Source: Trichococcus shcherbakoviae (GTDB taxonomy: Bacteria; Bacillota; Bacilli; Lactobacillales; Aerococcaceae). Taken from it: a stretch of DNA of 64,000 nucleotides. Shown one piece after another: positions 1-64,000 of the stretch. The notes under the pieces are model-generated. The model worked only from the letters and a program-made list of their open reading frames with translations, was not told the DNA's origin and searched no databases. The translations under genes were made by a program, and so were the position numbers. Numbering within the stretch: position 1 is the stretch's first letter; each line of letters opens with the position of its first letter. The stretch lies in the NCBI RefSeq assembly GCF_963666195.1, contig NZ_OY762653.1:2530501-2594500 (forward strand), written 5' to 3'.

Positions 1-2591
<2,591 letters not shown>

Positions 2592-2682
2592 TTTTTAAAA
2601 AGAAGAAAACTCAAGCGGTGTTTTCGGGTTCCCTTTAATTTTGTAGATTCAGTTTTGAGAGAACAACGTTCTCTTGAAAAAT

Positions 2683-2799
2683 GTGCGGTGACGATGGCAA
2701 GAAGGTCACACCTGTTCCCATCTCGAACACAGAAGTTAAGCTTCTTAGCGCCGATTGTAGTGAAGGGTTTCCCTTTGTGAGAGTAGGACGTTGCCGCGC
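2683..2799 (+). rRNA. 5S ribosomal RNA
   Basis: About 117 nt, placed some 90 nt after the 23S gene. The 5' strand GTGCGGTG pairs with the 3' TTGCCGCGC to form helix I, and the internal CCTGTTCCCATCTCGAACACAG stretch (2709 onward) is the classic 5S core. It belongs to the same rRNA-tRNA transcript as the flanking genes. Confidence 0.96.
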
Positions 2800-2809
2800 T
2801 TTTTGTTTT

Positions 2810-2883
2810 TCCGCAATAGCTCAGTTGGTAGTAGCGCATGACTGTTAATCATGATGTCGTAGGTTCGAGTCCTACTTGCGGAG
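2810..2883 (+). tRNA. tRNA-Asn (GTT)
   Basis: Acceptor arms TCCGCAA/TTGCGGA pair fully; the anticodon loop reads CTGTTAA with anticodon GTT; the T-arm has GGTTCGAGTCC. It is the first tRNA after the 5S gene. No 3' CCA is encoded. It decodes AAC/AAU and is a queuosine-type (GUN) tRNA, relevant to queG in this window. Confidence 0.97.
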
Positions 2884-2935
2884 TTTTTCGGTTTAGTCTC
2901 ATGCATTTGATATGAATAAGATTTTATCGGAACTT

Positions 2936-3024
2936 GGAGAGTTGTCCGAGCGGCCGAAGGAGCACGATTGGAAATCGTGTAGGCGGGTTAAACTGTCTCA
3001 AGGGTTCGAATCCCTTACTCTCCG
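2936..3024 (+). tRNA. tRNA-Ser (GGA)
   Basis: 89 nt with a long variable arm, as expected for a class II tRNA. Acceptor GGAGAGT/ACTCTCC pairs; anticodon GGA lies in GATTGGAAATC. Second tRNA of the operon. Confidence 0.97.
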
Positions 3025-3048
3025 TATTCCCAGTATAATAAATATCTT

Positions 3049-3120
3049 GGTCCGTTGGTCAAGCGGTTAAGACACCGCCCTTTCACGGCGGTAACACGGG
3101 TTCGATTCCCGTACGGATCA
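3049..3120 (+). tRNA. tRNA-Glu (TTC)
   Basis: Acceptor GGTCCGT/ACGGATC with one G-T pair, anticodon stem CCGCC/GGCGG around the loop CTTTCAC, anticodon TTC. 72 nt, typical for tRNA-Glu. Confidence 0.97.
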
Positions 3121-3137
3121 TTTATTACCAGCATTAT

Positions 3138-3210
3138 GGAGGTTTAGCTCAGCTGGGAGAGCGTCTGCCTTACAAGCAGAATGTCGGCGGTTCGATCCCG
3201 TCAACCTCCA
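3138..3210 (+). tRNA. tRNA-Val (TAC)
   Basis: Acceptor arms GGAGGTT/AACCTCC pair; anticodon stem TCTGC/GCAGA holds the loop CTTACAA with anticodon TAC. Only two bases separate it from the next tRNA. Confidence 0.97.
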
Positions 3211-3212
3211 TT

Positions 3213-3285
3213 GGTTCCGTGGTGTAGGGGTCAACATGCCTGCCTGTCACGCAGGAGATCGCGGGTTCAAATCCCGTCGGAGCCG
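3213..3285 (+). tRNA. tRNA-Asp (GTC)
   Basis: Acceptor GGTTCCG/CGGAGCC; anticodon stem CCTGC/GCAGG with loop CTGTCAC, anticodon GTC. One of the four queuosine-class tRNAs. Confidence 0.97.
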
Positions 3286-3303
3286 TTTTTTAAATTTTAT
3301 TTT

Positions 3304-3376
3304 GGTCTGATAGCTCAGTTGGTAGAGCACTTGATTGAAGCTCAAGGTGTCGGCGGTTCGAATCCGTCTCGGACCA
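3304..3376 (+). tRNA. tRNA-Phe (GAA)
   Basis: Acceptor GGTCTGA/TCGGACC; anticodon loop TTGAAGC gives anticodon GAA; 73 nt with a standard T-arm. Confidence 0.96.
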
Positions 3377-3389
3377 TTTTTTATATGTT

Positions 3390-3470
3390 GGAGGGATAGC
3401 GAAGTGGCTAAACGCGGCGGACTGTAAATCCGCTCTTTCGGGTTCGGCAGTTCGAATCTGCCTCCCTCCA
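3390..3470 (+). tRNA. tRNA-Tyr (GTA)
   Basis: 81 nt with the long variable arm usual for bacterial tRNA-Tyr. Acceptor GGAGGGA/TCCCTCC; anticodon GTA in GGACTGTAAATCC. A queuosine-class tRNA. Confidence 0.97.
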
Positions 3471-3503
3471 TTTTTTTTGGATTAAATTTCAAATTTGTTC
3501 CAT

Positions 3504-3574
3504 AGGGGTATAGTTTAAAGGTAGAACTACGGTCTCCAAAACCGTCAGTGTGGGTTCAAGTCCTACTACCCCTG
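3504..3574 (+). tRNA. tRNA-Trp (CCA)
   Basis: Acceptor AGGGGTA/TACCCCT; anticodon stem ACGGT/ACCGT with loop CTCCAAA, anticodon CCA. 71 nt. Confidence 0.97.
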
Positions 3575-3593
3575 TTTTTTAAATTAATATCAT

Positions 3594-3667
3594 GGCGATC
3601 GTGGCGAAGTGGTTAACGCACCGGTTTGTGGATCCGGCACTCGTGGGTTCAATTCCCATCGGTCGCC
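3594..3667 (+). tRNA. tRNA-His (GTG)
   Basis: Anticodon GTG in CCGGTTTGTGGATCCGG. The run GGCGATCG at the 5' end supplies the extra encoded G at position -1 that tRNA-His needs, pairing with the last C of the 3' arm. A queuosine-class tRNA. The 3' boundary may be one base longer. Confidence 0.95.
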
Positions 3668-3675
3668 CTCTTTAT

Positions 3676-3747
3676 TGGGCTATCGCCAAGCGGTAAGGCA
3701 ACAGACTTTGACTCTGTCATTCGTTGGTTCGAATCCAGCTAGCCCAG
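3676..3747 (+). tRNA. tRNA-Gln (TTG)
   Basis: Acceptor TGGGCTA/TAGCCCA; anticodon stem CAGAC/CTCTG-type pairing around loop TTTGACT, anticodon TTG. 72 nt. Confidence 0.96.
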
Positions 3748-3770
3748 TTTTTTTCAAATAGCAACATCTC

Positions 3771-3841
3771 GGCGGTATAGCCAAGTGGTAAGGCACAGGT
3801 CTGCAAAACCTCTATCACCGGTTCAAATCCGGTTACCGCCT
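3771..3841 (+). tRNA. tRNA-Cys (GCA)
   Basis: Acceptor GGCGGTA/TACCGCC; anticodon stem AGGTC/AACCT-type with GCA anticodon (CTGCAAA loop); T-arm GGTTCAAATCC. 71 nt. Confidence 0.96.
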
Positions 3842-3879
3842 TTCCGATAGGTGATCTATCGTAATTAATTTATTATCAT

Positions 3880-3963
3880 GCCGGCGTGGCGGAATTGGCA
3901 GACGCGCTGGACTCAAAATCCAGTGCCCGCAAGGGCGTGCCGGTTCGACCCCGGCCGCCGGTA
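3880..3963 (+). tRNA. tRNA-Leu (CAA)
   Basis: 84 nt class II tRNA with a variable arm (GCCCGCAAGGGC). Acceptor GCCGGCG/CGCCGGT; stem CTGGA/TCCAG encloses loop CTCAAAA, anticodon CAA. It is the last tRNA of the operon and is followed by a terminator. Confidence 0.96.
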
Positions 3964-3974
3964 TCAGACAAATA

Positions 3975-4016
3975 AACCTGTAACGATGATTTCATCGTTG
4001 CAGGCTTATTTTTTTT
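3975..4016 (+). terminator. Rho-independent terminator of the rRNA-tRNA operon
   Basis: The arms CCTGTAACGATGA and TCATCGTTGCAGG pair almost perfectly across a 2-nt loop, followed by CTT and a run of T. It ends the rrn-tRNA transcript. Confidence 0.85.
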
Positions 4017-4045
4017 GCATAGCGAATCGTAGTTTGGGTTATAAT
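4015..4045 (+). promoter_or_regulatory. Predicted promoter of the GNAT gene
   Basis: TTGCAT at 4015-4020 and TATAAT at 4040-4045 are separated by 19 bp, slightly longer than ideal. Transcription would begin near 4052, so the ATG at 4053 would sit at the very 5' end of the mRNA; this supports translation from the ATG at 4083. Confidence 0.55.
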
Positions 4046-4082
4046 ATAACCAGTGAATTTACATGCGAAAGTGGGTAGGGTG

Positions 4083-4571
4083 ATGGATATCGTTGTCAGA
4101 AAATATAGCGAAAATGATTTGGGGGAAATGACCAAAATTTGGAATCATGTCGTCATGGAAGGTCAGTATTTTCCACAAGAAAACGGCTTATCATTGGAGG
4201 AAGCGGCAGCCTTTTTCGCGGAACAGTCTTTTACCGGCGTGGCGGAAGAAGATGGCGCGATAGTTGGTTTGTATATTCTTCATCCCAACAATATAGGACG
4301 TTGCGGTCACATTGCGAATGCCTCTTACGCTGTTAAAGCTGATCAAAGAGGGAAGCGCATTGGCGAAAATCTTGTGGTGCATTCGTTGGAGATGGCTAAA
4401 GCGGCTGGATTCCGTATCATGCAGTTCAATGCTGTAGTCGCCAACAATAAGGGTGCGATCAGCCTTTATAAAAAGCTGGGCTTCAAAGAGTTGGGGACCA
4501 TTCCGGGTGGCTTTAAAATGGATGACGACACTTTTATGGACATCATTCCGTTTTATTTGGAATTGACCTGA
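4083..4571 (+). CDS. GNAT family N-acetyltransferase
   Basis: A 162-residue single-domain GNAT protein that should transfer an acetyl group from acetyl-CoA to an unknown amine. The acetyl-CoA pyrophosphate-binding loop is QRGKRIG (about 88-94), and the C-terminal motif NNKGAISLYKKLGF (about 121-134) is the typical motif B end (ALxLYxKxGF). I chose the ATG at 4083 over the in-frame ATG at 4053: GGGTAGGG lies just upstream of 4083, while 4053 coincides with the predicted transcription start. It has its own promoter after the tRNA terminator. The substrate is not predictable; such genes often modify small molecules or ribosomal proteins. Confidence 0.88.
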   Translation: MDIVVRKYSENDLGEMTKIWNHVVMEGQYFPQENGLSLEEAAAFFAEQSFTGVAEEDGAIVGLYILHPNNIGRCGHIANASYAVKADQRGKRIGENLVVHSLEMAKAAGFRIMQFNAVVANNKGAISLYKKLGFKELGTIPGGFKMDDDTFMDIIPFYLELT

Positions 4572-4616
4572 GTGGAAATCGCGCAAGTGGATATGGAATA
4601 CCCAGACAGACTTCTG

Positions 4617-4648
4617 TTGGCGCTACTCTTTTCCATTTGTTGTATACT
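4617..4648 (+). promoter_or_regulatory. Predicted promoter of the first MerR gene
   Basis: TTGGCG (4617-4622) and TATACT (4643-4648) are 20 bp apart. An over-long spacer is typical of promoters controlled by MerR proteins, which untwist the DNA to realign the two boxes. I see no copy here of the ACTTAA-N8-TTAAGT operator found at 7.4 kb. Confidence 0.45.
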
Positions 4649-4674
4649 GTATTCGAGAGAAAGGGTGATAGCAT

Positions 4675-5052
4675 ATGAATATCTCTGAAGCTGCAAAAAT
4701 TTCCGGGCTCACAGCTGCAACACTGCGTTATTATGAAAGTGAGGGCCTGATCCCGCCAGTTACCCGCAAAAATGGCGGTGTACGGGATTACCAAAAGGAC
4801 GATCTTGGTTGGATTGATTTTATTAAATGCATGCGCAGTGCCGGGATGTCGGTCGAGTCGCTGATTGAATATACGACCTTGTTCAGAAATGGGGAGCAGT
4901 CCGATGAAGCGCGCAAAAATATTTTGATCAGGGAAAGAGATCAACTGATTGCCAAACAGAAGGAAATCAGTGAAACGATCGAGAGGCTGAACGGAAAAAT
5001 CAAAAGCTTCGAAGGCACGCTGCGGGATTCTGAAGAGACCCTGGCCCATTGA
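4675..5052 (+). CDS. MerR family regulator, AdhR/NmlR-like (copy 1)
   Basis: A 125-residue MerR-type transcription factor. An N-terminal winged helix-turn-helix (about 1-70, starting NISEAAKISGLTAATLRYYE) is followed by the dimerisation coiled coil (about 80-120). Cys52 in FIKCMRSAG is at the position of the reactive cysteine of B. subtilis AdhR and of NmlR proteins, which sense aldehydes and other thiol-reactive compounds; that assignment comes from family knowledge. It closely resembles the product of the gene at 6981-7334 (same first residues, same Cys52), so the two look like a duplication flanking the DXS-like gene. AGAAAGGG precedes the ATG. Its targets are not identified. Confidence 0.88.
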   Translation: MNISEAAKISGLTAATLRYYESEGLIPPVTRKNGGVRDYQKDDLGWIDFIKCMRSAGMSVESLIEYTTLFRNGEQSDEARKNILIRERDQLIAKQKEISETIERLNGKIKSFEGTLRDSEETLAH

Positions 5053-5111
5053 GGTGATTTTTGTTCCGACTGAAGATCCGGTAACCGAACAGAATGATTT
5101 TCGATAAAACA

Positions 5112-5155
5112 AAAACCATCCAAGCGGACAGTTAAACGTCCGCTTGGATGGTTTT
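5112..5155. terminator. Bidirectional terminator between convergent MerR and DXS genes
   Basis: A perfect 18-bp inverted repeat (5112-5129 with 5138-5155) with an 8-nt loop, starting with AAAA and ending with TTTT, so it can stop transcription from both sides. Confidence 0.9.
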
Positions 5156-5178
5156 CTCATTATGCCAACAAAATCAGC

Positions 5179-6945
5179 CTAGGCCAATGTGTCCAAGATG
5201 TCTTTTACAATCAATTCAGGCGTCAGATGGAACTGCTCATAAAGCGTTTCGAGCGGAACATTGTCGGTAAATTCTTTTTTCGCGCCGAAATTCAAAACTT
5301 TGACAGCAGAAGCACCATAGAAAGAAGCAATCTGCTCACCGAAGCCACCAGCCAATGAACCGTCCTCGAGCGTGACGACCAAGTCATGGGTGGCTTCCAG
5401 TTCCTTCAGCGTATCTGCATCGACCTCGGTGATGGAGCGCGGATTGATCACGGTGATGTCCTCACCGGTTGCAGCCTTCATTTGCTCAGCGACTCGTTCG
5501 CCGAGAGAAAGGAAAGAACTGAGCGCCAAGACTGCAACTTTTTTGCCTTTGCGGATTATTTCATAAGTTGGCGATTGGAAGTCAGCCAGTGTATTTTCTC
5601 TGGAGACGACCGGTCCGTTCGGCAATCGGATGGCAATCGGCCCTTTTTCCTGTTGCAGCGCCCAATCCAGCATCGCAAGCAGTTCTTCCTTGCTTGTCGG
5701 CGCAAGATAGTTGAAATTAGGGATGCTCTTGATCAATGGAATGTCGAACAGTCCGTTATGCGTCACCGCCCCGCTTGAGATCTTCCCGCCGCTGATGATC
5801 AGTACGGCCGGCAATTCATTGATGGCCAGATCGTGCGACAACTGGTCATAGGCTCGCTGCAGGAAGGTGCTCGAGTGGAAAACGACCGGTTTGACGCCTT
5901 GGGAAGCCAGTCCTGCGGCGAATGTGATCGAGTGGCCTTCGGCGATGCCGACATCGAAATAATGCTCCGGATGCGCGGCTTGGAAGGCTTTCAGGCCGAA
6001 CATTCCCGGGATGGCCGCATTGATGGCAGCCAGTTTCATTTCATCCTCATCGACCTTTTTGATCAGATGATCCATGATGATGGAATTGTAGGATTCCCCG
6101 CTAGCCGATCCTAGGCTTTCGCCTGTTTCCAGGTTGAAAGGTGAACGCCAATGGTAGTTCGTTTTTTCCTGAGTGGCTTTTTCGTAGCCGTGGCCTTTTT
6201 CGGTGTGGACATGGAGCACGATCGGATGATCGATGTCTTTGATAGACTGGAAGGTTTCGATCAATTTTGCCAAATCATTTCCTTCCTCGAGGTAGCGGTA
6301 ATCAAAGCCCAGTGCTCTGAACGGATTGTTGGCTGCTTCCCCATTTGTCGCGCGCAGCTCGGCCAACGAACGGTAGAGGCCGCCGAAATTCTCATCGATT
6401 GACATTTCATTGTCGTTGACGATGATAATAAGATTGGCCCCCAATTCTGCCGCGTTGTTCAGGCCTTCGAAGGCGAGCCCACCGCTCAGGGAACCGTCAC
6501 CGATCAAGGCAACGACATTTCCCGTTTCCTTCTTCAGGTCCCGCGCTTTTGCCATGCCGACAGCGAGACTGATGGACGTGGAAGTATGCCCCACAGTGAA
6601 GAAGTCATGTTCGCTTTCATGCTGGGAAGTGTAGCCTGTGACGGAATCGAAGTTCTCTTTGTCGACGAAGCCGTGTTTGCGGCCTGTCAGAATTTTGTGA
6701 GGGTAGGACTGATGGGAAACATCCCAGACAATCTTGTCCTTTGGCGAATCGAAAACATGATGAAAAGCGATCGTCAATTCGGCGACACCCAAGTTGGGTC
6801 CGACATGGCCGCTGACCTGGCTGACTTTGTTCAGGACCAAGGTGCGGATTTCTCCAGCCAATTGTTCCATCTCAACGAGGTTCAGTGTCTTAACGTCTGC
6901 GGGACTGTTCACTTTGTCTATGATTGTTGTCTGTAGTGTATTCAA
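5179..6945 (-). CDS. dxs: 1-deoxy-D-xylulose-5-phosphate synthase-like enzyme
   Basis: Thiamine-diphosphate enzyme expected to condense pyruvate and glyceraldehyde 3-phosphate to 1-deoxy-D-xylulose 5-phosphate, precursor of MEP-pathway isoprenoids, thiamine and pyridoxal. The ThDP-binding motif starts GDGSLSGG (about 149) and ends VNDNE (about 176-180); GHTSTS (about 119) and the central transketolase domain with DVGIAEGHS are present. The predicted length is 588 residues, shorter than the usual 620-640. I set the start at a TTG at 6945, about 10 nt after AAAAGGAG; the frame stays open further upstream, but that part overlaps the MerR gene in another frame. It follows that MerR gene by 35 nt, so the two are probably one operon. 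No other MEP gene is in the window. Confidence 0.88.
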   Translation of the reverse strand: MNTLQTTIIDKVNSPADVKTLNLVEMEQLAGEIRTLVLNKVSQVSGHVGPNLGVAELTIAFHHVFDSPKDKIVWDVSHQSYPHKILTGRKHGFVDKENFDSVTGYTSQHESEHDFFTVGHTSTSISLAVGMAKARDLKKETGNVVALIGDGSLSGGLAFEGLNNAAELGANLIIIVNDNEMSIDENFGGLYRSLAELRATNGEAANNPFRALGFDYRYLEEGNDLAKLIETFQSIKDIDHPIVLHVHTEKGHGYEKATQEKTNYHWRSPFNLETGESLGSASGESYNSIIMDHLIKKVDEDEMKLAAINAAIPGMFGLKAFQAAHPEHYFDVGIAEGHSITFAAGLASQGVKPVVFHSSTFLQRAYDQLSHDLAINELPAVLIISGGKISSGAVTHNGLFDIPLIKSIPNFNYLAPTSKEELLAMLDWALQQEKGPIAIRLPNGPVVSRENTLADFQSPTYEIIRKGKKVAVLALSSFLSLGERVAEQMKAATGEDITVINPRSITEVDADTLKELEATHDLVVTLEDGSLAGGFGEQIASFYGASAVKVLNFGAKKEFTDNVPLETLYEQFHLTPELIVKDILDTLA

Positions 6946-6980
6946 ATCAAAATCGCTCCTTTTGGTTGTGTGTGCAGTTC

Positions 6981-7334
6981 TCAAGAATGTTCCTGCTCGT
7001 AGTGTTCTATTTTCTTGTTCAGTATTTCCAGTGTTTTTCCTAGTTCGTTGTAACGTTCTTCCATTTTTTTCTGTTCTTCTATCAGGATTTCCTTCCTGGC
7101 AACGACGGTTTCCGTTCCCTTGTCGAATAGGGCTGTGTATTCGATCAAGGATTCGATCGACAGACCGGCATTGCGCATGCATTTGATGAAATTGATCCAC
7201 CCGAGATCGGATTCTTGATATAACCGGACGCTGCCGTTTCCTCTTGTAACCGGCGGGATCAAGCCGATCCGTTCGTAATAACGCAAGGTCACCGCGGTCA
7301 GCCCTGATTTTTCTGCTGCTTCTGAAATATTCAT
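6981..7334 (-). CDS. MerR family regulator, AdhR/NmlR-like (copy 2)
   Basis: A 117-residue MerR regulator, paralogue of the gene at 4675. Winged HTH about 1-70 (NISEAAEKSGLTAVTLRYYE), then a coiled coil. It keeps Cys52 (FIKCMRNAG), the sensor position of AdhR. The start is ATG 7334, eight bases after AGAGG; a GTG at 7343 overlaps the Shine-Dalgarno and is less likely. It is transcribed with the DXS-like gene from a promoter at 7405-7375 whose 19-bp spacer carries an inverted repeat, so autoregulation is likely. The divergent glucosidase gene has a nearly identical operator, so this protein probably controls both transcripts. Confidence 0.9.
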   Translation of the reverse strand: MNISEAAEKSGLTAVTLRYYERIGLIPPVTRGNGSVRLYQESDLGWINFIKCMRNAGLSIESLIEYTALFDKGTETVVARKEILIEEQKKMEERYNELGKTLEILNKKIEHYEQEHS

Positions 7335-7374
7335 TTTTTTCACCTCTGCTTGGCATAATTTGTTTTATAGGCAA

Positions 7375-7405
7375 AGCTTACAACTTAAAGTTAAGGTTAA
7401 GTCAA
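7375..7405 (-). promoter_or_regulatory. MerR-type promoter/operator for merR-dxs
   Basis: On the minus strand TTGACT (7405-7400) and TAAGCT (7380-7375) are separated by 19 bp. The spacer region (7383-7402) reads ACTTAA-N8-TTAAGT, an inverted repeat. Both features are hallmarks of MerR-activated promoters. Confidence 0.75.
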
Positions 7406-7442
7406 GCAAAATTTTCAAATGGATAAAATTTCCTGTTTCCTG

Positions 7443-7473
7443 TTGACTTAAAGTCAAGGTTAAGTGGTAGAGT
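7443..7473 (+). promoter_or_regulatory. MerR-type promoter/operator for the glucosidase gene
   Basis: TTGACT (7443-7448) and TAGAGT (7468-7473) with a 19-bp spacer. The operator at 7446-7465 is ACTTAAAGTCAAGGTTAAGT, 19 of 20 identical to the one at 7383-7402 read on the same strand. The start codon follows at 7510. Confidence 0.75.
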
Positions 7474-7485
7474 TGAGTCAGTTGA

Positions 7486-8958
<1,473 letters not shown>

Positions 8959-9002
8959 GTTTGGAAAACTGATCCGACTCTATGCGCGTGACGCAATCTG
9001 GG

Positions 9003-9150
9003 CCTCAGCTCCGGTGAGGGGGCGCTCCCCGGAGTACGAAGGTAATTTTCGGCCGCAACTCCGGCGAAGGTCTCCTCATCGGAGATGGCAACTCAGAATA
9101 TTAGCTGAACTCCGGCGAAGCCGCTGTCCACCGGAGCTGGCGCAACAGCA
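9003..9150. repeat. Three near-tandem hairpin repeats, period about 50 bp
   Basis: CTCCGG recurs at 9009, 9059 and 9110, each followed 15-25 nt later by CGGAG, giving three stem-loops of the form (A)ACTCCGGCGAAG...CGGAGnTGGC. Inner sequences differ between units. They fill the gap between the glucosidase gene and the terminator of the yhgE-like gene. No open frame with a ribosome-binding site is seen, and no spacer-like regularity of a CRISPR. Confidence 0.75.
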
Positions 9151-9180
9151 GCGTCAGCCGTGCTGCACGCACCCAGAAAA

Positions 9181-9225
9181 GAAAAAAAAGAAAACACGCA
9201 CAGCCTATACCGGTGTGCGTGTTTT
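9181..9225 (-). terminator. Terminator of the yhgE-like gene
   Basis: AAAACACGCACA (9191-9202) pairs with TGTGCGTGTTTT (9214-9225). Read on the minus strand it is followed by a T-rich run (complement of the A-rich 9180-9194), so it ends the 9242-11881 transcript; the TTTT on the plus side may also serve readthrough from the left. Confidence 0.85.
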
Positions 9226-9241
9226 GGCATTCATAGAGTTT

Positions 9242-11881
9242 TTAAGCGGTTTGGGTTTCCAGAGCTGCAGATTCTTCCTCGACCTCAAAGTCTTCCTTCC
9301 GCAACTGTTTCCGTTTGATCGCGTAGAAAAGGATGATCAGCAGATTGAAGACAATCAGGATCGCGGACAAGATGAACAGATCTGTGGAGATGCTGCCGCC
9401 GAGTCCGAACAGCTGACGATAGGCATCGATTGAATAAGTCATCGGCAGATAAGGATGGATCGCCTCAAAGAATGGATTCGATAATTGGATCGGGTAAGTG
9501 CCGCCGGATCCGGATAGCTGCAGAATGAGGAAAATCAGCATCAGGAAGGAGCCGACTTTATCAAAAAGCAGATTGAAGAACATGACGATCGACACCGAGA
9601 CGACTGCGGTCAGAATGGACAGCAAGAGCAATTTTCCGATCGAGGACGGCTCCAAACCATTCACGGTCAAAAGAAGACTTACCATGATGAGGGATTGGCA
9701 GATGCCGACAGCGGAAAGGACTGAGATTTTGCTGGCCCACCAGCTGCGGCCATTTTTCGGATAATTCCGAGGAGTGAAGATGTCGTACATTAAGTTCAGA
9801 CTGATGGCGCCGACGAAGAGCGCAACGGACATCATGTAGGGTGCCATCGCGGTGCCATTGTTGGCGACCGGAGCCGTTTCGATCTGGTTCGTGATGACCG
9901 GTTCAGCCATCATGGCATAGGTGCTTTCCGTGGCATCGACTTCATTCAGAGCAGCGCTGCCATCCGACAGTTTGGCGCCAAGTTCATTCGTGCCGCTGAG
10001 CAAACTGATCAGGCCGGCATTCAGCTGGCTTGATCCATCCGCCAATTGACCGGATCCGTCACTGATTTTTTCAGCGCCGGCAGCAAGTTGACTGGTACCA
10101 TCGGTCAGCAGATTGCCTTTTTCGACAAGCTGCGTGGTTCCGTTGGCGAGTGCTTCTGTTCCGTCCTTGAGTTTTGCCGCGCCTGCTGCCAGTGGACCGG
10201 TCTTCTCATTCAGAGTCTGTAAGCCGTCACTCACTTGGATATTGCCTTCGGTCAGGCCCTTTCCACCTTGAGCCAATTGTTCGGAACCGTTGCTGAGTTG
10301 GGACAGGCCGTCAGCAAGTTGTTGGGAGCCGCTTTGAGCGCTTCCGATGGCAGCCTGGAGCGATTTGCCACCGGTAAGCAGGGCTTGGGTGGTTGCACCA
10401 ATCTGGCCGTATCCGGAAACGAGGGTTGTCGCGCCGCCGTAAACAGTGGCATAGCCTGCCGACAGACCGCTGATGCTGTTTTGGAGTGCGGTCACTTGTT
10501 GCGTGATCGCGGAAGCATCAATACCGTTCAAACTGGAAAGTGCAGAGAGATCATTTGTGATCGTCTGTATGGAACTGGATTGTTCATTTGCAATGATCGC
10601 CATTTGCGCTGATACAGCTTGGTTGACAGCCGCTTCCTGCTCGGCTGTCAATTCGGTGCCGGTTTGGGTGATTGCAGCCATGATGGCAGTTGTGTTGCTG
10701 GCGGGATCCGCGGCAGCGATGATGGTGTTCAATTCTGATTGGGACGACGAAAGGGTGGTGCTGAGACCGTTCAGCTGGGACAATACGGCAGTCAAGTCCG
10801 CTGACAGGGCGGATTGCTGAAGCTGGCTGTCGAGTGTTTCGATGCCGGTTTTTATTTGGTCGAGTCCGCCCTGCAGCGCAGCAAGTTTGGCTTGTTGTTC
10901 AGCACTCGTGAGATTCGAGTTCAGTGCGGTCAAGCCGTCGGTCAAGGTGGCGCTGCCAGCTGCCAATTGGTTCATGCCGTTGTTCAAATTGTTCATGCCT
11001 GTCGATAATGTGAGGCTGTTTGTGGCCAAGCTGGAAAGACCGTTGCTCAGTGATGTGCTGCCGGCAGCCGCAGCAGCCGCGCCGGCATTCAGTCGGCTGA
11101 CGCCGGCTTCCAGATCCGGCATTGCGGCAGTCAAGGTACCCACGCCTTCGTTCAATGCCAAGGCGCCCGCATCCAGTTGGCCGACACCATCGAGATAGGT
11201 CTGTAGGCCGACAACCAATGTATCGACACCATCCCTGAAAGTTAGGGAACTGTCCGCAAGCACATGGAGATTTTCGCTCAAGCTTTCATTGCCTTGCTTA
11301 ATCTGGGTGGTGCCGTCACTGAGCTGTGCGCTACCATCCGCTGCCGTTTGCATGCCGTCTGCGACCGTCTGAAGCTTATCAAAGATGGTCTCCGCGTAGA
11401 TGGCCGTCACCTCATCGGAGATGGTATCCTTGATTTCTTTGGCGGCAGAAGCCGTCAGTTTTGAAGCGATATAGCTTCTGCCTGCACTAGTCCGGTAAGT
11501 CAATTCCATCGGCTTAGGCGTTGTATCCAACAAGGTGGTTGCATTTTCCGAGAAGTTCTCAGGGATGGTCAGAGCCATGTAATAGGTGCCATCAGCCAGT
11601 CCGGTTTCGGCTTCTTGCTCAGACACGAAATGAAAGTCCATACTGTCGGACTCTTCTAAGCCGGCGACAAGCGAGTCACCGATACCCAAAGTTTCCTCAT
11701 TATAGGAAACGGCCTTGTCCTGATTCACGACAGCGACCGGCAGTTCGGCCAGTTTACCGTAGGGATCCCACATGGAGCTGAGGAAGAGCACGGTGTAAAG
11801 GGAAGGGATCAGGCTGATCCCGAACAGGATGATTAATATTTTTTTCGATTTGAAAACAGACTTCCATTCTTGCTTCAACAA
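9242..11881 (-). CDS. YhgE/Pip-family membrane protein
   Basis: An 879-residue membrane protein of the YhgE/Pip (phage infection protein) group. One N-terminal membrane helix (about 16-36) is followed by a large extracellular region made of degenerate repeats of the type LxDGTxQLxxGxxxL (about 170-660), which should form a long helical coil, and a C-terminal ABC-2-type permease domain with about five helices (about 700-860). Members serve as phage receptors in Lactococcus and are linked to type VII secretion in some Firmicutes; which applies here is unknown. Start TTG 11881, nine bases after AAGGAAG; the next TTG is also possible. It lies 19 nt downstream of the Rrf2-type regulator gene, probably in one operon. 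Confidence 0.88.
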   Translation of the reverse strand: MLKQEWKSVFKSKKILIILFGISLIPSLYTVLFLSSMWDPYGKLAELPVAVVNQDKAVSYNEETLGIGDSLVAGLEESDSMDFHFVSEQEAETGLADGTYYMALTIPENFSENATTLLDTTPKPMELTYRTSAGRSYIASKLTASAAKEIKDTISDEVTAIYAETIFDKLQTVADGMQTAADGSAQLSDGTTQIKQGNESLSENLHVLADSSLTFRDGVDTLVVGLQTYLDGVGQLDAGALALNEGVGTLTAAMPDLEAGVSRLNAGAAAAAAGSTSLSNGLSSLATNSLTLSTGMNNLNNGMNQLAAGSATLTDGLTALNSNLTSAEQQAKLAALQGGLDQIKTGIETLDSQLQQSALSADLTAVLSQLNGLSTTLSSSQSELNTIIAAADPASNTTAIMAAITQTGTELTAEQEAAVNQAVSAQMAIIANEQSSSIQTITNDLSALSSLNGIDASAITQQVTALQNSISGLSAGYATVYGGATTLVSGYGQIGATTQALLTGGKSLQAAIGSAQSGSQQLADGLSQLSNGSEQLAQGGKGLTEGNIQVSDGLQTLNEKTGPLAAGAAKLKDGTEALANGTTQLVEKGNLLTDGTSQLAAGAEKISDGSGQLADGSSQLNAGLISLLSGTNELGAKLSDGSAALNEVDATESTYAMMAEPVITNQIETAPVANNGTAMAPYMMSVALFVGAISLNLMYDIFTPRNYPKNGRSWWASKISVLSAVGICQSLIMVSLLLTVNGLEPSSIGKLLLLSILTAVVSVSIVMFFNLLFDKVGSFLMLIFLILQLSGSGGTYPIQLSNPFFEAIHPYLPMTYSIDAYRQLFGLGGSISTDLFILSAILIVFNLLIILFYAIKRKQLRKEDFEVEEESAALETQTA

Positions 11882-11900
11882 GGTAGTGCACTTCCTTTAT

Positions 11901-12380
11901 TTAAATTTCTGTAGACAGGACGATGGATTCCCAATCTACGTTTTCGACCCTGTCTGAGCCTTCGACCAAGAGCGAATCGAGTGTGTATTTCTGTAAGCGG
12001 GCTTTGAATTGCTGCTCTGCATCAAAGAAAACCTCGAGTACTTCCTTTTTTTTGTACTTGATTTTTTCCGCGCGTAAAAAAACTTTTTCGGCCAGATTGG
12101 ATGGCCGGACAAAGCTGTGCGTTCCTTCGATCGCTTCATAGATATGCAGCATCGTTATTTCTTCTGGAGTCAGGTTTAATTTGAATCCGCCGTCCTTGCC
12201 GGCTTCGGAATCGACCAGTCCTGAAACGACTAGGGAGCGCATCACCTTCTTCAGATAGGAATCGGAGACGGACAAACGCTTGCTCAGGATGGCGCTCTTG
12301 ATCGGGCGCTGATCGATTTGGGTCGCCAGCATGATCAGGATGCAGATGGCTTGTTCCACGCCGCTTTTCATTTTCATCAT
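11901..12380 (-). CDS. Rrf2 family transcriptional regulator
   Basis: About 159 residues with an N-terminal winged helix (VEQAICILIMLATQ...SYLKKVMRSLVVSGLV) and the characteristic GGFKL wing, as in Rrf2 proteins. The three clustered cysteines that hold an Fe-S cluster in IscR/NsrR are absent, so it resembles the cluster-free branch (YwnA/CymR type). GAAGG precedes ATG 12380. The upstream region contains ATCCATGGAT flanked by two ATTTTATC words (about 12395-12432), a plausible autoregulatory site. Downstream and probably co-transcribed is the YhgE-like gene, its likely target. Confidence 0.85.
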   Translation of the reverse strand: MMKMKSGVEQAICILIMLATQIDQRPIKSAILSKRLSVSDSYLKKVMRSLVVSGLVDSEAGKDGGFKLNLTPEEITMLHIYEAIEGTHSFVRPSNLAEKVFLRAEKIKYKKKEVLEVFFDAEQQFKARLQKYTLDSLLVEGSDRVENVDWESIVLSTEI

Positions 12381-12394
12381 TTCCACCTTCTTTC

Positions 12395-12432
12395 ATAGAT
12401 ATATTTTATCCATGGATGTATTTTATCTCTTA
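12395..12432 (-). promoter_or_regulatory. Possible operator/promoter of the Rrf2-yhgE operon
   Basis: A palindrome ATCCATGGAT lies between two direct ATTTTATC words within about 35 bp, immediately before the Rrf2-type gene. Position and symmetry suggest binding of the encoded regulator; I cannot confirm promoter boxes. Confidence 0.4.
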
Positions 12433-12471
12433 ATGTCCGATTGTTCAAGTGAAGCTTTTCGTTTTGAGGCA

Positions 12472-12511
12472 AAAAAAATAGCCGAGCAAGCCAAGAAGGC
12501 GGTTTGCTCGG
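12472..12511 (-). terminator. Terminator of hsp20
   Basis: CCGAGCAAGCC pairs with GGCGGTTTGCTCGG (12482-12511); on the minus strand it is followed by a T run (complement of the A run 12473-12480). Confidence 0.85.
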
Positions 12512-12526
12512 TCTTTTCTATAAGTA

Positions 12527-12937
12527 TCAGAATATTTCAATTTTGCGTTTAGTTGGAGGAGTAGGCTCTTTTTTAGGAAGCACCAAGTTCAAGACGCCCT
12601 CCGTCAAAGTAGCTGTAATATCTTCGTCGTTGATGCCTTTCAAATAAATTTCCCTGTGTACGGAACCCGAAGAACGTTCTTGGCGGATGATTTGCCCTTT
12701 ATCGTCTTTTTCGACTTTTTCCGATTTGCGGACGGCTGAAATGGAGAGAATGTCGTTGTCATAATCCACAGTGATATCCTCTTTGGCGTAGCCCGGCAGA
12801 TCGGCTGTCACTTGATAGTTGTCCTCGGTTTCATGTACGTCCAATTTTATTTCCTGGAAAAAACGATTTTGGAACATCGATCCGGTGTCCGACAGCAGGT
12901 CGAAGAAACTGTTGCTTTTGCGTAACTCATTTGACAT
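12527..12937 (-). CDS. hsp20: Small heat shock protein, Hsp20/alpha-crystallin family
   Basis: A 136-residue cytoplasmic holdase that keeps unfolding proteins soluble under stress. The alpha-crystallin domain spans about 28-120; the conserved GVLNLVLPKK motif (about 114-123) and the C-terminal I-x-I motif (KRKIEIF) needed for oligomer assembly are present. AAAGGAG is nine bases before the ATG. Single-gene transcript with its own terminator. I find no CIRCE-type repeat (TTAGCACTC-N9-GAGTGCTAA) upstream, so HrcA control is not indicated. Confidence 0.94.
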   Translation of the reverse strand: MSNELRKSNSFFDLLSDTGSMFQNRFFQEIKLDVHETEDNYQVTADLPGYAKEDITVDYDNDILSISAVRKSEKVEKDDKGQIIRQERSSGSVHREIYLKGINDEDITATLTEGVLNLVLPKKEPTPPTKRKIEIF

Positions 12938-13152
12938 TTGAAAAATCTCCTTTCTTTTAATTGAAGCTTTTGTTCACCCTCAGTATAAACCTACGTGCAT
13001 CGGAATTCCACTGAAATGATTCCGGTTCCAAACAGCGGAAATGAAGCAAAAGCTGATTCCAAACGGGTTCTATGGTAAACTGTTAAAGGAGTTTTGAGAC
13101 AGTGAACGCCTCACACCGCGTGAACGGGAGAGGCCGAGAAAGGGTAGTATTT

Positions 13153-14010
13153 ATGAAAAAAATTGAAGCGGGCAGTCTTTATCTGAAACAGCATCGGAAT
13201 CTTTTCCAGTGTCCTATCTGCAAAGGGAAATTTGAGACGGTGGAGGGGCATAGCCTCGTCTGCGCAAATGGACATCATTTTGATGTATCAAAAAAGGGAA
13301 CACTGCATCTGTTGATGAAGGGCGGCCAGAATGAATACGGCAAAGAGATGCTGTCGAGCCGGAAAAATTTGGCGGACACCGGCTTTTTCCATCCGTTGCT
13401 GGATGCCGTCTATGCCCATATCGACAAGCCGGAGACGGCGGCGGTTCTGGATGTCGGTTGCGGGGAAGGATCGCATCTGCATTATTTGACCGAAAAAGGC
13501 TTGAAGGGGACAAAAATTGGCTTTGATATTTCGAAGGATGCGATCCAGTTGGCGGCCAGCAACTTTTTCCCGGATGCCTTCTGGTGCGTGGCCGATCTGG
13601 CGCATTCACCTTTTGCAGAAAGTGCCTTTGATGTCATCTTGAACATCTTCTCACCATCGCAGTACCAGGAATTCGACCGTGTTTTGAAACCAGACGGTAA
13701 GGTCATCAAAGTTGTGCCGAATGCACAGTATTTGATCGAGTTGCGAGAGCAGTTGTATGCCTTGGATACGACAAAAAGAGAGTACGACAATCAACAAGTG
13801 GTTGACCGATTCTACGATATTTATCCGGATGCTGTCAGTGAAGAAGTCATCTATACCGTGGATCTTGATGCTAAAAGCTATGGCTGGTTGATGGAGATGA
13901 CGCCACTATCATGGGGCGCATCTGAAGAATCACTAGCAAATGCATCGGCAAATCCGTTGAATTCTGTCACTGTGGCAGTCACACTTTTGGTCGCCAGCAA
14001 AGCTGTCTGA
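13153..14010 (+). CDS. rlmA: 23S rRNA guanine-N1 methyltransferase, RlmA/RrmA family
   Basis: A 285-residue SAM-dependent enzyme of the RlmA family, which methylates G745 or G748 in domain II of 23S rRNA (RlmAII members give resistance to tylosin/mycinamicin). The N-terminal zinc finger uses Cys20, Cys23, Cys37 and His41 (CPIC...CANGH); the Rossmann SAM motif is VLDVGCGEGSH (about 98). I use ATG 13153, preceded by AAAGGG, rather than the GTG at 13102, whose extension has no counterpart I recognise. Which of the two guanines is modified cannot be told from sequence by eye. Confidence 0.88.
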   Translation: MKKIEAGSLYLKQHRNLFQCPICKGKFETVEGHSLVCANGHHFDVSKKGTLHLLMKGGQNEYGKEMLSSRKNLADTGFFHPLLDAVYAHIDKPETAAVLDVGCGEGSHLHYLTEKGLKGTKIGFDISKDAIQLAASNFFPDAFWCVADLAHSPFAESAFDVILNIFSPSQYQEFDRVLKPDGKVIKVVPNAQYLIELREQLYALDTTKREYDNQQVVDRFYDIYPDAVSEEVIYTVDLDAKSYGWLMEMTPLSWGASEESLANASANPLNSVTVAVTLLVASKAV

Positions 14011-14051
14011 TTTTGGCGTAACCCGAACATAGCCCAAGTTTCCGAAAAATA

Positions 14052-14079
14052 TTGACACAGCGGTGTGATATGCTATAAT
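14052..14079 (+). promoter_or_regulatory. Strong sigma-A promoter of queG-trmL
   Basis: Perfect consensus boxes TTGACA (14052-14057) and TATAAT (14074-14079), spacer 16 bp. The start point would be near 14086, leaving a 5' leader of about 178 nt before queG. Confidence 0.85.
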
Positions 14080-14085
14080 ACGTAT

Positions 14086-14186
14086 ATCATTTTGTAGCCA
14101 TTATTATCGTTTTGTTCCACAAAATGACCTTGACCAACGTATCGCATTCGCCGTGCCTGACACCGAAACGATACGTTTTTTTGTGC
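14086..14186 (+). promoter_or_regulatory. queG leader with intrinsic terminator (possible attenuator)
   Basis: Within the leader, CATTTTGT (about 14089) can pair with ACAAAATG (14119-14126), and AACGTATCG (about 14138-14146) pairs with CGATACGTT followed by seven T (to 14184). A terminator between promoter and gene implies conditional readthrough. I do not see the preQ1-I, preQ1-II, SAM or T-box consensus. It may be a ligand or protein sensor, or a simple terminator dampening expression. Confidence 0.55.
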
Positions 14187-14263
14187 GTATTTTCGCAATC
14201 TTTTTCGGACCGAACGAAGGCGCCGAACGGTAAAAAAATACTGACTGTCAGGAGCATGAAAAA

Positions 14264-15421
14264 ATGAATTTTGCCGCATTGAAGGCTGAAATAATAGAAG
14301 AAAGCAAAAAGTTGGGCATCGATAAACTGGGTTTCACGACTGCCGAACCTTTTGAATATATGTTGGAAAGTCTGAAGGAACAACATTCAAAGGGCCATAC
14401 GGTCGGGTTTGAGCACCCGGTTCTGGACGAACGGATTTATCCGGACCGGATATTCGAAAAGCCGCAATCGATCCTTTCGATCGCGTTGGCTTACCCGAGC
14501 AGAATGACCGAAAAGGCGGAGCGGACGCGCGGCGAACGTCGTGGTAATTTTTCGCGCGCTTCCTGGGGGACCGATTACCATGTCATCCTCCGCGATAGGA
14601 TGGACCGCTTGATTGCCTTCATCCAGGAAAAAATTCCGGAAGCCCGCTTCAAGCCGATGGTGGACACGGGAGAGCTGATTGATACCGTGGTGGCGCAGCG
14701 GGCCGGATTGGGATTCATCGGCCGCAACGGGCTGTTGATTACGCGCGAGTTCGGATCTTACGTCTATTTGGGGGAGATCATCACTGATATCCCTTTTCCT
14801 GCGGATGACCCGGGTGTCTTCGGCTGCGGGGAGTGCACGCGTTGCGTGGACTTCTGTCCGACCGGAGCGATCCTCGGAAACGGCCAATTGAACCCGAAAA
14901 TCTGCCTGTCCTACCAGACGCAGACAAAAGGGTACATGCCGGAAGAGTACCGCAAAAAGATCAGCCACGTCATTTACGGATGTGATATTTGCCAGCAAGT
15001 CTGTCCATATAATCGGGGCATGGATCATCACCTGCATCCGGAAATGGAGCCGGAACCGGAAAGTGTCACGCCTGTTCTGCAGCCGATGCTGACGATCTCT
15101 AATCGGGAATTCAAGGAGCAATTCGGACATTTGGCTGGTTCGTGGCGCGGCAAAAAGCCGCTGCAACGCAACGCGGTCATTGCTTTGGCGAATTACCGCG
15201 ACCGGACGGCGATTCCGGAACTGCTGCGGATGGTTGAGCAGGATCCCCGGCCGGTTCTGCGCGGGACGGCTGCTTGGGCCATCGCGGAAATTGTGCGCGA
15301 AGCCAATCCGGAATTGTTGGCTTTTTTCTCCGAACGACTTATAATCGAAACGGACGAAGAAACCAAAGCCGAAATGGAGAAGGCTTATCTGAAAATACTT
15401 GATATCAAAGAAGCAGATTAA
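14264..15421 (+). CDS. queG: Epoxyqueuosine reductase QueG
   Basis: A 385-residue cobalamin- and iron-sulfur-dependent enzyme for the last step of queuosine synthesis, reducing epoxyqueuosine at position 34 of tRNA-Asn, -Asp, -His and -Tyr (all four encoded at 2.8-3.7 kb). Asp134 in MVDTGELID is the expected catalytic acid. Two 4Fe-4S clusters are bound by [12 protein letters not shown] (from C188) and CDICQQVCP (from C240). The C-terminal third has HEAT-like repeats used for tRNA binding. AGGAG lies eight bases before the ATG. It is followed after 26 nt by trmL, a second anticodon-loop enzyme, so the two form an operon. Confidence 0.96.
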
Positions 15422-15447
15422 TCTAACAGAATAAAGGAGTCTCACTT

Positions 15448-15957
15448 ATGACCAACCATATCGTACTATTTGAACCGCAGATCCCTGCGAATACAGGCAA
15501 TATCGCGCGCACTTGTGCTGCAACCAATACAACTTTACATCTGATCGAACCTTTGGGCTTTTCAACCGATGATAAGCAGCTGAAACGTGCCGGACTCGAT
15601 TATTGGCATGATGTCAACATCATCCATCATGCAGATCTGGCGGCATTCCTCGACTATCTGGGCGACCGCCAGCTGTATCTGATCACAAAGTTCGCCGACC
15701 GCATCTACAGCGAGGCCGACTTCACGAAGGATGAGGATGTCTTCTTCATCTTCGGCAAAGAGACGACCGGATTGCCTGAAACTTTCATGCAGGAAAACGC
15801 TGAAAAATGCCTGCGCATTCCGATGAATGATGAGCATGTGCGTTCCCTGAACCTTTCGAACACAGCCTGCATGATCGTCTATGAGGCATTGCGTCAGCAA
15901 GGTTTCCCCAATCTGGAATTGACCCACACCTATGAGAACGACAAGTTGAAGGGTTGA
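15448..15957 (+). CDS. trmL: tRNA (cytidine(34)-2'-O)-methyltransferase TrmL
   Basis: A 169-residue SPOUT-fold enzyme that 2'-O-methylates the wobble base of tRNA-Leu isoacceptors (the CAA species is encoded at 3880). The trefoil-knot motifs [10 protein letters not shown] (about 107-116), [17 protein letters not shown] (about 130-146) and the N-terminal [12 protein letters not shown] are clear. AAAGGAG precedes the ATG. Second gene of the queG operon, followed by a terminator. Confidence 0.95.
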
Positions 15958-15984
15958 ACGAACCCGTTCCGCTTTTAAACCGTT

Positions 15985-16021
15985 CGGCCGAAGCAAAAAA
16001 GCTTCGGCCGTTCTTTTTTTA
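15985..16021 (+). terminator. Terminator of queG-trmL
   Basis: Perfect 10-bp stem CGGCCGAAGC/GCTTCGGCCG with an A6 loop, then TTC and seven T. Just upstream, GGGTTGAACGAACCCGTTC (15950-15970) resembles the right end of repeat family B. Confidence 0.93.
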
Positions 16022-16073
16022 TTTCCGTCGAATAGGTATAATGGATGTAACGGAAAATCGAAAAGGGGATGGA

Positions 16074-17609
16074 ATGATGGAAAAAGCTGCATTATTGGCC
16101 TTACAGAATGGATCGGATGTTCGCGGGATTGCGATTCCGACGGAAAAACATGAAGCGACGCTTACGGCGGATAAAGTGACGCGCATCGGATATGGTTTCG
16201 TGGACTGGCTCCAAAAAGGGAAAAACATCAGCTTGAGCGGCGAAAAGAAAGTCAAAATTGCGATCGGACAGGACAGCCGCTTATCCGGTGGTGACATCAA
16301 AAAGGCACTTATGGCAGGGATGGCGCCGTATGCCATCGAGATCATCGATGTCGGTCTTTGCACTACGCCGGCGATGTTCATGTCGACGCAGTACGAAGAT
16401 TACGCGACGGATGCAGCAATCATGATCACCGCAAGCCATCTTCCTTTTGAATACAATGGGCTGAAATTCTTCACCAAAACGGGCGGAGCGGAACACGAAG
16501 ATATCGAAGAAATTCTGGAATACGCATTCGAAATGCCTGAAGCATTCGTTGAAAAAGAACAAGCTGCAGTTGTGACCGAGATGGACCTGCTTTCAACTTA
16601 CGCAGCCGATCTCCAGGACAAAATCCGCAAAGGGATCGCTTCAGCTGAAAACGCTGAGCAGCCTTTAACGGGACGCCATATCATTGTGGATGCCGGCAAC
16701 GGAGCGGGTGGATTCTTTGTGGACCGGGTGCTGCAGCCTTTGGGAGCCGACACTTCAGGCAGCCAATTCCTGGATCCGGACGGCACTTTCCCGAATCATG
16801 TCCCGAACCCGGACAATAAAGCAGCGATGAAGAGCATCCAGGATGCGGTGATCGCAAACAAGGCCGATCTTGGGATCATCTTCGACACCGATGTGGACCG
16901 TTCCGCGATTGTCGACAGCGACGGAAAAGCGTTCAACCGCAATAATCTGATTGCGTTGATTTCGGCGGTGCTGTTGACTGAAGAGCCAGGTGCCACCATC
17001 GTCACGAATTCGGCGACATCCGCCCACTTGGAGACGTTCATCACGGAACTTGGCGGGGTCCAGGACCGTTATCTGACCGGCTACCGGAATGTCATCAACC
17101 GCGGCATCGAATTGAATGAAGCGGGCACCAATGCGGTCTTGGCTATCGAAACGAGCGGACATGCGGCGCTGAAGGAAAATTATTTCCTGGATGACGGCGC
17201 CTACCTGATCGCAAAACTGCTGATTGCCGATGCGCAGCTGTCAACGGAAGGCAAGCATTTGGGCGATCTGATCGCGACGCTAGGCCAGCCTGCAGAAACG
17301 ATGGAGTACCGCTTTACAATCATCGAAGAACCGATTTTTGAAGTGGGCAATGCCATCATCAAGGATTTTGCCGCTTTCATCGCTGCCACGGAGGATATGA
17401 CATTGGTTGCGGACCATCTTGAAGGCGTGCGCGTGAATCTGGGCGGACAGTACGGAGAAGGCTGGTTCATCCTGCGTTTGAGCCTGCATGAGCCGTTGTT
17501 GGTATGGACGATCGAAAGCGATGCAGTCGGCAAACTTCCGTTGATCGCGAAAACGGTGCTGCCTTTCTTCAAAGGACGTCCGGAATTGGATACGGGGCAT
17601 CTTCATTAA
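16074..17609 (+). CDS. Phosphoglucomutase/phosphomannomutase family protein
   Basis: A 511-residue alpha-D-phosphohexomutase. Ser121 in TASHLPFEYNG is the phosphorylated active-site serine; the Mg-binding loop is DTDVDRS (D271, D273, D275); ETSGH near 390 is the sugar-binding motif. It should interconvert hexose 1- and 6-phosphates, but glucose, mannose or glucosamine specificity is not clear; the sequence belongs to a divergent clade and a ManB-like role is possible. The start is one of two adjacent ATG codons after AAAAGGGG; the frame is open farther upstream through the terminator region, which I exclude. TATAAT at about 16037 lies just after that terminator. Confidence 0.9.
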   Translation: MMEKAALLALQNGSDVRGIAIPTEKHEATLTADKVTRIGYGFVDWLQKGKNISLSGEKKVKIAIGQDSRLSGGDIKKALMAGMAPYAIEIIDVGLCTTPAMFMSTQYEDYATDAAIMITASHLPFEYNGLKFFTKTGGAEHEDIEEILEYAFEMPEAFVEKEQAAVVTEMDLLSTYAADLQDKIRKGIASAENAEQPLTGRHIIVDAGNGAGGFFVDRVLQPLGADTSGSQFLDPDGTFPNHVPNPDNKAAMKSIQDAVIANKADLGIIFDTDVDRSAIVDSDGKAFNRNNLIALISAVLLTEEPGATIVTNSATSAHLETFITELGGVQDRYLTGYRNVINRGIELNEAGTNAVLAIETSGHAALKENYFLDDGAYLIAKLLIADAQLSTEGKHLGDLIATLGQPAETMEYRFTIIEEPIFEVGNAIIKDFAAFIAATEDMTLVADHLEGVRVNLGGQYGEGWFILRLSLHEPLLVWTIESDAVGKLPLIAKTVLPFFKGRPELDTGHLH

Positions 17610-17628
17610 TATAATTTGATGGACAAAA

Positions 17629-17671
17629 AAAGACTTTGCGGTAGGCTCAAGTGCCTGCCGCAAAGTCTTTT
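17629..17671. terminator. Bidirectional terminator between hexomutase and CNNM genes
   Basis: AAAGACTTTGCGGTAGGC pairs with GCCTGCCGCAAAGTCTTT across a 6-nt loop with A and T runs at the two ends; it serves both convergent genes. Confidence 0.93.
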
Positions 17672-17679
17672 CAGTTTGC

Positions 17680-19059
17680 TTATTCGGTTGCTTCGGGTCC
17701 TTCTGTTTCTTCTGGCTCTCCTGAATCGGCAGAGTCGATATGGTTTTTCAGCTTCCTTGTCGTAAAGATATCGATGACTAGGATCGAATTTTTCTCTTTT
17801 TGGATGGCCTTGAAACGGTAGCCGTGGTATTCGACTTCTTCGCCTTCTTTGACGTCATACTTTTGGTCCAGCAGCCAGCCGCCCATCGTATCCACGTTTT
17901 CGTTGTCGATGTCCAAGCCGAACAAGTCGTTGACATCGTCGATCAACATGCGGGCACTGATACGGTAATGATTCTCGCCAAGCATGATGAATTCAGGTTG
18001 ATCTTTCGTCTCGAAATCATCGCTGATGTCGCCGACGATTTCCTCCACGATGTCCTCCATCGAAACGAGGCCGCTTGTGCCGCCGTATTCGTCAATCAAA
18101 ATGGCGACTTGATTGTGTTCCTTCTGCATCTTGACCAGGAGTTCCTTGATCGGAATCGTTTCGATGACCGTGATGACCGGGCGAACGAAATCGGTGACGG
18201 TGAATTTGCTTTCGTCCTTGTTTTGGACAGCTTCGACAAATGCAGCGAAGACTTCCTTTGTGTTGATGACACCTACAATCGAGTCTTTATCCTCACGCAT
18301 GACCGGATAGCGAGTATATTTTTCTTGCTGGACGACATTTGCGATATCGCTGAGCGACATGTTGAAGTCCACCGCTACGATTTCCGTACGCGGAACCATA
18401 ATTTCGCGCGCCATCCGCTCATCGAAGTTAAAGACATTTTCCACGAATTGGTATTCTTCGCGGTTGATTTCGCCGCTCTTCAAGCTTTGGCTCATAATCA
18501 GGCGAAGTTCTTCTTCGGATACATTGTCATCCGATTCGCCGATTGTTTTCATCCCGATCGCTTTTGAAATGCCATTGGCGGTTTTGTTCAGCACAAAAAT
18601 CAGTGGGAACATCACGCGGTACCAAATGTTCAACGGTTTCGCGATCCGCAATCCCATTTTCTCAGTGCGGCTCAAGGCGACGTTTTTGGGAACGAGTTCA
18701 CCGATGATGACTTGGATGGAAGTCAAGACAGAGAATGAAACAACAAAGGACAGGATGGTCGCGATCGCATCGGGAATCGGCAGGTTGCCGAAAAGCGTAT
18801 CGAACAGGCGTTTAAAGGTGGGATCCCCTAACCAACCAAGAGCGAGGGAAGTTATCGTAACCCCCAGTTGCGTCGCTGAAAGATAGCTGTCGAGTTTAAC
18901 GGTCATATTTTTTAATAATTTTGCTTGCGGATTTCCTTCTTCAACCAGGAAATCCAGCCGGGAAGGGCGGATCCTCACGAGCACATATTCGGACATAACG
19001 AAAAAAGAAGCAATGAAAAGAATGAGGAAAAATAATAGTAAACCGGTTGTAATTGACAT
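17680..19059 (-). CDS. CNNM/CBS-domain transporter (hemolysin family)
   Basis: About 459 residues: an N-terminal CNNM (DUF21) domain with four membrane segments (about 1-190), a CBS pair (about 205-330) and a C-terminal CorC/HlyC domain (about 350-430). Homologues (YhdP, YrkA, MpfA) export Mg2+ or Co2+; the haemolysin name is historical. The start is ATG 19059. The frame extends to a GTG at 19098, but that codon overlaps the GGAGG and cannot use it; AAAGGAAG lies about 13 nt before 19059, a long spacing. An acidic tail ends the protein. The mRNA has a long structured leader. Confidence 0.9.
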   Translation of the reverse strand: MSITTGLLLFFLILFIASFFVMSEYVLVRIRPSRLDFLVEEGNPQAKLLKNMTVKLDSYLSATQLGVTITSLALGWLGDPTFKRLFDTLFGNLPIPDAIATILSFVVSFSVLTSIQVIIGELVPKNVALSRTEKMGLRIAKPLNIWYRVMFPLIFVLNKTANGISKAIGMKTIGESDDNVSEEELRLIMSQSLKSGEINREEYQFVENVFNFDERMAREIMVPRTEIVAVDFNMSLSDIANVVQQEKYTRYPVMREDKDSIVGVINTKEVFAAFVEAVQNKDESKFTVTDFVRPVITVIETIPIKELLVKMQKEHNQVAILIDEYGGTSGLVSMEDIVEEIVGDISDDFETKDQPEFIMLGENHYRISARMLIDDVNDLFGLDIDNENVDTMGGWLLDQKYDVKEGEEVEYHGYRFKAIQKEKNSILVIDIFTTRKLKNHIDSADSGEPEETEGPEATE

Positions 19060-19317
19060 AATTGATTGCCTGCTTCCTTTATAGAGAGCAGACTTCACCT
19101 CCTGTGAAATAATGATCCTGAATAGGAAATTTCTTCACGAGATCTCTGGTTTCACGCTGAAACAAATGAAAGCGACCAAAAGAATCCCTGAAAATACGCG
19201 TTTTCGAAAATTCTTTTGGTCTACAGATGGTTGTCATCTGATGCGTTCTGTCCCACTGGTGCCACCTACCTTAATAATTATTTAAGCAAAATTCGGTTAA
19301 TTCAAAACGATACTTAT
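19060..19317 (-). promoter_or_regulatory. Long structured 5' leader of the CNNM transporter gene
   Basis: About 258 nt lie between the predicted transcription start and the ATG. Hairpins include CAGATG-ACAAC-CATCTG (19233-19217) and an 11-bp stem ACCAAAAGAAT/ATTCTTTTGGT with a 24-nt loop (19220-19176), plus TTTCAC-AGGAG-GTGAA around a GGAGG. Ion-responsive RNA control is plausible for this transporter family, but the M-box and yybP-ykoY core motifs are not present. Confidence 0.5.
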
Positions 19318-19323
19318 GCTAAA

Positions 19324-19351
19324 ATTATAAATCAAAATAGAGAAATTGCAA
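19324..19351 (-). promoter_or_regulatory. Promoter of the CNNM transporter gene
   Basis: On the minus strand TTGCAA (19351-19346) and TATAAT (19329-19324) are separated by 16 bp, giving a start near 19317. Confidence 0.7.
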
Positions 19352-19516
19352 TACGAGAGCATTTCTGCGACTTAAGTCGGTTTCTTATTTGAGCGATTCC
19401 TGTTACTATGATACGGAATCTGTTGTTGCAATGTGCTTTCATGTGAAAAGCTTAGGTTGTGTCTCCACTGCCACGCGCACCGCAAAGGCATTCAGCAAGC
19501 TGGGGGGATGTATTAA

Positions 19517-21616
19517 ATGAAGAAGGATGAAAAAATGCAAAATAAACCATTTAAAGAAATTTTGAAAGCCGGATGGGCCCGTTTCAATGAGAAACGCAAG
19601 AACCTCTGGCGGAAATACCGGATCAACAAATTTATCGTGTTGTTCTTGTTGATCGGTACATTGATCAGCAGCACCTATCTTGTTTTCTTGGCAAAGACCG
19701 CCAACGTCGAAAATTTGAAGGCCGGTCTGGAACAGACAACGGTCATCTACGACCGCTACGGCAATGAAGCCGGGGAACTCTATTCGCAGAAAGGGACGTT
19801 CGTGACGATCGACCAGATTTCTCCGAACATCCAGACTGCGGTCGTTTCGACGGAGGACAAACGTTTTTACACGCATACGGGGGTTGACCCGATAGGAATC
19901 GGCCGTGCCGCAGTCGGCTTCGTGCTGAATGGCGGGAATATCGTCGGTGGGGGTTCGACGCTTACCCAACAATTGGCCAAAAATGCCTACCTGACATTGG
20001 ATCAGACGTTGATCCGCAAAGCCAAAGAGCTGTTTTTGGCGTTCGAAATCGAAAGCAAATACACGAAAGACGAAATCCTGGAGATGTACCTGAACAACGC
20101 CTACTTCGGGTCGGGGGTGTGGGGCGTCGAGGATGCTTCGCAGAAATACTTCGGAAAATCGGCGAGTGAAGTTAGCTTGTCGGAAGCGGCTGTACTGGCC
20201 GGAATCCTGAAGTCACCGAGCTACTACAACCCGATCGATAATTATGAAGCGAGCACTGACAGAAGAAATACGGTCCTGCAACTATTGGCGGACAATGCGT
20301 TTGTCGATCAAGCCACCGCAGATGCGGCGATCGCTGAAGATATCAATGTGGTGGATAACTATTATGCAGACAGCGGCTATAACTATCCCTACTATTTCGA
20401 TGCGGTCATAAACGAGGCTATCAATACCTACGGCCTGGATGAAGAGGACCTGCTGAACCGAGGCTATAAAATCTACACCGGCTTGGATCAGGATTATCAG
20501 AACCAGATGGATGACACCTATGCGAATGCCTATCTGCCGGCTGCGGAAGATGGGACTTCGCTGCAGAGTGCTTCTGTGGCCCTGGAACCGGCAACCGGGG
20601 ATGTGCTCGCGGTCGTCGGCGCTACGAATTATGAAGGTTTCCGGACCTATAACCGTGCAACCCAGATGACCATGGCACCGGGTTCAACCATCAAGCCACT
20701 GTCCGTCTATACGCCGGCTCTTGAGGCCGGATACGAAGTTGATGCGGAAGTGATGGATGATGATTCCTTGACTTACGGCGATGACGATTATTCCGTTTGG
20801 AACTATGACCAAAACAGTCTGTATGACACTTTGCCAATGTATCAAGCGCTTGCCGAGAGCAAGAACACTTCTGCTGTGTGGCTTCTAGACAAGCTGGGCA
20901 TCCAAAAAGGGATCGCTAAGTTGGAGGATTTCGGTATCTCCATCGGTGAAGCGGATGAAAACCTGGGTGCCATCGCGCTGGGAGGGATGAGCACCGGCGT
21001 GTCGCCAGTTCAGTTGGCAAGTGCCTATACGACTTTCGTGAATGAAGGGGTGCGCACGGAAGCGCGTTTCATCACGAAGATTGTCGATGCGACCGGAGCG
21101 GTGATTGTGGACAATACGAATCCGGAAACGAACCGCGTCACGACAGCCGCAGTCGCTGAGGAAATGACGAGCATGCTGATGGGCGTGTACGCAGATGGCG
21201 GAACCGGCGCATCGGCGCAACCATCGAACGGGATGGTGATTGCGGGCAAGACCGGAACGACGGAACTTGATAGGGAAACAGGCTACATCAAGTCGCAATG
21301 GATGGTGGGGTACACACCCGATCTTGTCGTCGCTACTTGGTTGGGGTATGACGAAACCAATGAAGCCCACAATCTGAACAACGCCGGCAAGACGATGGCG
21401 AATTTGTACAGTGCCGAGATGGGGGCGTTGTTGTCGATCAGCCCGCAAACTGAATTTGCTGTCGCTGCTGCCGAAGAAACCTATGATGCTGGCATCATGA
21501 ATGGGCTGAAAAATGGTCTGGATGAGTTCATGAACGAAATGGGCTCGTTCGGACAGAGCATCGGCGAGGGTTCGCAAAAATTGTTCGATTGGGCCAATGA
21601 GGCTTTCGGACAATAA
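19517..21616 (+). CDS. pbp2A: Class A penicillin-binding protein, PBP2A-like
   Basis: A 699-residue bifunctional peptidoglycan synthase anchored by one membrane helix (about 38-58). The GT51 glycosyltransferase has catalytic Glu113 in STEDKRFY and the GGSTLTQQLAKN motif (about 146-156). The transpeptidase has S390-TIK, S448-K-N and K578-T-G. Sequence from RKYRINKF through the GT domain follows streptococcal PBP2a as I remember it, including the short amphipathic C-terminal tail (FGQSIGEGSQKLFDWANEAF). GGGGG is nine bases before the ATG. Monocistronic, with its own terminator. Confidence 0.95.
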   Translation: MKKDEKMQNKPFKEILKAGWARFNEKRKNLWRKYRINKFIVLFLLIGTLISSTYLVFLAKTANVENLKAGLEQTTVIYDRYGNEAGELYSQKGTFVTIDQISPNIQTAVVSTEDKRFYTHTGVDPIGIGRAAVGFVLNGGNIVGGGSTLTQQLAKNAYLTLDQTLIRKAKELFLAFEIESKYTKDEILEMYLNNAYFGSGVWGVEDASQKYFGKSASEVSLSEAAVLAGILKSPSYYNPIDNYEASTDRRNTVLQLLADNAFVDQATADAAIAEDINVVDNYYADSGYNYPYYFDAVINEAINTYGLDEEDLLNRGYKIYTGLDQDYQNQMDDTYANAYLPAAEDGTSLQSASVALEPATGDVLAVVGATNYEGFRTYNRATQMTMAPGSTIKPLSVYTPALEAGYEVDAEVMDDDSLTYGDDDYSVWNYDQNSLYDTLPMYQALAESKNTSAVWLLDKLGIQKGIAKLEDFGISIGEADENLGAIALGGMSTGVSPVQLASAYTTFVNEGVRTEARFITKIVDATGAVIVDNTNPETNRVTTAAVAEEMTSMLMGVYADGGTGASAQPSNGMVIAGKTGTTELDRETGYIKSQWMVGYTPDLVVATWLGYDETNEAHNLNNAGKTMANLYSAEMGALLSISPQTEFAVAAAEETYDAGIMNGLKNGLDEFMNEMGSFGQSIGEGSQKLFDWANEAFGQ

Positions 21617-21631
21617 AAATTGATTTGAGGA

Positions 21632-21662
21632 AAGACAAGCTGTCACGGCTTGTCTTTTTTTT
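21632..21662 (+). terminator. Terminator of pbp2A
   Basis: AAGACAAGC pairs with GCTTGTCTT across a 7-nt loop, followed by a T run. Confidence 0.93.
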
Positions 21663-21682
21663 GACATGCTTGTTGAAAGGAA

Positions 21683-21866
21683 TGTCCGATAATTGTGGGG
21701 AATCGGACAAGCGGAGAGCGAATGTCTTGCGGGTTGTCCGATAAGGCGGAAGAATCGGACAAGCGGAGAGCGAATGTCTTGCGGGTTGTCCGATAAGGTG
21801 GAAGAATCGGACAAGCGGAGAGCGAATGTCTTGCGGGTTGTCCGATAAGGCGGAAGAATCGGACAA
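21683..21866. repeat. Array of four hairpins, exact 52-bp period
   Basis: ATCGGACA recurs at 21702, 21754, 21806 and 21858, each the right arm of a stem TTGTCCGAT/ATCGGACAA (left arms at 21683, 21734, 21786, 21838) with a 9-11 nt loop. The linker AGCGGAGAGCGAATGTCTTG is almost identical in the three complete units. It starts right after the pbp2A terminator. Not a CRISPR: linkers are identical rather than unique. Confidence 0.9.
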
Positions 21867-21913
21867 ACAGAGCATATTGTTGTAGGGAATCGTTCGGCTT
21901 ATTAAACAGTTTG

Positions 21914-22020
21914 AGTGCCTAAGCTGATATTACGTCACGGCCAAAGAGCGGCCGTTCACGTAATATCCTCTTAGTGCGCGATTTCTACCCGGGATTCATC
22001 ACGCTCTGCGTAGACGCGTT
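21914..22020. repeat. Family A nested-hairpin element, copy A1 (subtype I)
   Basis: CTAAG (21919)/CTTAG (21970), ATATTACGT (21927)/ACGTAATAT (21958) and CGGCC (21938)/GGCCG (21950) nest around the loop AAAGAGC. The right flank GCGCGATTTCTACCCGGGAT then TCATCACGCTCTGCG is identical to that of copy A2, but the left outer arm is missing, so the copy looks 5'-truncated. Confidence 0.8.
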
Positions 22021-22143
22021 CTGAATCCCGGAAATCTGTGCCTAAGCTGACTACCACACACGGACAAAGAGCGTCCGCTTTGTGTTAGTCCTCTTAGTGC
22101 GCGATTTCTACCCGGGATTCATCACGCTCTGCGTAGACGCGTT
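22021..22143. repeat. Family A nested-hairpin element, copy A2 (subtype I)
   Basis: Complete unit. Outer stem GAATCCCGG (22023)/CCGGGATTC (22112), then AAATC/GATTT, CTAAG/CTTAG, GACT/AGTC, ACACA/TGTGT and CGGAC/GTCCG around the loop AAAGAGC. The innermost stems differ from copy A1 in both arms so that pairing is kept. It ends TCATCACGCTCTGCG. Confidence 0.85.
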
Positions 22144-22256
22144 CGAAAAGTCAGCTCCCATTAACGTTTCACATCCCCCGAAGTGAACAAAAGAGGTTCA
22201 CTTCGGGGGATGCTCCAACGTACGGGGAGCTAAACGACTTTTCTCACGCTCTGATA
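22144..22256. repeat. Family A nested-hairpin element, copy A3 (subtype II)
   Basis: GAAAAGTC (22145)/GACTTTTC (22236), AGCTCCC (22153)/GGGAGCT (22225), and a perfect 17-bp inner stem (22072+100, i.e. 22172-22188 with 22196-22212) around the loop AAAAGAG. The right side carries CTCCAACGTACGG and CTAAAC, shared with copy A5 at 41.4 kb, and ends CTCACGCTCTG. Confidence 0.85.
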
Positions 22257-22341
22257 AGAACGTATTTTCGTGTTTTTTGATGGCTTTATTGTTCGGATAA
22301 TGTTATAGTTTATGTAATATGCGAATGGAAGGAATGGGATA

Positions 22342-22692
22342 ATGAGTAATATTTATGATACGGCTTATGAGTTGGAAAAAAATCTGCGTGAGGCTTCTGT
22401 TTTTACTGAGTTGTCTTCAGCTTATGCTGCAATGAGAGAAGATAAAGTGGCTTTTGATTTGTTTGAGGAGTTCCGTAATGTGCAAATCGGGCTGCAACAA
22501 AAACAAATGACAGGTGCGGCGATAACTGATGATGATGTGGCTTCTGCTCAAGCAATCGCTGAGAGAGCATCCGGCAACGAAGTCATCCAATCTTTGATGG
22601 CTAAAGAGCAACAGTTGAGCCAATTGATGGAAGAAGTCAATGCCATCATCACAAAACCGTTGCAAGAATTATACGCGCCTGCACAAGACTAA
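22342..22692 (+). CDS. YheA/YlbF/YmcA family protein (DUF964)
   Basis: A 116-residue all-helical protein of the Com_YlbF family. The position next to yhaO-yhaN-yhaM matches B. subtilis yheA, so I read it as the YheA orthologue rather than YlbF or YmcA, which act with RNase Y. GGAATGGG lies just upstream of the ATG. It is separated from yhaO by a family B repeat. Role unknown. The composition, rich in Glu, Gln and Ala with heptad-like spacing, fits a helical bundle. Confidence 0.87.
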   Translation: MSNIYDTAYELEKNLREASVFTELSSAYAAMREDKVAFDLFEEFRNVQIGLQQKQMTGAAITDDDVASAQAIAERASGNEVIQSLMAKEQQLSQLMEEVNAIITKPLQELYAPAQD

Positions 22693-22867
22693 GACTTAAT
22701 TTTTGACGATAAGCTGTGACCATTTCCGAAAGAATGGCCGGATGACAGATAGGGACAGGATTCAACGCATTGCCTATCAATGCCATCCAACGTTCTTCAT
22801 CCGATATTTGGAGGAAATGGCGCAGTTTTTTTGATGCTTCTAGGAACATATAAAGATTTTTAGAATC

Positions 22868-23119
22868 AAAAGTGCATCACCGTAGGTGTTTTACAGGATT
22901 GCAAAATGTTTCATGCATCCAATATAGATGGCTAGCTTCACGGGTAAGCCCTTCGGAAATTAGATAAATCGTGCCTATTGCGCTCTACGATGCTCAGTTG
23001 CATGGGAGTCTTTGGGATTCATCCCTTAGACTCCCAGTACAAGGTGACCGTAGGGAACGTTGCATGGCTCGATTTCCTAAATTTCTTTCAGGGCTGAACG
23101 AACCCGTTCAGCTTTTCTT
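22868..23119. repeat. Family B long palindromic element, copy B1
   Basis: Left arm 22934-22975 (AGCTTCACGGGTAAGCCCTT, then CGGAAATTAGATAAATCGTGCC split here as 22954-22975) pairs with right arm 23066-23112. The apex (22976-23065) holds the conserved box ATTGCGCTCTACGATGCTCA and an extra hairpin GGGAGTCT/AGACTCCC flanked by GTTGCATGG repeats. A 5' part (22868-22920) starts AAAAGTGCATCACC and is shared with the copy at 34.2 kb. It sits between yheA and yhaO; the rest of the gap (22693-22867) shows only a weak minus-strand frame. Confidence 0.85.
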
Positions 23120-23163
23120 TTATTTGCCAAATTAAGCATAGCATGCGGAAAGAAGGACAGCTT

Positions 23164-24423
23164 GTGATTACATTTATCCATACAGCGGATCTCCATCTGG
23201 ATAGCCCTTTTAAGGGGATAAAACAGCTGGAACCGCAACTTTTTGATGCCATTTACCAGTCCACTTTTGATTCCTTTCGGGAATTGGTGACGCAAGCCAT
23301 CGCGGCCCAAGTGGATTTTTTTCTGATCAGCGGGGATATCTACGATGAGGAGAATCAGAGCGTAAAAGCGCAGGCCTTCCTGAGGGATGAATTGGGCCGA
23401 CTGGATCGTTCAGGCATCCCGGTTTATTTGTCTCATGGGAACCATGATTTTCTCGGAAGGGAATCGCTCAAACTGCAGCTTCCAGGAAATGTCACAGTCT
23501 TCGAAAAAGCGGTCACGACAGAAATCCTGACCACTAAAGCAGGGGAACGGGTGGCCATTACCGGCTTCAGTTATCCTTCCAGATGGGTCGAGGAACGGAT
23601 GATCGTTGAATACCCGAACCGGAATCATAGCGTGGATTACCATATCGGAATGCTGCATGGCTATCTCGAAGGCTTGAACTCTTCAGAAGGCGTCTATGCG
23701 CCATTTTCGTTGGGCGAGTTGAACGCGAGAAATTATGATTATTGGGCTTTGGGACATATCCACAAAAGGCAGCAGCTGCAGACGGCTCCGCCTGTCGTCT
23801 ATTGCGGCAATACGCAAGGGCGCAATCCGAATGAAACCGAAGCGAAAGGCGCTTACCTGGTGACGCTCCGGAAAGGGATGGCTCCTGCATTGTCGTTCAT
23901 CCCAACGGCGCCGATCGTCTGGGAGAAAGAGACAGTGTCGTTGCTTGGATGCAAAACCCTGAATGATGCATTCGCGCGCATCGAGGAACGCATGGACTAC
24001 TATCGCTCCCAGAGTGAATCAAGTGTGCTGTTGTCGCTGCTGTTCACGGATATCCAGGAGCTGCATCCCGATGTCGTCAAAAAGATCGAGGATGAGGAGA
24101 TATTGGAGGGTGTCAGACAACGGTTGGAGCGGCCTTTCATCTATCTGTATCAGTTGAAAATTGCGGTCGATACGGAAAAGGAACTATTTTCCTTTGATCA
24201 GGTCATGAAGGAAAGTTTTTCGAAAAGTTGGACGGAAATCAGCGCAGATGACGTATTCTATCAACAGCTGGACAACTTTTTCCAACATCCGCTCATGAGG
24301 ACTACTTTCCCTGATTTAAAAAAAGACCGAAGCTTCAAAGAGGAAGTGCTGGCTGCAGCAAAGACCAGACTGGTGCAGGCGGTCGCGTTTGAGGAGGAAG
24401 ACAGTGAAGATACGGAAGATTGA
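23164..24423 (+). CDS. yhaO: DNA repair exonuclease family protein YhaO (SbcD-like)
   Basis: A 419-residue calcineurin-like metallophosphoesterase. Metal-binding motifs are D9-L-H11, GD57/58-IYDE, GNHD (92-95) and GHIHKR (about 200). The paired ATPase YhaN follows, so the two likely form an SbcCD/Mre11-Rad50-like nuclease. I chose GTG 23164, six bases after AGAAGGA, over the ATG at 23143, which lacks a Shine-Dalgarno. The 3' end overlaps yhaN by 20 nt, pointing to translational coupling. The order yheA-yhaO-yhaN-yhaM is as in B. subtilis. Confidence 0.92.
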   Translation: MITFIHTADLHLDSPFKGIKQLEPQLFDAIYQSTFDSFRELVTQAIAAQVDFFLISGDIYDEENQSVKAQAFLRDELGRLDRSGIPVYLSHGNHDFLGRESLKLQLPGNVTVFEKAVTTEILTTKAGERVAITGFSYPSRWVEERMIVEYPNRNHSVDYHIGMLHGYLEGLNSSEGVYAPFSLGELNARNYDYWALGHIHKRQQLQTAPPVVYCGNTQGRNPNETEAKGAYLVTLRKGMAPALSFIPTAPIVWEKETVSLLGCKTLNDAFARIEERMDYYRSQSESSVLLSLLFTDIQELHPDVVKKIEDEEILEGVRQRLERPFIYLYQLKIAVDTEKELFSFDQVMKESFSKSWTEISADDVFYQQLDNFFQHPLMRTTFPDLKKDRSFKEEVLAAAKTRLVQAVAFEEEDSEDTED

Positions 24424-27226
24424 AATATACGGCTACGGGAAATGGGTGAACCGGACATTTGATGGTGTGCAGGATCTGCAGGTCTTCCACGGAAAAAATG
24501 AAGCCGGCAAAAGCACCTTGTCATCCTTCATCAACAGCATCCTCTTCGGGTTTCCCAGTGCCCGCAAGAAAGATCAGAATCTGTACGTCCCGAAACAAGC
24601 GCAAGCATACGGCGGTCGCTTATTTTTGGAGGACACGCGGTTCGGGGATGTCATCGTTGAGCGGGTGAAGGACCGCAATAAAGGGCAGGCCCTCGTCACG
24701 CTGCCGGATGGTGTGCAGCAGACGACAAAAAATCTCGGGCGTTTCCTGTTGGGGATGGACAGGGAGACTTTTGAGTCGTTATACACATTCAAAATAGACA
24801 GTCTGCTTTCCTTGAAAAAAACCCAAAAAGACGACCTCAACCATTATCTGTTGAGCATCGGCACCAGCGGGAGCGAACGTTTGCTGCAATTAGCCAAAGA
24901 ATACCGGGATGAAGCCGCGAAACGCTTCAAACCGACAGGCAGCGTTCCGCCTTTGAACAAGAAGATACAGGCTGCTGAAAAACTGCAAAGGAAGCTTCAG
25001 CAAGCAAAAGCGAAAAATGCGACCTATGAAACGTCGCTGCTGCATTTATCGGACAGCCAAAAGCAGCAGGCCGAACTATTATCCCGTCAACAGGAACTGG
25101 AGCAGGAACAAACCGCAATCGCAGAAAGCTTGCGGTTGGCGGACAGCTATCAGGAGTGGAAACGGCTGAACAAGGAAATTACGGCTGTCGACTACAGTGA
25201 AGTGCCGGAAGATGCCCGTTACCAGTGGCAGAACCAGCAGGAAAAAATGGCCGCGTCGATCCAAGCGCAAACGCAACTCCAGGAAAGGTTAGCGCAGCTG
25301 CAGAAACAGTTGGGCGAATATGTCCAGGTGGAATGGTACAAGGTGCATCAATCGGAGTTTGCGGCTTTGCTGCACAGTGCAGCCAAAACGCAAGCGGATC
25401 TGAATAAGATGACTTATCTGGAAAATGAGATCAGCAACAACAAGGCTGATTTGGCCAAACAAAAAATGGCCTTGGGGTTGAATCTGGCCCTGCCCGCTCC
25501 GGAGCCGCTTAAGGAAGAAGAACGCGGGCGGTTGCAGCAGCTTGCGCAGGACATCCGACAGATCGAAGAACAGCTGCTTCGCTTGGACCACAATATCGGT
25601 TTTCATGCGGAACAGCTGGAAACCCTCCAGCAAGAAGAGACTCGCCTCCAACACGAGAAGCTTACTGATGAAGCGTATGCCACGCTGCAAAGCGATGTGC
25701 AACAGCCGAATCAAAGAATTGCTGCACCCGTCCCAACGAAAAGAAATCCGCTCGGCATGCTGTTTTTGGCTGCGGCTGTATTTTTAGTCCTGTCTTTTGT
25801 TCTGGCAGACTTCCGGGTAATTGCATGGGCGTTGTCTGCTGTGCTTGCTGTCGGTGGGGCTATCCTGACCAGAAGGAAGCAACAGACACAAACGAAGGAC
25901 GTTGCCTCCCAAGAAGGCTCCTCCGAAAATGCGATGGAGCAATTTCTGAAGCAGGCCGCTGTCAGGGAAAGAATCTCGGCTGTAACAAGAGAGCTCGAAG
26001 AGTTGCAGGATAAGTTTTTGGAACTTTTGAACAGCCGGGAAGAAACGGAAGAGCGCGGAAACATGCTCCAAACCGAATGGACGACTTTCCTGCAGCAGAA
26101 AGGCTATCCGGCCCGAATGACGGCAAGGGAACTCCTGCAATTGGACCCCGGTGCCGTTTTGGCGGAGAAGGCCGCTCTGATAATCAATCAGGAAGCCGAA
26201 ATGAGCGATCTTAATTTTGCCGTGGATAAATGGAACGAGCAAACTGCGTTCATCCGCAGCCGTTTCCACTTTGAACATCTGACAGTCACTGAAATGGTCG
26301 CACGCTTCTCCGAGATACAGAATGCCGTCGTTTTGGAAGAAAATATGGCTGCGAATGTTCAGGATAAAATCAATGAACTGCAGCAAGAGTTGGAACAGAT
26401 CCAACGCGACCTTGCCGAGTCCCATCAACAGAGACAGCGGCTATTGGATCAGGCAAACGCAAAAACGGAAGCGGAATTCTACCAGTTGTTGGCTCTGAAG
26501 GAAAAGCAGGAGCAGAACCTCAAGCGCAAAGAATTGCTGGATGAGCAAGTCAATGGGCGCGAGCAACTTTTGGATCGTTATGGCGATGCCAAGAAAAGCG
26601 CGGATCTTTACGAAAAGAATGAACTGGAAATGCAGCAGTTGAAGACTGAATTGTCGAAACTGCAGCGGACTGAGGTTGAACTGAAGCATCAGCTGGAACA
26701 ATTGGAAGAAGGCGGTACTTACAGTGCCTTGCTGCAGGAGTTCGCTTTGGCAGAAACCGAGCTGAGGGACCTTGCCATCGAGTGGGCCGGTTTGGTTACC
26801 GCCGGAGAATGGATCGAAGGGGCATTGCGGTACGGGAAAGAGGATCGCCTGCCGCTGATGTTGGATGATACCATAACCTTTTTCAGTCGGTTGACGGAAG
26901 GTGCATACACCGGCATCGCGTTCCAAAAGAACGGCATGAAGGTGCAGCGTAAGGACGGAACGACCTTCTTACCGAATGAATTGTCGCAGGGAACGGTGGA
27001 ACAGTTGTACATTGCTCTGCGGCTTGCATTTGTGAGGAACACTGCCGATATCGTCAGCATGCCGATCTTGATCGATGATGGTTTTGTGAACTTCGATGAG
27101 GATAGGAAAAATATCATGTTTACGTTGCTGGAAGAGTTGAGCGAAGACGTGCAGGTGCTCTTTTTCACGTTCGACGACGTTTGCGTACAACGATTTTCAC
27201 AGAAACAAGTATACATGTTAAAATAG
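24404..27226 (+). CDS. yhaN: AAA family ATPase YhaN (SbcC/Rad50-like)
   Basis: About 940 residues. An N-terminal ABC-type half with Walker A GKNEAGKST (30-38) and a C-terminal half with signature LSQGTVEQLYIALRL and Walker B ILIDDGFVNFD (about 895) are joined by long coiled coils. A hydrophobic stretch near 445-485 (GMLFLAAAVFLVLS...) suggests membrane attachment in place of the zinc hook of SbcC. GTG 24404 has AGGAGG six bases upstream; an upstream TTG is less likely. The gene overlaps yhaO by 20 nt and is followed closely by yhaM. The physiological DNA substrate is unknown. Confidence 0.92.
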   Translation: MKIRKIEIYGYGKWVNRTFDGVQDLQVFHGKNEAGKSTLSSFINSILFGFPSARKKDQNLYVPKQAQAYGGRLFLEDTRFGDVIVERVKDRNKGQALVTLPDGVQQTTKNLGRFLLGMDRETFESLYTFKIDSLLSLKKTQKDDLNHYLLSIGTSGSERLLQLAKEYRDEAAKRFKPTGSVPPLNKKIQAAEKLQRKLQQAKAKNATYETSLLHLSDSQKQQAELLSRQQELEQEQTAIAESLRLADSYQEWKRLNKEITAVDYSEVPEDARYQWQNQQEKMAASIQAQTQLQERLAQLQKQLGEYVQVEWYKVHQSEFAALLHSAAKTQADLNKMTYLENEISNNKADLAKQKMALGLNLALPAPEPLKEEERGRLQQLAQDIRQIEEQLLRLDHNIGFHAEQLETLQQEETRLQHEKLTDEAYATLQSDVQQPNQRIAAPVPTKRNPLGMLFLAAAVFLVLSFVLADFRVIAWALSAVLAVGGAILTRRKQQTQTKDVASQEGSSENAMEQFLKQAAVRERISAVTRELEELQDKFLELLNSREETEERGNMLQTEWTTFLQQKGYPARMTARELLQLDPGAVLAEKAALIINQEAEMSDLNFAVDKWNEQTAFIRSRFHFEHLTVTEMVARFSEIQNAVVLEENMAANVQDKINELQQELEQIQRDLAESHQQRQRLLDQANAKTEAEFYQLLALKEKQEQNLKRKELLDEQVNGREQLLDRYGDAKKSADLYEKNELEMQQLKTELSKLQRTEVELKHQLEQLEEGGTYSALLQEFALAETELRDLAIEWAGLVTAGEWIEGALRYGKEDRLPLMLDDTITFFSRLTEGAYTGIAFQKNGMKVQRKDGTTFLPNELSQGTVEQLYIALRLAFVRNTADIVSMPILIDDGFVNFDEDRKNIMFTLLEELSEDVQVLFFTFDDVCVQRFSQKQVYMLK

Positions 27227-27247
27227 GAGTGAAAGGGGCTGGTAGGG

Positions 27248-28216
27248 GTGGCCAAAAAAATATATGAACACGAAATAGATGATAATTTTGAAATTTATGT
27301 GCTGATCAAAAGTGCGGATATCCGTCTGGCAAAAAACGGCAAGAAATTCATCGCTTTTACTTTTCAGGACCGCAGCGGTCAGATTGACGGGAAGTATTGG
27401 GACGCAAAAGAGGAGGATATCCAGCAATTCCAGGCTGGCCAAGTCGTTGCCGTAACCGGCAAACGGGAAATGTATCAGAATAATCCTCAACTGCGCATCA
27501 CAAAACTAAGGCTAGCCCGCGAAGGGGAACCAAACAGACCTGAACTCTATATGGAGCGTGCTCCGTTGAAATCTGAAGAAATGGTGGAGGAAGTCAGCCA
27601 AATCCTTTTTGAGATCACGAGCGCACCAATCAATCGGATTGTCCGTCATATACTCAAAAAATATCAACGGGAATTTTTCGAGTATCCCGCTGCAAAACGT
27701 CACCATCACGCTATCGTTGGCGGACTCGGTTTCCATACGGTATCGATCTTGCGGATGGCAAAAACGGTCATTCAACATTACCCATCAGTCAATAAGTCTT
27801 TGCTGTACGGGGGAGTGATTCTCCACGACATCGGAAAAACGATCGAGTTGAGCGGCAGCATGTCGACCGAGTACACGCTGAAAGGGAATCTGATCGGGCA
27901 TATCGTCCTGATTGATGAAGAAATCACCAAAGCTTGTCTGTCACTGAACATCGATGAGGACAGCGAAGAAGTAATCTTGTTGAAACATATTGTTCTGGCG
28001 CATCACGGTAAACAGGAATTCGGATCACCGGTAACGCCGCATCTTTTGGAAGCCGAAATCATCCATCACCTTGATAATTTGGATGCTTCCATCAATATGA
28101 TCGACACGGCCTTATTGCGCACGACACCGGGAACGTTCAGCGAGCGGATTTTCGGGCTGGAGAACCGCAGTTTCTATAAGCCGGTTTTTACGCAAGCTAC
28201 TGAAGAAGGGCAATAA
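27248..28216 (+). CDS. yhaM: 3'-5' exoribonuclease YhaM
   Basis: A 322-residue metal-dependent exoribonuclease that trims single-stranded 3' ends of RNA. The N-terminal OB-fold (about 10-95) is followed by an HD domain (about 145-290) with H193-D194 in ILHDIGK and further ligands in HHHAI and AHHGK. GTG start, nine bases after AAGGGG. Third gene of the yhaO-yhaN-yhaM operon, followed by a strong bidirectional terminator. Confidence 0.95.
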   Translation: MAKKIYEHEIDDNFEIYVLIKSADIRLAKNGKKFIAFTFQDRSGQIDGKYWDAKEEDIQQFQAGQVVAVTGKREMYQNNPQLRITKLRLAREGEPNRPELYMERAPLKSEEMVEEVSQILFEITSAPINRIVRHILKKYQREFFEYPAAKRHHHAIVGGLGFHTVSILRMAKTVIQHYPSVNKSLLYGGVILHDIGKTIELSGSMSTEYTLKGNLIGHIVLIDEEITKACLSLNIDEDSEEVILLKHIVLAHHGKQEFGSPVTPHLLEAEIIHHLDNLDASINMIDTALLRTTPGTFSERIFGLENRSFYKPVFTQATEEGQ

Positions 28217-28220
28217 CAAA

Positions 28221-28268
28221 AAAACACGCAAGTTACCAGCATCAAAAGGCTGGTAACTTGCGTGTTTT
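28221..28268. terminator. Bidirectional terminator between yhaM and prsA
   Basis: A perfect 20-bp inverted repeat (28221-28240 with 28249-28268) beginning AAAACACGCAAG and ending in TTTT. Confidence 0.95.
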
Positions 28269-28280
28269 ACATTAAAGTTA

Positions 28281-29279
28281 TTAGTTTGCAGATTCGGATG
28301 TAGCTGATTCCGCTTCTTCAGTTGCAGAAGTTGCTTCTGAACTAGCTTCTGAACTAGCTTCTTCTGAAGTTGTTGCTTCGGATGTTGCGTCTGATGAGGT
28401 TGTTTCTTCAGCAGGCAAGAATTGATCGATCGCTGCTGCCAAGTCTTCGTCCTTGATTTCAACATTCGCTGCTTGGACGATTTTGGACATGACGGATGTC
28501 AGGTAATCATTGTCGGCAAGTTTTTCGTCCATCATCACTGTTTCGATGTTTTCGCGCTCTTCTTCCAATGTTCCTTTTTCAGTCTTCTCGATCATCTTGA
28601 TGATGTGGTAGCCGTATTCGGTAGCGACTGGTGTTTGTGTCACTTCACCGACTTCAAGCGCATAAGCGGCTTCTTCGAATGCTGCGACCATCTCGCCTGC
28701 TCCGAACAATCCTGTTTCTCCGCCGTTTTCAGCAGTGGCTGTGTCGGTGGAGTTGGCCTTAGCTAATTCCGCGAAATCCGCGCCTGCATTGATTTGGTTG
28801 ATCAAATCTACAGCAGTTGCCTCATCCGCAACCAAGATATGCTGTACGTTGATTTGTGGTTGGTAAGCTTCGTAATAGGCTTCCACTTCTTCATCCGTGA
28901 AAGTCGTTTCAGCTCTTACGGCTGCTTCGATCAGTTTGTTCAGATACAATACATCTTGGTATTCATCTTTATTTGCAAAGCCTGATTGTGACAAGATGTA
29001 GTTGAAAGTTTCTTCTCCGCCGTATTGTTCGATGGTAGTCAACAGTTCAGCTTCTGTTTCAGCTTCTAATTCATTGTCTCCGATTTTATCGTTCAATACG
29101 TCGATCAGAATCAAACGTTGCAAGACAGTTTCGCCGATTGAGGCTTTCATTGCGTCGTATAATTCATCTTTTGTGATATCGCCTGCTGGAGTCGTTGCGA
29201 CAGTTTCGCCAGTCGCGCAGCCTGCTAATGTGATGGCCGTCAAGAAAGCAACGGACGTCAATGCTAATTTTTTTTTCAT
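28281..29279 (-). CDS. prsA: Foldase lipoprotein PrsA
   Basis: A 332-residue extracellular peptidyl-prolyl isomerase that assists folding of secreted proteins, including PBPs. The signal peptide ends in the lipobox LAGC (Cys21). The parvulin domain lies at about 143-235 (VQHILVADEATA...GYHIIKMIEK). The C-terminal 50 residues are a low-complexity Ser/Glu/Ala/Thr tail, likely a flexible linker at the cell surface. GGAAGTG precedes the ATG. In B. subtilis prsA is also next to yhaM. Confidence 0.95.
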   Translation of the reverse strand: MKKKLALTSVAFLTAITLAGCATGETVATTPAGDITKDELYDAMKASIGETVLQRLILIDVLNDKIGDNELEAETEAELLTTIEQYGGEETFNYILSQSGFANKDEYQDVLYLNKLIEAAVRAETTFTDEEVEAYYEAYQPQINVQHILVADEATAVDLINQINAGADFAELAKANSTDTATAENGGETGLFGAGEMVAAFEEAAYALEVGEVTQTPVATEYGYHIIKMIEKTEKGTLEEERENIETVMMDEKLADNDYLTSVMSKIVQAANVEIKDEDLAAAIDQFLPAEETTSSDATSEATTSEEASSEASSEATSATEEAESATSESAN

Positions 29280-29451
29280 GAATGTGGCACTTCCAATCTA
29301 TTTCTATTTATCTATCCCAAGAATAACTAATTATAAATATATCATAAACGCCGTGATTATGGAAAATATTCCTTAAAAACGCTAGCAAACTTCTCAGAAA
29401 ATTCATATCTGAAGCCTGGTTCGGAAGCAGACAAAAAACGCAACATACAAC

Positions 29452-29496
29452 AAAAAAAGGGGCCTCTGCCGCTTAAGGTGGCAAAGTGCTCCTCTT
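29452..29496 (-). terminator. Probable terminator of the aldo/keto reductase gene
   Basis: On the minus strand an imperfect hairpin (TGCC...GGCA core, extended by GAGG/CCCC-type pairs) ends in a T run (complement of the A run 29452-29458). Confidence 0.55.
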
Positions 29497-29510
29497 CTGG
29501 ATTATTTTCC

Positions 29511-30368
29511 TCAATTCGGGCGGATTGAGGTTCTGGTCAGGAATTCCTGATCGTCGGGATTCCCGGAGTACCTTTCGCCGGTATTGAGGGTCGCGACCTT
29601 GTCCATATCCTCTTTTGATAAGCTGAAATCGAAGATGTCGCGGTTTTCTCGGATACGGCTCGGCGTGACCGATTTCGGTATGACGACGATGCCGCGTTCG
29701 ATATGCCAGCGTAAAACGATTTGGGCAGGTGTCTTGCCATACTGCTCCGCAAGCTCAAGGAGCACAGCTTGCGTCAATAGGTCATTTTTGCCTTGCCCAA
29801 GCGGACCCCAAGCTTCATGGATGATTGCGTGCTGCGCCATGAAAGCCCGCAGTTCATCCTGTGGAAAGGCAGGGTGCGTTTCAATCTGATTGATCATTGG
29901 GATGATTTCCGTGTGCGACATCAGATCCTCGAGATGATGAATCTGAAAATTGGAGACACCGATGGCTTTGATTTTGCCTGCATTGTACAATTCTTCCATC
30001 GCTTTCCAAGTCTCGATGTAGTTTGCGGAAGCCCAGTGGATCAGATAAAGATCAAGATAATCCGTGCCCAAACGGTCCAGACTGGCCTGGAAAGCCGCTT
30101 TGGTTTCCTCGTAGCCGTGGTCATAATTCCAAACTTTTGAGGTCAAGAAGATTTCTTCCCTTGGGATGCTGCTTTCTTTCAAAGCTTGTCCCACAATAGC
30201 TTCGTTCTCGTAAATCATCGCGGTGTCGAAATGGCGGTAGCCAGCCTCCAAAGCAACGCGGATCGCTTCACTCAGTTCCTTTTCGTCTTTCATCTTGAAG
30301 ACGCCCAAGCCCAGTTGCGGGATGGTTACGCCGTTGCTGAAGGTGATATTCTTGATTTCTTTTTCCAA
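29511..30368 (-). CDS. Aldo/keto reductase, AKR5-like
   Basis: A 285-residue NADPH-dependent (beta/alpha)8-barrel oxidoreductase. The catalytic tetrad is Asp48, Tyr53, Lys78 and His111 (in FDTAMIYEN, TSKVWN and LIHW). Substrates in this group include 2,5-diketo-gluconate, methylglyoxal and other small carbonyls; here unknown. I take TTG 30368 as start since GGGAG is eight bases upstream; the ATG at 30383 has no Shine-Dalgarno and its own next codons form that motif. It is divergent from a MarR gene that probably regulates it. Confidence 0.9.
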   Translation of the reverse strand: MEKEIKNITFSNGVTIPQLGLGVFKMKDEKELSEAIRVALEAGYRHFDTAMIYENEAIVGQALKESSIPREEIFLTSKVWNYDHGYEETKAAFQASLDRLGTDYLDLYLIHWASANYIETWKAMEELYNAGKIKAIGVSNFQIHHLEDLMSHTEIIPMINQIETHPAFPQDELRAFMAQHAIIHEAWGPLGQGKNDLLTQAVLLELAEQYGKTPAQIVLRWHIERGIVVIPKSVTPSRIRENRDIFDFSLSKEDMDKVATLNTGERYSGNPDDQEFLTRTSIRPN

Positions 30369-30529
30369 ATCGAACACTCCCATCTGAAATATATATGCGT
30401 GTGCATGGTTTCAGGTTAACATAGCCGAATTCAGCAAGCAAATCATCTGCGTCCAGTCGTGGCAGATTGCTCATAATGCCAATATTTGGTATCATAAGCT
30501 GATAAAAAGAAAGGAATGGGGGGAACTTT

Positions 30530-30958
30530 GTGAAATGTGAAATGAGTTCTGCGTTTTGCCAATGGCTGGAAATCAATAATTTTCATCTGAAAGTCGAGAG
30601 CACGCTGGAAAAAAGTTTGCAGACGAACCATAACCTTTCTCTGAAAGAGTTCTATGTCCTTTATTTCCTGTCACAGGAAGCGGAGAAAAAGCTGAAACTC
30701 CAGGATCTGGAGGAAAAGGTCGGCTTAAGCCAAAGTGCTGTATCGAGATTGGTCAGCAAGTTTGAGGCGAAGGGCTGCGGAGCGTTGGAGCGGAATGTCT
30801 GCGAGCAGGATCGGCGGATCATCTATACGACCTTGACGAAAACTGGTGCGGCGAAACTGGATGCAGCGGCTGCGACAGTGGAACAGGTGCTCACGGAATC
30901 TTTCGCGGCGATGCCGATACAGGCGCTTTTCAAACTATCCGATAATCAGACTAAATAG
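30530..30958 (+). CDS. MarR family transcriptional regulator
   Basis: A 142-residue winged-helix regulator. The recognition helix lies in GLSQSAVSRLVSKFEAKG (about 65-82) and the wing in ERNVCEQDRRIIYTTLT. Three cysteines in the DNA-binding region (CGALERNVC and Cys3) leave room for thiol-based sensing, which is inference. GTG start six bases after GGGGGG. The 160-bp divergent gap to the aldo/keto reductase gene is the likely operator region; no clear palindrome was found by eye. Confidence 0.88.
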   Translation: MKCEMSSAFCQWLEINNFHLKVESTLEKSLQTNHNLSLKEFYVLYFLSQEAEKKLKLQDLEEKVGLSQSAVSRLVSKFEAKGCGALERNVCEQDRRIIYTTLTKTGAAKLDAAAATVEQVLTESFAAMPIQALFKLSDNQTK

Positions 30959-31000
30959 GGGTTCTTGACTGGACTCCTTATGACAGAAACACAGAAAAAT

Positions 31001-31053
31001 ACGACGCTCTAAATGACCGGTGATCCGGTTTGCATTTGGAACGTCGTTTTTTT
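31001..31053. terminator. Bidirectional terminator between marR and ytxH-like genes
   Basis: ACGACGCTCTAAATG pairs imperfectly with CATTTGGAACGTCGT (around an inner ACCGG/CCGGT hairpin), followed by seven T. Confidence 0.88.
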
Positions 31054-31061
31054 AATTTCGA

Positions 31062-31442
31062 TTATTGATTGGGTGCATCTGTCGCTGCAGGCATTTGCGA
31101 TTCCATGCTCGCAGCGACTTTTTCCATATCTTCAGTCAATACTGCAATCTTATCGTTTATGCGGTTGATTCTGGGTTGAGCCTGTTGCGTAAAGCTCTCA
31201 ATCGATTTTGCGACTTCCTCCGAAACTGAGTTGACGGAAGCCAACCCTTCGTTGGTCAATGATTGAATCGCATTGCGCAAACCTTGGACGCTTACGTTGA
31301 GGTCTTCGACCGCAAGTGTGTTGTCCTCAAGGTAAGCTTTCGCTTTCTCGCGATTTTCTTTTCCGCTGCGGGGGGTGTTCAGCAAGCCAAGCAGACCGCC
31401 GACTACCGTACCGAATACTATTCCTTCCATAAATGAGCGCAT
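31062..31442 (-). CDS. YtxH-like protein (YhaH position)
   Basis: A 126-residue protein with one N-terminal glycine-rich membrane segment (MEGIVFGTVVGGLLGLLNTP) followed by PRSGKENREK, the hallmark of the YtxH family, and a helical cytoplasmic tail. Position next to hit and ecsA matches B. subtilis yhaH. GGAGG lies seven bases before the ATG. The start follows the hit stop codon by two bases, so the two genes are co-translated. Function unknown. Confidence 0.85.
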   Translation of the reverse strand: MRSFMEGIVFGTVVGGLLGLLNTPRSGKENREKAKAYLEDNTLAVEDLNVSVQGLRNAIQSLTNEGLASVNSVSEEVAKSIESFTQQAQPRINRINDKIAVLTEDMEKVAASMESQMPAATDAPNQ

Positions 31443-31444
31443 AT

Positions 31445-31879
31445 CTATTCCTCCAGACTATCTTTGATGGATGCAACTACTTTTGCCAATTCTGCCTGCG
31501 AATATTTTCCTTCGTGCGTCTTCCATTTCAAACCAAAACCATCTGAATCCGAATCTTCGTAACGCGGCAAGAAGTGGATATGCGAATGGAAAACAGACTG
31601 GTAGGCTATCGATCGGTTGTTGTTCAGAATGTTCAATCCCAAAATGTCATCGCTGGATCGTTCGATTGCGCGCGCGATTTTAGGGATGCGCGAAAAGACT
31701 TCCTTCGCCAATTCTTCATCATATTCAAAAATATCAGCGACATGCTTCTTGGGTACCAACAGCGTATGCCCTTTTGTCACTTGTGATAAATCCAGGAACG
31801 CAATGACGACATCATCTTCATAGACAATGCTGCTCGGGATTTCGTGGTTCGCGATTTTGCAAAAAATACAATCTGTCAT
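31445..31879 (-). CDS. hit: HIT family nucleotide-binding protein
   Basis: A 144-residue histidine-triad hydrolase, acting on nucleoside phosphoramidates or adenylates. The triad HSHIHF (about 98-103) is intact, and an N-terminal CIFC suggests zinc binding with a downstream histidine. Divergent from ecsA and upstream of the YtxH-like gene, the same arrangement as in B. subtilis and many Lactobacillales. Confidence 0.95.
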   Translation of the reverse strand: MTDCIFCKIANHEIPSSIVYEDDVVIAFLDLSQVTKGHTLLVPKKHVADIFEYDEELAKEVFSRIPKIARAIERSSDDILGLNILNNNRSIAYQSVFHSHIHFLPRYEDSDSDGFGLKWKTHEGKYSQAELAKVVASIKDSLEE

Positions 31880-31991
31880 ATGCTTGACCTCTTTCTGTTC
31901 ATAATCTAGTTTATTCTATGCTCTAACTTTATCATATTTGGTTTTTTTTTGATATCCTGGGGTCGAATTGACGCTTCGCTCAGCAACATAT

Positions 31992-32019
31992 TTGGGATGG
32001 GGCAAGGCTGTGCTATAAT
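31992..32019 (+). promoter_or_regulatory. Promoter of ecsAB
   Basis: Extended -10 box TGcTATAAT (32011-32019) with a weak -35 near 31992. Transcription should start near 32026, leaving a short leader. Confidence 0.6.
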
Positions 32020-32053
32020 ATAAGGCACAAACACATGCGAAAGGGACGGTTAA

Positions 32054-32791
32054 ATGTCACTATTATTGGAGAATGTCACGGGCGGCTATACGCAATTGCC
32101 TGTCATAAAAAATATAAATTTTGAGGTCAAAGCCGGGGAATTGACTGGATTGATTGGATTGAACGGAGCAGGCAAGAGCACGACCATCAAACACATCATT
32201 GGTTTGATGATGCCTTTCAGCGGTAAAATCGCGATCGATGGCCGGACGCTGCGCGAGGACACGGAACGTTATCGCCAGTCCTTCGCTTTTATTCCCGAGA
32301 CTCCGGTGCTCTATGAAGAACTCACTTTAAGGGAACATTTGGAAATAACGGCGATGGCCTACGGAATCACGGAAGCGGTGGCCATGGAAAAGGCGATGCG
32401 CTACATCCACGATTTCCGTCTGGAGGACAAGCTGGACTGGTTTCCGGCTTATTTTTCCAAAGGCATGAAACAAAAAGTGATGATTGTCTGCGCATTCATG
32501 TTGGATGTGCCGGTATATGTCATCGATGAACCATTCCTGGGGCTGGATCCGCTTGGCATCCACTCGTTCCTGGAGATGGTCAGGGAGAAAAAAGCGCAGG
32601 GTGCAGCCATTTTGATGTCCACACATGTGCTGGCTTCTGCCGAAAAAGAATGCGATAATTTCGTCCTGCTTCACCATGGCGAGGTCAAAGTGACAGGCAC
32701 GATGGCTGACCTGCAGCGGGAGATGGGCATGCCGGGAGCAAGTCTCGATGAGCTTTACATCAGCTTGACGAAAGAAGTGGATCGATCATGA
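32054..32791 (+). CDS. ecsA: ABC transporter ATP-binding protein EcsA
   Basis: A 245-residue ABC ATPase: Walker A GLNGAGKST (35-43), signature FSKGMKQK (about 137), Walker B VYVIDEPFLGLD (about 156). With EcsB it forms the Ecs transporter, needed in Bacillus for normal protein secretion and regulated intramembrane proteolysis; in enterococci the complex exports peptide fragments of pheromone lipoproteins. AAAGGGA precedes the ATG. It overlaps ecsB by four bases (ATGA). Confidence 0.95.
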   Translation: MSLLLENVTGGYTQLPVIKNINFEVKAGELTGLIGLNGAGKSTTIKHIIGLMMPFSGKIAIDGRTLREDTERYRQSFAFIPETPVLYEELTLREHLEITAMAYGITEAVAMEKAMRYIHDFRLEDKLDWFPAYFSKGMKQKVMIVCAFMLDVPVYVIDEPFLGLDPLGIHSFLEMVREKKAQGAAILMSTHVLASAEKECDNFVLLHHGEVKVTGTMADLQREMGMPGASLDELYISLTKEVDRS

Positions 32792-34020
32792 ACCTGGAAA
32801 CTATCTGGAAAAGAAGGCAGCAACTGCAACTGAAAAAATTCAGCCGCTACAGCAAATATATCTTCAATGATCATTTCGTCCTCGTGCTCCTCTTTCTGCT
32901 GGGAGCTTTGGCTTACCAATATTCCGAATTCGTGAAAACCGTGACGCCGGACTTCCTTTGGGGAAAGCTGCTGATCGTGTTTCTTTTTTCCGGCAGCATC
33001 TTTATCGGTAAGCTGGCGACCTTTTTGGAGCCGGCCGACCAAGTGTTCCTTTTGGCTAAGGAAAAGGAATGGGGGAGCTATTTCAGCAAAGCGAAAAAAT
33101 ACAGCCTGATCCTTCCGGCGATTCTGTTGTTATTTTTGGCAGCCGCAGCGATGCCGATGCTTTTTGCCGGGAGAACGATCGGGGCAAGTGATTTGCTGCC
33201 GATTTATGCAACCTTGCTGCTGTTGAAAGTTATCCATTTGGATCTGCTGGAACTGGGCTTGAAGATAGGCGATCGGAAAGTTCGCCAGAAAAATGATCTT
33301 TACTTGGCTTGCGCGGCGATTTTATCTTTCAGCGTCGCGATATTTTTTCATCCATGGGTTGCGCCGGTACTTGTAATTCTGTATACTATGTTTCTGCGTA
33401 AAAAAGTACAAGTAGCGTATGAGGCGCGCTATCCGCTCTATCAATGGGAGCAGATGATTGCCTCGGAAGAACAACGAAAAGCTCGCTTAAACCGGGTCAT
33501 CAATCTGTTCACGGATGTTCCGCAAGTGAAGAGCAAAGCAAAAAGAAGAAAATATTTCGACGGCTTGCTTCGCCGTGTTGAAGGCAAAAGCAATTCCTAC
33601 CAGTATTTATATGCACGGGCATTTTTGCGCGGGACGGATTACAGCGGCTTGTTTTTCCGGCTGTTGGCCATCGGGATGCTGTTGCTGCTTTTCACGCCGT
33701 CAGCCGGATTTTCTTTAGGGCTCAGTCTATTGTTCCTTTATTTGACAGGCTTCCAGCTGATGCCGCTGTATTTCCATTTCAATGAAAATATGCTGTACCG
33801 GCTTTATCCGACGCAGCGCGAAGATAAATTTGCTGGCTTCAAGCGTTTGCTCGGCTACCTTTTGGGAGTGGAAGGATTCCTTTTTGCGGGAATCATCTTC
33901 ATCAATAACAGTTGGCAGACTGGCTTGGCTGCTGTCGCCTTAAACGCCGGGTTCATCTGGCTGTTCATCCAGTTCTATATAGGTGGGCGTACGGAAAAAA
34001 GGGAAGCGGCAAATTACTGA
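32788..34020 (+). CDS. ecsB: ABC transporter permease EcsB
   Basis: A 410-residue membrane protein with about eight predicted helices (around 30-48, 62-80, 108-128, 138-150, 172-200, 285-325, 350-375, 380-395), the partner of EcsA. The start overlaps the ecsA stop, indicating translational coupling. EcsC, the third gene in Bacillus, is absent here; the next gene is across a repeat-containing gap. Confidence 0.93.
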   Translation: MNLETIWKRRQQLQLKKFSRYSKYIFNDHFVLVLLFLLGALAYQYSEFVKTVTPDFLWGKLLIVFLFSGSIFIGKLATFLEPADQVFLLAKEKEWGSYFSKAKKYSLILPAILLLFLAAAAMPMLFAGRTIGASDLLPIYATLLLLKVIHLDLLELGLKIGDRKVRQKNDLYLACAAILSFSVAIFFHPWVAPVLVILYTMFLRKKVQVAYEARYPLYQWEQMIASEEQRKARLNRVINLFTDVPQVKSKAKRRKYFDGLLRRVEGKSNSYQYLYARAFLRGTDYSGLFFRLLAIGMLLLLFTPSAGFSLGLSLLFLYLTGFQLMPLYFHFNENMLYRLYPTQREDKFAGFKRLLGYLLGVEGFLFAGIIFINNSWQTGLAAVALNAGFIWLFIQFYIGGRTEKREAANY

Positions 34021-34194
34021 TGCACGGGTTAAACTCGGTTCAGTTCCGAAATCACATGGAATATTCTTGACTGACTATGCAAAGAAATCTAAAATGATAC
34101 TTGTATGCGAGTGATGGCCGTTGCGCTTTCAGAGCAAAACGAGCTGCGTCGCCGAATGAACACGTAGCGTATGAACAGAAGAGCAGACCGAGAT

Positions 34195-34226
34195 AGCTGG
34201 GGCTTTCGTCCCGGCTCCTTCTTTTC
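34195..34226 (+). terminator. Terminator downstream of ecsB
   Basis: AGCTGGG (34195-34201) pairs with CCCGGCT (34210-34216), followed by CCTTCTTTT. It lies about 170 nt past the ecsB stop; I see nothing else recognisable in 34021-34190. Confidence 0.65.
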
Positions 34227-34248
34227 AATGATATAAATTTATCAAATT

Positions 34249-34437
34249 AAAAGTGCATCACCTTTGGTGCTTCACAAGTTTGCAAAATATTTCATGCACC
34301 TAAAAAGATGTCTAGCGGTCCAAGCCTGCCTCTCGGAAATTAGATAAATCTGACCCATTGCGCTCTGCGATGCTCATTCAGGGCCAGATTTCCTAAATTT
34401 CTTTCGAGGCAGAGCGGGCTTGTACCGCTTTTCAAAA
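34249..34437. repeat. Family B long palindromic element, copy B2
   Basis: Starts AAAAGTGCATCACC like B1. Left arm from AGCGGTCCAAGCCTGCCTC (34313-34331) continues with the conserved CGGAAATTAGATAAATC; the apex carries ATTGCGCTCTGCGATGCTCA; the right arm returns as GATTTCCTAAATTTCTTTC then GAGGCAG and ending GTACCGCT. The outer stem and the stem under the apex differ from B1 in both arms, and pairing is preserved (AAATCTGACCC with GGGCCAGATTT, against AAATCGTGCC with its partner in other copies). Confidence 0.85.
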
Positions 34438-34465
34438 CTAAAGATTAGAGTAAGGAATGAGCTCG

Positions 34466-35263
34466 ATGGATTATAAAATGGACTCAGGGTGGCGGCTACA
34501 TCCCATCGGAGGAGACACAGGACAAGCTTATATGGGCACCAGAGCCGAGGAAAGGGTTTTTTTGAAAAGAAACTCTTCACCTTTCTTAGCTGCGCTTTCC
34601 GTTGAGGGGATCACACCGCGATTGATCTGGACCAAACGGGTCGGCAATGGGGATGTCCTGACAGCTCAGGAATGGCTCAACGGCAGGGAATTGAATCCGG
34701 ATGAGATGAAAGGGAAGACCGTGCGGGACATCCTGCATCGCATCCATCATTCCGAAAATCTCCTGAAGATGCTTCAGAAGGTAAAGGGTGAAATCTTCAA
34801 CCCAATCAATTTTTACAACCTTTACGTTGCAGAGCTGCCGGATGACTTGAAATCCAATTCGGTCCTGCAACAGGTGACTGAATATGTGAAGAACAGCATC
34901 GCCAGCATCGACGACTCGCAAAAGACGGTCTGCCACGGAGATGTGAATCGGAAAAATTTCCTGTTGGATGAGGAAGACCGGTTGTATCTGGTGGATTGGG
35001 AAATGGTCAAAATTGCCGATCCGTTTTCGGACATCAGTACCTTGCTTGTGCAATACGTTCCCCATGAAGAATGGGGAGTATGGTTGGAGCAGTATGGCTT
35101 GCAGATGAATGACAATATGGAGCGCCGGTTGGAGTGGTACAGCATGATGGTGTGCCTCTGCCTGATCAAAAAGAGCCATTCGCAGGAACGCAATGTGGAA
35201 ATGAACCAACTGATTCTGTTGCTGAAACAGCTTTATCAGAATCGCCTAAACAGTTATTTATGA
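34466..35263 (+). CDS. ytmP: Phosphotransferase family protein YtmP
   Basis: A 265-residue choline/aminoglycoside kinase-fold protein. The catalytic loop CHGDVNRKNFLL (about 155) and LVDWEM (about 175) carry the conserved Asp residues. Gene order with trmB matches B. subtilis ytmP; related proteins act on thiamine or choline, and the substrate here is unknown. I use ATG 34466, nine bases after TAAGGA; the ATG at 34457 would abut that motif. Confidence 0.87.
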   Translation: MDYKMDSGWRLHPIGGDTGQAYMGTRAEERVFLKRNSSPFLAALSVEGITPRLIWTKRVGNGDVLTAQEWLNGRELNPDEMKGKTVRDILHRIHHSENLLKMLQKVKGEIFNPINFYNLYVAELPDDLKSNSVLQQVTEYVKNSIASIDDSQKTVCHGDVNRKNFLLDEEDRLYLVDWEMVKIADPFSDISTLLVQYVPHEEWGVWLEQYGLQMNDNMERRLEWYSMMVCLCLIKKSHSQERNVEMNQLILLLKQLYQNRLNSYL

Positions 35264-35335
35264 AATCCTCTTCGTTTTTACACGGACGGAAAGGATTTCT
35301 TTTTTCGAAAAAAACAGTTAAGAAAGAGGAGAATT

Positions 35336-36001
35336 ATGCGCGTAAGAAATAAACCATGGGCTGCCGAAAAATTGGCTGAAAGTACCCAATATGTAGTGAT
35401 GGAACCAGCGGATTGGAAAGGGAAATGGCAGGAACGCTTCGGCAACGAGCAACCGATCCATGTGGAAATCGGCTCAGGCAAGGGCCAGTTCATCGTCGAG
35501 ATGGCCCGCATGCATCCAGAAGTGAATTATATCGGTATCGAACGCCAGACGAGCGTAGCGGTCATGACGCTTGATAAGATGATCGAATCAGGTCTGAAAA
35601 ATGTCCAGTTGCTGAATACGGACGGAGAGAATGTAGCGGATTTCTTTGCGGAGGGCGAAGTGGCTCGCGTTTACTTGAACTTTTCCGATCCGTGGCCAAA
35701 GTCCAAACACGATAAACGCCGCTTGACCTACAAAAACTTCCTGCGGAACTATGAGCAAATCCTGGTATCCGGTGGGGAAATTCATTTCAAGACGGATAAT
35801 CAAGGCCTGTTCGAATATTCTTTGGCGAGCTTCTCGCAGTATGGCATGACTTTGAAGCAAGTCTGGTTGGATCTGCACAAGAGCGATTTTGAGGGTAACA
35901 TCATGACGGAGTACGAAGCGAAGTTCTCTTCCCGAGGAGACCGCATCTATCGCGTCGAAGCAGCGTTCCCAAAAAAAGCAACGGCTGATTCAGAAAAATA
36001 A
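35336..36001 (+). CDS. trmB: tRNA (guanine-N7-)-methyltransferase TrmB
   Basis: A 221-residue SAM-dependent enzyme that makes m7G46 in the variable loop of tRNA. SAM motif VEIGSGKG (about 43-50) and the family motif [15 protein letters not shown] (about 116-130) are present. AGAGGAG precedes the ATG. Placed 72 nt after ytmP, likely co-transcribed, and followed by a terminator. Confidence 0.96.
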
Positions 36002-36015
36002 AACACAAAACAAAA

Positions 36016-36055
36016 GGGAGAACCAAAGCTGTGATTGCTTTGGTCCTTCCTTTTT
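36016..36055 (+). terminator. Terminator of ytmP-trmB
   Basis: GGGAGAACCAAAGC pairs with GCTTTGGTCCTTCC (one mismatch) across a 7-nt loop, followed by five T. Confidence 0.92.
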
Positions 36056-36057
36056 CT

Positions 36058-36098
36058 GTGTTTCTTTCGAGGCAGAGCGGGCTTGTATCGCATTTCTT
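36058..36098. repeat. Fragment of a family B element (right arm only)
   Basis: From TTTCTTTCGAGGCAGAGCGG onward the sequence nearly equals the right end of copy B2 (34399-34432) for more than 30 bases, with GTATCGC in place of GTACCGC. No left arm is near. It lies between the trmB terminator and the ytzB stop codon. Confidence 0.75.
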
Positions 36099-36102
36099 TT
36101 CT

Positions 36103-36456
36103 TTATAGTTTGTATAAGTCCAAAATGGTTCCTGTGTAGGCGTCGGCTATGAATTCATATTGTACCAACACGCCTTCTTCTTTACGTGAGATTCCGCCGT
36201 AGTACACATCCGTTTTTGAAGAATAACGACTGAGTGGGACTGGATGCAATTCGATCCATGATCCTTCAATCGGAGCTTCGGCCAAGAACATTTTTTTGAC
36301 GTTTTCCAGTATTTTGTCGCCGTTTACGGTCCGTTTCTGTTCATAGCAAAGGGCTGTCACGACTGAACCAAGCACGAGTCCGGCTCCGAATAAAATACCG
36401 CCTAAGATTTCTTCTTTGTGTTTTTTGCACATGCATTTTTCCAAAAAGTTCATCAT
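36103..36456 (-). CDS. PepSY-domain small membrane-anchored protein (YtzB-like)
   Basis: A 117-residue protein: cysteine-containing N-terminus (MNFLEKCMCKKHKEE), one membrane helix (about 18-38), then an extracytoplasmic PepSY-like domain (about 42-115). Its place between trmB and the M42 peptidase gene, on the opposite strand, matches B. subtilis ytzB. AGGAGG is five bases before the first of two ATG codons at 36456; the frame continues upstream but without support. PepSY domains may inhibit peptidases; no target is known. Confidence 0.82.
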   Translation of the reverse strand: MMNFLEKCMCKKHKEEILGGILFGAGLVLGSVVTALCYEQKRTVNGDKILENVKKMFLAEAPIEGSWIELHPVPLSRYSSKTDVYYGGISRKEEGVLVQYEFIADAYTGTILDLYKL

Positions 36457-36689
36457 GTGTTCCTCCTCAAATTGATGCGCTTTCTTTTTTCTCCCCCAAG
36501 TATAGCAATAAAACGAAAAAAATAATAGGGAAACGTCGATTGCATAAGGCTTCGTAAAGGAAACGTTTCCTGGGCCGGACAATGCTTCGGACCGAATGGA
36601 ATCGTTGCTATGACAACGATGCTGCGCTATAATGGAAAGAATAGTCAGACAATGAAGGGGGACAGGGAGCGGCATAAGGTTAAAGATAT

Positions 36690-37784
36690 GTGCTGCTCCA
36701 TTCAAATATGGAAGATAAAACATTTGCTATGATCAAAGAATTGACGGAATTGCAGGGCACAAGCGGAAATGAGCGCAATATCCGGAACTATATGCACGAA
36801 AGAATGGCCCCGTTGGTGGACCGCGTCGAAACGGACGGTTTGGGCGGTATTTTCGGAATCAGGGAGCATGCAGATAAAACGGCGCCGCGCATAATGGTGG
36901 CGGCGCACATGGATGAAGTCGGCTTTATGGTGGCAGGCATCACGGATCGCGGGCTTTTCCGGGTCGTGCCGCTAGGAGGCTGGAATGCCTATGTCGTTTC
37001 GGCACAGCGTTATACGCTGCAGACGTCAAAAGGCGATATTCCTGTTATCTCTTCATCTGTTCCGCCGCACTTGTTGCGTGGGGCCGATGAAGGAAAAAAA
37101 GTCAAAGTGACGGATATCCTCTTCGACGCCGGTTTCGATACGAAAGAAGAAGCGTTGGCATTTGGAGTCCGCCCAGGAGATACGATTGTTCCCCAAGTCG
37201 AAACGATCTGGACCGCCAACAAGAAAAAAATCATTTCAAAAGCATGGGATAACCGCTACGGGAACACGGTCGTTCTGGAGACGCTGGAAGCATTGAAGGA
37301 TGAAAAGTTGCCGAACACGTTGATCGCCGGAGCCAACGTCCAGGAAGAAGTCGGGCTGCGTGGGACAAAAGGGGCCGTTCATAAGTTCAAGCCGGATCTG
37401 TTCTTCGCGGTGGACTGCTCGGCTGCTGATGACCTTACGACGACAAAGGATACTTTCGGCCATCTGGGGGAAGGGTTCCTTTTGCGGATCCAGGATCCAG
37501 GCATGATCACCTTGAAAGGGATGCGCGAATTCCTGTTGGATACGGCGGAAACGCACGATATCCCTTATCAGTATTTCGTTTCCAAAGGCGGAACGGATGC
37601 GGGAGCCGCCCATGTCATGAACGACGGGGTACCGAGCGCGGTCATCGGCGTCTGCGCGCGCTACATCCATACGCATCAGACGATGTTCCACATCGATGAT
37701 TATGCGGCGGCCAAGGAAATGGTCGCGCAAGTCATCAAAGCATTGGACAAGAGCACTTATGAAACCATCATGGACATGAACTGA
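36690..37784 (+). CDS. M42 family metallopeptidase (YtoP-like)
   Basis: A co-catalytic two-metal aminopeptidase of family M42, cytosolic, forming large tetrahedral complexes. Metal ligands lie in [33 protein letters not shown] and GGTDAGAAH. The start is ambiguous: GTG 36690 has AAGG nine bases upstream and gives 364 residues; ATG 36708 lacks a Shine-Dalgarno but aligns with the start of the paralogue at 57153 (358 residues). First gene of a run with the thioredoxin-like and YtpR genes. Confidence 0.92.
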   Translation: MLLHSNMEDKTFAMIKELTELQGTSGNERNIRNYMHERMAPLVDRVETDGLGGIFGIREHADKTAPRIMVAAHMDEVGFMVAGITDRGLFRVVPLGGWNAYVVSAQRYTLQTSKGDIPVISSSVPPHLLRGADEGKKVKVTDILFDAGFDTKEEALAFGVRPGDTIVPQVETIWTANKKKIISKAWDNRYGNTVVLETLEALKDEKLPNTLIAGANVQEEVGLRGTKGAVHKFKPDLFFAVDCSAADDLTTTKDTFGHLGEGFLLRIQDPGMITLKGMREFLLDTAETHDIPYQYFVSKGGTDAGAAHVMNDGVPSAVIGVCARYIHTHQTMFHIDDYAAAKEMVAQVIKALDKSTYETIMDMN

Positions 37785-37798
37785 GGGGGAGCTTGATT

Positions 37799-38110
37799 AT
37801 GGATAAACTGATAGATTTGGATCAATTCAAAGAACTGCGCGATTCGGGAAAAACAGTATTCGTCTTCATGACCAGCTGGTGCCCGGATTGCCATTACATC
37901 CGTCCGTTCATGCCCGAAGTTGAGAACAAATTCGCGGATTTTCGTTTCGTTGAAATAGACCGCGATGATTTCGGTACGTTGGGTGAAGCTCTGCAGATTT
38001 CCGGAATCCCGAGCTTCGTCGTCTATGCTGAGGGAGAGCTTTTGGGGCGTTTCGTTTCACGCAACCGGAAGACGCAAAAAGAGATTGAAGCCTTTTTGGA
38101 ACAATTGTGA
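37799..38110 (+). CDS. Thioredoxin family protein (YtpP-like)
   Basis: A 103-residue thioredoxin fold with active site WCPDC (about 27-31) and the cis-Pro in SGIPSF. The CPDC in place of CGPC suggests a specialised oxidoreductase. ATG 37799 is placed seven bases after GGGGGAG; the upstream TTG is too close to it. It follows the M42 gene by 14 nt. Position equals B. subtilis ytpP. Confidence 0.92.
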   Translation: MDKLIDLDQFKELRDSGKTVFVFMTSWCPDCHYIRPFMPEVENKFADFRFVEIDRDDFGTLGEALQISGIPSFVVYAEGELLGRFVSRNRKTQKEIEAFLEQL

Positions 38111-38164
38111 TACTATTTCGTTTGGGCAATAATAAATGAAGAAACATAAAGGGGAAAATACAAC

Positions 38165-38779
38165 ATGTGGTTAAGTTTTTATAATCGTGAAGCAGTCGGG
38201 GATACATTAATGTTAACGAAAGGGGATATCGCTGTCCGCCAAGAACAATCCTGCGAATCAAAAGAGAATGTGACGCGCATTTTCAACAACCGTACAAATG
38301 AAACGATGGGCTACAATCTGTTTTCGATTTCAGAGACGCTTACGTTGGATGCAAACGGACAAGTTATCCTTTCAGATGAGGAAGTCGCAAAAGTGAATGC
38401 TTTGATCCAAGCGGCAGGTTTCAGTGATGCTGTCGTTGTCGATCGCTCACCTAAGTTTGTTGTGGGCTACGTCAAGGAATGCGTGCCGCATGAAGACTCC
38501 AACCATCTGTCCGTTACGCAAACGGAAGTGGACAACGGAGAAGTACTGCAGATCGTCTGTGGTGCAGCAAACATCAAAAAAGGGCAACGCGTCGTCGTAG
38601 CCAAGCCGGGCGCTGTTATGCCCAGCGGTTTGATCATCTGGCCGGGTGAGTTGCGCGGCGTAGCCAGCCACGGCATGATCTGCTCAGCCAAAGAATTGCA
38701 ACTGGAAAACGCAAGCCCTAAAAAAGGCATCCTCGTCTTGGATGACAGCTATGCAATAGGCGCAGCATTTTCCAAATAA
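38165..38779 (+). CDS. ytpR: YtpR family tRNA-binding protein
   Basis: A 204-residue protein with a C-terminal EMAP/OB-fold tRNA-binding domain (about 95-200) like the N-terminal part of PheT: GYVKECVPHEDSNHLSVTQTEV, VCGAANIKKGQRVVVAKPGAVMP and GVASHGMICSAKEL. The N-terminal part is specific to YtpR. AAAGGGG lies about 10 bases before the ATG. Downstream of the thioredoxin-like gene, as in Bacillus. Confidence 0.93.
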   Translation: MWLSFYNREAVGDTLMLTKGDIAVRQEQSCESKENVTRIFNNRTNETMGYNLFSISETLTLDANGQVILSDEEVAKVNALIQAAGFSDAVVVDRSPKFVVGYVKECVPHEDSNHLSVTQTEVDNGEVLQIVCGAANIKKGQRVVVAKPGAVMPSGLIIWPGELRGVASHGMICSAKELQLENASPKKGILVLDDSYAIGAAFSK

Positions 38780-38880
38780 CCCTATGGAATTTTGTCGGAA
38801 AAAGAAGTACTATTATAAAGGAATTCCATTGAAACCGGATGTAGAATTACCGGAAGCAAAACAAGAGAGGAGCTGACTGG

Positions 38881-39576
38881 ATGAGTCGCTATGATGGACC
38901 AAGTTTTTTTCGGCATGACCATCGTTCAGGAATGGAAGGAAGTCATCCTGCAACAAATAAGTTTGATTTTCCGAATTACCTGAAAAAAGAGGATGAAGAG
39001 CATGGCATGCCGGATGAAAAAGGCGATTCTGCACAACCGTCCTCCTACATTTCGCAAGATTTGCTGAACCCAATGGACACGGTCCCGTACATCCGCCACA
39101 ACAAGGAGGCATTTGTATCCTTCAGGGATAAAGCTGTGAAGCCTGCTGAAGACGTTTTTGCGGTCGAGAAAAAAAGACTGAAGGACGAAAAGCAGAAGGA
39201 GCGCCGCACGGAATTGGGCATGCACCCTTTTGCTTCGTACAAGAGCAGAAGGCCTTTCCAACTGACCGAAGTACCGGAACCGTTGAAAGGCTGGGAAAAC
39301 CTGAAAGAAAAGAAAATCGATTATCGCGCGATTGCGGCATTATTGAAGAAGAACAGCTCGGACTTGCTTATTTTCGAACTTGCGTCACCTGTTGAAGACG
39401 ATGTGGCTCTGGAGGAAGACAGCGTGGAAACAAGTGAGTTGCAACCGTTGGAAGGCAAATCCAAACGGGCAATGAACCGCTCGCTGCTGGGCATCATGGA
39501 GCAGGAACGCTCTTATGATACAGCCGGAAAATTCGTTCATGAGCCTGCCGATTCGGCAAGCCACTCTTATTTTTAG
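38881..39576 (+). CDS. Uncharacterised protein at the sftA locus (possible motor-less SftA)
   Basis: A 231-residue hydrophilic protein with no membrane segment, signal peptide or ATPase motif. The first half looks disordered and charged, with a basic/acidic helix (KKRLKDEKQKERR, about 97-109). RRPFQLTEVPEPLKGW (about 120-135) resembles the short TEVPSPIYGF-type motif I recall from the N-terminal region of SftA/FtsK-type translocases. In B. subtilis the gene between ytpR and murC is sftA, so this may be its linker region without the DNA-pumping motor. GAGAGGAG is eight bases before the ATG, and the gene is 101 nt after ytpR. The function is unknown. Confidence 0.75.
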   Translation: MSRYDGPSFFRHDHRSGMEGSHPATNKFDFPNYLKKEDEEHGMPDEKGDSAQPSSYISQDLLNPMDTVPYIRHNKEAFVSFRDKAVKPAEDVFAVEKKRLKDEKQKERRTELGMHPFASYKSRRPFQLTEVPEPLKGWENLKEKKIDYRAIAALLKKNSSDLLIFELASPVEDDVALEEDSVETSELQPLEGKSKRAMNRSLLGIMEQERSYDTAGKFVHEPADSASHSYF

Positions 39577-39813
39577 TCATCGGATTGAAACATTAGGCCG
39601 ATTTGTGCGCTGGGTTGATGATGCAATGAAATTATTGACATGTTTGACCTCAAATTTTAAATAATTTTAAGTATTTTCTTAATCTGCACGTGCTATACTG
39701 ACTGCGATTCAATAAATGGACAGCAAGTCATCAGGTCCTAAGCGATTGTTTTGAGACACAAACATCAGAAGGTAGCCGAAAGACTAACCTTCCATATTCA
39801 TTTGGAGGTAATT

Positions 39814-41145
39814 ATGGAAACGGAAACGATTTATCATTTTGTCGGCATCAAAGGTTCTGGGATGAGTGCGTTGGCATTGATCCTGCATGGGAAAGGCTAT
39901 CGCGTCCAAGGATCGGATGTCGAAACTTATTTCTTTACGCAAAAAGGCTTGGATGATGCTGGCATCACAATCATGCCATTCAGCGAAGCGAACATCACAC
40001 CGGGTTTAACGGTCATCGCAGGGAATGCTTTCCCTGATTCCCATGAAGAAATCGCGAAAGCAAAAGAAATCGGTTTGACGGTCATCCGCTACCATGATTT
40101 CATAGGCGACTTGATCAAAAACTATACGAGTGTCGCCATTACCGGTTCACACGGTAAAACGAGCACGACCGGTTTGTTGTCCCATGTGTTGGACGGGATT
40201 GCACCGACAAGCTATCTGATCGGCGATGGCACTGGTTTCGGTCGGGAAGATGCGGAGTATTTTGTGCTGGAAGCCTGTGAATACAGACGTCATTTCCTGG
40301 CTTATTCACCGGACTATGCCATCATCACGAACATCGATTTCGATCACCCGGATTACTATAAAGACATCAATGATGTTTACAGCGCATTTGATTCATTTGC
40401 ATCCCAAGTGAAAAAAGGCGTCATCGCTTGCGGCGAAGATGCGTATGTCCGTGAATTGAAAGGCAAATATCCGGTCACATTTTATGGCTTTGCTGAAGAC
40501 AATGATGTTGTCGCCAAAAATGTCACAAAAGACACAACCGGCAGTCAGTTCGATGTGGAAATAAATGGCGAAAGGTACGGTCATTTTGAAATCCCGTCAT
40601 TCGGCACGCATAATATCCTTAACTCATTGGCCATCATCACATTCTGCTGGCTGGAAGGATTGGACAATGACAAGGTAGCTGCGCAACTGAAGACATTCAC
40701 AGGCGTAAAACGTCGCTTCAGCGAGAAATACATTTCGGATATGGTCGTTATCGATGATTATGCCCATCATCCATCCGAAATCCGCGCTACACTCGATGCG
40801 GCCAGACAGAAATACCCTACAAAGGAAATCATTGCGATATTCCAACCGCATACCTTCACGCGTACGGTTGCTCTGCTTAGTGAGTTCGCTGAGTCGTTGG
40901 AATTGGCCGACAAGGTCTTCCTTTGCGATATCTTCGGCTCCGCTCGCGAAAAGGACGGACAGGTTTCGATCGGCGATTTGGCCGACAAAATCGAAAAAGG
41001 CGCAACGGTATTGAACGTCAACAACATGTCTCCGCTGCTGCAGTTCCATGATGCTGTCGCTATCTTCATGGGCGCCGGGGATGTTCAGAAATTTGAACTG
41101 GCTTATGAAGAGCTGTTGAGCCACAGCGTACCAACAACAAATTAA
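39814..41145 (+). CDS. murC: UDP-N-acetylmuramate-L-alanine ligase MurC
   Basis: A 443-residue cytosolic ligase that adds L-alanine to UDP-MurNAc, first step of the stem peptide. N-terminal Rossmann motif [17 protein letters not shown]-binding loop [10 protein letters not shown] (about 108-117), and the central [13 protein letters not shown] motif are present. TTGGAGG is six bases before ATG 39814; the longer frame from 39751 lacks such a site. The 237-nt upstream gap contains TTGACA (about 39636) and a TATACT (about 39698), possible promoter elements. Confidence 0.95.
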
Positions 41146-41152
41146 TACAGTA

Positions 41153-41296
41153 GAACGGTTCTGATTTAGAACGGTTCTGAATCCTAGAGTTCTCCGCCTA
41201 ACGCTGTTCAGGCCCACTCAGCCAAAACCGGGCTGCTTGGTCCTGAACCTCGTTAGTGCTCAAACTCTGAGCTCAGGATTCATCACACACTATTTT
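41153..41296. repeat. Family A nested-hairpin element, copy A4 (subtype I)
   Basis: Preceded by two copies of the palindrome AGAACGGTTCTGA (41153, 41168). GAATCCT (41179)/AGGATTC (41275), AGAGTT (41186)/AACTCT (41263), TAACG (41199)/CGTTA (41251), TTCAGG (41207)/CCTGAA (41242) and CAGCC (41219)/GGCTG (41231) nest around AAAACC. It ends TCATCACACACTATTTT, equivalent to TCATCACGCTCTGCG of copies A1 and A2. Confidence 0.83.
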
Positions 41297-41420
41297 AGAA
41301 CGGTTCTGATTCGCAGATACCGCTCCCGTTTCGCAAACAGAGGATGTCCACAAAAGAGGTGGACATCCTCTGTTCACTCCAACGTCCGGGTATCTAAACG
41401 CGAATCATCACACACTATTA
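41297..41420. repeat. Family A nested-hairpin element, copy A5 (subtype II)
   Basis: Begins with a third AGAACGGTTCTGA (41297). GATTCGC (41308)/GCGAATC (41400), AGATACC (41315)/GGTATCT (41389) and a perfect 15-bp stem (41337-41351 with 41359-41373) around AAAAGAG. CACTCCAACGTCCGG and CTAAAC are shared with copy A3. It ends ATCATCACACACTATTA. Confidence 0.85.
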
Positions 41421-41422
41421 GT

Positions 41423-41448
41423 CCAGGGATCGCTTCCTGGGCTTTTTT
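41423..41448 (+). terminator. Terminator downstream of murC and the A4-A5 repeats
   Basis: CCAGG (41423-41427) pairs with CCTGG (41436-41440), followed by GC and six T. It is the only terminator between murC and the next gene, so the murC mRNA would include both repeat copies. Confidence 0.75.
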
Positions 41449-41576
41449 GATGCAAGCAAGCGGGGGGCTTGTTCCGGTTTTTGGAATAAATGGTTTCAAA
41501 CAGCTAAACGGCTTTTATCGGAACGGCGTTTTTGATATGATAGACATATATGTGTTCAAAGAAAGGAAAAGTGAAA

Positions 41577-42122
41577 ATGGGTCTGAAAGATATAAAGCTT
41601 GGAAAATCGATTGATGAAATTCAAGAGGGGGATTCGCTGACCGTCACGGAAATCATCGAAGACAAAGATATTTTGCTGTATCTTGGATTGACGAATGACG
41701 GAAACCCGCTCTATATTCAACATGATTATTCGCAGACGACTCGGTTTCATAAACCGATCGTGCCAACTGTTTTGTTGGTGGGGATTTTGACGAGCAACGT
41801 TTCCAAACATTTACCGGGTCCGGGTTCACATATTGTGGACGTTTCTTTGAATGTGATTGAACCAATCTACCACAACAGCACGATCACGTTCAATTTCGAA
41901 GTCGAGCGCGTGGATGAGCGCCGCGAACAAGTGACGATCAGCGTTGTCGGAACGAATATGGAAAATGAACGCGTGTTGGATGCTGAATTGATCGTTGAGA
42001 CGCCTCGCAAGTTGATTTTTGATGAGGAAGAGAACGTGGTCATGAGCGAGCAAACTGAAGTCGGGGAAGCCGTCGTTTCGGAAGTTGATTCCGCAACCAG
42101 CACAGCAGACGATTCAGAATAA
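41577..42122 (+). CDS. MaoC-like hotdog-fold protein
   Basis: A 181-residue protein with a MaoC/(R)-hydratase-like hotdog domain (about 5-130). LYLGLTNDGNPLYIQHDYSQTT resembles the hydratase motif, where Asp and His act, though the usual His of the [YF]-x(1,2)-[LVIG]-[STGC]-G-D-x-N-P-[LIV]-H signature is replaced by Tyr-Ile-Gln-His with a shift, so activity is uncertain. The tail after about 150 is acidic and probably disordered. AAAGGA is nine bases before ATG 41577. It precedes polA by 21 nt and is probably co-transcribed with it. Confidence 0.82.
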   Translation: MGLKDIKLGKSIDEIQEGDSLTVTEIIEDKDILLYLGLTNDGNPLYIQHDYSQTTRFHKPIVPTVLLVGILTSNVSKHLPGPGSHIVDVSLNVIEPIYHNSTITFNFEVERVDERREQVTISVVGTNMENERVLDAELIVETPRKLIFDEEENVVMSEQTEVGEAVVSEVDSATSTADDSE

Positions 42123-42143
42123 GCAGAGTTAGGATGTACACAG

Positions 42144-44795
42144 ATGACTGATAAAAAGAAAAAATTACTATTGGTGGATGGCAGCAGTGTGGCTTTCAGA
42201 TCCTTTTTCGGATTGCCGAATCTGGATGGGTTCCGCAACAAGAACGGATTGCATACGAACGCGCTCTACGCCTTCAATAATATATTGGAACGCATCTTCC
42301 AGACAGAAGAGCCTACGCATCTGTTGGTTGCATTCGATTCAGGTAAAACGACCTTCCGTAATGCCCTTTATGGCGATTACAAAGGCGGGCGTGCCAGCAT
42401 GCCGTCGGAGTTGTCCGAACAGTGGCCTTATTTCGGCGTCTTGGTCCATGCTTTCGGAGGCAAGACCTATGAATTGGTCAATTATGAAGCCGATGACATC
42501 ATCGGGACCTACTCGCGGATGGCAGATCAGGCCGGCTATGATGTCGTCATCATTTCAGGCGATAAGGATATGATCCAATTGACGACAGATAATATCCGGG
42601 TCGACATCACCGTCAAAGGCGTGTCGGAATTGAAATCCTACACCCCGGACGTCATCCGTGAAGAATACGGCATCGAACCGAAACAGATCATCGACATGAA
42701 AGGTCTGATGGGGGATTCCTCGGATAATTATCCGGGCGTCACCAAAGTCGGCGAGAAGACTGCTTTGAAGCTTCTTACCGAATATGGTTCCATCGAAAAC
42801 CTTTACGAGCATGTCGATGAACTGAAGAAAAGCAAGATGAAAGAAAATCTCATCAATGACAAAGAAAATGCATTCATGAGCAAAACGCTGGCTACGATCG
42901 ATCTGGATTCGCCGGTGACATTGAAGCTCGATGACCTTGCGGTTGAAGGCAAACAGATCGACAAACTGACCGACTTCTATCGCGAAATGGATTTCAACGG
43001 ATTCCTGGACAAGCTGGGCGTGGCTTCGGAAGACCGCTCGGAATCCTTCGAAGATATCCATTTCGAAGTCCTGACGGAAATCCGTCCCGAGCATTTTACG
43101 GACCGGATGGCTCTGTATGTGGAGATGCTTGAAGACAACTACCACGACGGGAAAATCCTCGCAGTCAGCTGGGGCACGGACGAAAAAATATACACAGCTT
43201 CATTGGAAACAGTGCAGGCTAGCCATGCTTTTAAGGAATGGGCTGAGAATGCCGAAGCCAATAAAATCGTGTACGATGGCAAACGGACGATGGTCATGCT
43301 GCATTATGCCGGCATCGCGCTGGCAGGTATCGACTTTGATATCCTGCTGGCTTCCTACATCCTGAATGCGAAGGACAACAGCAAAGACCTTGCGCAAGTC
43401 GCCCAGGAATACGGCTACAACGATGTCTCCTTTGATGAGGCCATCTACGGAAAAGGCGCTAAAACTGCGGTTCCCGAAGACGCTGTGTTGCATGATCATT
43501 TGGCGCGCAAAGTGAAAGCGATCCAAGCGCTGTTTGCCCAATTGAACGCGGAACTGGAAAGTAACGTGCAAAAAGACCTGTATTACGAAATGGAACTGCC
43601 TTTGTCGTTTGTCTTAGCGCACATGGAAATCCAGGGGATAAAAGTGGAACCGCAGCGTCTTTTGACAATGAAAGAAGAATTTGCCGGCCGTTTGCTTGAA
43701 ATCGAGAAAACCATCTATGCCGAAGCGGGGGAAGAGTTCAACATCAACTCACCGAAGCAGCTGGGTGTCATCCTGTTCGAGAAGATGGGCTTGCCCGCCA
43801 TCAAAAAGACGAAAACGGGCTATTCGACAGCGGTCGATGTGCTGGAAAAACTGCAGGCGCAAGCGCCGATCGTTGAGCACATCCTGAATTACCGACAGTT
43901 GTCCAAGTTGCAATCGACCTACGTGGAAGGGCTCTTGAAATTCATCAAACCGGAAACCGGAAAGATCCATACGCGCTATCAACAGACATTGACGCAGACC
44001 GGCCGTTTGAGTTCCGTCGATCCGAACCTGCAGAACATCCCGATCCGGATGGAGGAAGGCCGGAAAATCAGACAAGCTTTCGTTCCGCAACAAGAAGGTT
44101 GGAAGCTGTTCGCCTCCGACTATTCACAGATCGAATTGCGTGTGCTGGCGCACATTTCCGGGGATGAGCATCTGCGCGAAGCTTTCCTGGAAGGCCAGGA
44201 TATCCATACTTCGACCGCAATGCGTGTTTTTGGCATCGAGAAACCGGAAGACGTCACCGCCAATCTGCGCCGACAAGCGAAGGCCGTCAATTTTGGCGTT
44301 GTTTACGGAATCAGCGACTATGGGTTGTCCCAAAACCTGAACATCACCCGAAAAGCCGCTCAAGAATTCATTGACCGTTATTTCGAAAAATATCCAGGTG
44401 TGAAGCAATTTATGGAGGACATCGTCAAAGAAGCGAAAGAGAACGGTTATGTCGAAACGTTATTCCACAGACGCCGCTACCTGCCTGACATCCATAACCG
44501 CAACTTCAATCTGCGCTCCTTTGCGGAACGGACTGCCATCAATTCGCCGATCCAAGGCACTGCCGCAGATATCATCAAAGTTGCGATGGTCCGGATGGAT
44601 AAAGTCCTCAAGGAAAAAGGTCTTCAAGCGAACATGCTGCTGCAGGTTCACGATGAACTGATCTTCGAATGCCCGGAAGAAGAAATTCCGGTATTGGAAA
44701 AATTGGTGCCGGAAATCATGGAGCATGCTGTCTCCTTGGCTGTGCCGCTTAAAGTGGACAGTAATTTCGGCGACAGCTGGTATGAAGCAAAATAA
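42144..44795 (+). CDS. polA: DNA polymerase I
   Basis: An 883-residue repair and primer-removal polymerase. The N-terminal 5'-3' exonuclease (about 1-290) has the acidic residues of FEN proteins and a helix-hairpin-helix (YPGVTKVGEKTALKLL). The middle 3'-5' exonuclease-like domain is degenerate, as usual in Firmicutes. The polymerase domain has motif A DYSQIELRVLAHISGD, motif B RRQAKAVNFGVVYGIS and motif C LQVHDELIFE. It heads polA-mutM-coaE. Confidence 0.97.
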   Translation: MTDKKKKLLLVDGSSVAFRSFFGLPNLDGFRNKNGLHTNALYAFNNILERIFQTEEPTHLLVAFDSGKTTFRNALYGDYKGGRASMPSELSEQWPYFGVLVHAFGGKTYELVNYEADDIIGTYSRMADQAGYDVVIISGDKDMIQLTTDNIRVDITVKGVSELKSYTPDVIREEYGIEPKQIIDMKGLMGDSSDNYPGVTKVGEKTALKLLTEYGSIENLYEHVDELKKSKMKENLINDKENAFMSKTLATIDLDSPVTLKLDDLAVEGKQIDKLTDFYREMDFNGFLDKLGVASEDRSESFEDIHFEVLTEIRPEHFTDRMALYVEMLEDNYHDGKILAVSWGTDEKIYTASLETVQASHAFKEWAENAEANKIVYDGKRTMVMLHYAGIALAGIDFDILLASYILNAKDNSKDLAQVAQEYGYNDVSFDEAIYGKGAKTAVPEDAVLHDHLARKVKAIQALFAQLNAELESNVQKDLYYEMELPLSFVLAHMEIQGIKVEPQRLLTMKEEFAGRLLEIEKTIYAEAGEEFNINSPKQLGVILFEKMGLPAIKKTKTGYSTAVDVLEKLQAQAPIVEHILNYRQLSKLQSTYVEGLLKFIKPETGKIHTRYQQTLTQTGRLSSVDPNLQNIPIRMEEGRKIRQAFVPQQEGWKLFASDYSQIELRVLAHISGDEHLREAFLEGQDIHTSTAMRVFGIEKPEDVTANLRRQAKAVNFGVVYGISDYGLSQNLNITRKAAQEFIDRYFEKYPGVKQFMEDIVKEAKENGYVETLFHRRRYLPDIHNRNFNLRSFAERTAINSPIQGTAADIIKVAMVRMDKVLKEKGLQANMLLQVHDELIFECPEEEIPVLEKLVPEIMEHAVSLAVPLKVDSNFGDSWYEAK

Positions 44796-44832
44796 ACAAG
44801 GAACAATCTGATAAAAAGAAAGGGGGCTGCTT

Positions 44833-45717
44833 ATGCCGGAATTGCCAGAAGTAGAAACCATCCGCAAGGGGCTCGTTAACCTTGTCGGAGGAGCCGTTAT
44901 CATAGATGTAGCCGTCTTTTGGGATCGTATGATCACGCCGCCTTTCTCCACTGAACGGTTCAAGACGGTCCTGCGGGGGGAACAGATCAACACCATCGAA
45001 CGCCGCGGCAAGTATCTGATTTTCTTGTTGGACCACTGGGCGATGATTTCCCATCTGCGGATGGAAGGTAAATATGAGGTGAGCGAATCCGGTGAACCGA
45101 TCAAAAAGCATACCCATGTCATTTTTTATCTCGCCGATGGCCGCCAATTGCGTTACCTTGACGTGCGCAAGTTCGGCAAATTCACGCTGTTGCCGATCGA
45201 AAAGCGGGATGATTATGAACCTTTCCAAAAGATGGGGCCGGAACCGACCGCGGATTTCTTCAAATTGAGCAAGTTCAAGAAAGATCTTGCCAAGTCGCAT
45301 CGGGCGATCAAAGCGGTCATCCTTGACCAGAACATTGTTGCCGGCGTCGGAAATATCTATGCGGATGAGTCGCTTTTCCAAGCCAGAATCCATCCCCTTC
45401 AAGCAGCCGACACAATCGGGCCGGCTGCAGCCAAAAGACTGCAGGAAGCCATCATCGATGTGATCAGCAGATCGGTGGAAGCCGGAGGGTCGACTATCCG
45501 GACCTACAAAAACACGTTGGGTGAGGCAGGTAAATTCCAAGTCTCCCTTGCCGTCTACGGACAGACCGGACAACCTTGTCCAAACTGCGGCCATCCGATC
45601 GAAAAAATAAGGGTTGCACAGAGAGGGACGCATTATTGTCCGCATTGTCAACAACTGTCGAAGACGCGTTCGAAGGCAGCAGACATCACCGACGTTGCGT
45701 ACAAAGGGGCGAGATAA
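44833..45717 (+). CDS. mutM: Formamidopyrimidine-DNA glycosylase MutM
   Basis: A 294-residue bifunctional glycosylase/AP lyase that removes 8-oxoguanine and formamidopyrimidines. Pro2-Glu3 (MPELPEVETIR) form the active site after Met removal; VAGVGNIYADE and the C-terminal zinc finger CPNC...CPHC are present. GAAAGGGGG precedes the ATG. It follows polA by 37 nt and is followed by coaE after six bases. Confidence 0.97.
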   Translation: MPELPEVETIRKGLVNLVGGAVIIDVAVFWDRMITPPFSTERFKTVLRGEQINTIERRGKYLIFLLDHWAMISHLRMEGKYEVSESGEPIKKHTHVIFYLADGRQLRYLDVRKFGKFTLLPIEKRDDYEPFQKMGPEPTADFFKLSKFKKDLAKSHRAIKAVILDQNIVAGVGNIYADESLFQARIHPLQAADTIGPAAAKRLQEAIIDVISRSVEAGGSTIRTYKNTLGEAGKFQVSLAVYGQTGQPCPNCGHPIEKIRVAQRGTHYCPHCQQLSKTRSKAADITDVAYKGAR

Positions 45718-45723
45718 ACGAAC

Positions 45724-46323
45724 ATGAGTTATATATTGGGTCTTACAGGAAGCATCGCTACAGGGAAATCGACTGTAGCGAAGCTGTTTTTGTCTGCGGG
45801 CATTCCGGTTGTCGATGCAGACTTGGGAGCAAGGGCTGTCGTTCTTCCGGGTGCGCCGGGGTTAGCGGACATCATCGAACATTTTGGGGAAGCCTATCTG
45901 CTGCCTGATGGCACGCTGGATCGCAAACGTTTGGGAACGCTGATCTTTTCGGATAGGGAGAAGCGTAAAGAACTGGATGTGTTGCTGAAGGAGCGCATCA
46001 ATGATTGGATACAGGCAGAAAAAGAACGCTATATTTCGGAAGGGCACAATTTGATCGTGCTGGATATTCCATTGCTGTACGAAGGCGGGTATGAGGACAG
46101 CTGCGATGCCGTGATGGTCGTCTATGTTCCGGAAGAGCTGCAATTGCAAAGGCTGATGAGCCGCAATCATTTGGATGCGGAGGAAGCCACCCGGAGAATG
46201 CAAAGTCAGCTTTCGATCGAAAAGAAAAAAGAGCTGGCGGACTTTGTCATCGACAATTCCAGGACGATCGAAGAAACTGAAAAACAAGTCAACGAATGGC
46301 TGCATGGACATCTTTCCGCCTAG
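45724..46323 (+). CDS. coaE: Dephospho-CoA kinase
   Basis: A 199-residue P-loop kinase catalysing the last step of coenzyme A synthesis. Walker A GSIATGKST (9-17), VVDADLGAR, and the CoA-domain motif around LDIPLLYEGG are present. Follows mutM immediately, an arrangement conserved in Firmicutes. Confidence 0.96.
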   Translation: MSYILGLTGSIATGKSTVAKLFLSAGIPVVDADLGARAVVLPGAPGLADIIEHFGEAYLLPDGTLDRKRLGTLIFSDREKRKELDVLLKERINDWIQAEKERYISEGHNLIVLDIPLLYEGGYEDSCDAVMVVYVPEELQLQRLMSRNHLDAEEATRRMQSQLSIEKKKELADFVIDNSRTIEETEKQVNEWLHGHLSA

Positions 46324-46418
46324 CCTGATGGTCTCGGAAAGACCATCTTTTCAAGGTTTTTGAGCCACAAGTATGTTATAATGAAGCGATAATAAAGGAA
46401 AGAAAAGGGGGAAAGCCG

Positions 46419-46964
46419 ATGCAATGCCCAAAATGTCACTATCACGGATCGCGTGTTGTCGATAGTCGTCCGGCTGATGACGGGAAAGCCATCCGCCGCC
46501 GTCGCGAATGCGAACAATGCCATTTCCGCTTCACTACATTCGAAAGGATCGAGCAAACGCCGTTGCTTGTCATCAAAAAAAATGGCGCGCGCGAAGAGTT
46601 CAGCCGTGAAAAGTTGTTGCGGGGATTGATCCGCTCCTGCGAAAAACGGCCGATCGCCCTCGAACAACTGGAGACTGTCGTCAATGAGGTGGAAGCCGAA
46701 ATCCGAGCGCTTGGAGAAAATGAAGTATCCAGCATCGTCATCGGGGAATACGTCATGGATAAGTTATCCAAAATAGACGACGTCGCCTATATCCGTTTCG
46801 CAAGTGTTTACCGCCAATTTTCGGATCGGAAAACCTTCCTTGATGAATTGAAGAACATGGAGAAGAAAAAAGCCGAACAAGCGGCTGCTGAAGCTTCAGA
46901 CATCCAACCATCCGATGCTCCTCCGAACGAGGCAGCCCCCGGAAAGGAAGACAATGAACAATGA
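46419..46964 (+). CDS. nrdR: Transcriptional repressor NrdR
   Basis: A 181-residue repressor of ribonucleotide reductase genes that senses ATP/dATP. The N-terminal zinc ribbon CPKC...CEQC (3-34) and the ATP-cone (about 49-139, [20 protein letters not shown]) are clear. The C-terminal 35 residues, rich in Ala, Pro and Glu, exceed the usual ~155-residue length. AAAAGGGGG precedes the ATG. The stop overlaps the dnaB start (ATGA). Confidence 0.95.
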
Positions 46965-48394
46965 GCTATCCATGGCAAAACATAAGTCCTAAGGATCCTT
47001 TCAGAGCAAGCCAGACGAACTTGATTTCCGATGTGGACCGCAAAATCCTGACCCAATTGTATCAGCCCATCATCGGGCCGCAAGCATTCAGCCTCTATTT
47101 GACGCTGCTTGCGGAGATTCCGCAGGAGAGCTATTGGAGCAAGGAGTTGCTTCACACCGAATTATTGGCTCTATCGAACAGCGGAATCCAAGAGTTCTAT
47201 CAAGCGCGCGTGAAATTGGAAGGGATCGGTTTGCTGAAGACATTTCTGGTAAACGAGCCTGAGAAGCAGTACCTATACGAATTGCAGCAGCCGCTGTCCA
47301 GTCATGCTTTTTTCAGTGATGACCTGATGGGGTTGCTGTTATATGAAAAAGTCGGCGAAAGGAAATACCGCGAGTTGCAACAGCGGTTCAGCCGGCAAGT
47401 CCGCGACGTAAAAAATGCGGAAAATATCACCAAGTCCTTTTTGGATGTTTTTTCTTTCTCGGAAAGTGCCTTTACGGAGCAAGCGCGGATGAGGCAGAAC
47501 GATAATACGTTGTTGGGGGATAACGCGGCAAGCCTGCCCGTGATCGAGAACGATGGGTTTGACTTCTCGTTTTTCCGGCAGCTGTTGAACAAGCAATTCG
47601 TCAAACGTGAATCCATCACAAAGGAATTGGAGCACACGATCACTATCCTCTACACGCTGTATGGTTGCGACGAACTGCAGATGGCCCAGTTCATTCTGGA
47701 GGCCGCTGACATCGAATCAGGCAAAGTGGATGGAGAAGCGCTCAAAAAAATTGTATCCGATGCCTATGAACAGAGACACAGCACCCGGTTGGAAGTAAAG
47801 GACAAAGTCACCCAGAGCATCCAACTGGCTAAAGATACTGAAAAAGGCCGGGAACAAAAATTGATTCAGGCGCGCTTTTCCAGTGAAGAGATCTCGTTCA
47901 TCAAGGCGTGCGAACAATTGACGCCGCATCAATTTTTGACCAGCATCAAAAAGCAGAAAGGCGGCATCGTGACCGCCTCGGAGACGCAATTGCTGCGTAC
48001 GCTGATGGAAAAGGCTGATTTCAAACCGAGTGTGCTCAACGTATTGACGCACTATGTGTTGGTCATCCTCAACAATCCGCATCTTTCCAAGGCCTATGTG
48101 GAAGCCATCGCAAACGATTGGCTGCAGGACGGCGTCGATTCGCCCGAAAAAGCGTTGGCGAAAGCGAAGCAATTCGCCGGCGAGATGAAAGCGAAAGCGG
48201 AGAAGCGGGCAGCCAGCCGAACGACCGCAAAGAATTATGGGAAAACGGTGGCGCGCAAGAAAGAAAACTTGCCGGATTGGGCTAAAGAGGAACATAAGTC
48301 GGTTGTGGAAACACCGCTGACGCCGGAAGCGCAACAAAAACTGAATGAACGCATCAAAAAATTAAAGAGTAGCGGAAAGGCAGGGGATGAGTGA
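46961..48394 (+). CDS. dnaB: Replication initiation/membrane attachment protein DnaB
   Basis: A 477-residue Firmicute primosome protein of the DnaD/DnaB family (not the helicase). The N-terminal winged-helix DDBH1 domain (about 15-130) and the C-terminal DDBH2 domain (about 310-400, with the YxxxIxxxW-like [13 protein letters not shown]) bind DNA and help DnaI load the replicative helicase. The basic C-terminal tail may touch DNA. Overlaps nrdR upstream and dnaI downstream, indicating one tightly coupled operon. Confidence 0.93.
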
Positions 48395-49320
48395 TGGATC
48401 ATATCGGAAGAGCATTCTACAAATATATGAATAATCCCGAAATCAGCCAACGCTACAAAGGCATGATCGACACAATCATGAAGGATGCCGATGTTCAAGC
48501 GTTCTTCCAGAAACACGAAGAACGCCTGACGCGGGAAATCGTCGAGAGAAGTTATTCAAAATTGCACGAATATGTGCAGGAAAAAGAGAAGATCAAGCTG
48601 GGGAAAGAATCGCAGAATCCAGGCTATGAGCCACACCTTGTATTGAATGCCGGTTACATAGATGTCGTCTACACACCGACGGACGAGACGATGGCAAAGG
48701 AAAAAGAAAAGGAATTGCGGAGCCGCGTCCATTCGATGTCGATGCCGAAGGATGTCCGCACGGCGACATTGGATCGCTTTGTCCAATCGAACGAGCGGAT
48801 GCCGGCCATTCTGGAATCGTTGAATTTCATTGATTCATTCAATGGGAATCCGAAAGTGCATCACCAAGCGCTTTATTTCTATGGTCCATTCGGAGTAGGG
48901 AAATCCTATCTGTTGGGTGCGATTGCGCATGAATTGGCGATGGGTGGCCATCTGACGACACTGATGCATTACCCGACCTTCACGATGGAGATGAAGCAGG
49001 CGATCCAGAGCAACACGGTCAACGAAAAGATCGATGCCGTGAAGAAGGCGGAGATCCTGATGTTGGACGACATCGGAGCGGAAGCCAATTCCACCTGGAT
49101 CCGTGATGAAGTGCTCGGCGTCATCCTCCAGTACCGGATGCAGGAAGACTTGCCGACATTCTTCAGTTCCAACTTTACGATGCAGCAGTTGGAGGAGCAT
49201 TTGCGCATGGGCAACCGGGGCGATGACGAGCCGATGAAGGCGAAACGTCTGATGGAGCGGATCCGCTTCTTATCGCGCGAGATTCCTATGACCGGGAAGA
49301 ACCGCCGCTTCGAGCAGTAG
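48394..49320 (+). CDS. dnaI: Primosomal protein DnaI (helicase loader)
   Basis: A 308-residue AAA+ ATPase that loads the replicative helicase. The N-terminal helicase-binding domain (about 1-105) carries the charged region; Walker A is FYGPFGVGKSYLL (about 165) and Walker B ILMLDDIGAE (about 225). The ATG at 48394 overlaps the dnaB stop (TGATG) and lies seven bases after AGGGG. Last gene of the nrdR-dnaB-dnaI unit. Confidence 0.95.
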   Translation: MDHIGRAFYKYMNNPEISQRYKGMIDTIMKDADVQAFFQKHEERLTREIVERSYSKLHEYVQEKEKIKLGKESQNPGYEPHLVLNAGYIDVVYTPTDETMAKEKEKELRSRVHSMSMPKDVRTATLDRFVQSNERMPAILESLNFIDSFNGNPKVHHQALYFYGPFGVGKSYLLGAIAHELAMGGHLTTLMHYPTFTMEMKQAIQSNTVNEKIDAVKKAEILMLDDIGAEANSTWIRDEVLGVILQYRMQEDLPTFFSSNFTMQQLEEHLRMGNRGDDEPMKAKRLMERIRFLSREIPMTGKNRRFEQ

Positions 49321-49321
49321 G

Positions 49322-49497
49322 CACGATTTCCTAAATTGTCATGACTCTTGCGATTTCAATCGCTTAGTCCTGTCATCAGGCCATCCAACTGGTCTCGTAG
49401 TGAGGCCCTCTGATGTCGCACTGTGACATCAGAGTACTTGACCGTTTAGGTCACAGTGTTTCCTTAATCAGGGCTAAGCGAACCCGTTCAGCTTTTC
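49322..49497. repeat. Rearranged family B element after dnaI
   Basis: Starts with GCACGATTTCCTAAATT and ends with CAGGGCTAAGCGAACCCGTT then CAGCTTTTCTT, both right-arm sequences of family B. Between them is different material with its own hairpins: a perfect CTCTGATGTC/GACATCAGAG (about 49409 and 49427), CACTGTGAC/GTCACAGTG, and GCGATT/AATCGC. No terminator for dnaI was found other than these hairpins. Confidence 0.7.
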
Positions 49498-49508
49498 TTA
49501 TTTTAAAC

Positions 49509-49537
49509 TTGAAAACAATTGTTTTTTGTGTTTAAAT
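49509..49537 (+). promoter_or_regulatory. Possible promoter of the thrS leader
   Basis: TTGAAA (49509-49514) and TTAAAT (49532-49537) with a 17-bp spacer. Position fits a T-box transcript starting near 49545. The -10 box is weak. Confidence 0.4.
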
Positions 49538-49544
49538 GGACTAC

Positions 49545-49817
49545 AGATGAAACGAAAGACAAATCGATGAGAAAGACACCGATGGATGAACTGATTTTTA
49601 GCGAGGGATGGCTTGGTGGAACATCCTAATCAATCATGTATCGACCCCTTTCGAGAGATTCCCTGAAACTGCAGTAGGGGGAAACGGTACGCTCGTTATC
49701 GCGTTCAAGTAAGGATGAGACAGAATCTTAAGCGGATGCCTGTCGCACTCTTTGAATTTGGGTGGAACCACGTAGACACGTCCCATTTCCGGCACAAGCT
49801 GGGGATGGGCTTTTTTT
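49545..49817 (+). promoter_or_regulatory. T-box leader RNA of thrS
   Basis: A tRNA-sensing leader: uncharged tRNA-Thr would stabilise the antiterminator and allow thrS transcription. The T-box sequence GGGTGGAACCACG lies at 49760-49772, followed by a terminator (CCCAT 49782/ATGGG 49805, then seven T to 49817). The upstream stem I region includes AGTAGGGGGAAACGGTACG (49673-49691) with ACG triplets that could be the threonine specifier; the exact codon was not resolved. Confidence 0.88.
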
Positions 49818-49848
49818 ATTGCCTTTTTTAACATGAATGAATTTACAC

Positions 49849-49996
49849 AAAAGTTCATTCATCTAAAAAAGTTGTCCAGCTTCACGGGTTAGCCCTTCGG
49901 AAATTAGATAAATCGTACCTATTGCGCTCTACGATGCTCAGTCGGCACGATTTCCTAAATTTCTTTCAGGGCTGTACGAACCCGTTCAGCATTTCT
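49849..49996. repeat. Family B long palindromic element, copy B3, inside the thrS leader
   Basis: Compact copy. Left arm 49878-49919 (starting AGCTTCACGGGTTAGCCCTT) pairs with right arm 49944-49990 (ending GAACCCGTTCAGC); the apex is the conserved TATTGCGCTCTACGATGCTC alone. The part before the left arm (from AAAAGTTCATTC) is a shortened version of the 5' region of B1 and B2. It lies after the T-box terminator and before the thrS Shine-Dalgarno. Confidence 0.87.
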
Positions 49997-50041
49997 TATC
50001 TTCACCGTACGTACAGAATTTAATTAATTGGAGGAATCAGC

Positions 50042-51976
50042 ATGTCAGAAATCAAAATCACTTTTCCTGATGGCGCCGTAAAAGTATTCGAAGCCGGCGT
50101 AACAGTGGAAGAAGTAGCAAAAAGCATCAGCAACAGCCTGGCCAAAAAGGCTTTGGCAGGGAAATTCAACGGGGAATTGGTGGATTTCACCCGTTCATTG
50201 GAGACGAATGGTTCGCTTGAAATCGTGACACCGGATCACGCAGACGGATTGGGTATCCTGCGCCACTCGACTGCCCACTTGATGGCGCACGCCTTGACGC
50301 GCTTGTTCCCTGAAATCCATTTCGGTGTCGGCCCAGCGATCGAAACTGGTTTCTACTATGATACCGATATGGAAGTGCAGCTTGCCGAAGAGGACTTACC
50401 GAAAGTCGAAGCGGAAATGATGAACATCGTGAAGGCGAACTATCCGATCGTCAGACGTGAAGTGAGCCGCGCGGAAGCATTGGAAATCTTCGCAAACGAC
50501 CCTTACAAAGTCGAATTGATCACAGCGTTGCCTGAGGGTGACGTCATCACTGTCTACACGCAAGATGACTTCACTGACCTTTGCCGCGGTGTCCACGTGC
50601 CGGCAACAGGCAAAATCCAAGTCTTCAAGTTGTTGTCATTGGCGGGTGCCTACTGGAGAGGGAACTCGAACAACAAAATGATGCAACGTGTGTACGGAAC
50701 AGCCTTCTTCGATAAAAAAGCCTTGGCTGAATTCATCAAAATGCGCGAAGAAGCAAAAGAACGCGATCACCGCAAATTAGGCAAAGAGCTGGACTTGTTC
50801 ATGATTTCCCCTGAAGTCGGTTCCGGCCTGCCTTTCTGGTTGCCTAAAGGCGCAACGATCCGTCGCACGCTTGAGCGTTACATTGTCGATAAAGAAGTGA
50901 GCCTGGGTTACCAGCACGTCTACACACCAATCATGGCGAATGTGGAATTGTACAAGACTTCCGGCCACTGGGACCACTACCATGAGGACATGTTCCCGCC
51001 GATGGATATGGGCGATGGCGAAATGTTGGTGTTGCGTCCGATGAACTGTCCTCACCACATGATGGTCTACAAGAACGACATCCACAGCTACCGCGAATTG
51101 CCGATCCGCATCGCCGAATTGGGCATGATGCACCGTTACGAAAAGAGTGGCGCTTTGTCCGGTCTTCAACGCGTACGCGAAATGACTCTGAATGATGCCC
51201 ACGCATTTGTCCGTCCGGATCAGATCAAGGACGAGTTCAAACGTGTGCTGCAGTTGGTCATGGATGTTTATGCGGACTTCCAGATCAGCGATTACCGTTT
51301 CCGTCTGAGCTACCGTGATCCAGAAGACAAAGTGAAATACTTCGATGACGATGATATGTGGAACAAAGCGGAAGCGATGCTGAAGGAAGCGATGGACGAA
51401 TTCGGTTTGGAATACTTCGAAGCTGTCGGCGAAGCTGCTTTCTACGGCCCTAAATTGGATGTACAGTTCAAGACAGCGATGGGTTTGGAGGAAACGATGT
51501 CCACTATCCAATTGGACTTCCTGTTGCCTGAGCGCTTTGACCTGACTTATGTCGGCGAAGACGGCGAAAACAACCACCGTCCTGTCGTCATCCACCGTGG
51601 CGTCATCTCCACAATGGAGCGTTTTGTGGCGTATCTGATCGAAGAGTATAAAGGTGCCTTCCCGGTATGGTTGGCTCCTGTCCAAGCAACAATCATCCCT
51701 GTCAACCTTGATCTGCATGCCGATCAAGCATATGAACTGAAAGCCGTAATGGAACAGTTGGGTATGCGCGTCGAAGTTGATGACCGCAACGAGAAGATGG
51801 GTTACAAAATTCGTGCTTCCCAGACTCAAAAAATACCTTACCAATTGGTCATCGGCGATCAGGAATTGCTGAACGGAACCGTAACTGTCCGCCGTTATGG
51901 CTCGAAAGAAATGGTTACTTTCAGCATGGATGATTTCTTGGCTGAGGTTCAATCTGAAATCAAAAACTTCAAATAA
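50042..51976 (+). CDS. thrS: Threonyl-tRNA synthetase
   Basis: A 644-residue class II synthetase. Domains: TGS (about 1-62), editing domain with [11 protein letters not shown] (about 76-86) and the TDLCRGVH metal site (about 178-186), the catalytic core with MNCPHH (zinc Cys) and motif 3 in [11 protein letters not shown], and the anticodon-binding domain (about 540-640). GGAGG is eight bases before the ATG. It is controlled by the T-box upstream. Confidence 0.98.
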
Positions 51977-52056
51977 TCTTATCAAATCCACATCTTTCTG
52001 AGCAAATCATGATACAATAAGTTTCAGTGATGTAGCTTTGATTCTGTTAGCTTGAT

Positions 52057-52107
52057 GAAGGCCCGGAACATGGCAGTTTGTGTTCCGGGCCTTCATTTTC
52101 TTATATA
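52057..52107 (+). terminator. Terminator of thrS
   Basis: A perfect 14-bp stem GAAGGCCCGGAACA/TGTTCCGGGCCTTC with a 10-nt loop, then ATTTTCTTATATATTTT. Confidence 0.9.
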
Positions 52108-52134
52108 TTTTGCTTGATAGGGGATGAAGAGTTT

Positions 52135-53325
52135 ATGTTAAGAGATGAATTGATGAATATGCTGGACGGCCGCGAAGATGACATGATCGCTCTGCGCCGT
52201 CATTTCCATGAGCATCCTGAACTGTCATTCGACGAGAAGGAGACGGCTGCGTTCATCGCCCGTTTCTATGAAAATAAATCGGTTGATGTGCAGACGAACG
52301 TCGGCAATGGCTATGGCATCGTCGTCACGATCGACGGGAAACAACCAGGGCGCACCATCGCGCTGCGGGCGGATTTCGATGCGCTGCAGATCGAAGAACA
52401 GACAGGTCTGCCGTTCGCATCCAAAAATCCAGGAGTCATGCATGCGTGCGGACATGACGGACACACTGCCTATCTGATGGTCTTGGCAGATTGTCTGATC
52501 CGCCTGCGGGACCAATGGGAAGGGACCGTCAAAATCGTGCACCAACATGCCGAAGAAATGGCCCCGGCCGGCGCCAAGAGCATCATGGACTCTGGTTTGC
52601 TTGATGATGTAGATGAAATCTACGGCATCCATTTCTACCCGGACTATGAAGTCGGCACCGTCTTTTACACCAGCGGCTACGCCTATGCTGGCTGCAGCGA
52701 CATAAAAGTCACGATTCAAGGAAAAGGCGGACATGGTTCGCAACCGCACCGGTCCAATGATGCGATTGTGGCGGCTTCCAGCTTCGTGATGAACCTGCAG
52801 ACCATCGTTTCCCGACGCATCAACCCTTATGACATGGCTGTCGTGACGATCGGCTCCTTCGAAGCGGTCGGCAGCAGCAATGTCATCAAGGACAGCCTGA
52901 TTCTGCGTGGGGATGCCCGTTACATGGATCTTGAGGTCGGAAAGGTCATCGAGGAGCATTTCCACCGGATTGCCCGCGGTCTTGAGGAGATGTACGACGT
53001 GAAAGTGGAGATCGACTACAACTCCGATTACCCGCCTTTGTACAATCATCCGAAAGAGACCGAGCAAGCAGCCGCTGTTCTGGAAAAAAATGGTGTCGGC
53101 TCTTACTTGGAGCAGGTCATCGCAACTTCTGCCAACACTGGAGCGGAGGATTTCGGACAGTATCTGCTGAAGATCCCCGGTGCTTTCCTGAATGTCGGCG
53201 CCCGTCCGAACCAGGCAGAAGTTTTCAATAATCATCACCCGAAATTCGACATCAATGAAAAAGCTCTATTGGTCGCGGCTAAAGCAGTCGCAGACATCAC
53301 CCTTGCGGCGTTAGCCGCGGAATGA
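52135..53325 (+). CDS. M20 family amidohydrolase/peptidase
   Basis: A 396-residue metal-dependent amidohydrolase of family M20D. Metal-binding motifs ACGHDGHTAYL (about 104) and HQHAEEMAPAGA (about 140) are present, plus the lid domain with GGHGSQPHRSNDAI. Substrates may be N-acyl amino acids, indole conjugates or amino-sugar derivatives; not predictable. ATG 52135 follows AGGGG by 11 bases; the frame reaches back into the thrS terminator, which I exclude. It is followed by folE after 18 nt, possibly in one transcript. Confidence 0.9.
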   Translation: MLRDELMNMLDGREDDMIALRRHFHEHPELSFDEKETAAFIARFYENKSVDVQTNVGNGYGIVVTIDGKQPGRTIALRADFDALQIEEQTGLPFASKNPGVMHACGHDGHTAYLMVLADCLIRLRDQWEGTVKIVHQHAEEMAPAGAKSIMDSGLLDDVDEIYGIHFYPDYEVGTVFYTSGYAYAGCSDIKVTIQGKGGHGSQPHRSNDAIVAASSFVMNLQTIVSRRINPYDMAVVTIGSFEAVGSSNVIKDSLILRGDARYMDLEVGKVIEEHFHRIARGLEEMYDVKVEIDYNSDYPPLYNHPKETEQAAAVLEKNGVGSYLEQVIATSANTGAEDFGQYLLKIPGAFLNVGARPNQAEVFNNHHPKFDINEKALLVAAKAVADITLAALAAE

Positions 53326-53343
53326 GCGTTTAGGAGGATAAAC

Positions 53344-53901
53344 ATGGATTTAGAAAAGATAGAAACCGCCGTCCAAATGATTTTGGAGGCGATCGGGGAA
53401 GATCCGAACCGCTCAGGGCTGCAGGATACACCGAAGCGGGTGGCGCGCATGTATGCGGAAATTTTTTCCGGAGTCGAGAAAGACCCTGCCGATCACGCTA
53501 AGGTGGTCTTCCATGAAGATACCGACGAAATCGTATTAGTGAAGGACATTCCTTTTTATTCCACTTGCGAACATCATCTGGTGCCGTTTTTCGGGGTAGG
53601 CCATATCGCTTATATGCCGAAGGATGGACAGGTAATCGGTTTGAGCAAGTTGGCGCGTATCCTGGATGAGGTCAGCAAAAAGCCGCAGATCCAGGAACGG
53701 ATCACGACGACGGTTGCGGATATCCTGATGGAGCATTTGCAACCGCAAGGAGTCATGGTGGTTTTGGAAGCCGAGCATATGTGCATGACGATGCGGGGCG
53801 TGAAAAAACCTGGCAGCAAGACAGTGACATCCGCAGTCCGTGGCGCATTCAAACAATCATTCAAATCCAGAAGCGAAGTGTTGGAATTAATCAAACTGTA
53901 G
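53344..53901 (+). CDS. folE: GTP cyclohydrolase I
   Basis: A 185-residue zinc enzyme that converts GTP to dihydroneopterin triphosphate, first step of folate synthesis. Zinc ligands lie in [10 protein letters not shown] (Cys and His) and HMCMTMRGV (Cys). TAGGAGG is six bases before the ATG. First of four folate genes in the order folE-folP-folB-folK. Confidence 0.97.
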
Positions 53902-53932
53902 AAAAATTACACGCTGATGAGGAGAATGTATC

Positions 53933-54766
53933 TTGAAATTAACGACGAAGACAAAAATATATGACCTGTCGCAGCGCAGTTACATCATGGGGATCCTGAA
54001 TGTGACGCCGGACTCGTTTTCCGACGGCGGGGAGTGGAACACGGTCGAAAAAGCCGTTGCCCACGCGCTCGAAATGGTTGCGGATGGCGCCGACATCATC
54101 GACATCGGTGGAGAATCAACACGCCCGGGCCACATCCAAATCTCTGATGAAGAGGAAATTGCGCGCATTGTGCCGGTCATTGAAGCAGTCAAAAAGGCGG
54201 TCGATGTGCCGCTTTCAATCGACACCTACAAGTCGGCGGTCGCCCGTGCGGCTTGCGAAGCCGGCATCGATATCATCAACGACATCTGGGGCTGCAAGTA
54301 CGATCCCGAGATCGCAGCAGTCGCAGCAGCATTTGATGTGCCGATCATTTTGATGCACAACCGGGAAAAGCCGGATTATGCCTTTTTGATTGAGGATATG
54401 CTGGCCGACTTGGCGGAGAGCGTGCGGATTGCAGTTTCGGCAGGCGTCAAACGAGAAAACATCATCCTGGATCCTGGCTGCGGATTCGGGAAAACCTATG
54501 AAGACAATTTGAATGTGGTCCATCATCTGAAGCGGTTTACGGAGCTAGGTTACCCAGTGCTCTTGGGAACGTCCCGCAAACGGTTCATCGGAACGGCGCT
54601 GGGGGATCTCCCTTTCAAGGAACGCGATCTGGGGACCGCCGCAACGACTGCGTTGGGCATCGTGAACGGCGCCCAGCTGTTCCGTGTGCACAATGTGAGG
54701 GCCAATGCGGAAATGGCAAGGATGATGGATATCATGTTGAAAAAAGGAGAGAGCCCGATTGGATAA
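53933..54766 (+). CDS. folP: Dihydropteroate synthase
   Basis: A 277-residue TIM-barrel enzyme joining p-aminobenzoate to the pterin; target of sulfonamides. ILNVTPDSFSDGG (about 17-29), GGESTRPG (about 61-68) and TSRKRFIG (about 218-225) are the pterin- and phosphate-binding motifs. TTG start, eight bases after GAGGAG. The end overlaps folB by eight bases. Confidence 0.97.
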   Translation: MKLTTKTKIYDLSQRSYIMGILNVTPDSFSDGGEWNTVEKAVAHALEMVADGADIIDIGGESTRPGHIQISDEEEIARIVPVIEAVKKAVDVPLSIDTYKSAVARAACEAGIDIINDIWGCKYDPEIAAVAAAFDVPIILMHNREKPDYAFLIEDMLADLAESVRIAVSAGVKRENIILDPGCGFGKTYEDNLNVVHHLKRFTELGYPVLLGTSRKRFIGTALGDLPFKERDLGTAATTALGIVNGAQLFRVHNVRANAEMARMMDIMLKKGESPIG

Positions 54767-55127
54767 AATCTATTTGAATAATCTGCAATTCTATGCCTTT
54801 CATGGATTGAATGCAGAAGAAAAGGTGTTGGGACAACGCTTCAACGTAGATGTTGTGCTGCACACCGATACAAAAAAAGCCGGCTACAGCGACAAAATGG
54901 AGGATTCGATCCATTACGGACATGCCTACAAGGCCGTCAAAGCGGTAGTGGAGGGCGAAAATTTCAACCTGATCGAAGCTTTGGCGGAGCATATCGCCAT
55001 CGCTTTGTTTGCGCGCTTCGACGGGCTGCAGGCTTGCCAAGTGAAAGTGATCAAACCGGATCCGCCGATAGTCGGCCATTATGATTCCGTTGCGGTTGAA
55101 ATCTACCGCGAAAGGGAAGGGAGCTAA
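54759..55127 (+). CDS. folB: Dihydroneopterin aldolase
   Basis: A 122-residue enzyme cleaving dihydroneopterin to 6-hydroxymethyl-dihydropterin. The family motifs FYAFHGLNAEEKVLGQ (about 11-26) and KPDPPI are present. TTG start with AAGGAG nine bases upstream, overlapping folP. Two successive TTG starts in this operon suggest modest translation. Confidence 0.95.
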   Translation: MDKIYLNNLQFYAFHGLNAEEKVLGQRFNVDVVLHTDTKKAGYSDKMEDSIHYGHAYKAVKAVVEGENFNLIEALAEHIAIALFARFDGLQACQVKVIKPDPPIVGHYDSVAVEIYREREGS

Positions 55128-55131
55128 GCCC

Positions 55132-55632
55132 ATGCCAGTCGTGTACATCGCCTTAGGCACGAATCTGGAACCGCGCGCTGCCCATCTCGAAAAAGCTTTG
55201 GAGATCTTCCGGTCTTTGCCGGATGTGGAAGTGAAGCGCGTATCATCTATTTATGAATCGAAACCCGTCGGCTACCTCGACCAACCGGATTTCCTGAACC
55301 TTGTGTTCGAAGCAGAAACGGATCTGTTGCCATTGGACTTGCTGGACAGCTGCCAAAGCATCGAGCAGGAACTCGGCAGGGTGCGGACCATCCGCTTCGG
55401 CCCGCGCACCTTGGATGTCGATATTGTTTTGTACGGAGTGGAGAGTATCAAAGAAGAACGGCTGACCGTGCCGCATCCAAGGATGCAGGAGCGTTCCTTC
55501 GTGCTGTTGCCGCTGCAGGAACTGAATCCGGAGTATGTCGTTCCGGAATGGAACAAAACAGTCAATGAATTGGTGGCAGAATTGCCAGCGAATGATCTCA
55601 AAGAAATCTGGAAATACGCACCGGAATCCTGA
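55132..55632 (+). CDS. folK: Hydroxymethyl-dihydropterin pyrophosphokinase
   Basis: A 166-residue kinase that activates hydroxymethyl-dihydropterin for FolP. LGTNLEPR (about 7), RTIRFGPRTLDVDIVLY (about 83-99) and PHPRMQERSFVLLPL (about 112-126) are the family motifs. ATG 55132 follows GGGAAGG and lies four bases after the folB stop; the longer frame from 55081 overlaps folB. Last gene of the cluster; FolC and the pABA genes are not here. Confidence 0.95.
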   Translation: MPVVYIALGTNLEPRAAHLEKALEIFRSLPDVEVKRVSSIYESKPVGYLDQPDFLNLVFEAETDLLPLDLLDSCQSIEQELGRVRTIRFGPRTLDVDIVLYGVESIKEERLTVPHPRMQERSFVLLPLQELNPEYVVPEWNKTVNELVAELPANDLKEIWKYAPES

Positions 55633-55677
55633 ATGTCTGAACTTATATTGAAAATGAATATTTTTGTTGAAATGTTC

Positions 55678-55706
55678 TTGACGTTTTCATCTAAACAAGG
55701 TATACT
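55678..55706 (+). promoter_or_regulatory. Promoter of infC-rpmI-rplT
   Basis: TTGACG (55678-55683) and TATACT (55701-55706) with a 17-bp spacer; start near 55713. Confidence 0.8.
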
Positions 55707-55712
55707 ATAAAA

Positions 55713-55842
55713 GTTGAGAAATTAAGCAGAGGCACCCGCTTCTCGCCTAAGTGGACAATTGCGTCCTTGGGCCAGATATGTACAAGTAACTTGCAGCAAT
55801 GCGAGTATTGTCGGCGGGGTAGTATGACCCGCCGACTTTTTT
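55713..55842 (+). promoter_or_regulatory. Leader RNA of infC (L20-type attenuator)
   Basis: A structured leader of about 130 nt ending in a strong terminator (GTCGGCGGG 55810/CCCGCCGAC 55828, six T to 55842) placed between the promoter and infC. In Bacillales, L20 binds such a leader and promotes premature termination of this operon. Position and layout agree; I did not match the L20-binding consensus base by base. Confidence 0.75.
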
Positions 55843-55881
55843 CTGCGTTCTTTCTCTCAAATATCATGGAGGTGAACGACC

Positions 55882-56397
55882 ATAGCAAAAGATATGATGG
55901 TTAACGACGGCATCCGTGCCCGCGAGCTACGCATTATCGGTAGTGACGGCGAGCAACTAGGAGTCAAATCGAAAAGTGATGCATTGCAGATTGCAGAAGC
56001 AGCAAATTTAGATTTAGTTTTGGTATCGCCAAATGCAAACCCGCCCGTTGCCCGTATTATGGATTACGGCAAGTTCCGTTTCGATCAACAAAAACGTGAA
56101 CGTGAAGCCCGTAAAAACCAAAAAGTGGTAAGCCTTAAAGAAGTGCGCTTGAGTCCTTCCATCGACGAAAATGATTTTCAAACGAAAATGCGGAATGCTC
56201 GCAAATTCTTGGAAAAAGGTGACAAAGTGAAAGCATCCATCCGATTCAAAGGACGTGCGATCACCCATAAAGAAATCGGACAAAGGGTCCTTGATCGCCT
56301 TGCATCTGAGCTTACTGACGTTTCGACGATTGAATCTCATCCTAAAATGGACGGAAGAAGCATGTTCTTGATGTTGGCACCAAAAGCCGATAAATAA
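55882..56397 (+). CDS. infC: Translation initiation factor IF-3
   Basis: A 171-residue factor that prevents premature subunit joining and checks start codons. The two domains are joined by a basic linker ([11 protein letters not shown]). Homologues in enterococci begin [13 protein letters not shown] as I recall; here the same residues are encoded from ATA 55882, nine bases after GGAGG, while the first ATG (55894) is 12 bases further with poor spacing. An ATA start fits the known autoregulation of infC through non-standard start codons (ATT in most bacteria). First gene of infC-rpmI-rplT. Confidence 0.95.
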
Positions 56398-56427
56398 ATT
56401 TGTAACTTAATTTAGGAGGAAAGACAA

Positions 56428-56628
56428 ATGCCAAAACAAAAAACTCACCGTGGTTCAGCTAAACGTTTCAAAAGAACTGGTAACGGCGGACTAAAACGTT
56501 GGAGCGCTTTTACAAGCCATAGATTCCACGGAAAAACGAAGAAACAAAGACGTCAATTGCGTCAAGCTTCAATGGTTAGTGCATCTGATATGAAACGCAT
56601 CAGCCAACAATTATCACAAATGAAATAA
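56428..56628 (+). CDS. rpmI: 50S ribosomal protein L35
   Basis: A 66-residue basic protein with the family start [26 protein letters not shown] precedes the ATG. Lies between infC and rplT as in nearly all Firmicutes. Confidence 0.98.
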
Positions 56629-56681
56629 TTCTAAACAACAATACGAGATAGAACTTTGGTTCTAATAAGGAGGAAATCACT

Positions 56682-57041
56682 ATGCCACGTGTAAAAGGTG
56701 GGACAGTAACCCGTAAACGCCGCAAAAAGATTATTAAATTATCTAAAGGTTATTACGGTTCAAAACATACATTATTCAAAACAGCTAAAGAACAAGTAAT
56801 GAAATCTTATACTTATGCTTACAGAGACCGTCGTCAAAAGAAACGTGACTTCCGTAGATTATGGGTCACTCGTATCAACGCGGCTGCTCGCATCAACGGC
56901 ATGAGCTACAGCACTTTGATCCACGGATTGAAACTTGCTGGTATCGAAATGAACCGCAAAATGTTGGCTGACTTGGCTGTTACAGACGCTGCAGCTTTCA
57001 CTGCAGTAGCTGAACAAGCTAAAGCTGCTTTGGCTAAATAA
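56682..57041 (+). CDS. rplT: 50S ribosomal protein L20
   Basis: A 119-residue basic protein ([28 protein letters not shown]) that binds domain II of 23S rRNA and acts as repressor of its own operon. TAAGGAGG precedes the ATG. Followed by a terminator. Confidence 0.98.
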
Positions 57042-57050
57042 TTTTTGAAT

Positions 57051-57091
57051 CGCTGCCTCCCCGGTCTTTGACTGGGAGTGCGGCGATTTTT
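57051..57091 (+). terminator. Terminator of the infC operon
   Basis: CGCTGCCTCCCCGGTC pairs imperfectly with CTGGGAGTGCGGCG, followed by ATTTTTT. Confidence 0.88.
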
Positions 57092-57152
57092 TGTTTTTCT
57101 TGCAGTAAATGCTATACTTATCTTATGTCACTAAATCAATGGGGGTATCATT

Positions 57153-58238
57153 TTGGAAGAGAAAGAATTACAAATGCTGATCGAATTGACGGATGCGAGA
57201 GGCGTTCCGGGCAATGAAGGCGAGGTCCGCGAAGTCTTCAGACGTTATGCCGAACCTTTCGCCGAAAGCTTTTCGCAGGACGGATTGGGCGGTCTCTTTG
57301 CCAAACATACAGGAGCGGAAGAGGGGCCGACCATTTTGTTGGCGGGGCACTTGGATGAAGTGGGATTCATGGTCACGAGCATAACCGAGAAGGGTTTCAT
57401 CAAATTCCAAACTTTGGGAGGTTGGTGGAATCAGGTCATGCTTGCCCAGCAAGTGGAAATCACCAACTCGAAAGGCGAGCGCTGCCACGGAGTCATCGGC
57501 TGCAAACCGCCGCATGTCCTTACGCCGGAAGCACGCAAAAAGCCATATGAAATCAAAGATATGTTCATCGATATCGGCGCTTCTTCAAAAGAACAAGTAG
57601 CGGAATGGGGCATCAAGCCCGGTGATATGATTACGCCGTACATTTCCTTCAAACGCATGAACGATTCCAAATTCCTGTTGGCGAAGGCTTGGGATAACCG
57701 CATCGGATTGGCTGTTGCGCTCAAAGTGTTGGAAAATGTCGCCAAATCTGGACACCCGAATGTGATTTTCAGCGGCGGAAATGTCCAGGAGGAAGTCGGT
57801 CTGCGCGGAGCGAAGACGGCCACCCACATGATCCGTCCGGACATCGCATTTGCCTTGGATACAGGGACGGCAGGGGATACCCCGGGAATGACGCCTCAAG
57901 AAGCGGATTCCGAATTAGGGAAAGGGCCGCAGTTATTGATTTATGATGCATCGATGATTCCGCATCGTGGCTTGCGCGACTTCATTGTCGGCGTTGCCGA
58001 AGAATGCGAAATTCCATTCCAGTACACAGTCATTACGGGTGGCGGAACGGATGCAGGCGCCCAACATCAGAGTTTGGATGGCATTCCTTCCTTCGCGATC
58101 ACAGTGCCAGTACGTTATCTGCATTCGCACACGTCCATGATCCATGAAGATGACTATCTGAATGCAGTCAAATTGGTCACGGAATTAGTCAAACGTTTGG
58201 ATGCCGATACGGTCAAACAAATCCGCGAAAACGTATAA
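57153..58238 (+). CDS. M42 family metallopeptidase (YsdC-like)
   Basis: A 361-residue cytosolic aminopeptidase, paralogue of the gene at 36690. Metal-binding motifs: [34 protein letters not shown] and [10 protein letters not shown]. Its position after rplT equals B. subtilis ysdC (ysdA and ysdB are missing). TTG start eight bases after GGGGG. It has its own spacing from the rplT terminator and probably its own promoter. Confidence 0.92.
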
Positions 58239-58356
58239 AAACAAGAGCAGCATGAATATCTGTCGAAAAGTATCCACATATTTTCGTTGATGGATAGAGT
58301 AAGATATAGATAATGATAATGTGGGTATCAAGAAAGCGAGAGGAGGGGATGGCAGG

Positions 58357-59787
58357 ATGGAGAAGATGAAAAGACGTATCGCAATCATCGGCGGCGGGCT
58401 GAGAGGATTGACAGCCGCTTATGAAATCGATAAAGCCATCCGGGAACAAAACCTCCCGTTTGAATATGTCATACTGGAAGAGCGAGCCGCTGTCGGTGGC
58501 ATGATCCACACGATTGATATGGATGGTTATGCGATTGATGTGGGAGCATCAGCTTTCGATTCGAGAAGGGCGGATATTTCCGGTTTTCTGCAGGAATTAG
58601 GCTTGGAAAAGGAAAAGCAATTCAGCAATGGGGGCAAACTGGTGTTGTTCGATGGAAATGCGGTAATTGATGACGTTATGCCAACCTACCACGGCATGCC
58701 GCTTTTCCTTAATGATATTTGGCAGGCAAATGGATTGACCTTGGATGCAAAGCTGCGAGCGTTCATGAACAGTATTTTCCTCTCCAAGAATCTGCATGAA
58801 AACCCGGAATATTCCACCGACAACTTTTTGGAATTCCGTTTGGGGCGGGAAGTGGTCGATTATATGGCTGAACCCTATTTCCCGGATAACGTCTATGGCT
58901 CCATGGAACTGATGCCAGTAAAATTATTCGATGAAAATTTGGTGACTATCTACGGGAAGGCGCACATAGGCAAGGACAAAAAAGAGCAACTGATGCGTTA
59001 CGCCGATGGATCTGGCCAGGAGTATACCTTCAAGGAAGGTTTGGCAAGCTTAACCAAACGTCTGGCCCAACACCTGGAAGGCCATCTATACATGAATCAG
59101 AAAGTGAAGTCGTTGAGCACTGTGTCAGATGATCTGCTGTTGGTTGAACTGAATGGACGCGAATCCATGCGTGCGGGAAGTGTCATCGTCACAACAAACC
59201 CACAGGAATCTCTTGGGTTTTTGGATGGATTCTCTAATGAAATTGATTTCCCAAAAGCCCAAAGCACGAGCGTAGGCACAGTTTTTTTCAAAATAAATAA
59301 AAAATCAGTCAAAAACCTGCCTGAAGGGCAAGGATTTGTGATTCCACGGAGAAGCTCTTTCCATAGCACCAAGCTTGTCGTTTTGAACAACAAATGGCCG
59401 CTGTTTGAACAAGCGGACTATTATTACGTGCTTGTGGAATTCGGCAGACGGCTGGAAGAAACCTTGATAGAATTAGCCGATGATCTTGTGATGGATATCA
59501 TCAAAAATGAAGTAAAGGAAATTTTGACCTTGAGTGAGGAACCTTTGCAGTCCACATTTTATCGTTGGGAAAAGGCCGTACCTCATTTTAGTCTGCAACA
59601 AAGACAAGAGATGCTGGAGGCAGGCTATCCAGCCCGTCAAGAGTATGCAAAAAGAGGCATTTTTGTCGGGGGGAACGGGATCACTGGTTATGGAATGGAA
59701 AATGCCATCATTGAGGGGAAGCGCTTGGCTGATGAGGCGATCCGTTACATGAAAAAAATGGAAAATAATGACAGTTTGAATACATAA
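58357..59787 (+). CDS. Protoporphyrinogen/coproporphyrinogen oxidase-like flavoprotein
   Basis: A 476-residue FAD-dependent protein of the HemY/CgoX type. The dinucleotide-binding motif IAIIGGGLRGLTAAYEI (about 7-23) is followed by the VILEERAAVGG loop; the C-terminal FAD motif is IFVGGNGITGYGMENAIIEGKR. GGG-L-R in place of GGG-I-S/T is a small deviation. Many Lactobacillales cannot make heme, and no other heme gene is in the window, so the substrate may be different. ATG 58357 follows AGGAGGGG by eight bases. Single-gene transcript with terminator. Confidence 0.85.
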   Translation: MEKMKRRIAIIGGGLRGLTAAYEIDKAIREQNLPFEYVILEERAAVGGMIHTIDMDGYAIDVGASAFDSRRADISGFLQELGLEKEKQFSNGGKLVLFDGNAVIDDVMPTYHGMPLFLNDIWQANGLTLDAKLRAFMNSIFLSKNLHENPEYSTDNFLEFRLGREVVDYMAEPYFPDNVYGSMELMPVKLFDENLVTIYGKAHIGKDKKEQLMRYADGSGQEYTFKEGLASLTKRLAQHLEGHLYMNQKVKSLSTVSDDLLLVELNGRESMRAGSVIVTTNPQESLGFLDGFSNEIDFPKAQSTSVGTVFFKINKKSVKNLPEGQGFVIPRRSSFHSTKLVVLNNKWPLFEQADYYYVLVEFGRRLEETLIELADDLVMDIIKNEVKEILTLSEEPLQSTFYRWEKAVPHFSLQQRQEMLEAGYPARQEYAKRGIFVGGNGITGYGMENAIIEGKRLADEAIRYMKKMENNDSLNT

Positions 59788-59790
59788 TGA

Positions 59791-59837
59791 AACAGTCCGC
59801 CTATCTGTGTGTTTACAGATAATGGTGGACTGTTTTT
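59791..59837 (+). terminator. Terminator of the HemY-like gene
   Basis: AACAGTCC (59791) pairs with GGACTGTT (59827), with an inner ATCTGT/ACAGAT stem, followed by a T run. Confidence 0.9.
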
Positions 59838-60024
59838 AATTTCATATAGTGTTTAATTTTATTTGGTGCTATAATGAATCCACCGATATAAAACTGTTAT
59901 CGTTTTTTGAAAAAACTGTTTCTTTTGGTTGCTATGAAAGAGTTTGCCGTTGAGGATGGCTAGAGGCATGATATAATCTGGATAGGATTCTTTGTTTATC
60001 AGATATTGGATTGGAGGACATTTA

Positions 60025-60765
60025 ATGGAATTGACAATTTTGGGCTGCATGGGCGGCTATCCCACAAAAGATGTCGGTACGACAGCTTATCTGCTGACAT
60101 CCGATGATTTCAGACTATTGATCGACGTCGGCAGCAACGCTTTGTTGTCGCTGGAGCATCATTTGGACCCTTTGGATTTGGATGCGCTCATCCTGACGCA
60201 TTATCACGCAGATCATATTGCGGACTTGGGTGTCCTGCAATATACTTTTCAGCTGAAAGATCCTGCAGAAGGCAAGGTAAAAAAAGTACTGCCGATATAC
60301 GGGCATACTGAATCGGAATTTTTCCGCTTGTTGGAGATGACGGGAGTGAGCGAAGGGATTGCCTATGCTCCGGATGAGACGTTGGAATTGGGGCCATTCC
60401 GGATCCGTTTTTTGAAAACCATCCATCCGGTTCCGTGCTATGCGTTGCGGATCGAGGAGATCGCCACCGGAAAGGTCTTCGTCTTCGGGGCGGATTCAGC
60501 TTATTTACCAGCATTCGTGCCTTTTGTGAAGGATGCTGACCTGTTCATGGCTGATGCGAACCTGTTCAACGGCAACGAGCGACACCATGCGCATATGACT
60601 GCAGGCGAAGTTGGGGCGATAGCCGAAGAAGCGGCAGTCAAACAGCTGATACTGACGCATTTGCCGCAAAAAGGCGAGCTATCTGTGCTGCTGGGTCAAG
60701 CGAAAGAAGCAGCACCGTCCGTATCCGTCACGCTTGCAGAAAAGGACCGGATCGTCACAATTTGA
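60025..60765 (+). CDS. yhfI: MBL-fold metallohydrolase (YhfI-like)
   Basis: A 246-residue metallo-beta-lactamase-fold protein related to RNase Z. The metal motif is THYHADH (about 63-69), with further ligands in KTIHPVPCYA, GADSAY and LTHLPQ. B. subtilis yhfI is likewise next to the lipoate ligase gene. TTGGAGG is seven bases before ATG 60025. Substrate unknown. Confidence 0.9.
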   Translation: MELTILGCMGGYPTKDVGTTAYLLTSDDFRLLIDVGSNALLSLEHHLDPLDLDALILTHYHADHIADLGVLQYTFQLKDPAEGKVKKVLPIYGHTESEFFRLLEMTGVSEGIAYAPDETLELGPFRIRFLKTIHPVPCYALRIEEIATGKVFVFGADSAYLPAFVPFVKDADLFMADANLFNGNERHHAHMTAGEVGAIAEEAAVKQLILTHLPQKGELSVLLGQAKEAAPSVSVTLAEKDRIVTI

Positions 60766-60831
60766 TTGTGTTCATCAACCAGAACGAAGCGAAACAACAA
60801 ATCGAATCAAGAATGGGAGAGGTATAAACAT

Positions 60832-61839
60832 ATGTATTTTGTGGATAATCAGGGACAGTTGGATCCCAGCGTAAATATTGCCTTAGAGACATTTTTATTG
60901 AAGGAAAAAATCTTAGATGAGCCGATACTGTTGTTCTATATCAATGAGCCGTCGATCATCATTGGCCGCAACCAGAATACGATCGAAGAAATCAATGCGG
61001 ATTATGTCGAAGCGAATAAGATACACATCGTCCGCCGTATGTCCGGGGGCGGTGCAGTGTACCACGATTTGGGGAACTTCTCTTTCTGCTTCATCACGAA
61101 GGATGACGGTGATTCATTCCGTGATTTCGGAAAATTCACAAAACCGGTCATTTCCTTTTTGCACAGCGTAGGCGTCAAGGAAGCTGAATTAAAAGGCAGA
61201 AATGATCTGGTCATCGGAGAGAAAAAATTCTCGGGGAATGCCATGTATGCGACAAACGGAAGAATGACCGCCCATGGGACAATCCTTTTCGACTCTGATC
61301 TGGATGCCGTAACCGGCGCATTGAAGCCACGCAAAGAGAAAATCGAATCGAAAGGCATCAAATCGATCCGCAGCCGCGTGACCAACATCAAACCTTTTGT
61401 TGATGAGGCTTATCAAGACCTGACTACGGAAGAATTCCGAGACTTGATGCTGTTGTCGATTTTTGATGTAAAAACGCGTGAGGAAGTAAAAGAGTACCAT
61501 TTGACCGAGGAAGATTGGAAACGCGTTTATGAAATCCGCGAAGAGTACTTCGGCAACTGGGATTGGAATTACGGCAAATCACCCAAATTCGAAATCCAAA
61601 AACATCATCGTTTTCCGATCGGGTCCATTGAAATCCGCATGAACGTTGAAGATGGGCATATCCAACAGCTGAAGGTTTTCGGAGATTTCTTTGGCTTGGG
61701 GGAAATCAAGGATGTTGAAGATGCTTTTATCGGAGTCAAATATGCCAAAGAGGATATGCTTGCCAAATTGAATGAACTTGACATCAAAAAATACTTCGGT
61801 AATGTGACAGCAGAAGAATTGCTTGAAGAATTGTACTGA
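60832..61839 (+). CDS. lplA: Lipoate-protein ligase
   Basis: A 335-residue enzyme that activates lipoate with ATP and attaches it to E2/H proteins. RRMSGGGAVYHDLGN (about 70-84) and the lysine motif GEKKFSGNAMY (about 129-139) are diagnostic; the C-terminal accessory domain (about 250-335) is present. GGGAGAGG precedes ATG 60832; the frame extends upstream to the yhfI stop, without a start signal. Likely co-transcribed with yhfI. In B. subtilis it is LplJ. Confidence 0.95.
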   Translation: MYFVDNQGQLDPSVNIALETFLLKEKILDEPILLFYINEPSIIIGRNQNTIEEINADYVEANKIHIVRRMSGGGAVYHDLGNFSFCFITKDDGDSFRDFGKFTKPVISFLHSVGVKEAELKGRNDLVIGEKKFSGNAMYATNGRMTAHGTILFDSDLDAVTGALKPRKEKIESKGIKSIRSRVTNIKPFVDEAYQDLTTEEFRDLMLLSIFDVKTREEVKEYHLTEEDWKRVYEIREEYFGNWDWNYGKSPKFEIQKHHRFPIGSIEIRMNVEDGHIQQLKVFGDFFGLGEIKDVEDAFIGVKYAKEDMLAKLNELDIKKYFGNVTAEELLEELY

Positions 61840-61845
61840 TAAAGA

Positions 61846-61880
61846 AAGAGAAGCCCCGCAATTTGCGGAGCTTCTCTTTT
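61846..61880 (+). terminator. Terminator of yhfI-lplA
   Basis: AAGAGAAGCCCCGCAA pairs with TTGCGGAGCTTCTCTT (one mismatch), followed by TT. Confidence 0.9.
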
Positions 61881-61884
61881 ACAT

Positions 61885-62100
61885 CTGTAGGGCTGAACAA
61901 CCCGTTCAGCATTTCTTGGCCAGCTTCACGGGTTAGCCCTTCGGAAAAGATAAAGGAACCCCTTGTCTCTACGAGCCAAGGATACTATTCGACTAACCTG
62001 CTGACGCAGGAAGTCTCTCAGCATATTGCGCTCTACGATGCTCATACGGTATGATTTCCTAAATTTCTTTCAGGGCTGAACAACCCGTTCAGCATTTCTG
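61885..62100. repeat. Family B long palindromic element, copy B4, with a duplicated right end
   Basis: Begins with a stray right end (AGGGCTGAACAACCCGTTC then AGCATTTCTT, 61889-61917), then a full copy: left arm from AGCTTCACGGGTTAGCCCTT (61922), an altered inner part with hairpins CCTTG/CAAGG and CCTG/CAGG, the conserved TATTGCGCTCTACGATGCTC (62023-62043), and the right arm from GATTTCCTAAATTTCTTTC (62052) ending CCCGTTCAGC. It fills the space between the convergent lplA and trpS genes. Confidence 0.85.
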
Positions 62101-63108
<1,008 letters not shown>

Positions 63109-63482
63109 TTAAGTACGTCATTATTTATTATAACGCAAATCGGGTTTGTATTCACGATTTAAATCGAATGCACAAAGTCGGATGACTGTGGAGGCAATGG
63201 AAGCGTTTTTAAAATTTAGACTGAATTCGGAAAAAAATAATTATCAAACAATATTTATTATAAATTGTAAAATTTCGAATTTGAGATACGTTCGGTTAAA
63301 ATGCTGTTAGATAAGGTTTTCACAAACTTCTTGCTGACTATTGAAAAGTGAAGATGTGTCGTAAATGTGACAGAATTTTGTAGAACCCTAAAAAAAAGGA
63401 TAGCTATTGTGTGCGTATTGGTTTATAATAGTATATGTAAGTGATTCACAAACAAAACTTACAAAAAAAGGAGAGATCAGAG

Positions 63483-63881
63483 ATGGTAACATTATATACT
63501 TCCCCAAGTTGTACCTCATGTCGCAAGGCACGTGCATGGCTAGAAGAAAATAACATCCCTTATACTGAAAGGAATATATTCTCCGAACCTTTGACAGAAA
63601 TTGAAATCAAAAGCATCCTGAAAATGACTGAAGAAGGCACTGAAGAAATTATTTCCACTCGATCCAAAGCGTTCCAAGAACTGAACATCGACTTAGACGA
63701 TTTACCTTTAAATACATTATTCACTCTGATCGAGGATAATCCCGGCCTGTTGCGTCGTCCGATCATTCTGGACGAGAAACGTTTGCAAGTGGGATACAAC
63801 GAAGACGAAATCCGTCGTTTCTTGCCGAGGGAAGTCCGCGCGTTGGAACTACAAAAAGCGCAAAGATTGGCAAACTTCTAG
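63483..63881 (+). CDS. spx: Transcriptional regulator Spx
   Basis: A 132-residue ArsC-fold protein that binds the RNA polymerase alpha subunit and activates thiol-stress genes. The redox switch CTSC (about 10-13, [12 protein letters not shown]) and the family motif [26 protein letters not shown] are present. The ATG at 63483 follows AGGAGAG; the frame is open earlier but lacks a start. TATAAT lies near 63424. The gap 63094-63400 is A+T rich with no recognisable gene. Confidence 0.95.
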
Positions 63882-63907
63882 TCAACAGCAACTAAACAGG
63901 AATCAAC

Positions 63908-63947
63908 AGACAAGTGCACCGGATCAACGGCTGTACTTGTCTTTTTT
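63908..63947 (+). terminator. Terminator of spx
   Basis: AGACAAGTGCA (63908-63918) pairs with TGTACTTGTCT (63932-63942, one G-T), followed by T. Nothing recognisable follows to the window end. Confidence 0.92.
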
Positions 63948-64000
63948 GACCGCAAAACGTTGGCATTTTGACAGGAAAGAAACGCTCAGATGAGAAAACA

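Follow-up and report, generated by a model that had tools for sequence, protein, structure and literature searches.

A modular hairpin repeat of Trichococcus, probably a non-autonomous mobile DNA element, and its relatives across the order

The EFAR elements were reportedly described by Venditti et al. in 2007 as miniature insertion sequences with variable modules, two adjacent stem-loops and hairpin-forming targets. EFAR is named as a MITE of Enterococci in one paper (PMC3733652), and another describes Efa-1, an intergenic family of E. faecalis of 163 bp with 65 copies and a pair of adjacent stem-loops (PMC2267715). The BOX repeat of Streptococcus pneumoniae consists of boxA, boxB and boxC modules, of which boxB varies, and has been reported with inverted ends and duplications; the same source describes SPRITE of S. 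pneumoniae as a hairpin followed by a T-rich end (PMC3049150). YPAL/RU-2 of Yersinia is described as an element of about 168 bp with internal inverted repeats, targets in or close to dyad symmetry, both empty and filled sites, and duplications of 3-26 bp (PMC2229807).

Here we report a hairpin element from a window of 64,000 nucleotides of the genome of Trichococcus shcherbakoviae (all positions are those of this whole stretch), which is probably a mobile DNA element that is non-autonomous and belongs with the modular hairpin repeats. As far as descriptions can be compared, BOX appears to be the nearest well-described kind, and EFAR, as reportedly described, seems nearer still; the present element has, like EFAR and Efa-1, a 5' hairpin module next to a long hairpin, and it may form one family with EFAR. 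With BOX it shares a modular, stem-loop-forming and intergenic character, and BOX is also over-represented between convergent genes (PMC3049150); by description it is set apart from BOX in that it varies by alternative arms and three insert modules. It shares with SPRITE a hairpin with a T-rich end after it and differs in having conserved boxes and modules and in its tendency to follow terminators. By description it resembles YPAL/RU-2 in size, internal inverted repeats, targets of dyad symmetry and the existence of empty and filled sites, and differs from it in the duplications given for Yersinia. For the present element we document below relatives across the order, covariation, placement at stop codons and the swapping of modules at fixed loci. 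No description of it was found among the literature matches listed for Trichococcus repeats or similar elements, and literal sequences gave no match.

The original prediction placed four copies at 22.9, 34.3, 49.9 and 62.0 kb, and all were recovered, at 22.84-23.12, 34.23-34.43, 49.83-50.00 and 61.92-62.10 kb. Of its three shared boxes, box 2 and box 3 occur in all four copies, with chance expectations of 0 and 0.05 in the window, but box 1 is exact in only three; taken alone and allowing up to three mismatches, box 1 reaches three matches in 10 of 100 shuffles. All copies are on the plus strand. Copy B1 (22841..23117; 136.1 bits with the covariance model R1) has a 5' module with the left-end motif TAGGAACATATAAAG and a small hairpin, followed by a long hairpin at 22929-23117, and its extra apex insert is real and corresponds to module d (22998-23063). 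Copy B2 (34226..34433; 117.2 bits) consists of a 5' module and a long hairpin at 34309-34433 with type-2 arms. Copy B3 (49830..49995; 149.9 bits) has type-1 arms in its long hairpin (49873-49995) and a 5' hairpin that is altered, and is flanked by a terminator on one side and a gene with threonyl-tRNA synthetase domains on the other. Copy B4 (61917..62098; 68.8 bits) carries module c on the left of its long hairpin (61943-62023) and lacks box 1 because this module of about 80 bases, which reads GGAAAAGATAAAGGAACCCC... at the place of box 1, replaces the left inner arm; its right end adjoins the stop codon of a minus-strand tRNA synthetase gene (PF00579). The arm swap between ACGGGTT/AACCCGT and AGCGGTCC/GTACCGCT is as predicted.

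The 5' part had been overlooked, so that B1 starts near 22841 and B2 near 34226, and so had further copies elsewhere in the genome and three incomplete ones in the window, all on the plus strand. A lone 3' arm of an older copy (61889..61915; HMM E 0.0095) lies directly before B4, and in the genome G069 the B4 locus holds the lone 3' arm only. At 36061..36096 there is a deletion remnant with only the 3' arm, for which fuller copies exist at the same site in L034 (T. pasteurii; also in G066) and L046. The partial copy at 49327..49497, made of module e and the 3' arm, lies just past a gene with a DnaI_N domain (R1, 17.8 bits for 49386-49497). An empty site at 52096..52112 of the plus strand is filled in the genomes G071 and G061. 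A weak 3'-arm match at 15939-15977, at the end of an open frame (R1, 15.6 bits, E 0.018; HMM E 0.0006 at 15950-15976), may be an old remnant or due to chance. Two further features of the window were observed. A second repeat family at 21917-22260 has its own hairpins (GTGCCTAAGCTGA...CACGCTCTGCGTAGACGCG, two units) and matches many places in other Trichococcus genomes. Upstream of thrS, the stretch 49700-49810 contains GGGTGGAACCACG and a terminator hairpin and by its motif resembles a T-box leader; it had no Rfam listing at the gathering score, and B3 is placed between it and thrS.

The compact hairpin unit, as seen at 49873..49995 (the same unit is at 22929-23117 and 34309-34433), is composed of an outer stem, a 5-nt bulge on the 3' arm, a second stem, fixed boxes with an AT/C internal loop, a variable inner stem and a fixed apex. 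In many copies it is preceded by a 5' part with a TAGGAAA-TATAAAAT-like motif, a small hairpin (GTGCATCACC...GGTG) and the linker GATGGCTAGC, which other copies lack; the 3' end of the long hairpin is GCTTTTC. A resemblance between the ends, TAGGAAA and TTTTCTTA, is weak and was judged by eye; it is the internal hairpin that forms the inverted repeat. Variation involves two kinds of outer arm and three inserts, namely c (left, about 80 bases), d (apex, 66 bases) and e (right, 83 to 140 bases). The long closing stem that had been predicted is real in both copies that were folded (B2 and B3), with z = -4.6 to -6.0 on both strands and with DNA as well as RNA parameters. By RNAalifold energies, the body and module c fold better on the minus strand and modules d and e on the plus strand, and since these preferences are mixed, they decide nothing between the strands. 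At fixed loci with closely related flanks, a compact inner part in one species is exchanged for a long one in another (L089/L171, with a flank identity of 99.3-99.6%, L083/L062 and L106/L030). The inner part of B1 likewise has a CGTGCC stem and module d in its own genome and a compact, fully paired CTGTCC/GGACAG in G062.

The element is short and non-coding and has many intergenic copies, although a crude caller assigned 7 of 120 copies, among them the Pontiella match mentioned below, to an open frame. In the genome of the window, 33 exact occurrences of the core box were counted, and 42 when up to two mismatches are allowed, and the core is present in all 13 genomes of the genus, with 7-47 copies each; in the rest of the family, one of 63 genomes had a core match, a single one with two mismatches. 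The best 80 of at least 120 stretches in a scan of named genomes comprised 66 from Trichococcus, 13 from Sedimentibacter sp. SX930 and one from Pontiella, which is probably a chance match. The Sedimentibacter record (MUZD01) is 98.5-99.5% identical to the genome of the window at L052, L059, L063, L068 and L077 and 91% identical at L054, and judging from these identities it is probably a mislabelled Trichococcus. None of 92 left modules (window and loci L001-L150) belonged to a copy with an internal gene, and the 3' arm lies within 500 bp of the left module in all but one of them, the exception, L017, having lost the arm.

The hairpin element is mobile, as shown by empty orthologous sites, which had been suggested as a check on the original prediction: B1, B2 and B3 each have orthologous sites in other genomes that hold no copy. 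G068 and G062 carry B1, and its site is empty in seven other genomes. B2 is shared by its own genome with G066 and G067 and is absent in G068, which is of the same species, and in G060, G061, G069, G063 and L044, and B3 is present in G067 and absent in G068, G060, G061, G062 and G069. Altogether, 41 filled/empty or module-swap pairs were found across genomes, several of them representing one site. At the 52.1 kb site, the window reads TTTTCTTATATATTTTG and G071 reads TTTTCTTATA / TAGGAATTT...GCTTTTC / TTATATATTTTG (slashes mark the junctions), which is explained either by a duplication of TTAT(A) or by an element that ends in TTAT and makes no duplication. The copies at L008 and at the 52.1 kb site have TTAT on either side; at B1 and B2 no duplication is clear, and about 10-30 bases distinguish these filled sites from the empty ones, without a clean junction.

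Particular features are enriched at both ends of the insertions. Among 105 distinct copies, 20 have a recognisable left-end motif, and in 12 of the 20 the preceding 60 nt contain a terminator-like hairpin and a T-run, compared with 110 of 3000 random positions, which were not confined to intergenic DNA; this matches the hairpin-forming target reportedly described for EFAR. At the right end, 52 of 94 distinct flanks have a reverse-strand stop codon between -2 and +11 nt of GCTTTT that closes an open frame of 120 codons or more (55 of 94 for at least 70 codons), compared with 3.4% (at least 70 codons: 7.5%) of 4-mer-matched positions and 1.4% (3.5%) of random positions, again not confined to intergenic DNA. 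The right-hand gene points towards the element in 81 of 120 cases and away from it in 36, with three undecided; orthologues are counted repeatedly here, and the 36 include the Pontiella match. Among the 105 distinct right flanks, GCTTTT is followed by C in 98, by CTTA in 32 and by CTTAT in 24.

Relatives were searched throughout the order with the model R1, which was built from 29 of 57 compact copies and used at a cutoff of E ≤ 0.001 with stricter filters and 14 candidates scored per genome. Matches were obtained in 57 of 246 genomes and 19 of 64 genera. Two of the 57 genomes are Trichococcus; the other 55, out of 244, include two of the same family (G045 and G052). The genus g38, possibly Enterococcus, has 5 to 111 copies in 21 of its 22 genomes, and six of 18 genomes in the family of G098 have matches. 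In g38 the Trichococcus apex box has not been conserved; the box pair around GATAAA and TTTCCTA is kept and is common to families of the order. Ten of 70 relatives have the left-end motif, and in all ten the right end is TTAT and the left flank is variable. Copies in several genomes are arranged in tandem with a period of about 120 bases, the next unit beginning 3-5 bases after the last; in G052 (L259), the next copy with a left end starts right after the GCTTTTCTTAT of the preceding one. At L232, L253, L256 and L227, in other genera, three to six hairpin units of similar kind likewise follow one another in tandem. In g38, a ribosome-binding site and an ATG follow immediately after the copy or array in eight of the nine loci with a visible right flank, which could reflect a use of these hairpins as mRNA. 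There is no sign of phage or wide plasmid carriage: a phage search gave no match, a plasmid search with two g38-type queries gave no match, and the plasmid records with a copy were 11, all from E. faecium and with one place each.

The covariation of the arms was examined in the 57 compact Trichococcus copies and in the relatives. In the two outer stems of 56 copies (L012 was left out), 131 cells were changed on both sides, compared with 49.4 in shuffled alignments (sd 4.6) and at most 41 in slid ones, but the numbers of two-sided pairs (9 vs 9.5) and of further pair types (13 vs 18.1) did not exceed the shuffles, since the change consists mostly of a single difference that separates two types of arm. 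The excess of two-sided cells in these stems therefore depends largely on the two arm types. The 29 copies with a short inner part had 28 two-sided cells (vs 7.6), five two-sided pairs (vs 2.8; 4 of 500 shuffles as high) and nine pair types (vs 8.0; 160 of 500 shuffles as high). Their inner stem comes in many letter versions with matching partners, with one of its six pairs unpaired in 12 of the 29. A compensated arm change is seen at the B4 locus, which has ACGGGTT/AACCCGT in its own genome and G068 and ACGAGTT/AACTCGT in G060, G062 and G066. Outside Trichococcus, in 64 distinct rows from 40 loci, aligned by fitting to the structure and thus leaning towards it, 33 of 35 pairs change on both sides (25.1 in shuffles), with 450 two-sided cells (vs 137.9, sd 9.7; slid at most 103) and 84 further pair types (vs 69.7), and none of 500 shuffles was as high on any measure. 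Compensatory changes, looked for in copies elsewhere, are thus found order-wide.

Wobble pairs bear on whether the stem is kept as RNA or as DNA. A stem kept as RNA tolerates G.U but not A.C on the sense strand. Among order-wide columns that pair in at least 60% of rows, 1927 cells contained 29 G.U and 32 A.C (12 and 16 with one row per locus). The acceptor stems of 23 tRNAs taken from the same data, used as a control, gave 128 Watson-Crick, 13 G.U, 1 A.C and 19 other pairs in 161 cells; positional acceptor pairs were used and ARAGORN brackets dropped, since the latter contain standard pairs only. This symmetry speaks for a fold-back constraint on DNA or for palindrome correction and not for an RNA of one strand. 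The 57 compact Trichococcus copies had 6 G.U and 46 A.C (4 of the latter in a mostly unpaired position); by itself this excess would suggest an RNA on the reverse strand, but it comes from few independent events, and two inner-stem types account for most of it. The original prediction, that the element is a structured RNA or a non-autonomous mobile element, is thus borne out as to mobility, by the empty sites, and gains covariation across the order, but the order-wide count of 29 G.U and 32 A.C does not support selection as RNA. Nor did the hairpin match any Rfam family, which was searched with the window (gathering score), three Trichococcus loci (E ≤ 1) and 19 other loci (E ≤ 0.5).

We consider it improbable that the element is a structured RNA family, in which the hairpin would be selected in a 3' UTR or between cistrons, for example for mRNA stability, and its spread would be secondary. 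The strong order-wide covariation, the right ends at stop codons (52 of 94 flanks), the g38 copies directly before ribosome-binding sites (eight of nine loci) and the A.C excess in Trichococcus, as a reverse-strand RNA would give, are all in its favour, as is a hint that the hairpin changes less between species than the 5' module and the flanks, although the core was ascertained by exact match and module swaps confound the comparison. It is opposed by the symmetric order-wide wobbles, set against 13 G.U and 1 A.C in the tRNA stems, and by the occurrence of copies in both orientations to the right-hand gene (81 vs 36 of 120). Also against it, a promoter scan of two copies gave a promoter-like site in one of them, on the minus strand, with a chance expectation of about 0.5. 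An origin of the covariation without any selection, through template switching during replication that corrects imperfect palindromes and gene conversion that homogenises boxes and swaps modules, is also unlikely, though module swaps at near-identical flanks (L089 and L171, 99.3-99.6%), symmetric order-wide wobbles and boxes nearly identical across copies are what it would produce. Correction would, however, erase the 5-nt bulge, the AT/C loop and the mostly mismatched outer positions, which persist across genera, so that plain palindrome correction is disfavoured by the conserved bulge and internal loop, and the GATAAA/TTTCCTA box pair common to families of the order lies beyond the likely reach of gene conversion.

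A derivation from IS200/IS605-type elements, which would insert 3' of TTA(T) without duplication, carry hairpins at both ends and be moved by a Y1 transposase acting on single-stranded DNA, is again rather doubtful. It would fit the three empty sites that are restored exactly if the element ends in TTA(T) (52.1 kb, L008 and L019), the TTAT ends and variable left flanks of the relatives with the left-end motif (10 of 10) and the Y1 transposase matches in 12 of 13 genomes of the genus. The same junctions are, however, explained by a 4-bp duplication; CTTAT occurs in only 24 of 105 Trichococcus right flanks, which makes such a derivation less likely; and the one IS200-type element with settled ends has different ends. 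Among the 30 of 47 Y1 matches scanned with the HMM (23 with the model), a strong hairpin-module match near a Y1 gene was found only at L282, where the copy lies just outside the IS; weaker matches were at L269 (E 0.027) and L286 (E 0.25), with a fragment at the edge of L270 (E 0.0002). The IS200/IS605-type elements of the genus are therefore not supported as donors of the ends within the 30 of 47 matches examined. At L282 (G071, 1210-1340), the IS200-type element directly follows the 3' end of the hairpin copy, and the IS copies at L281 and L288 follow terminator-like T-runs.

The preferred reading remains that of a non-autonomous mobile DNA element. In the mechanism that we envisage, the long hairpin, with fixed boxes and stems free of set letters, would be what is recognised when the DNA is extruded or single-stranded, and a hypothetical enzyme supplied in trans would join the element ends beyond an intrinsic terminator's T-run or beyond an older copy, whose 3' end is similar. 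Insertion would often take place 3' of a TTA(T)-like site, and as TTA lies on the strand of the element, a neighbouring minus-strand gene would keep its TAA and stay intact. Against this stand the low counts of CTTA (32) and CTTAT (24) in the 105 right flanks and the want of a clean duplication at B1 and B2; a mobilising enzyme with matching ends was found neither among genes inside copies nor among the IS200/IS605-type elements examined. We tentatively suggest that the copies belong to an order-wide class of mobile elements recognised by the shape of a DNA hairpin, with stems of no set sequence, fixed boxes and bulges read by the enzyme, and a hairpin with a T-run as the target, which would lead to tandem stacking. 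It is conceivable, with the same reserve, that such a system represents transposition defined by a DNA fold and not by end sequence; no autonomous partner has been seen so far.

If this reading is true, the finding adds a family of hairpins without a counterpart in Rfam 15 to what 57 of the 246 genomes of an order contain. Strong covariation alone would then be no proof of an RNA, and a count of wobble pairs can separate a constraint on DNA from one on RNA. The copies would provide a natural series in which DNA structure is kept over sequence, complete with empty sites and module swaps, and the movement of modular hairpin repeats such as BOX, EFAR and YPAL would become testable.
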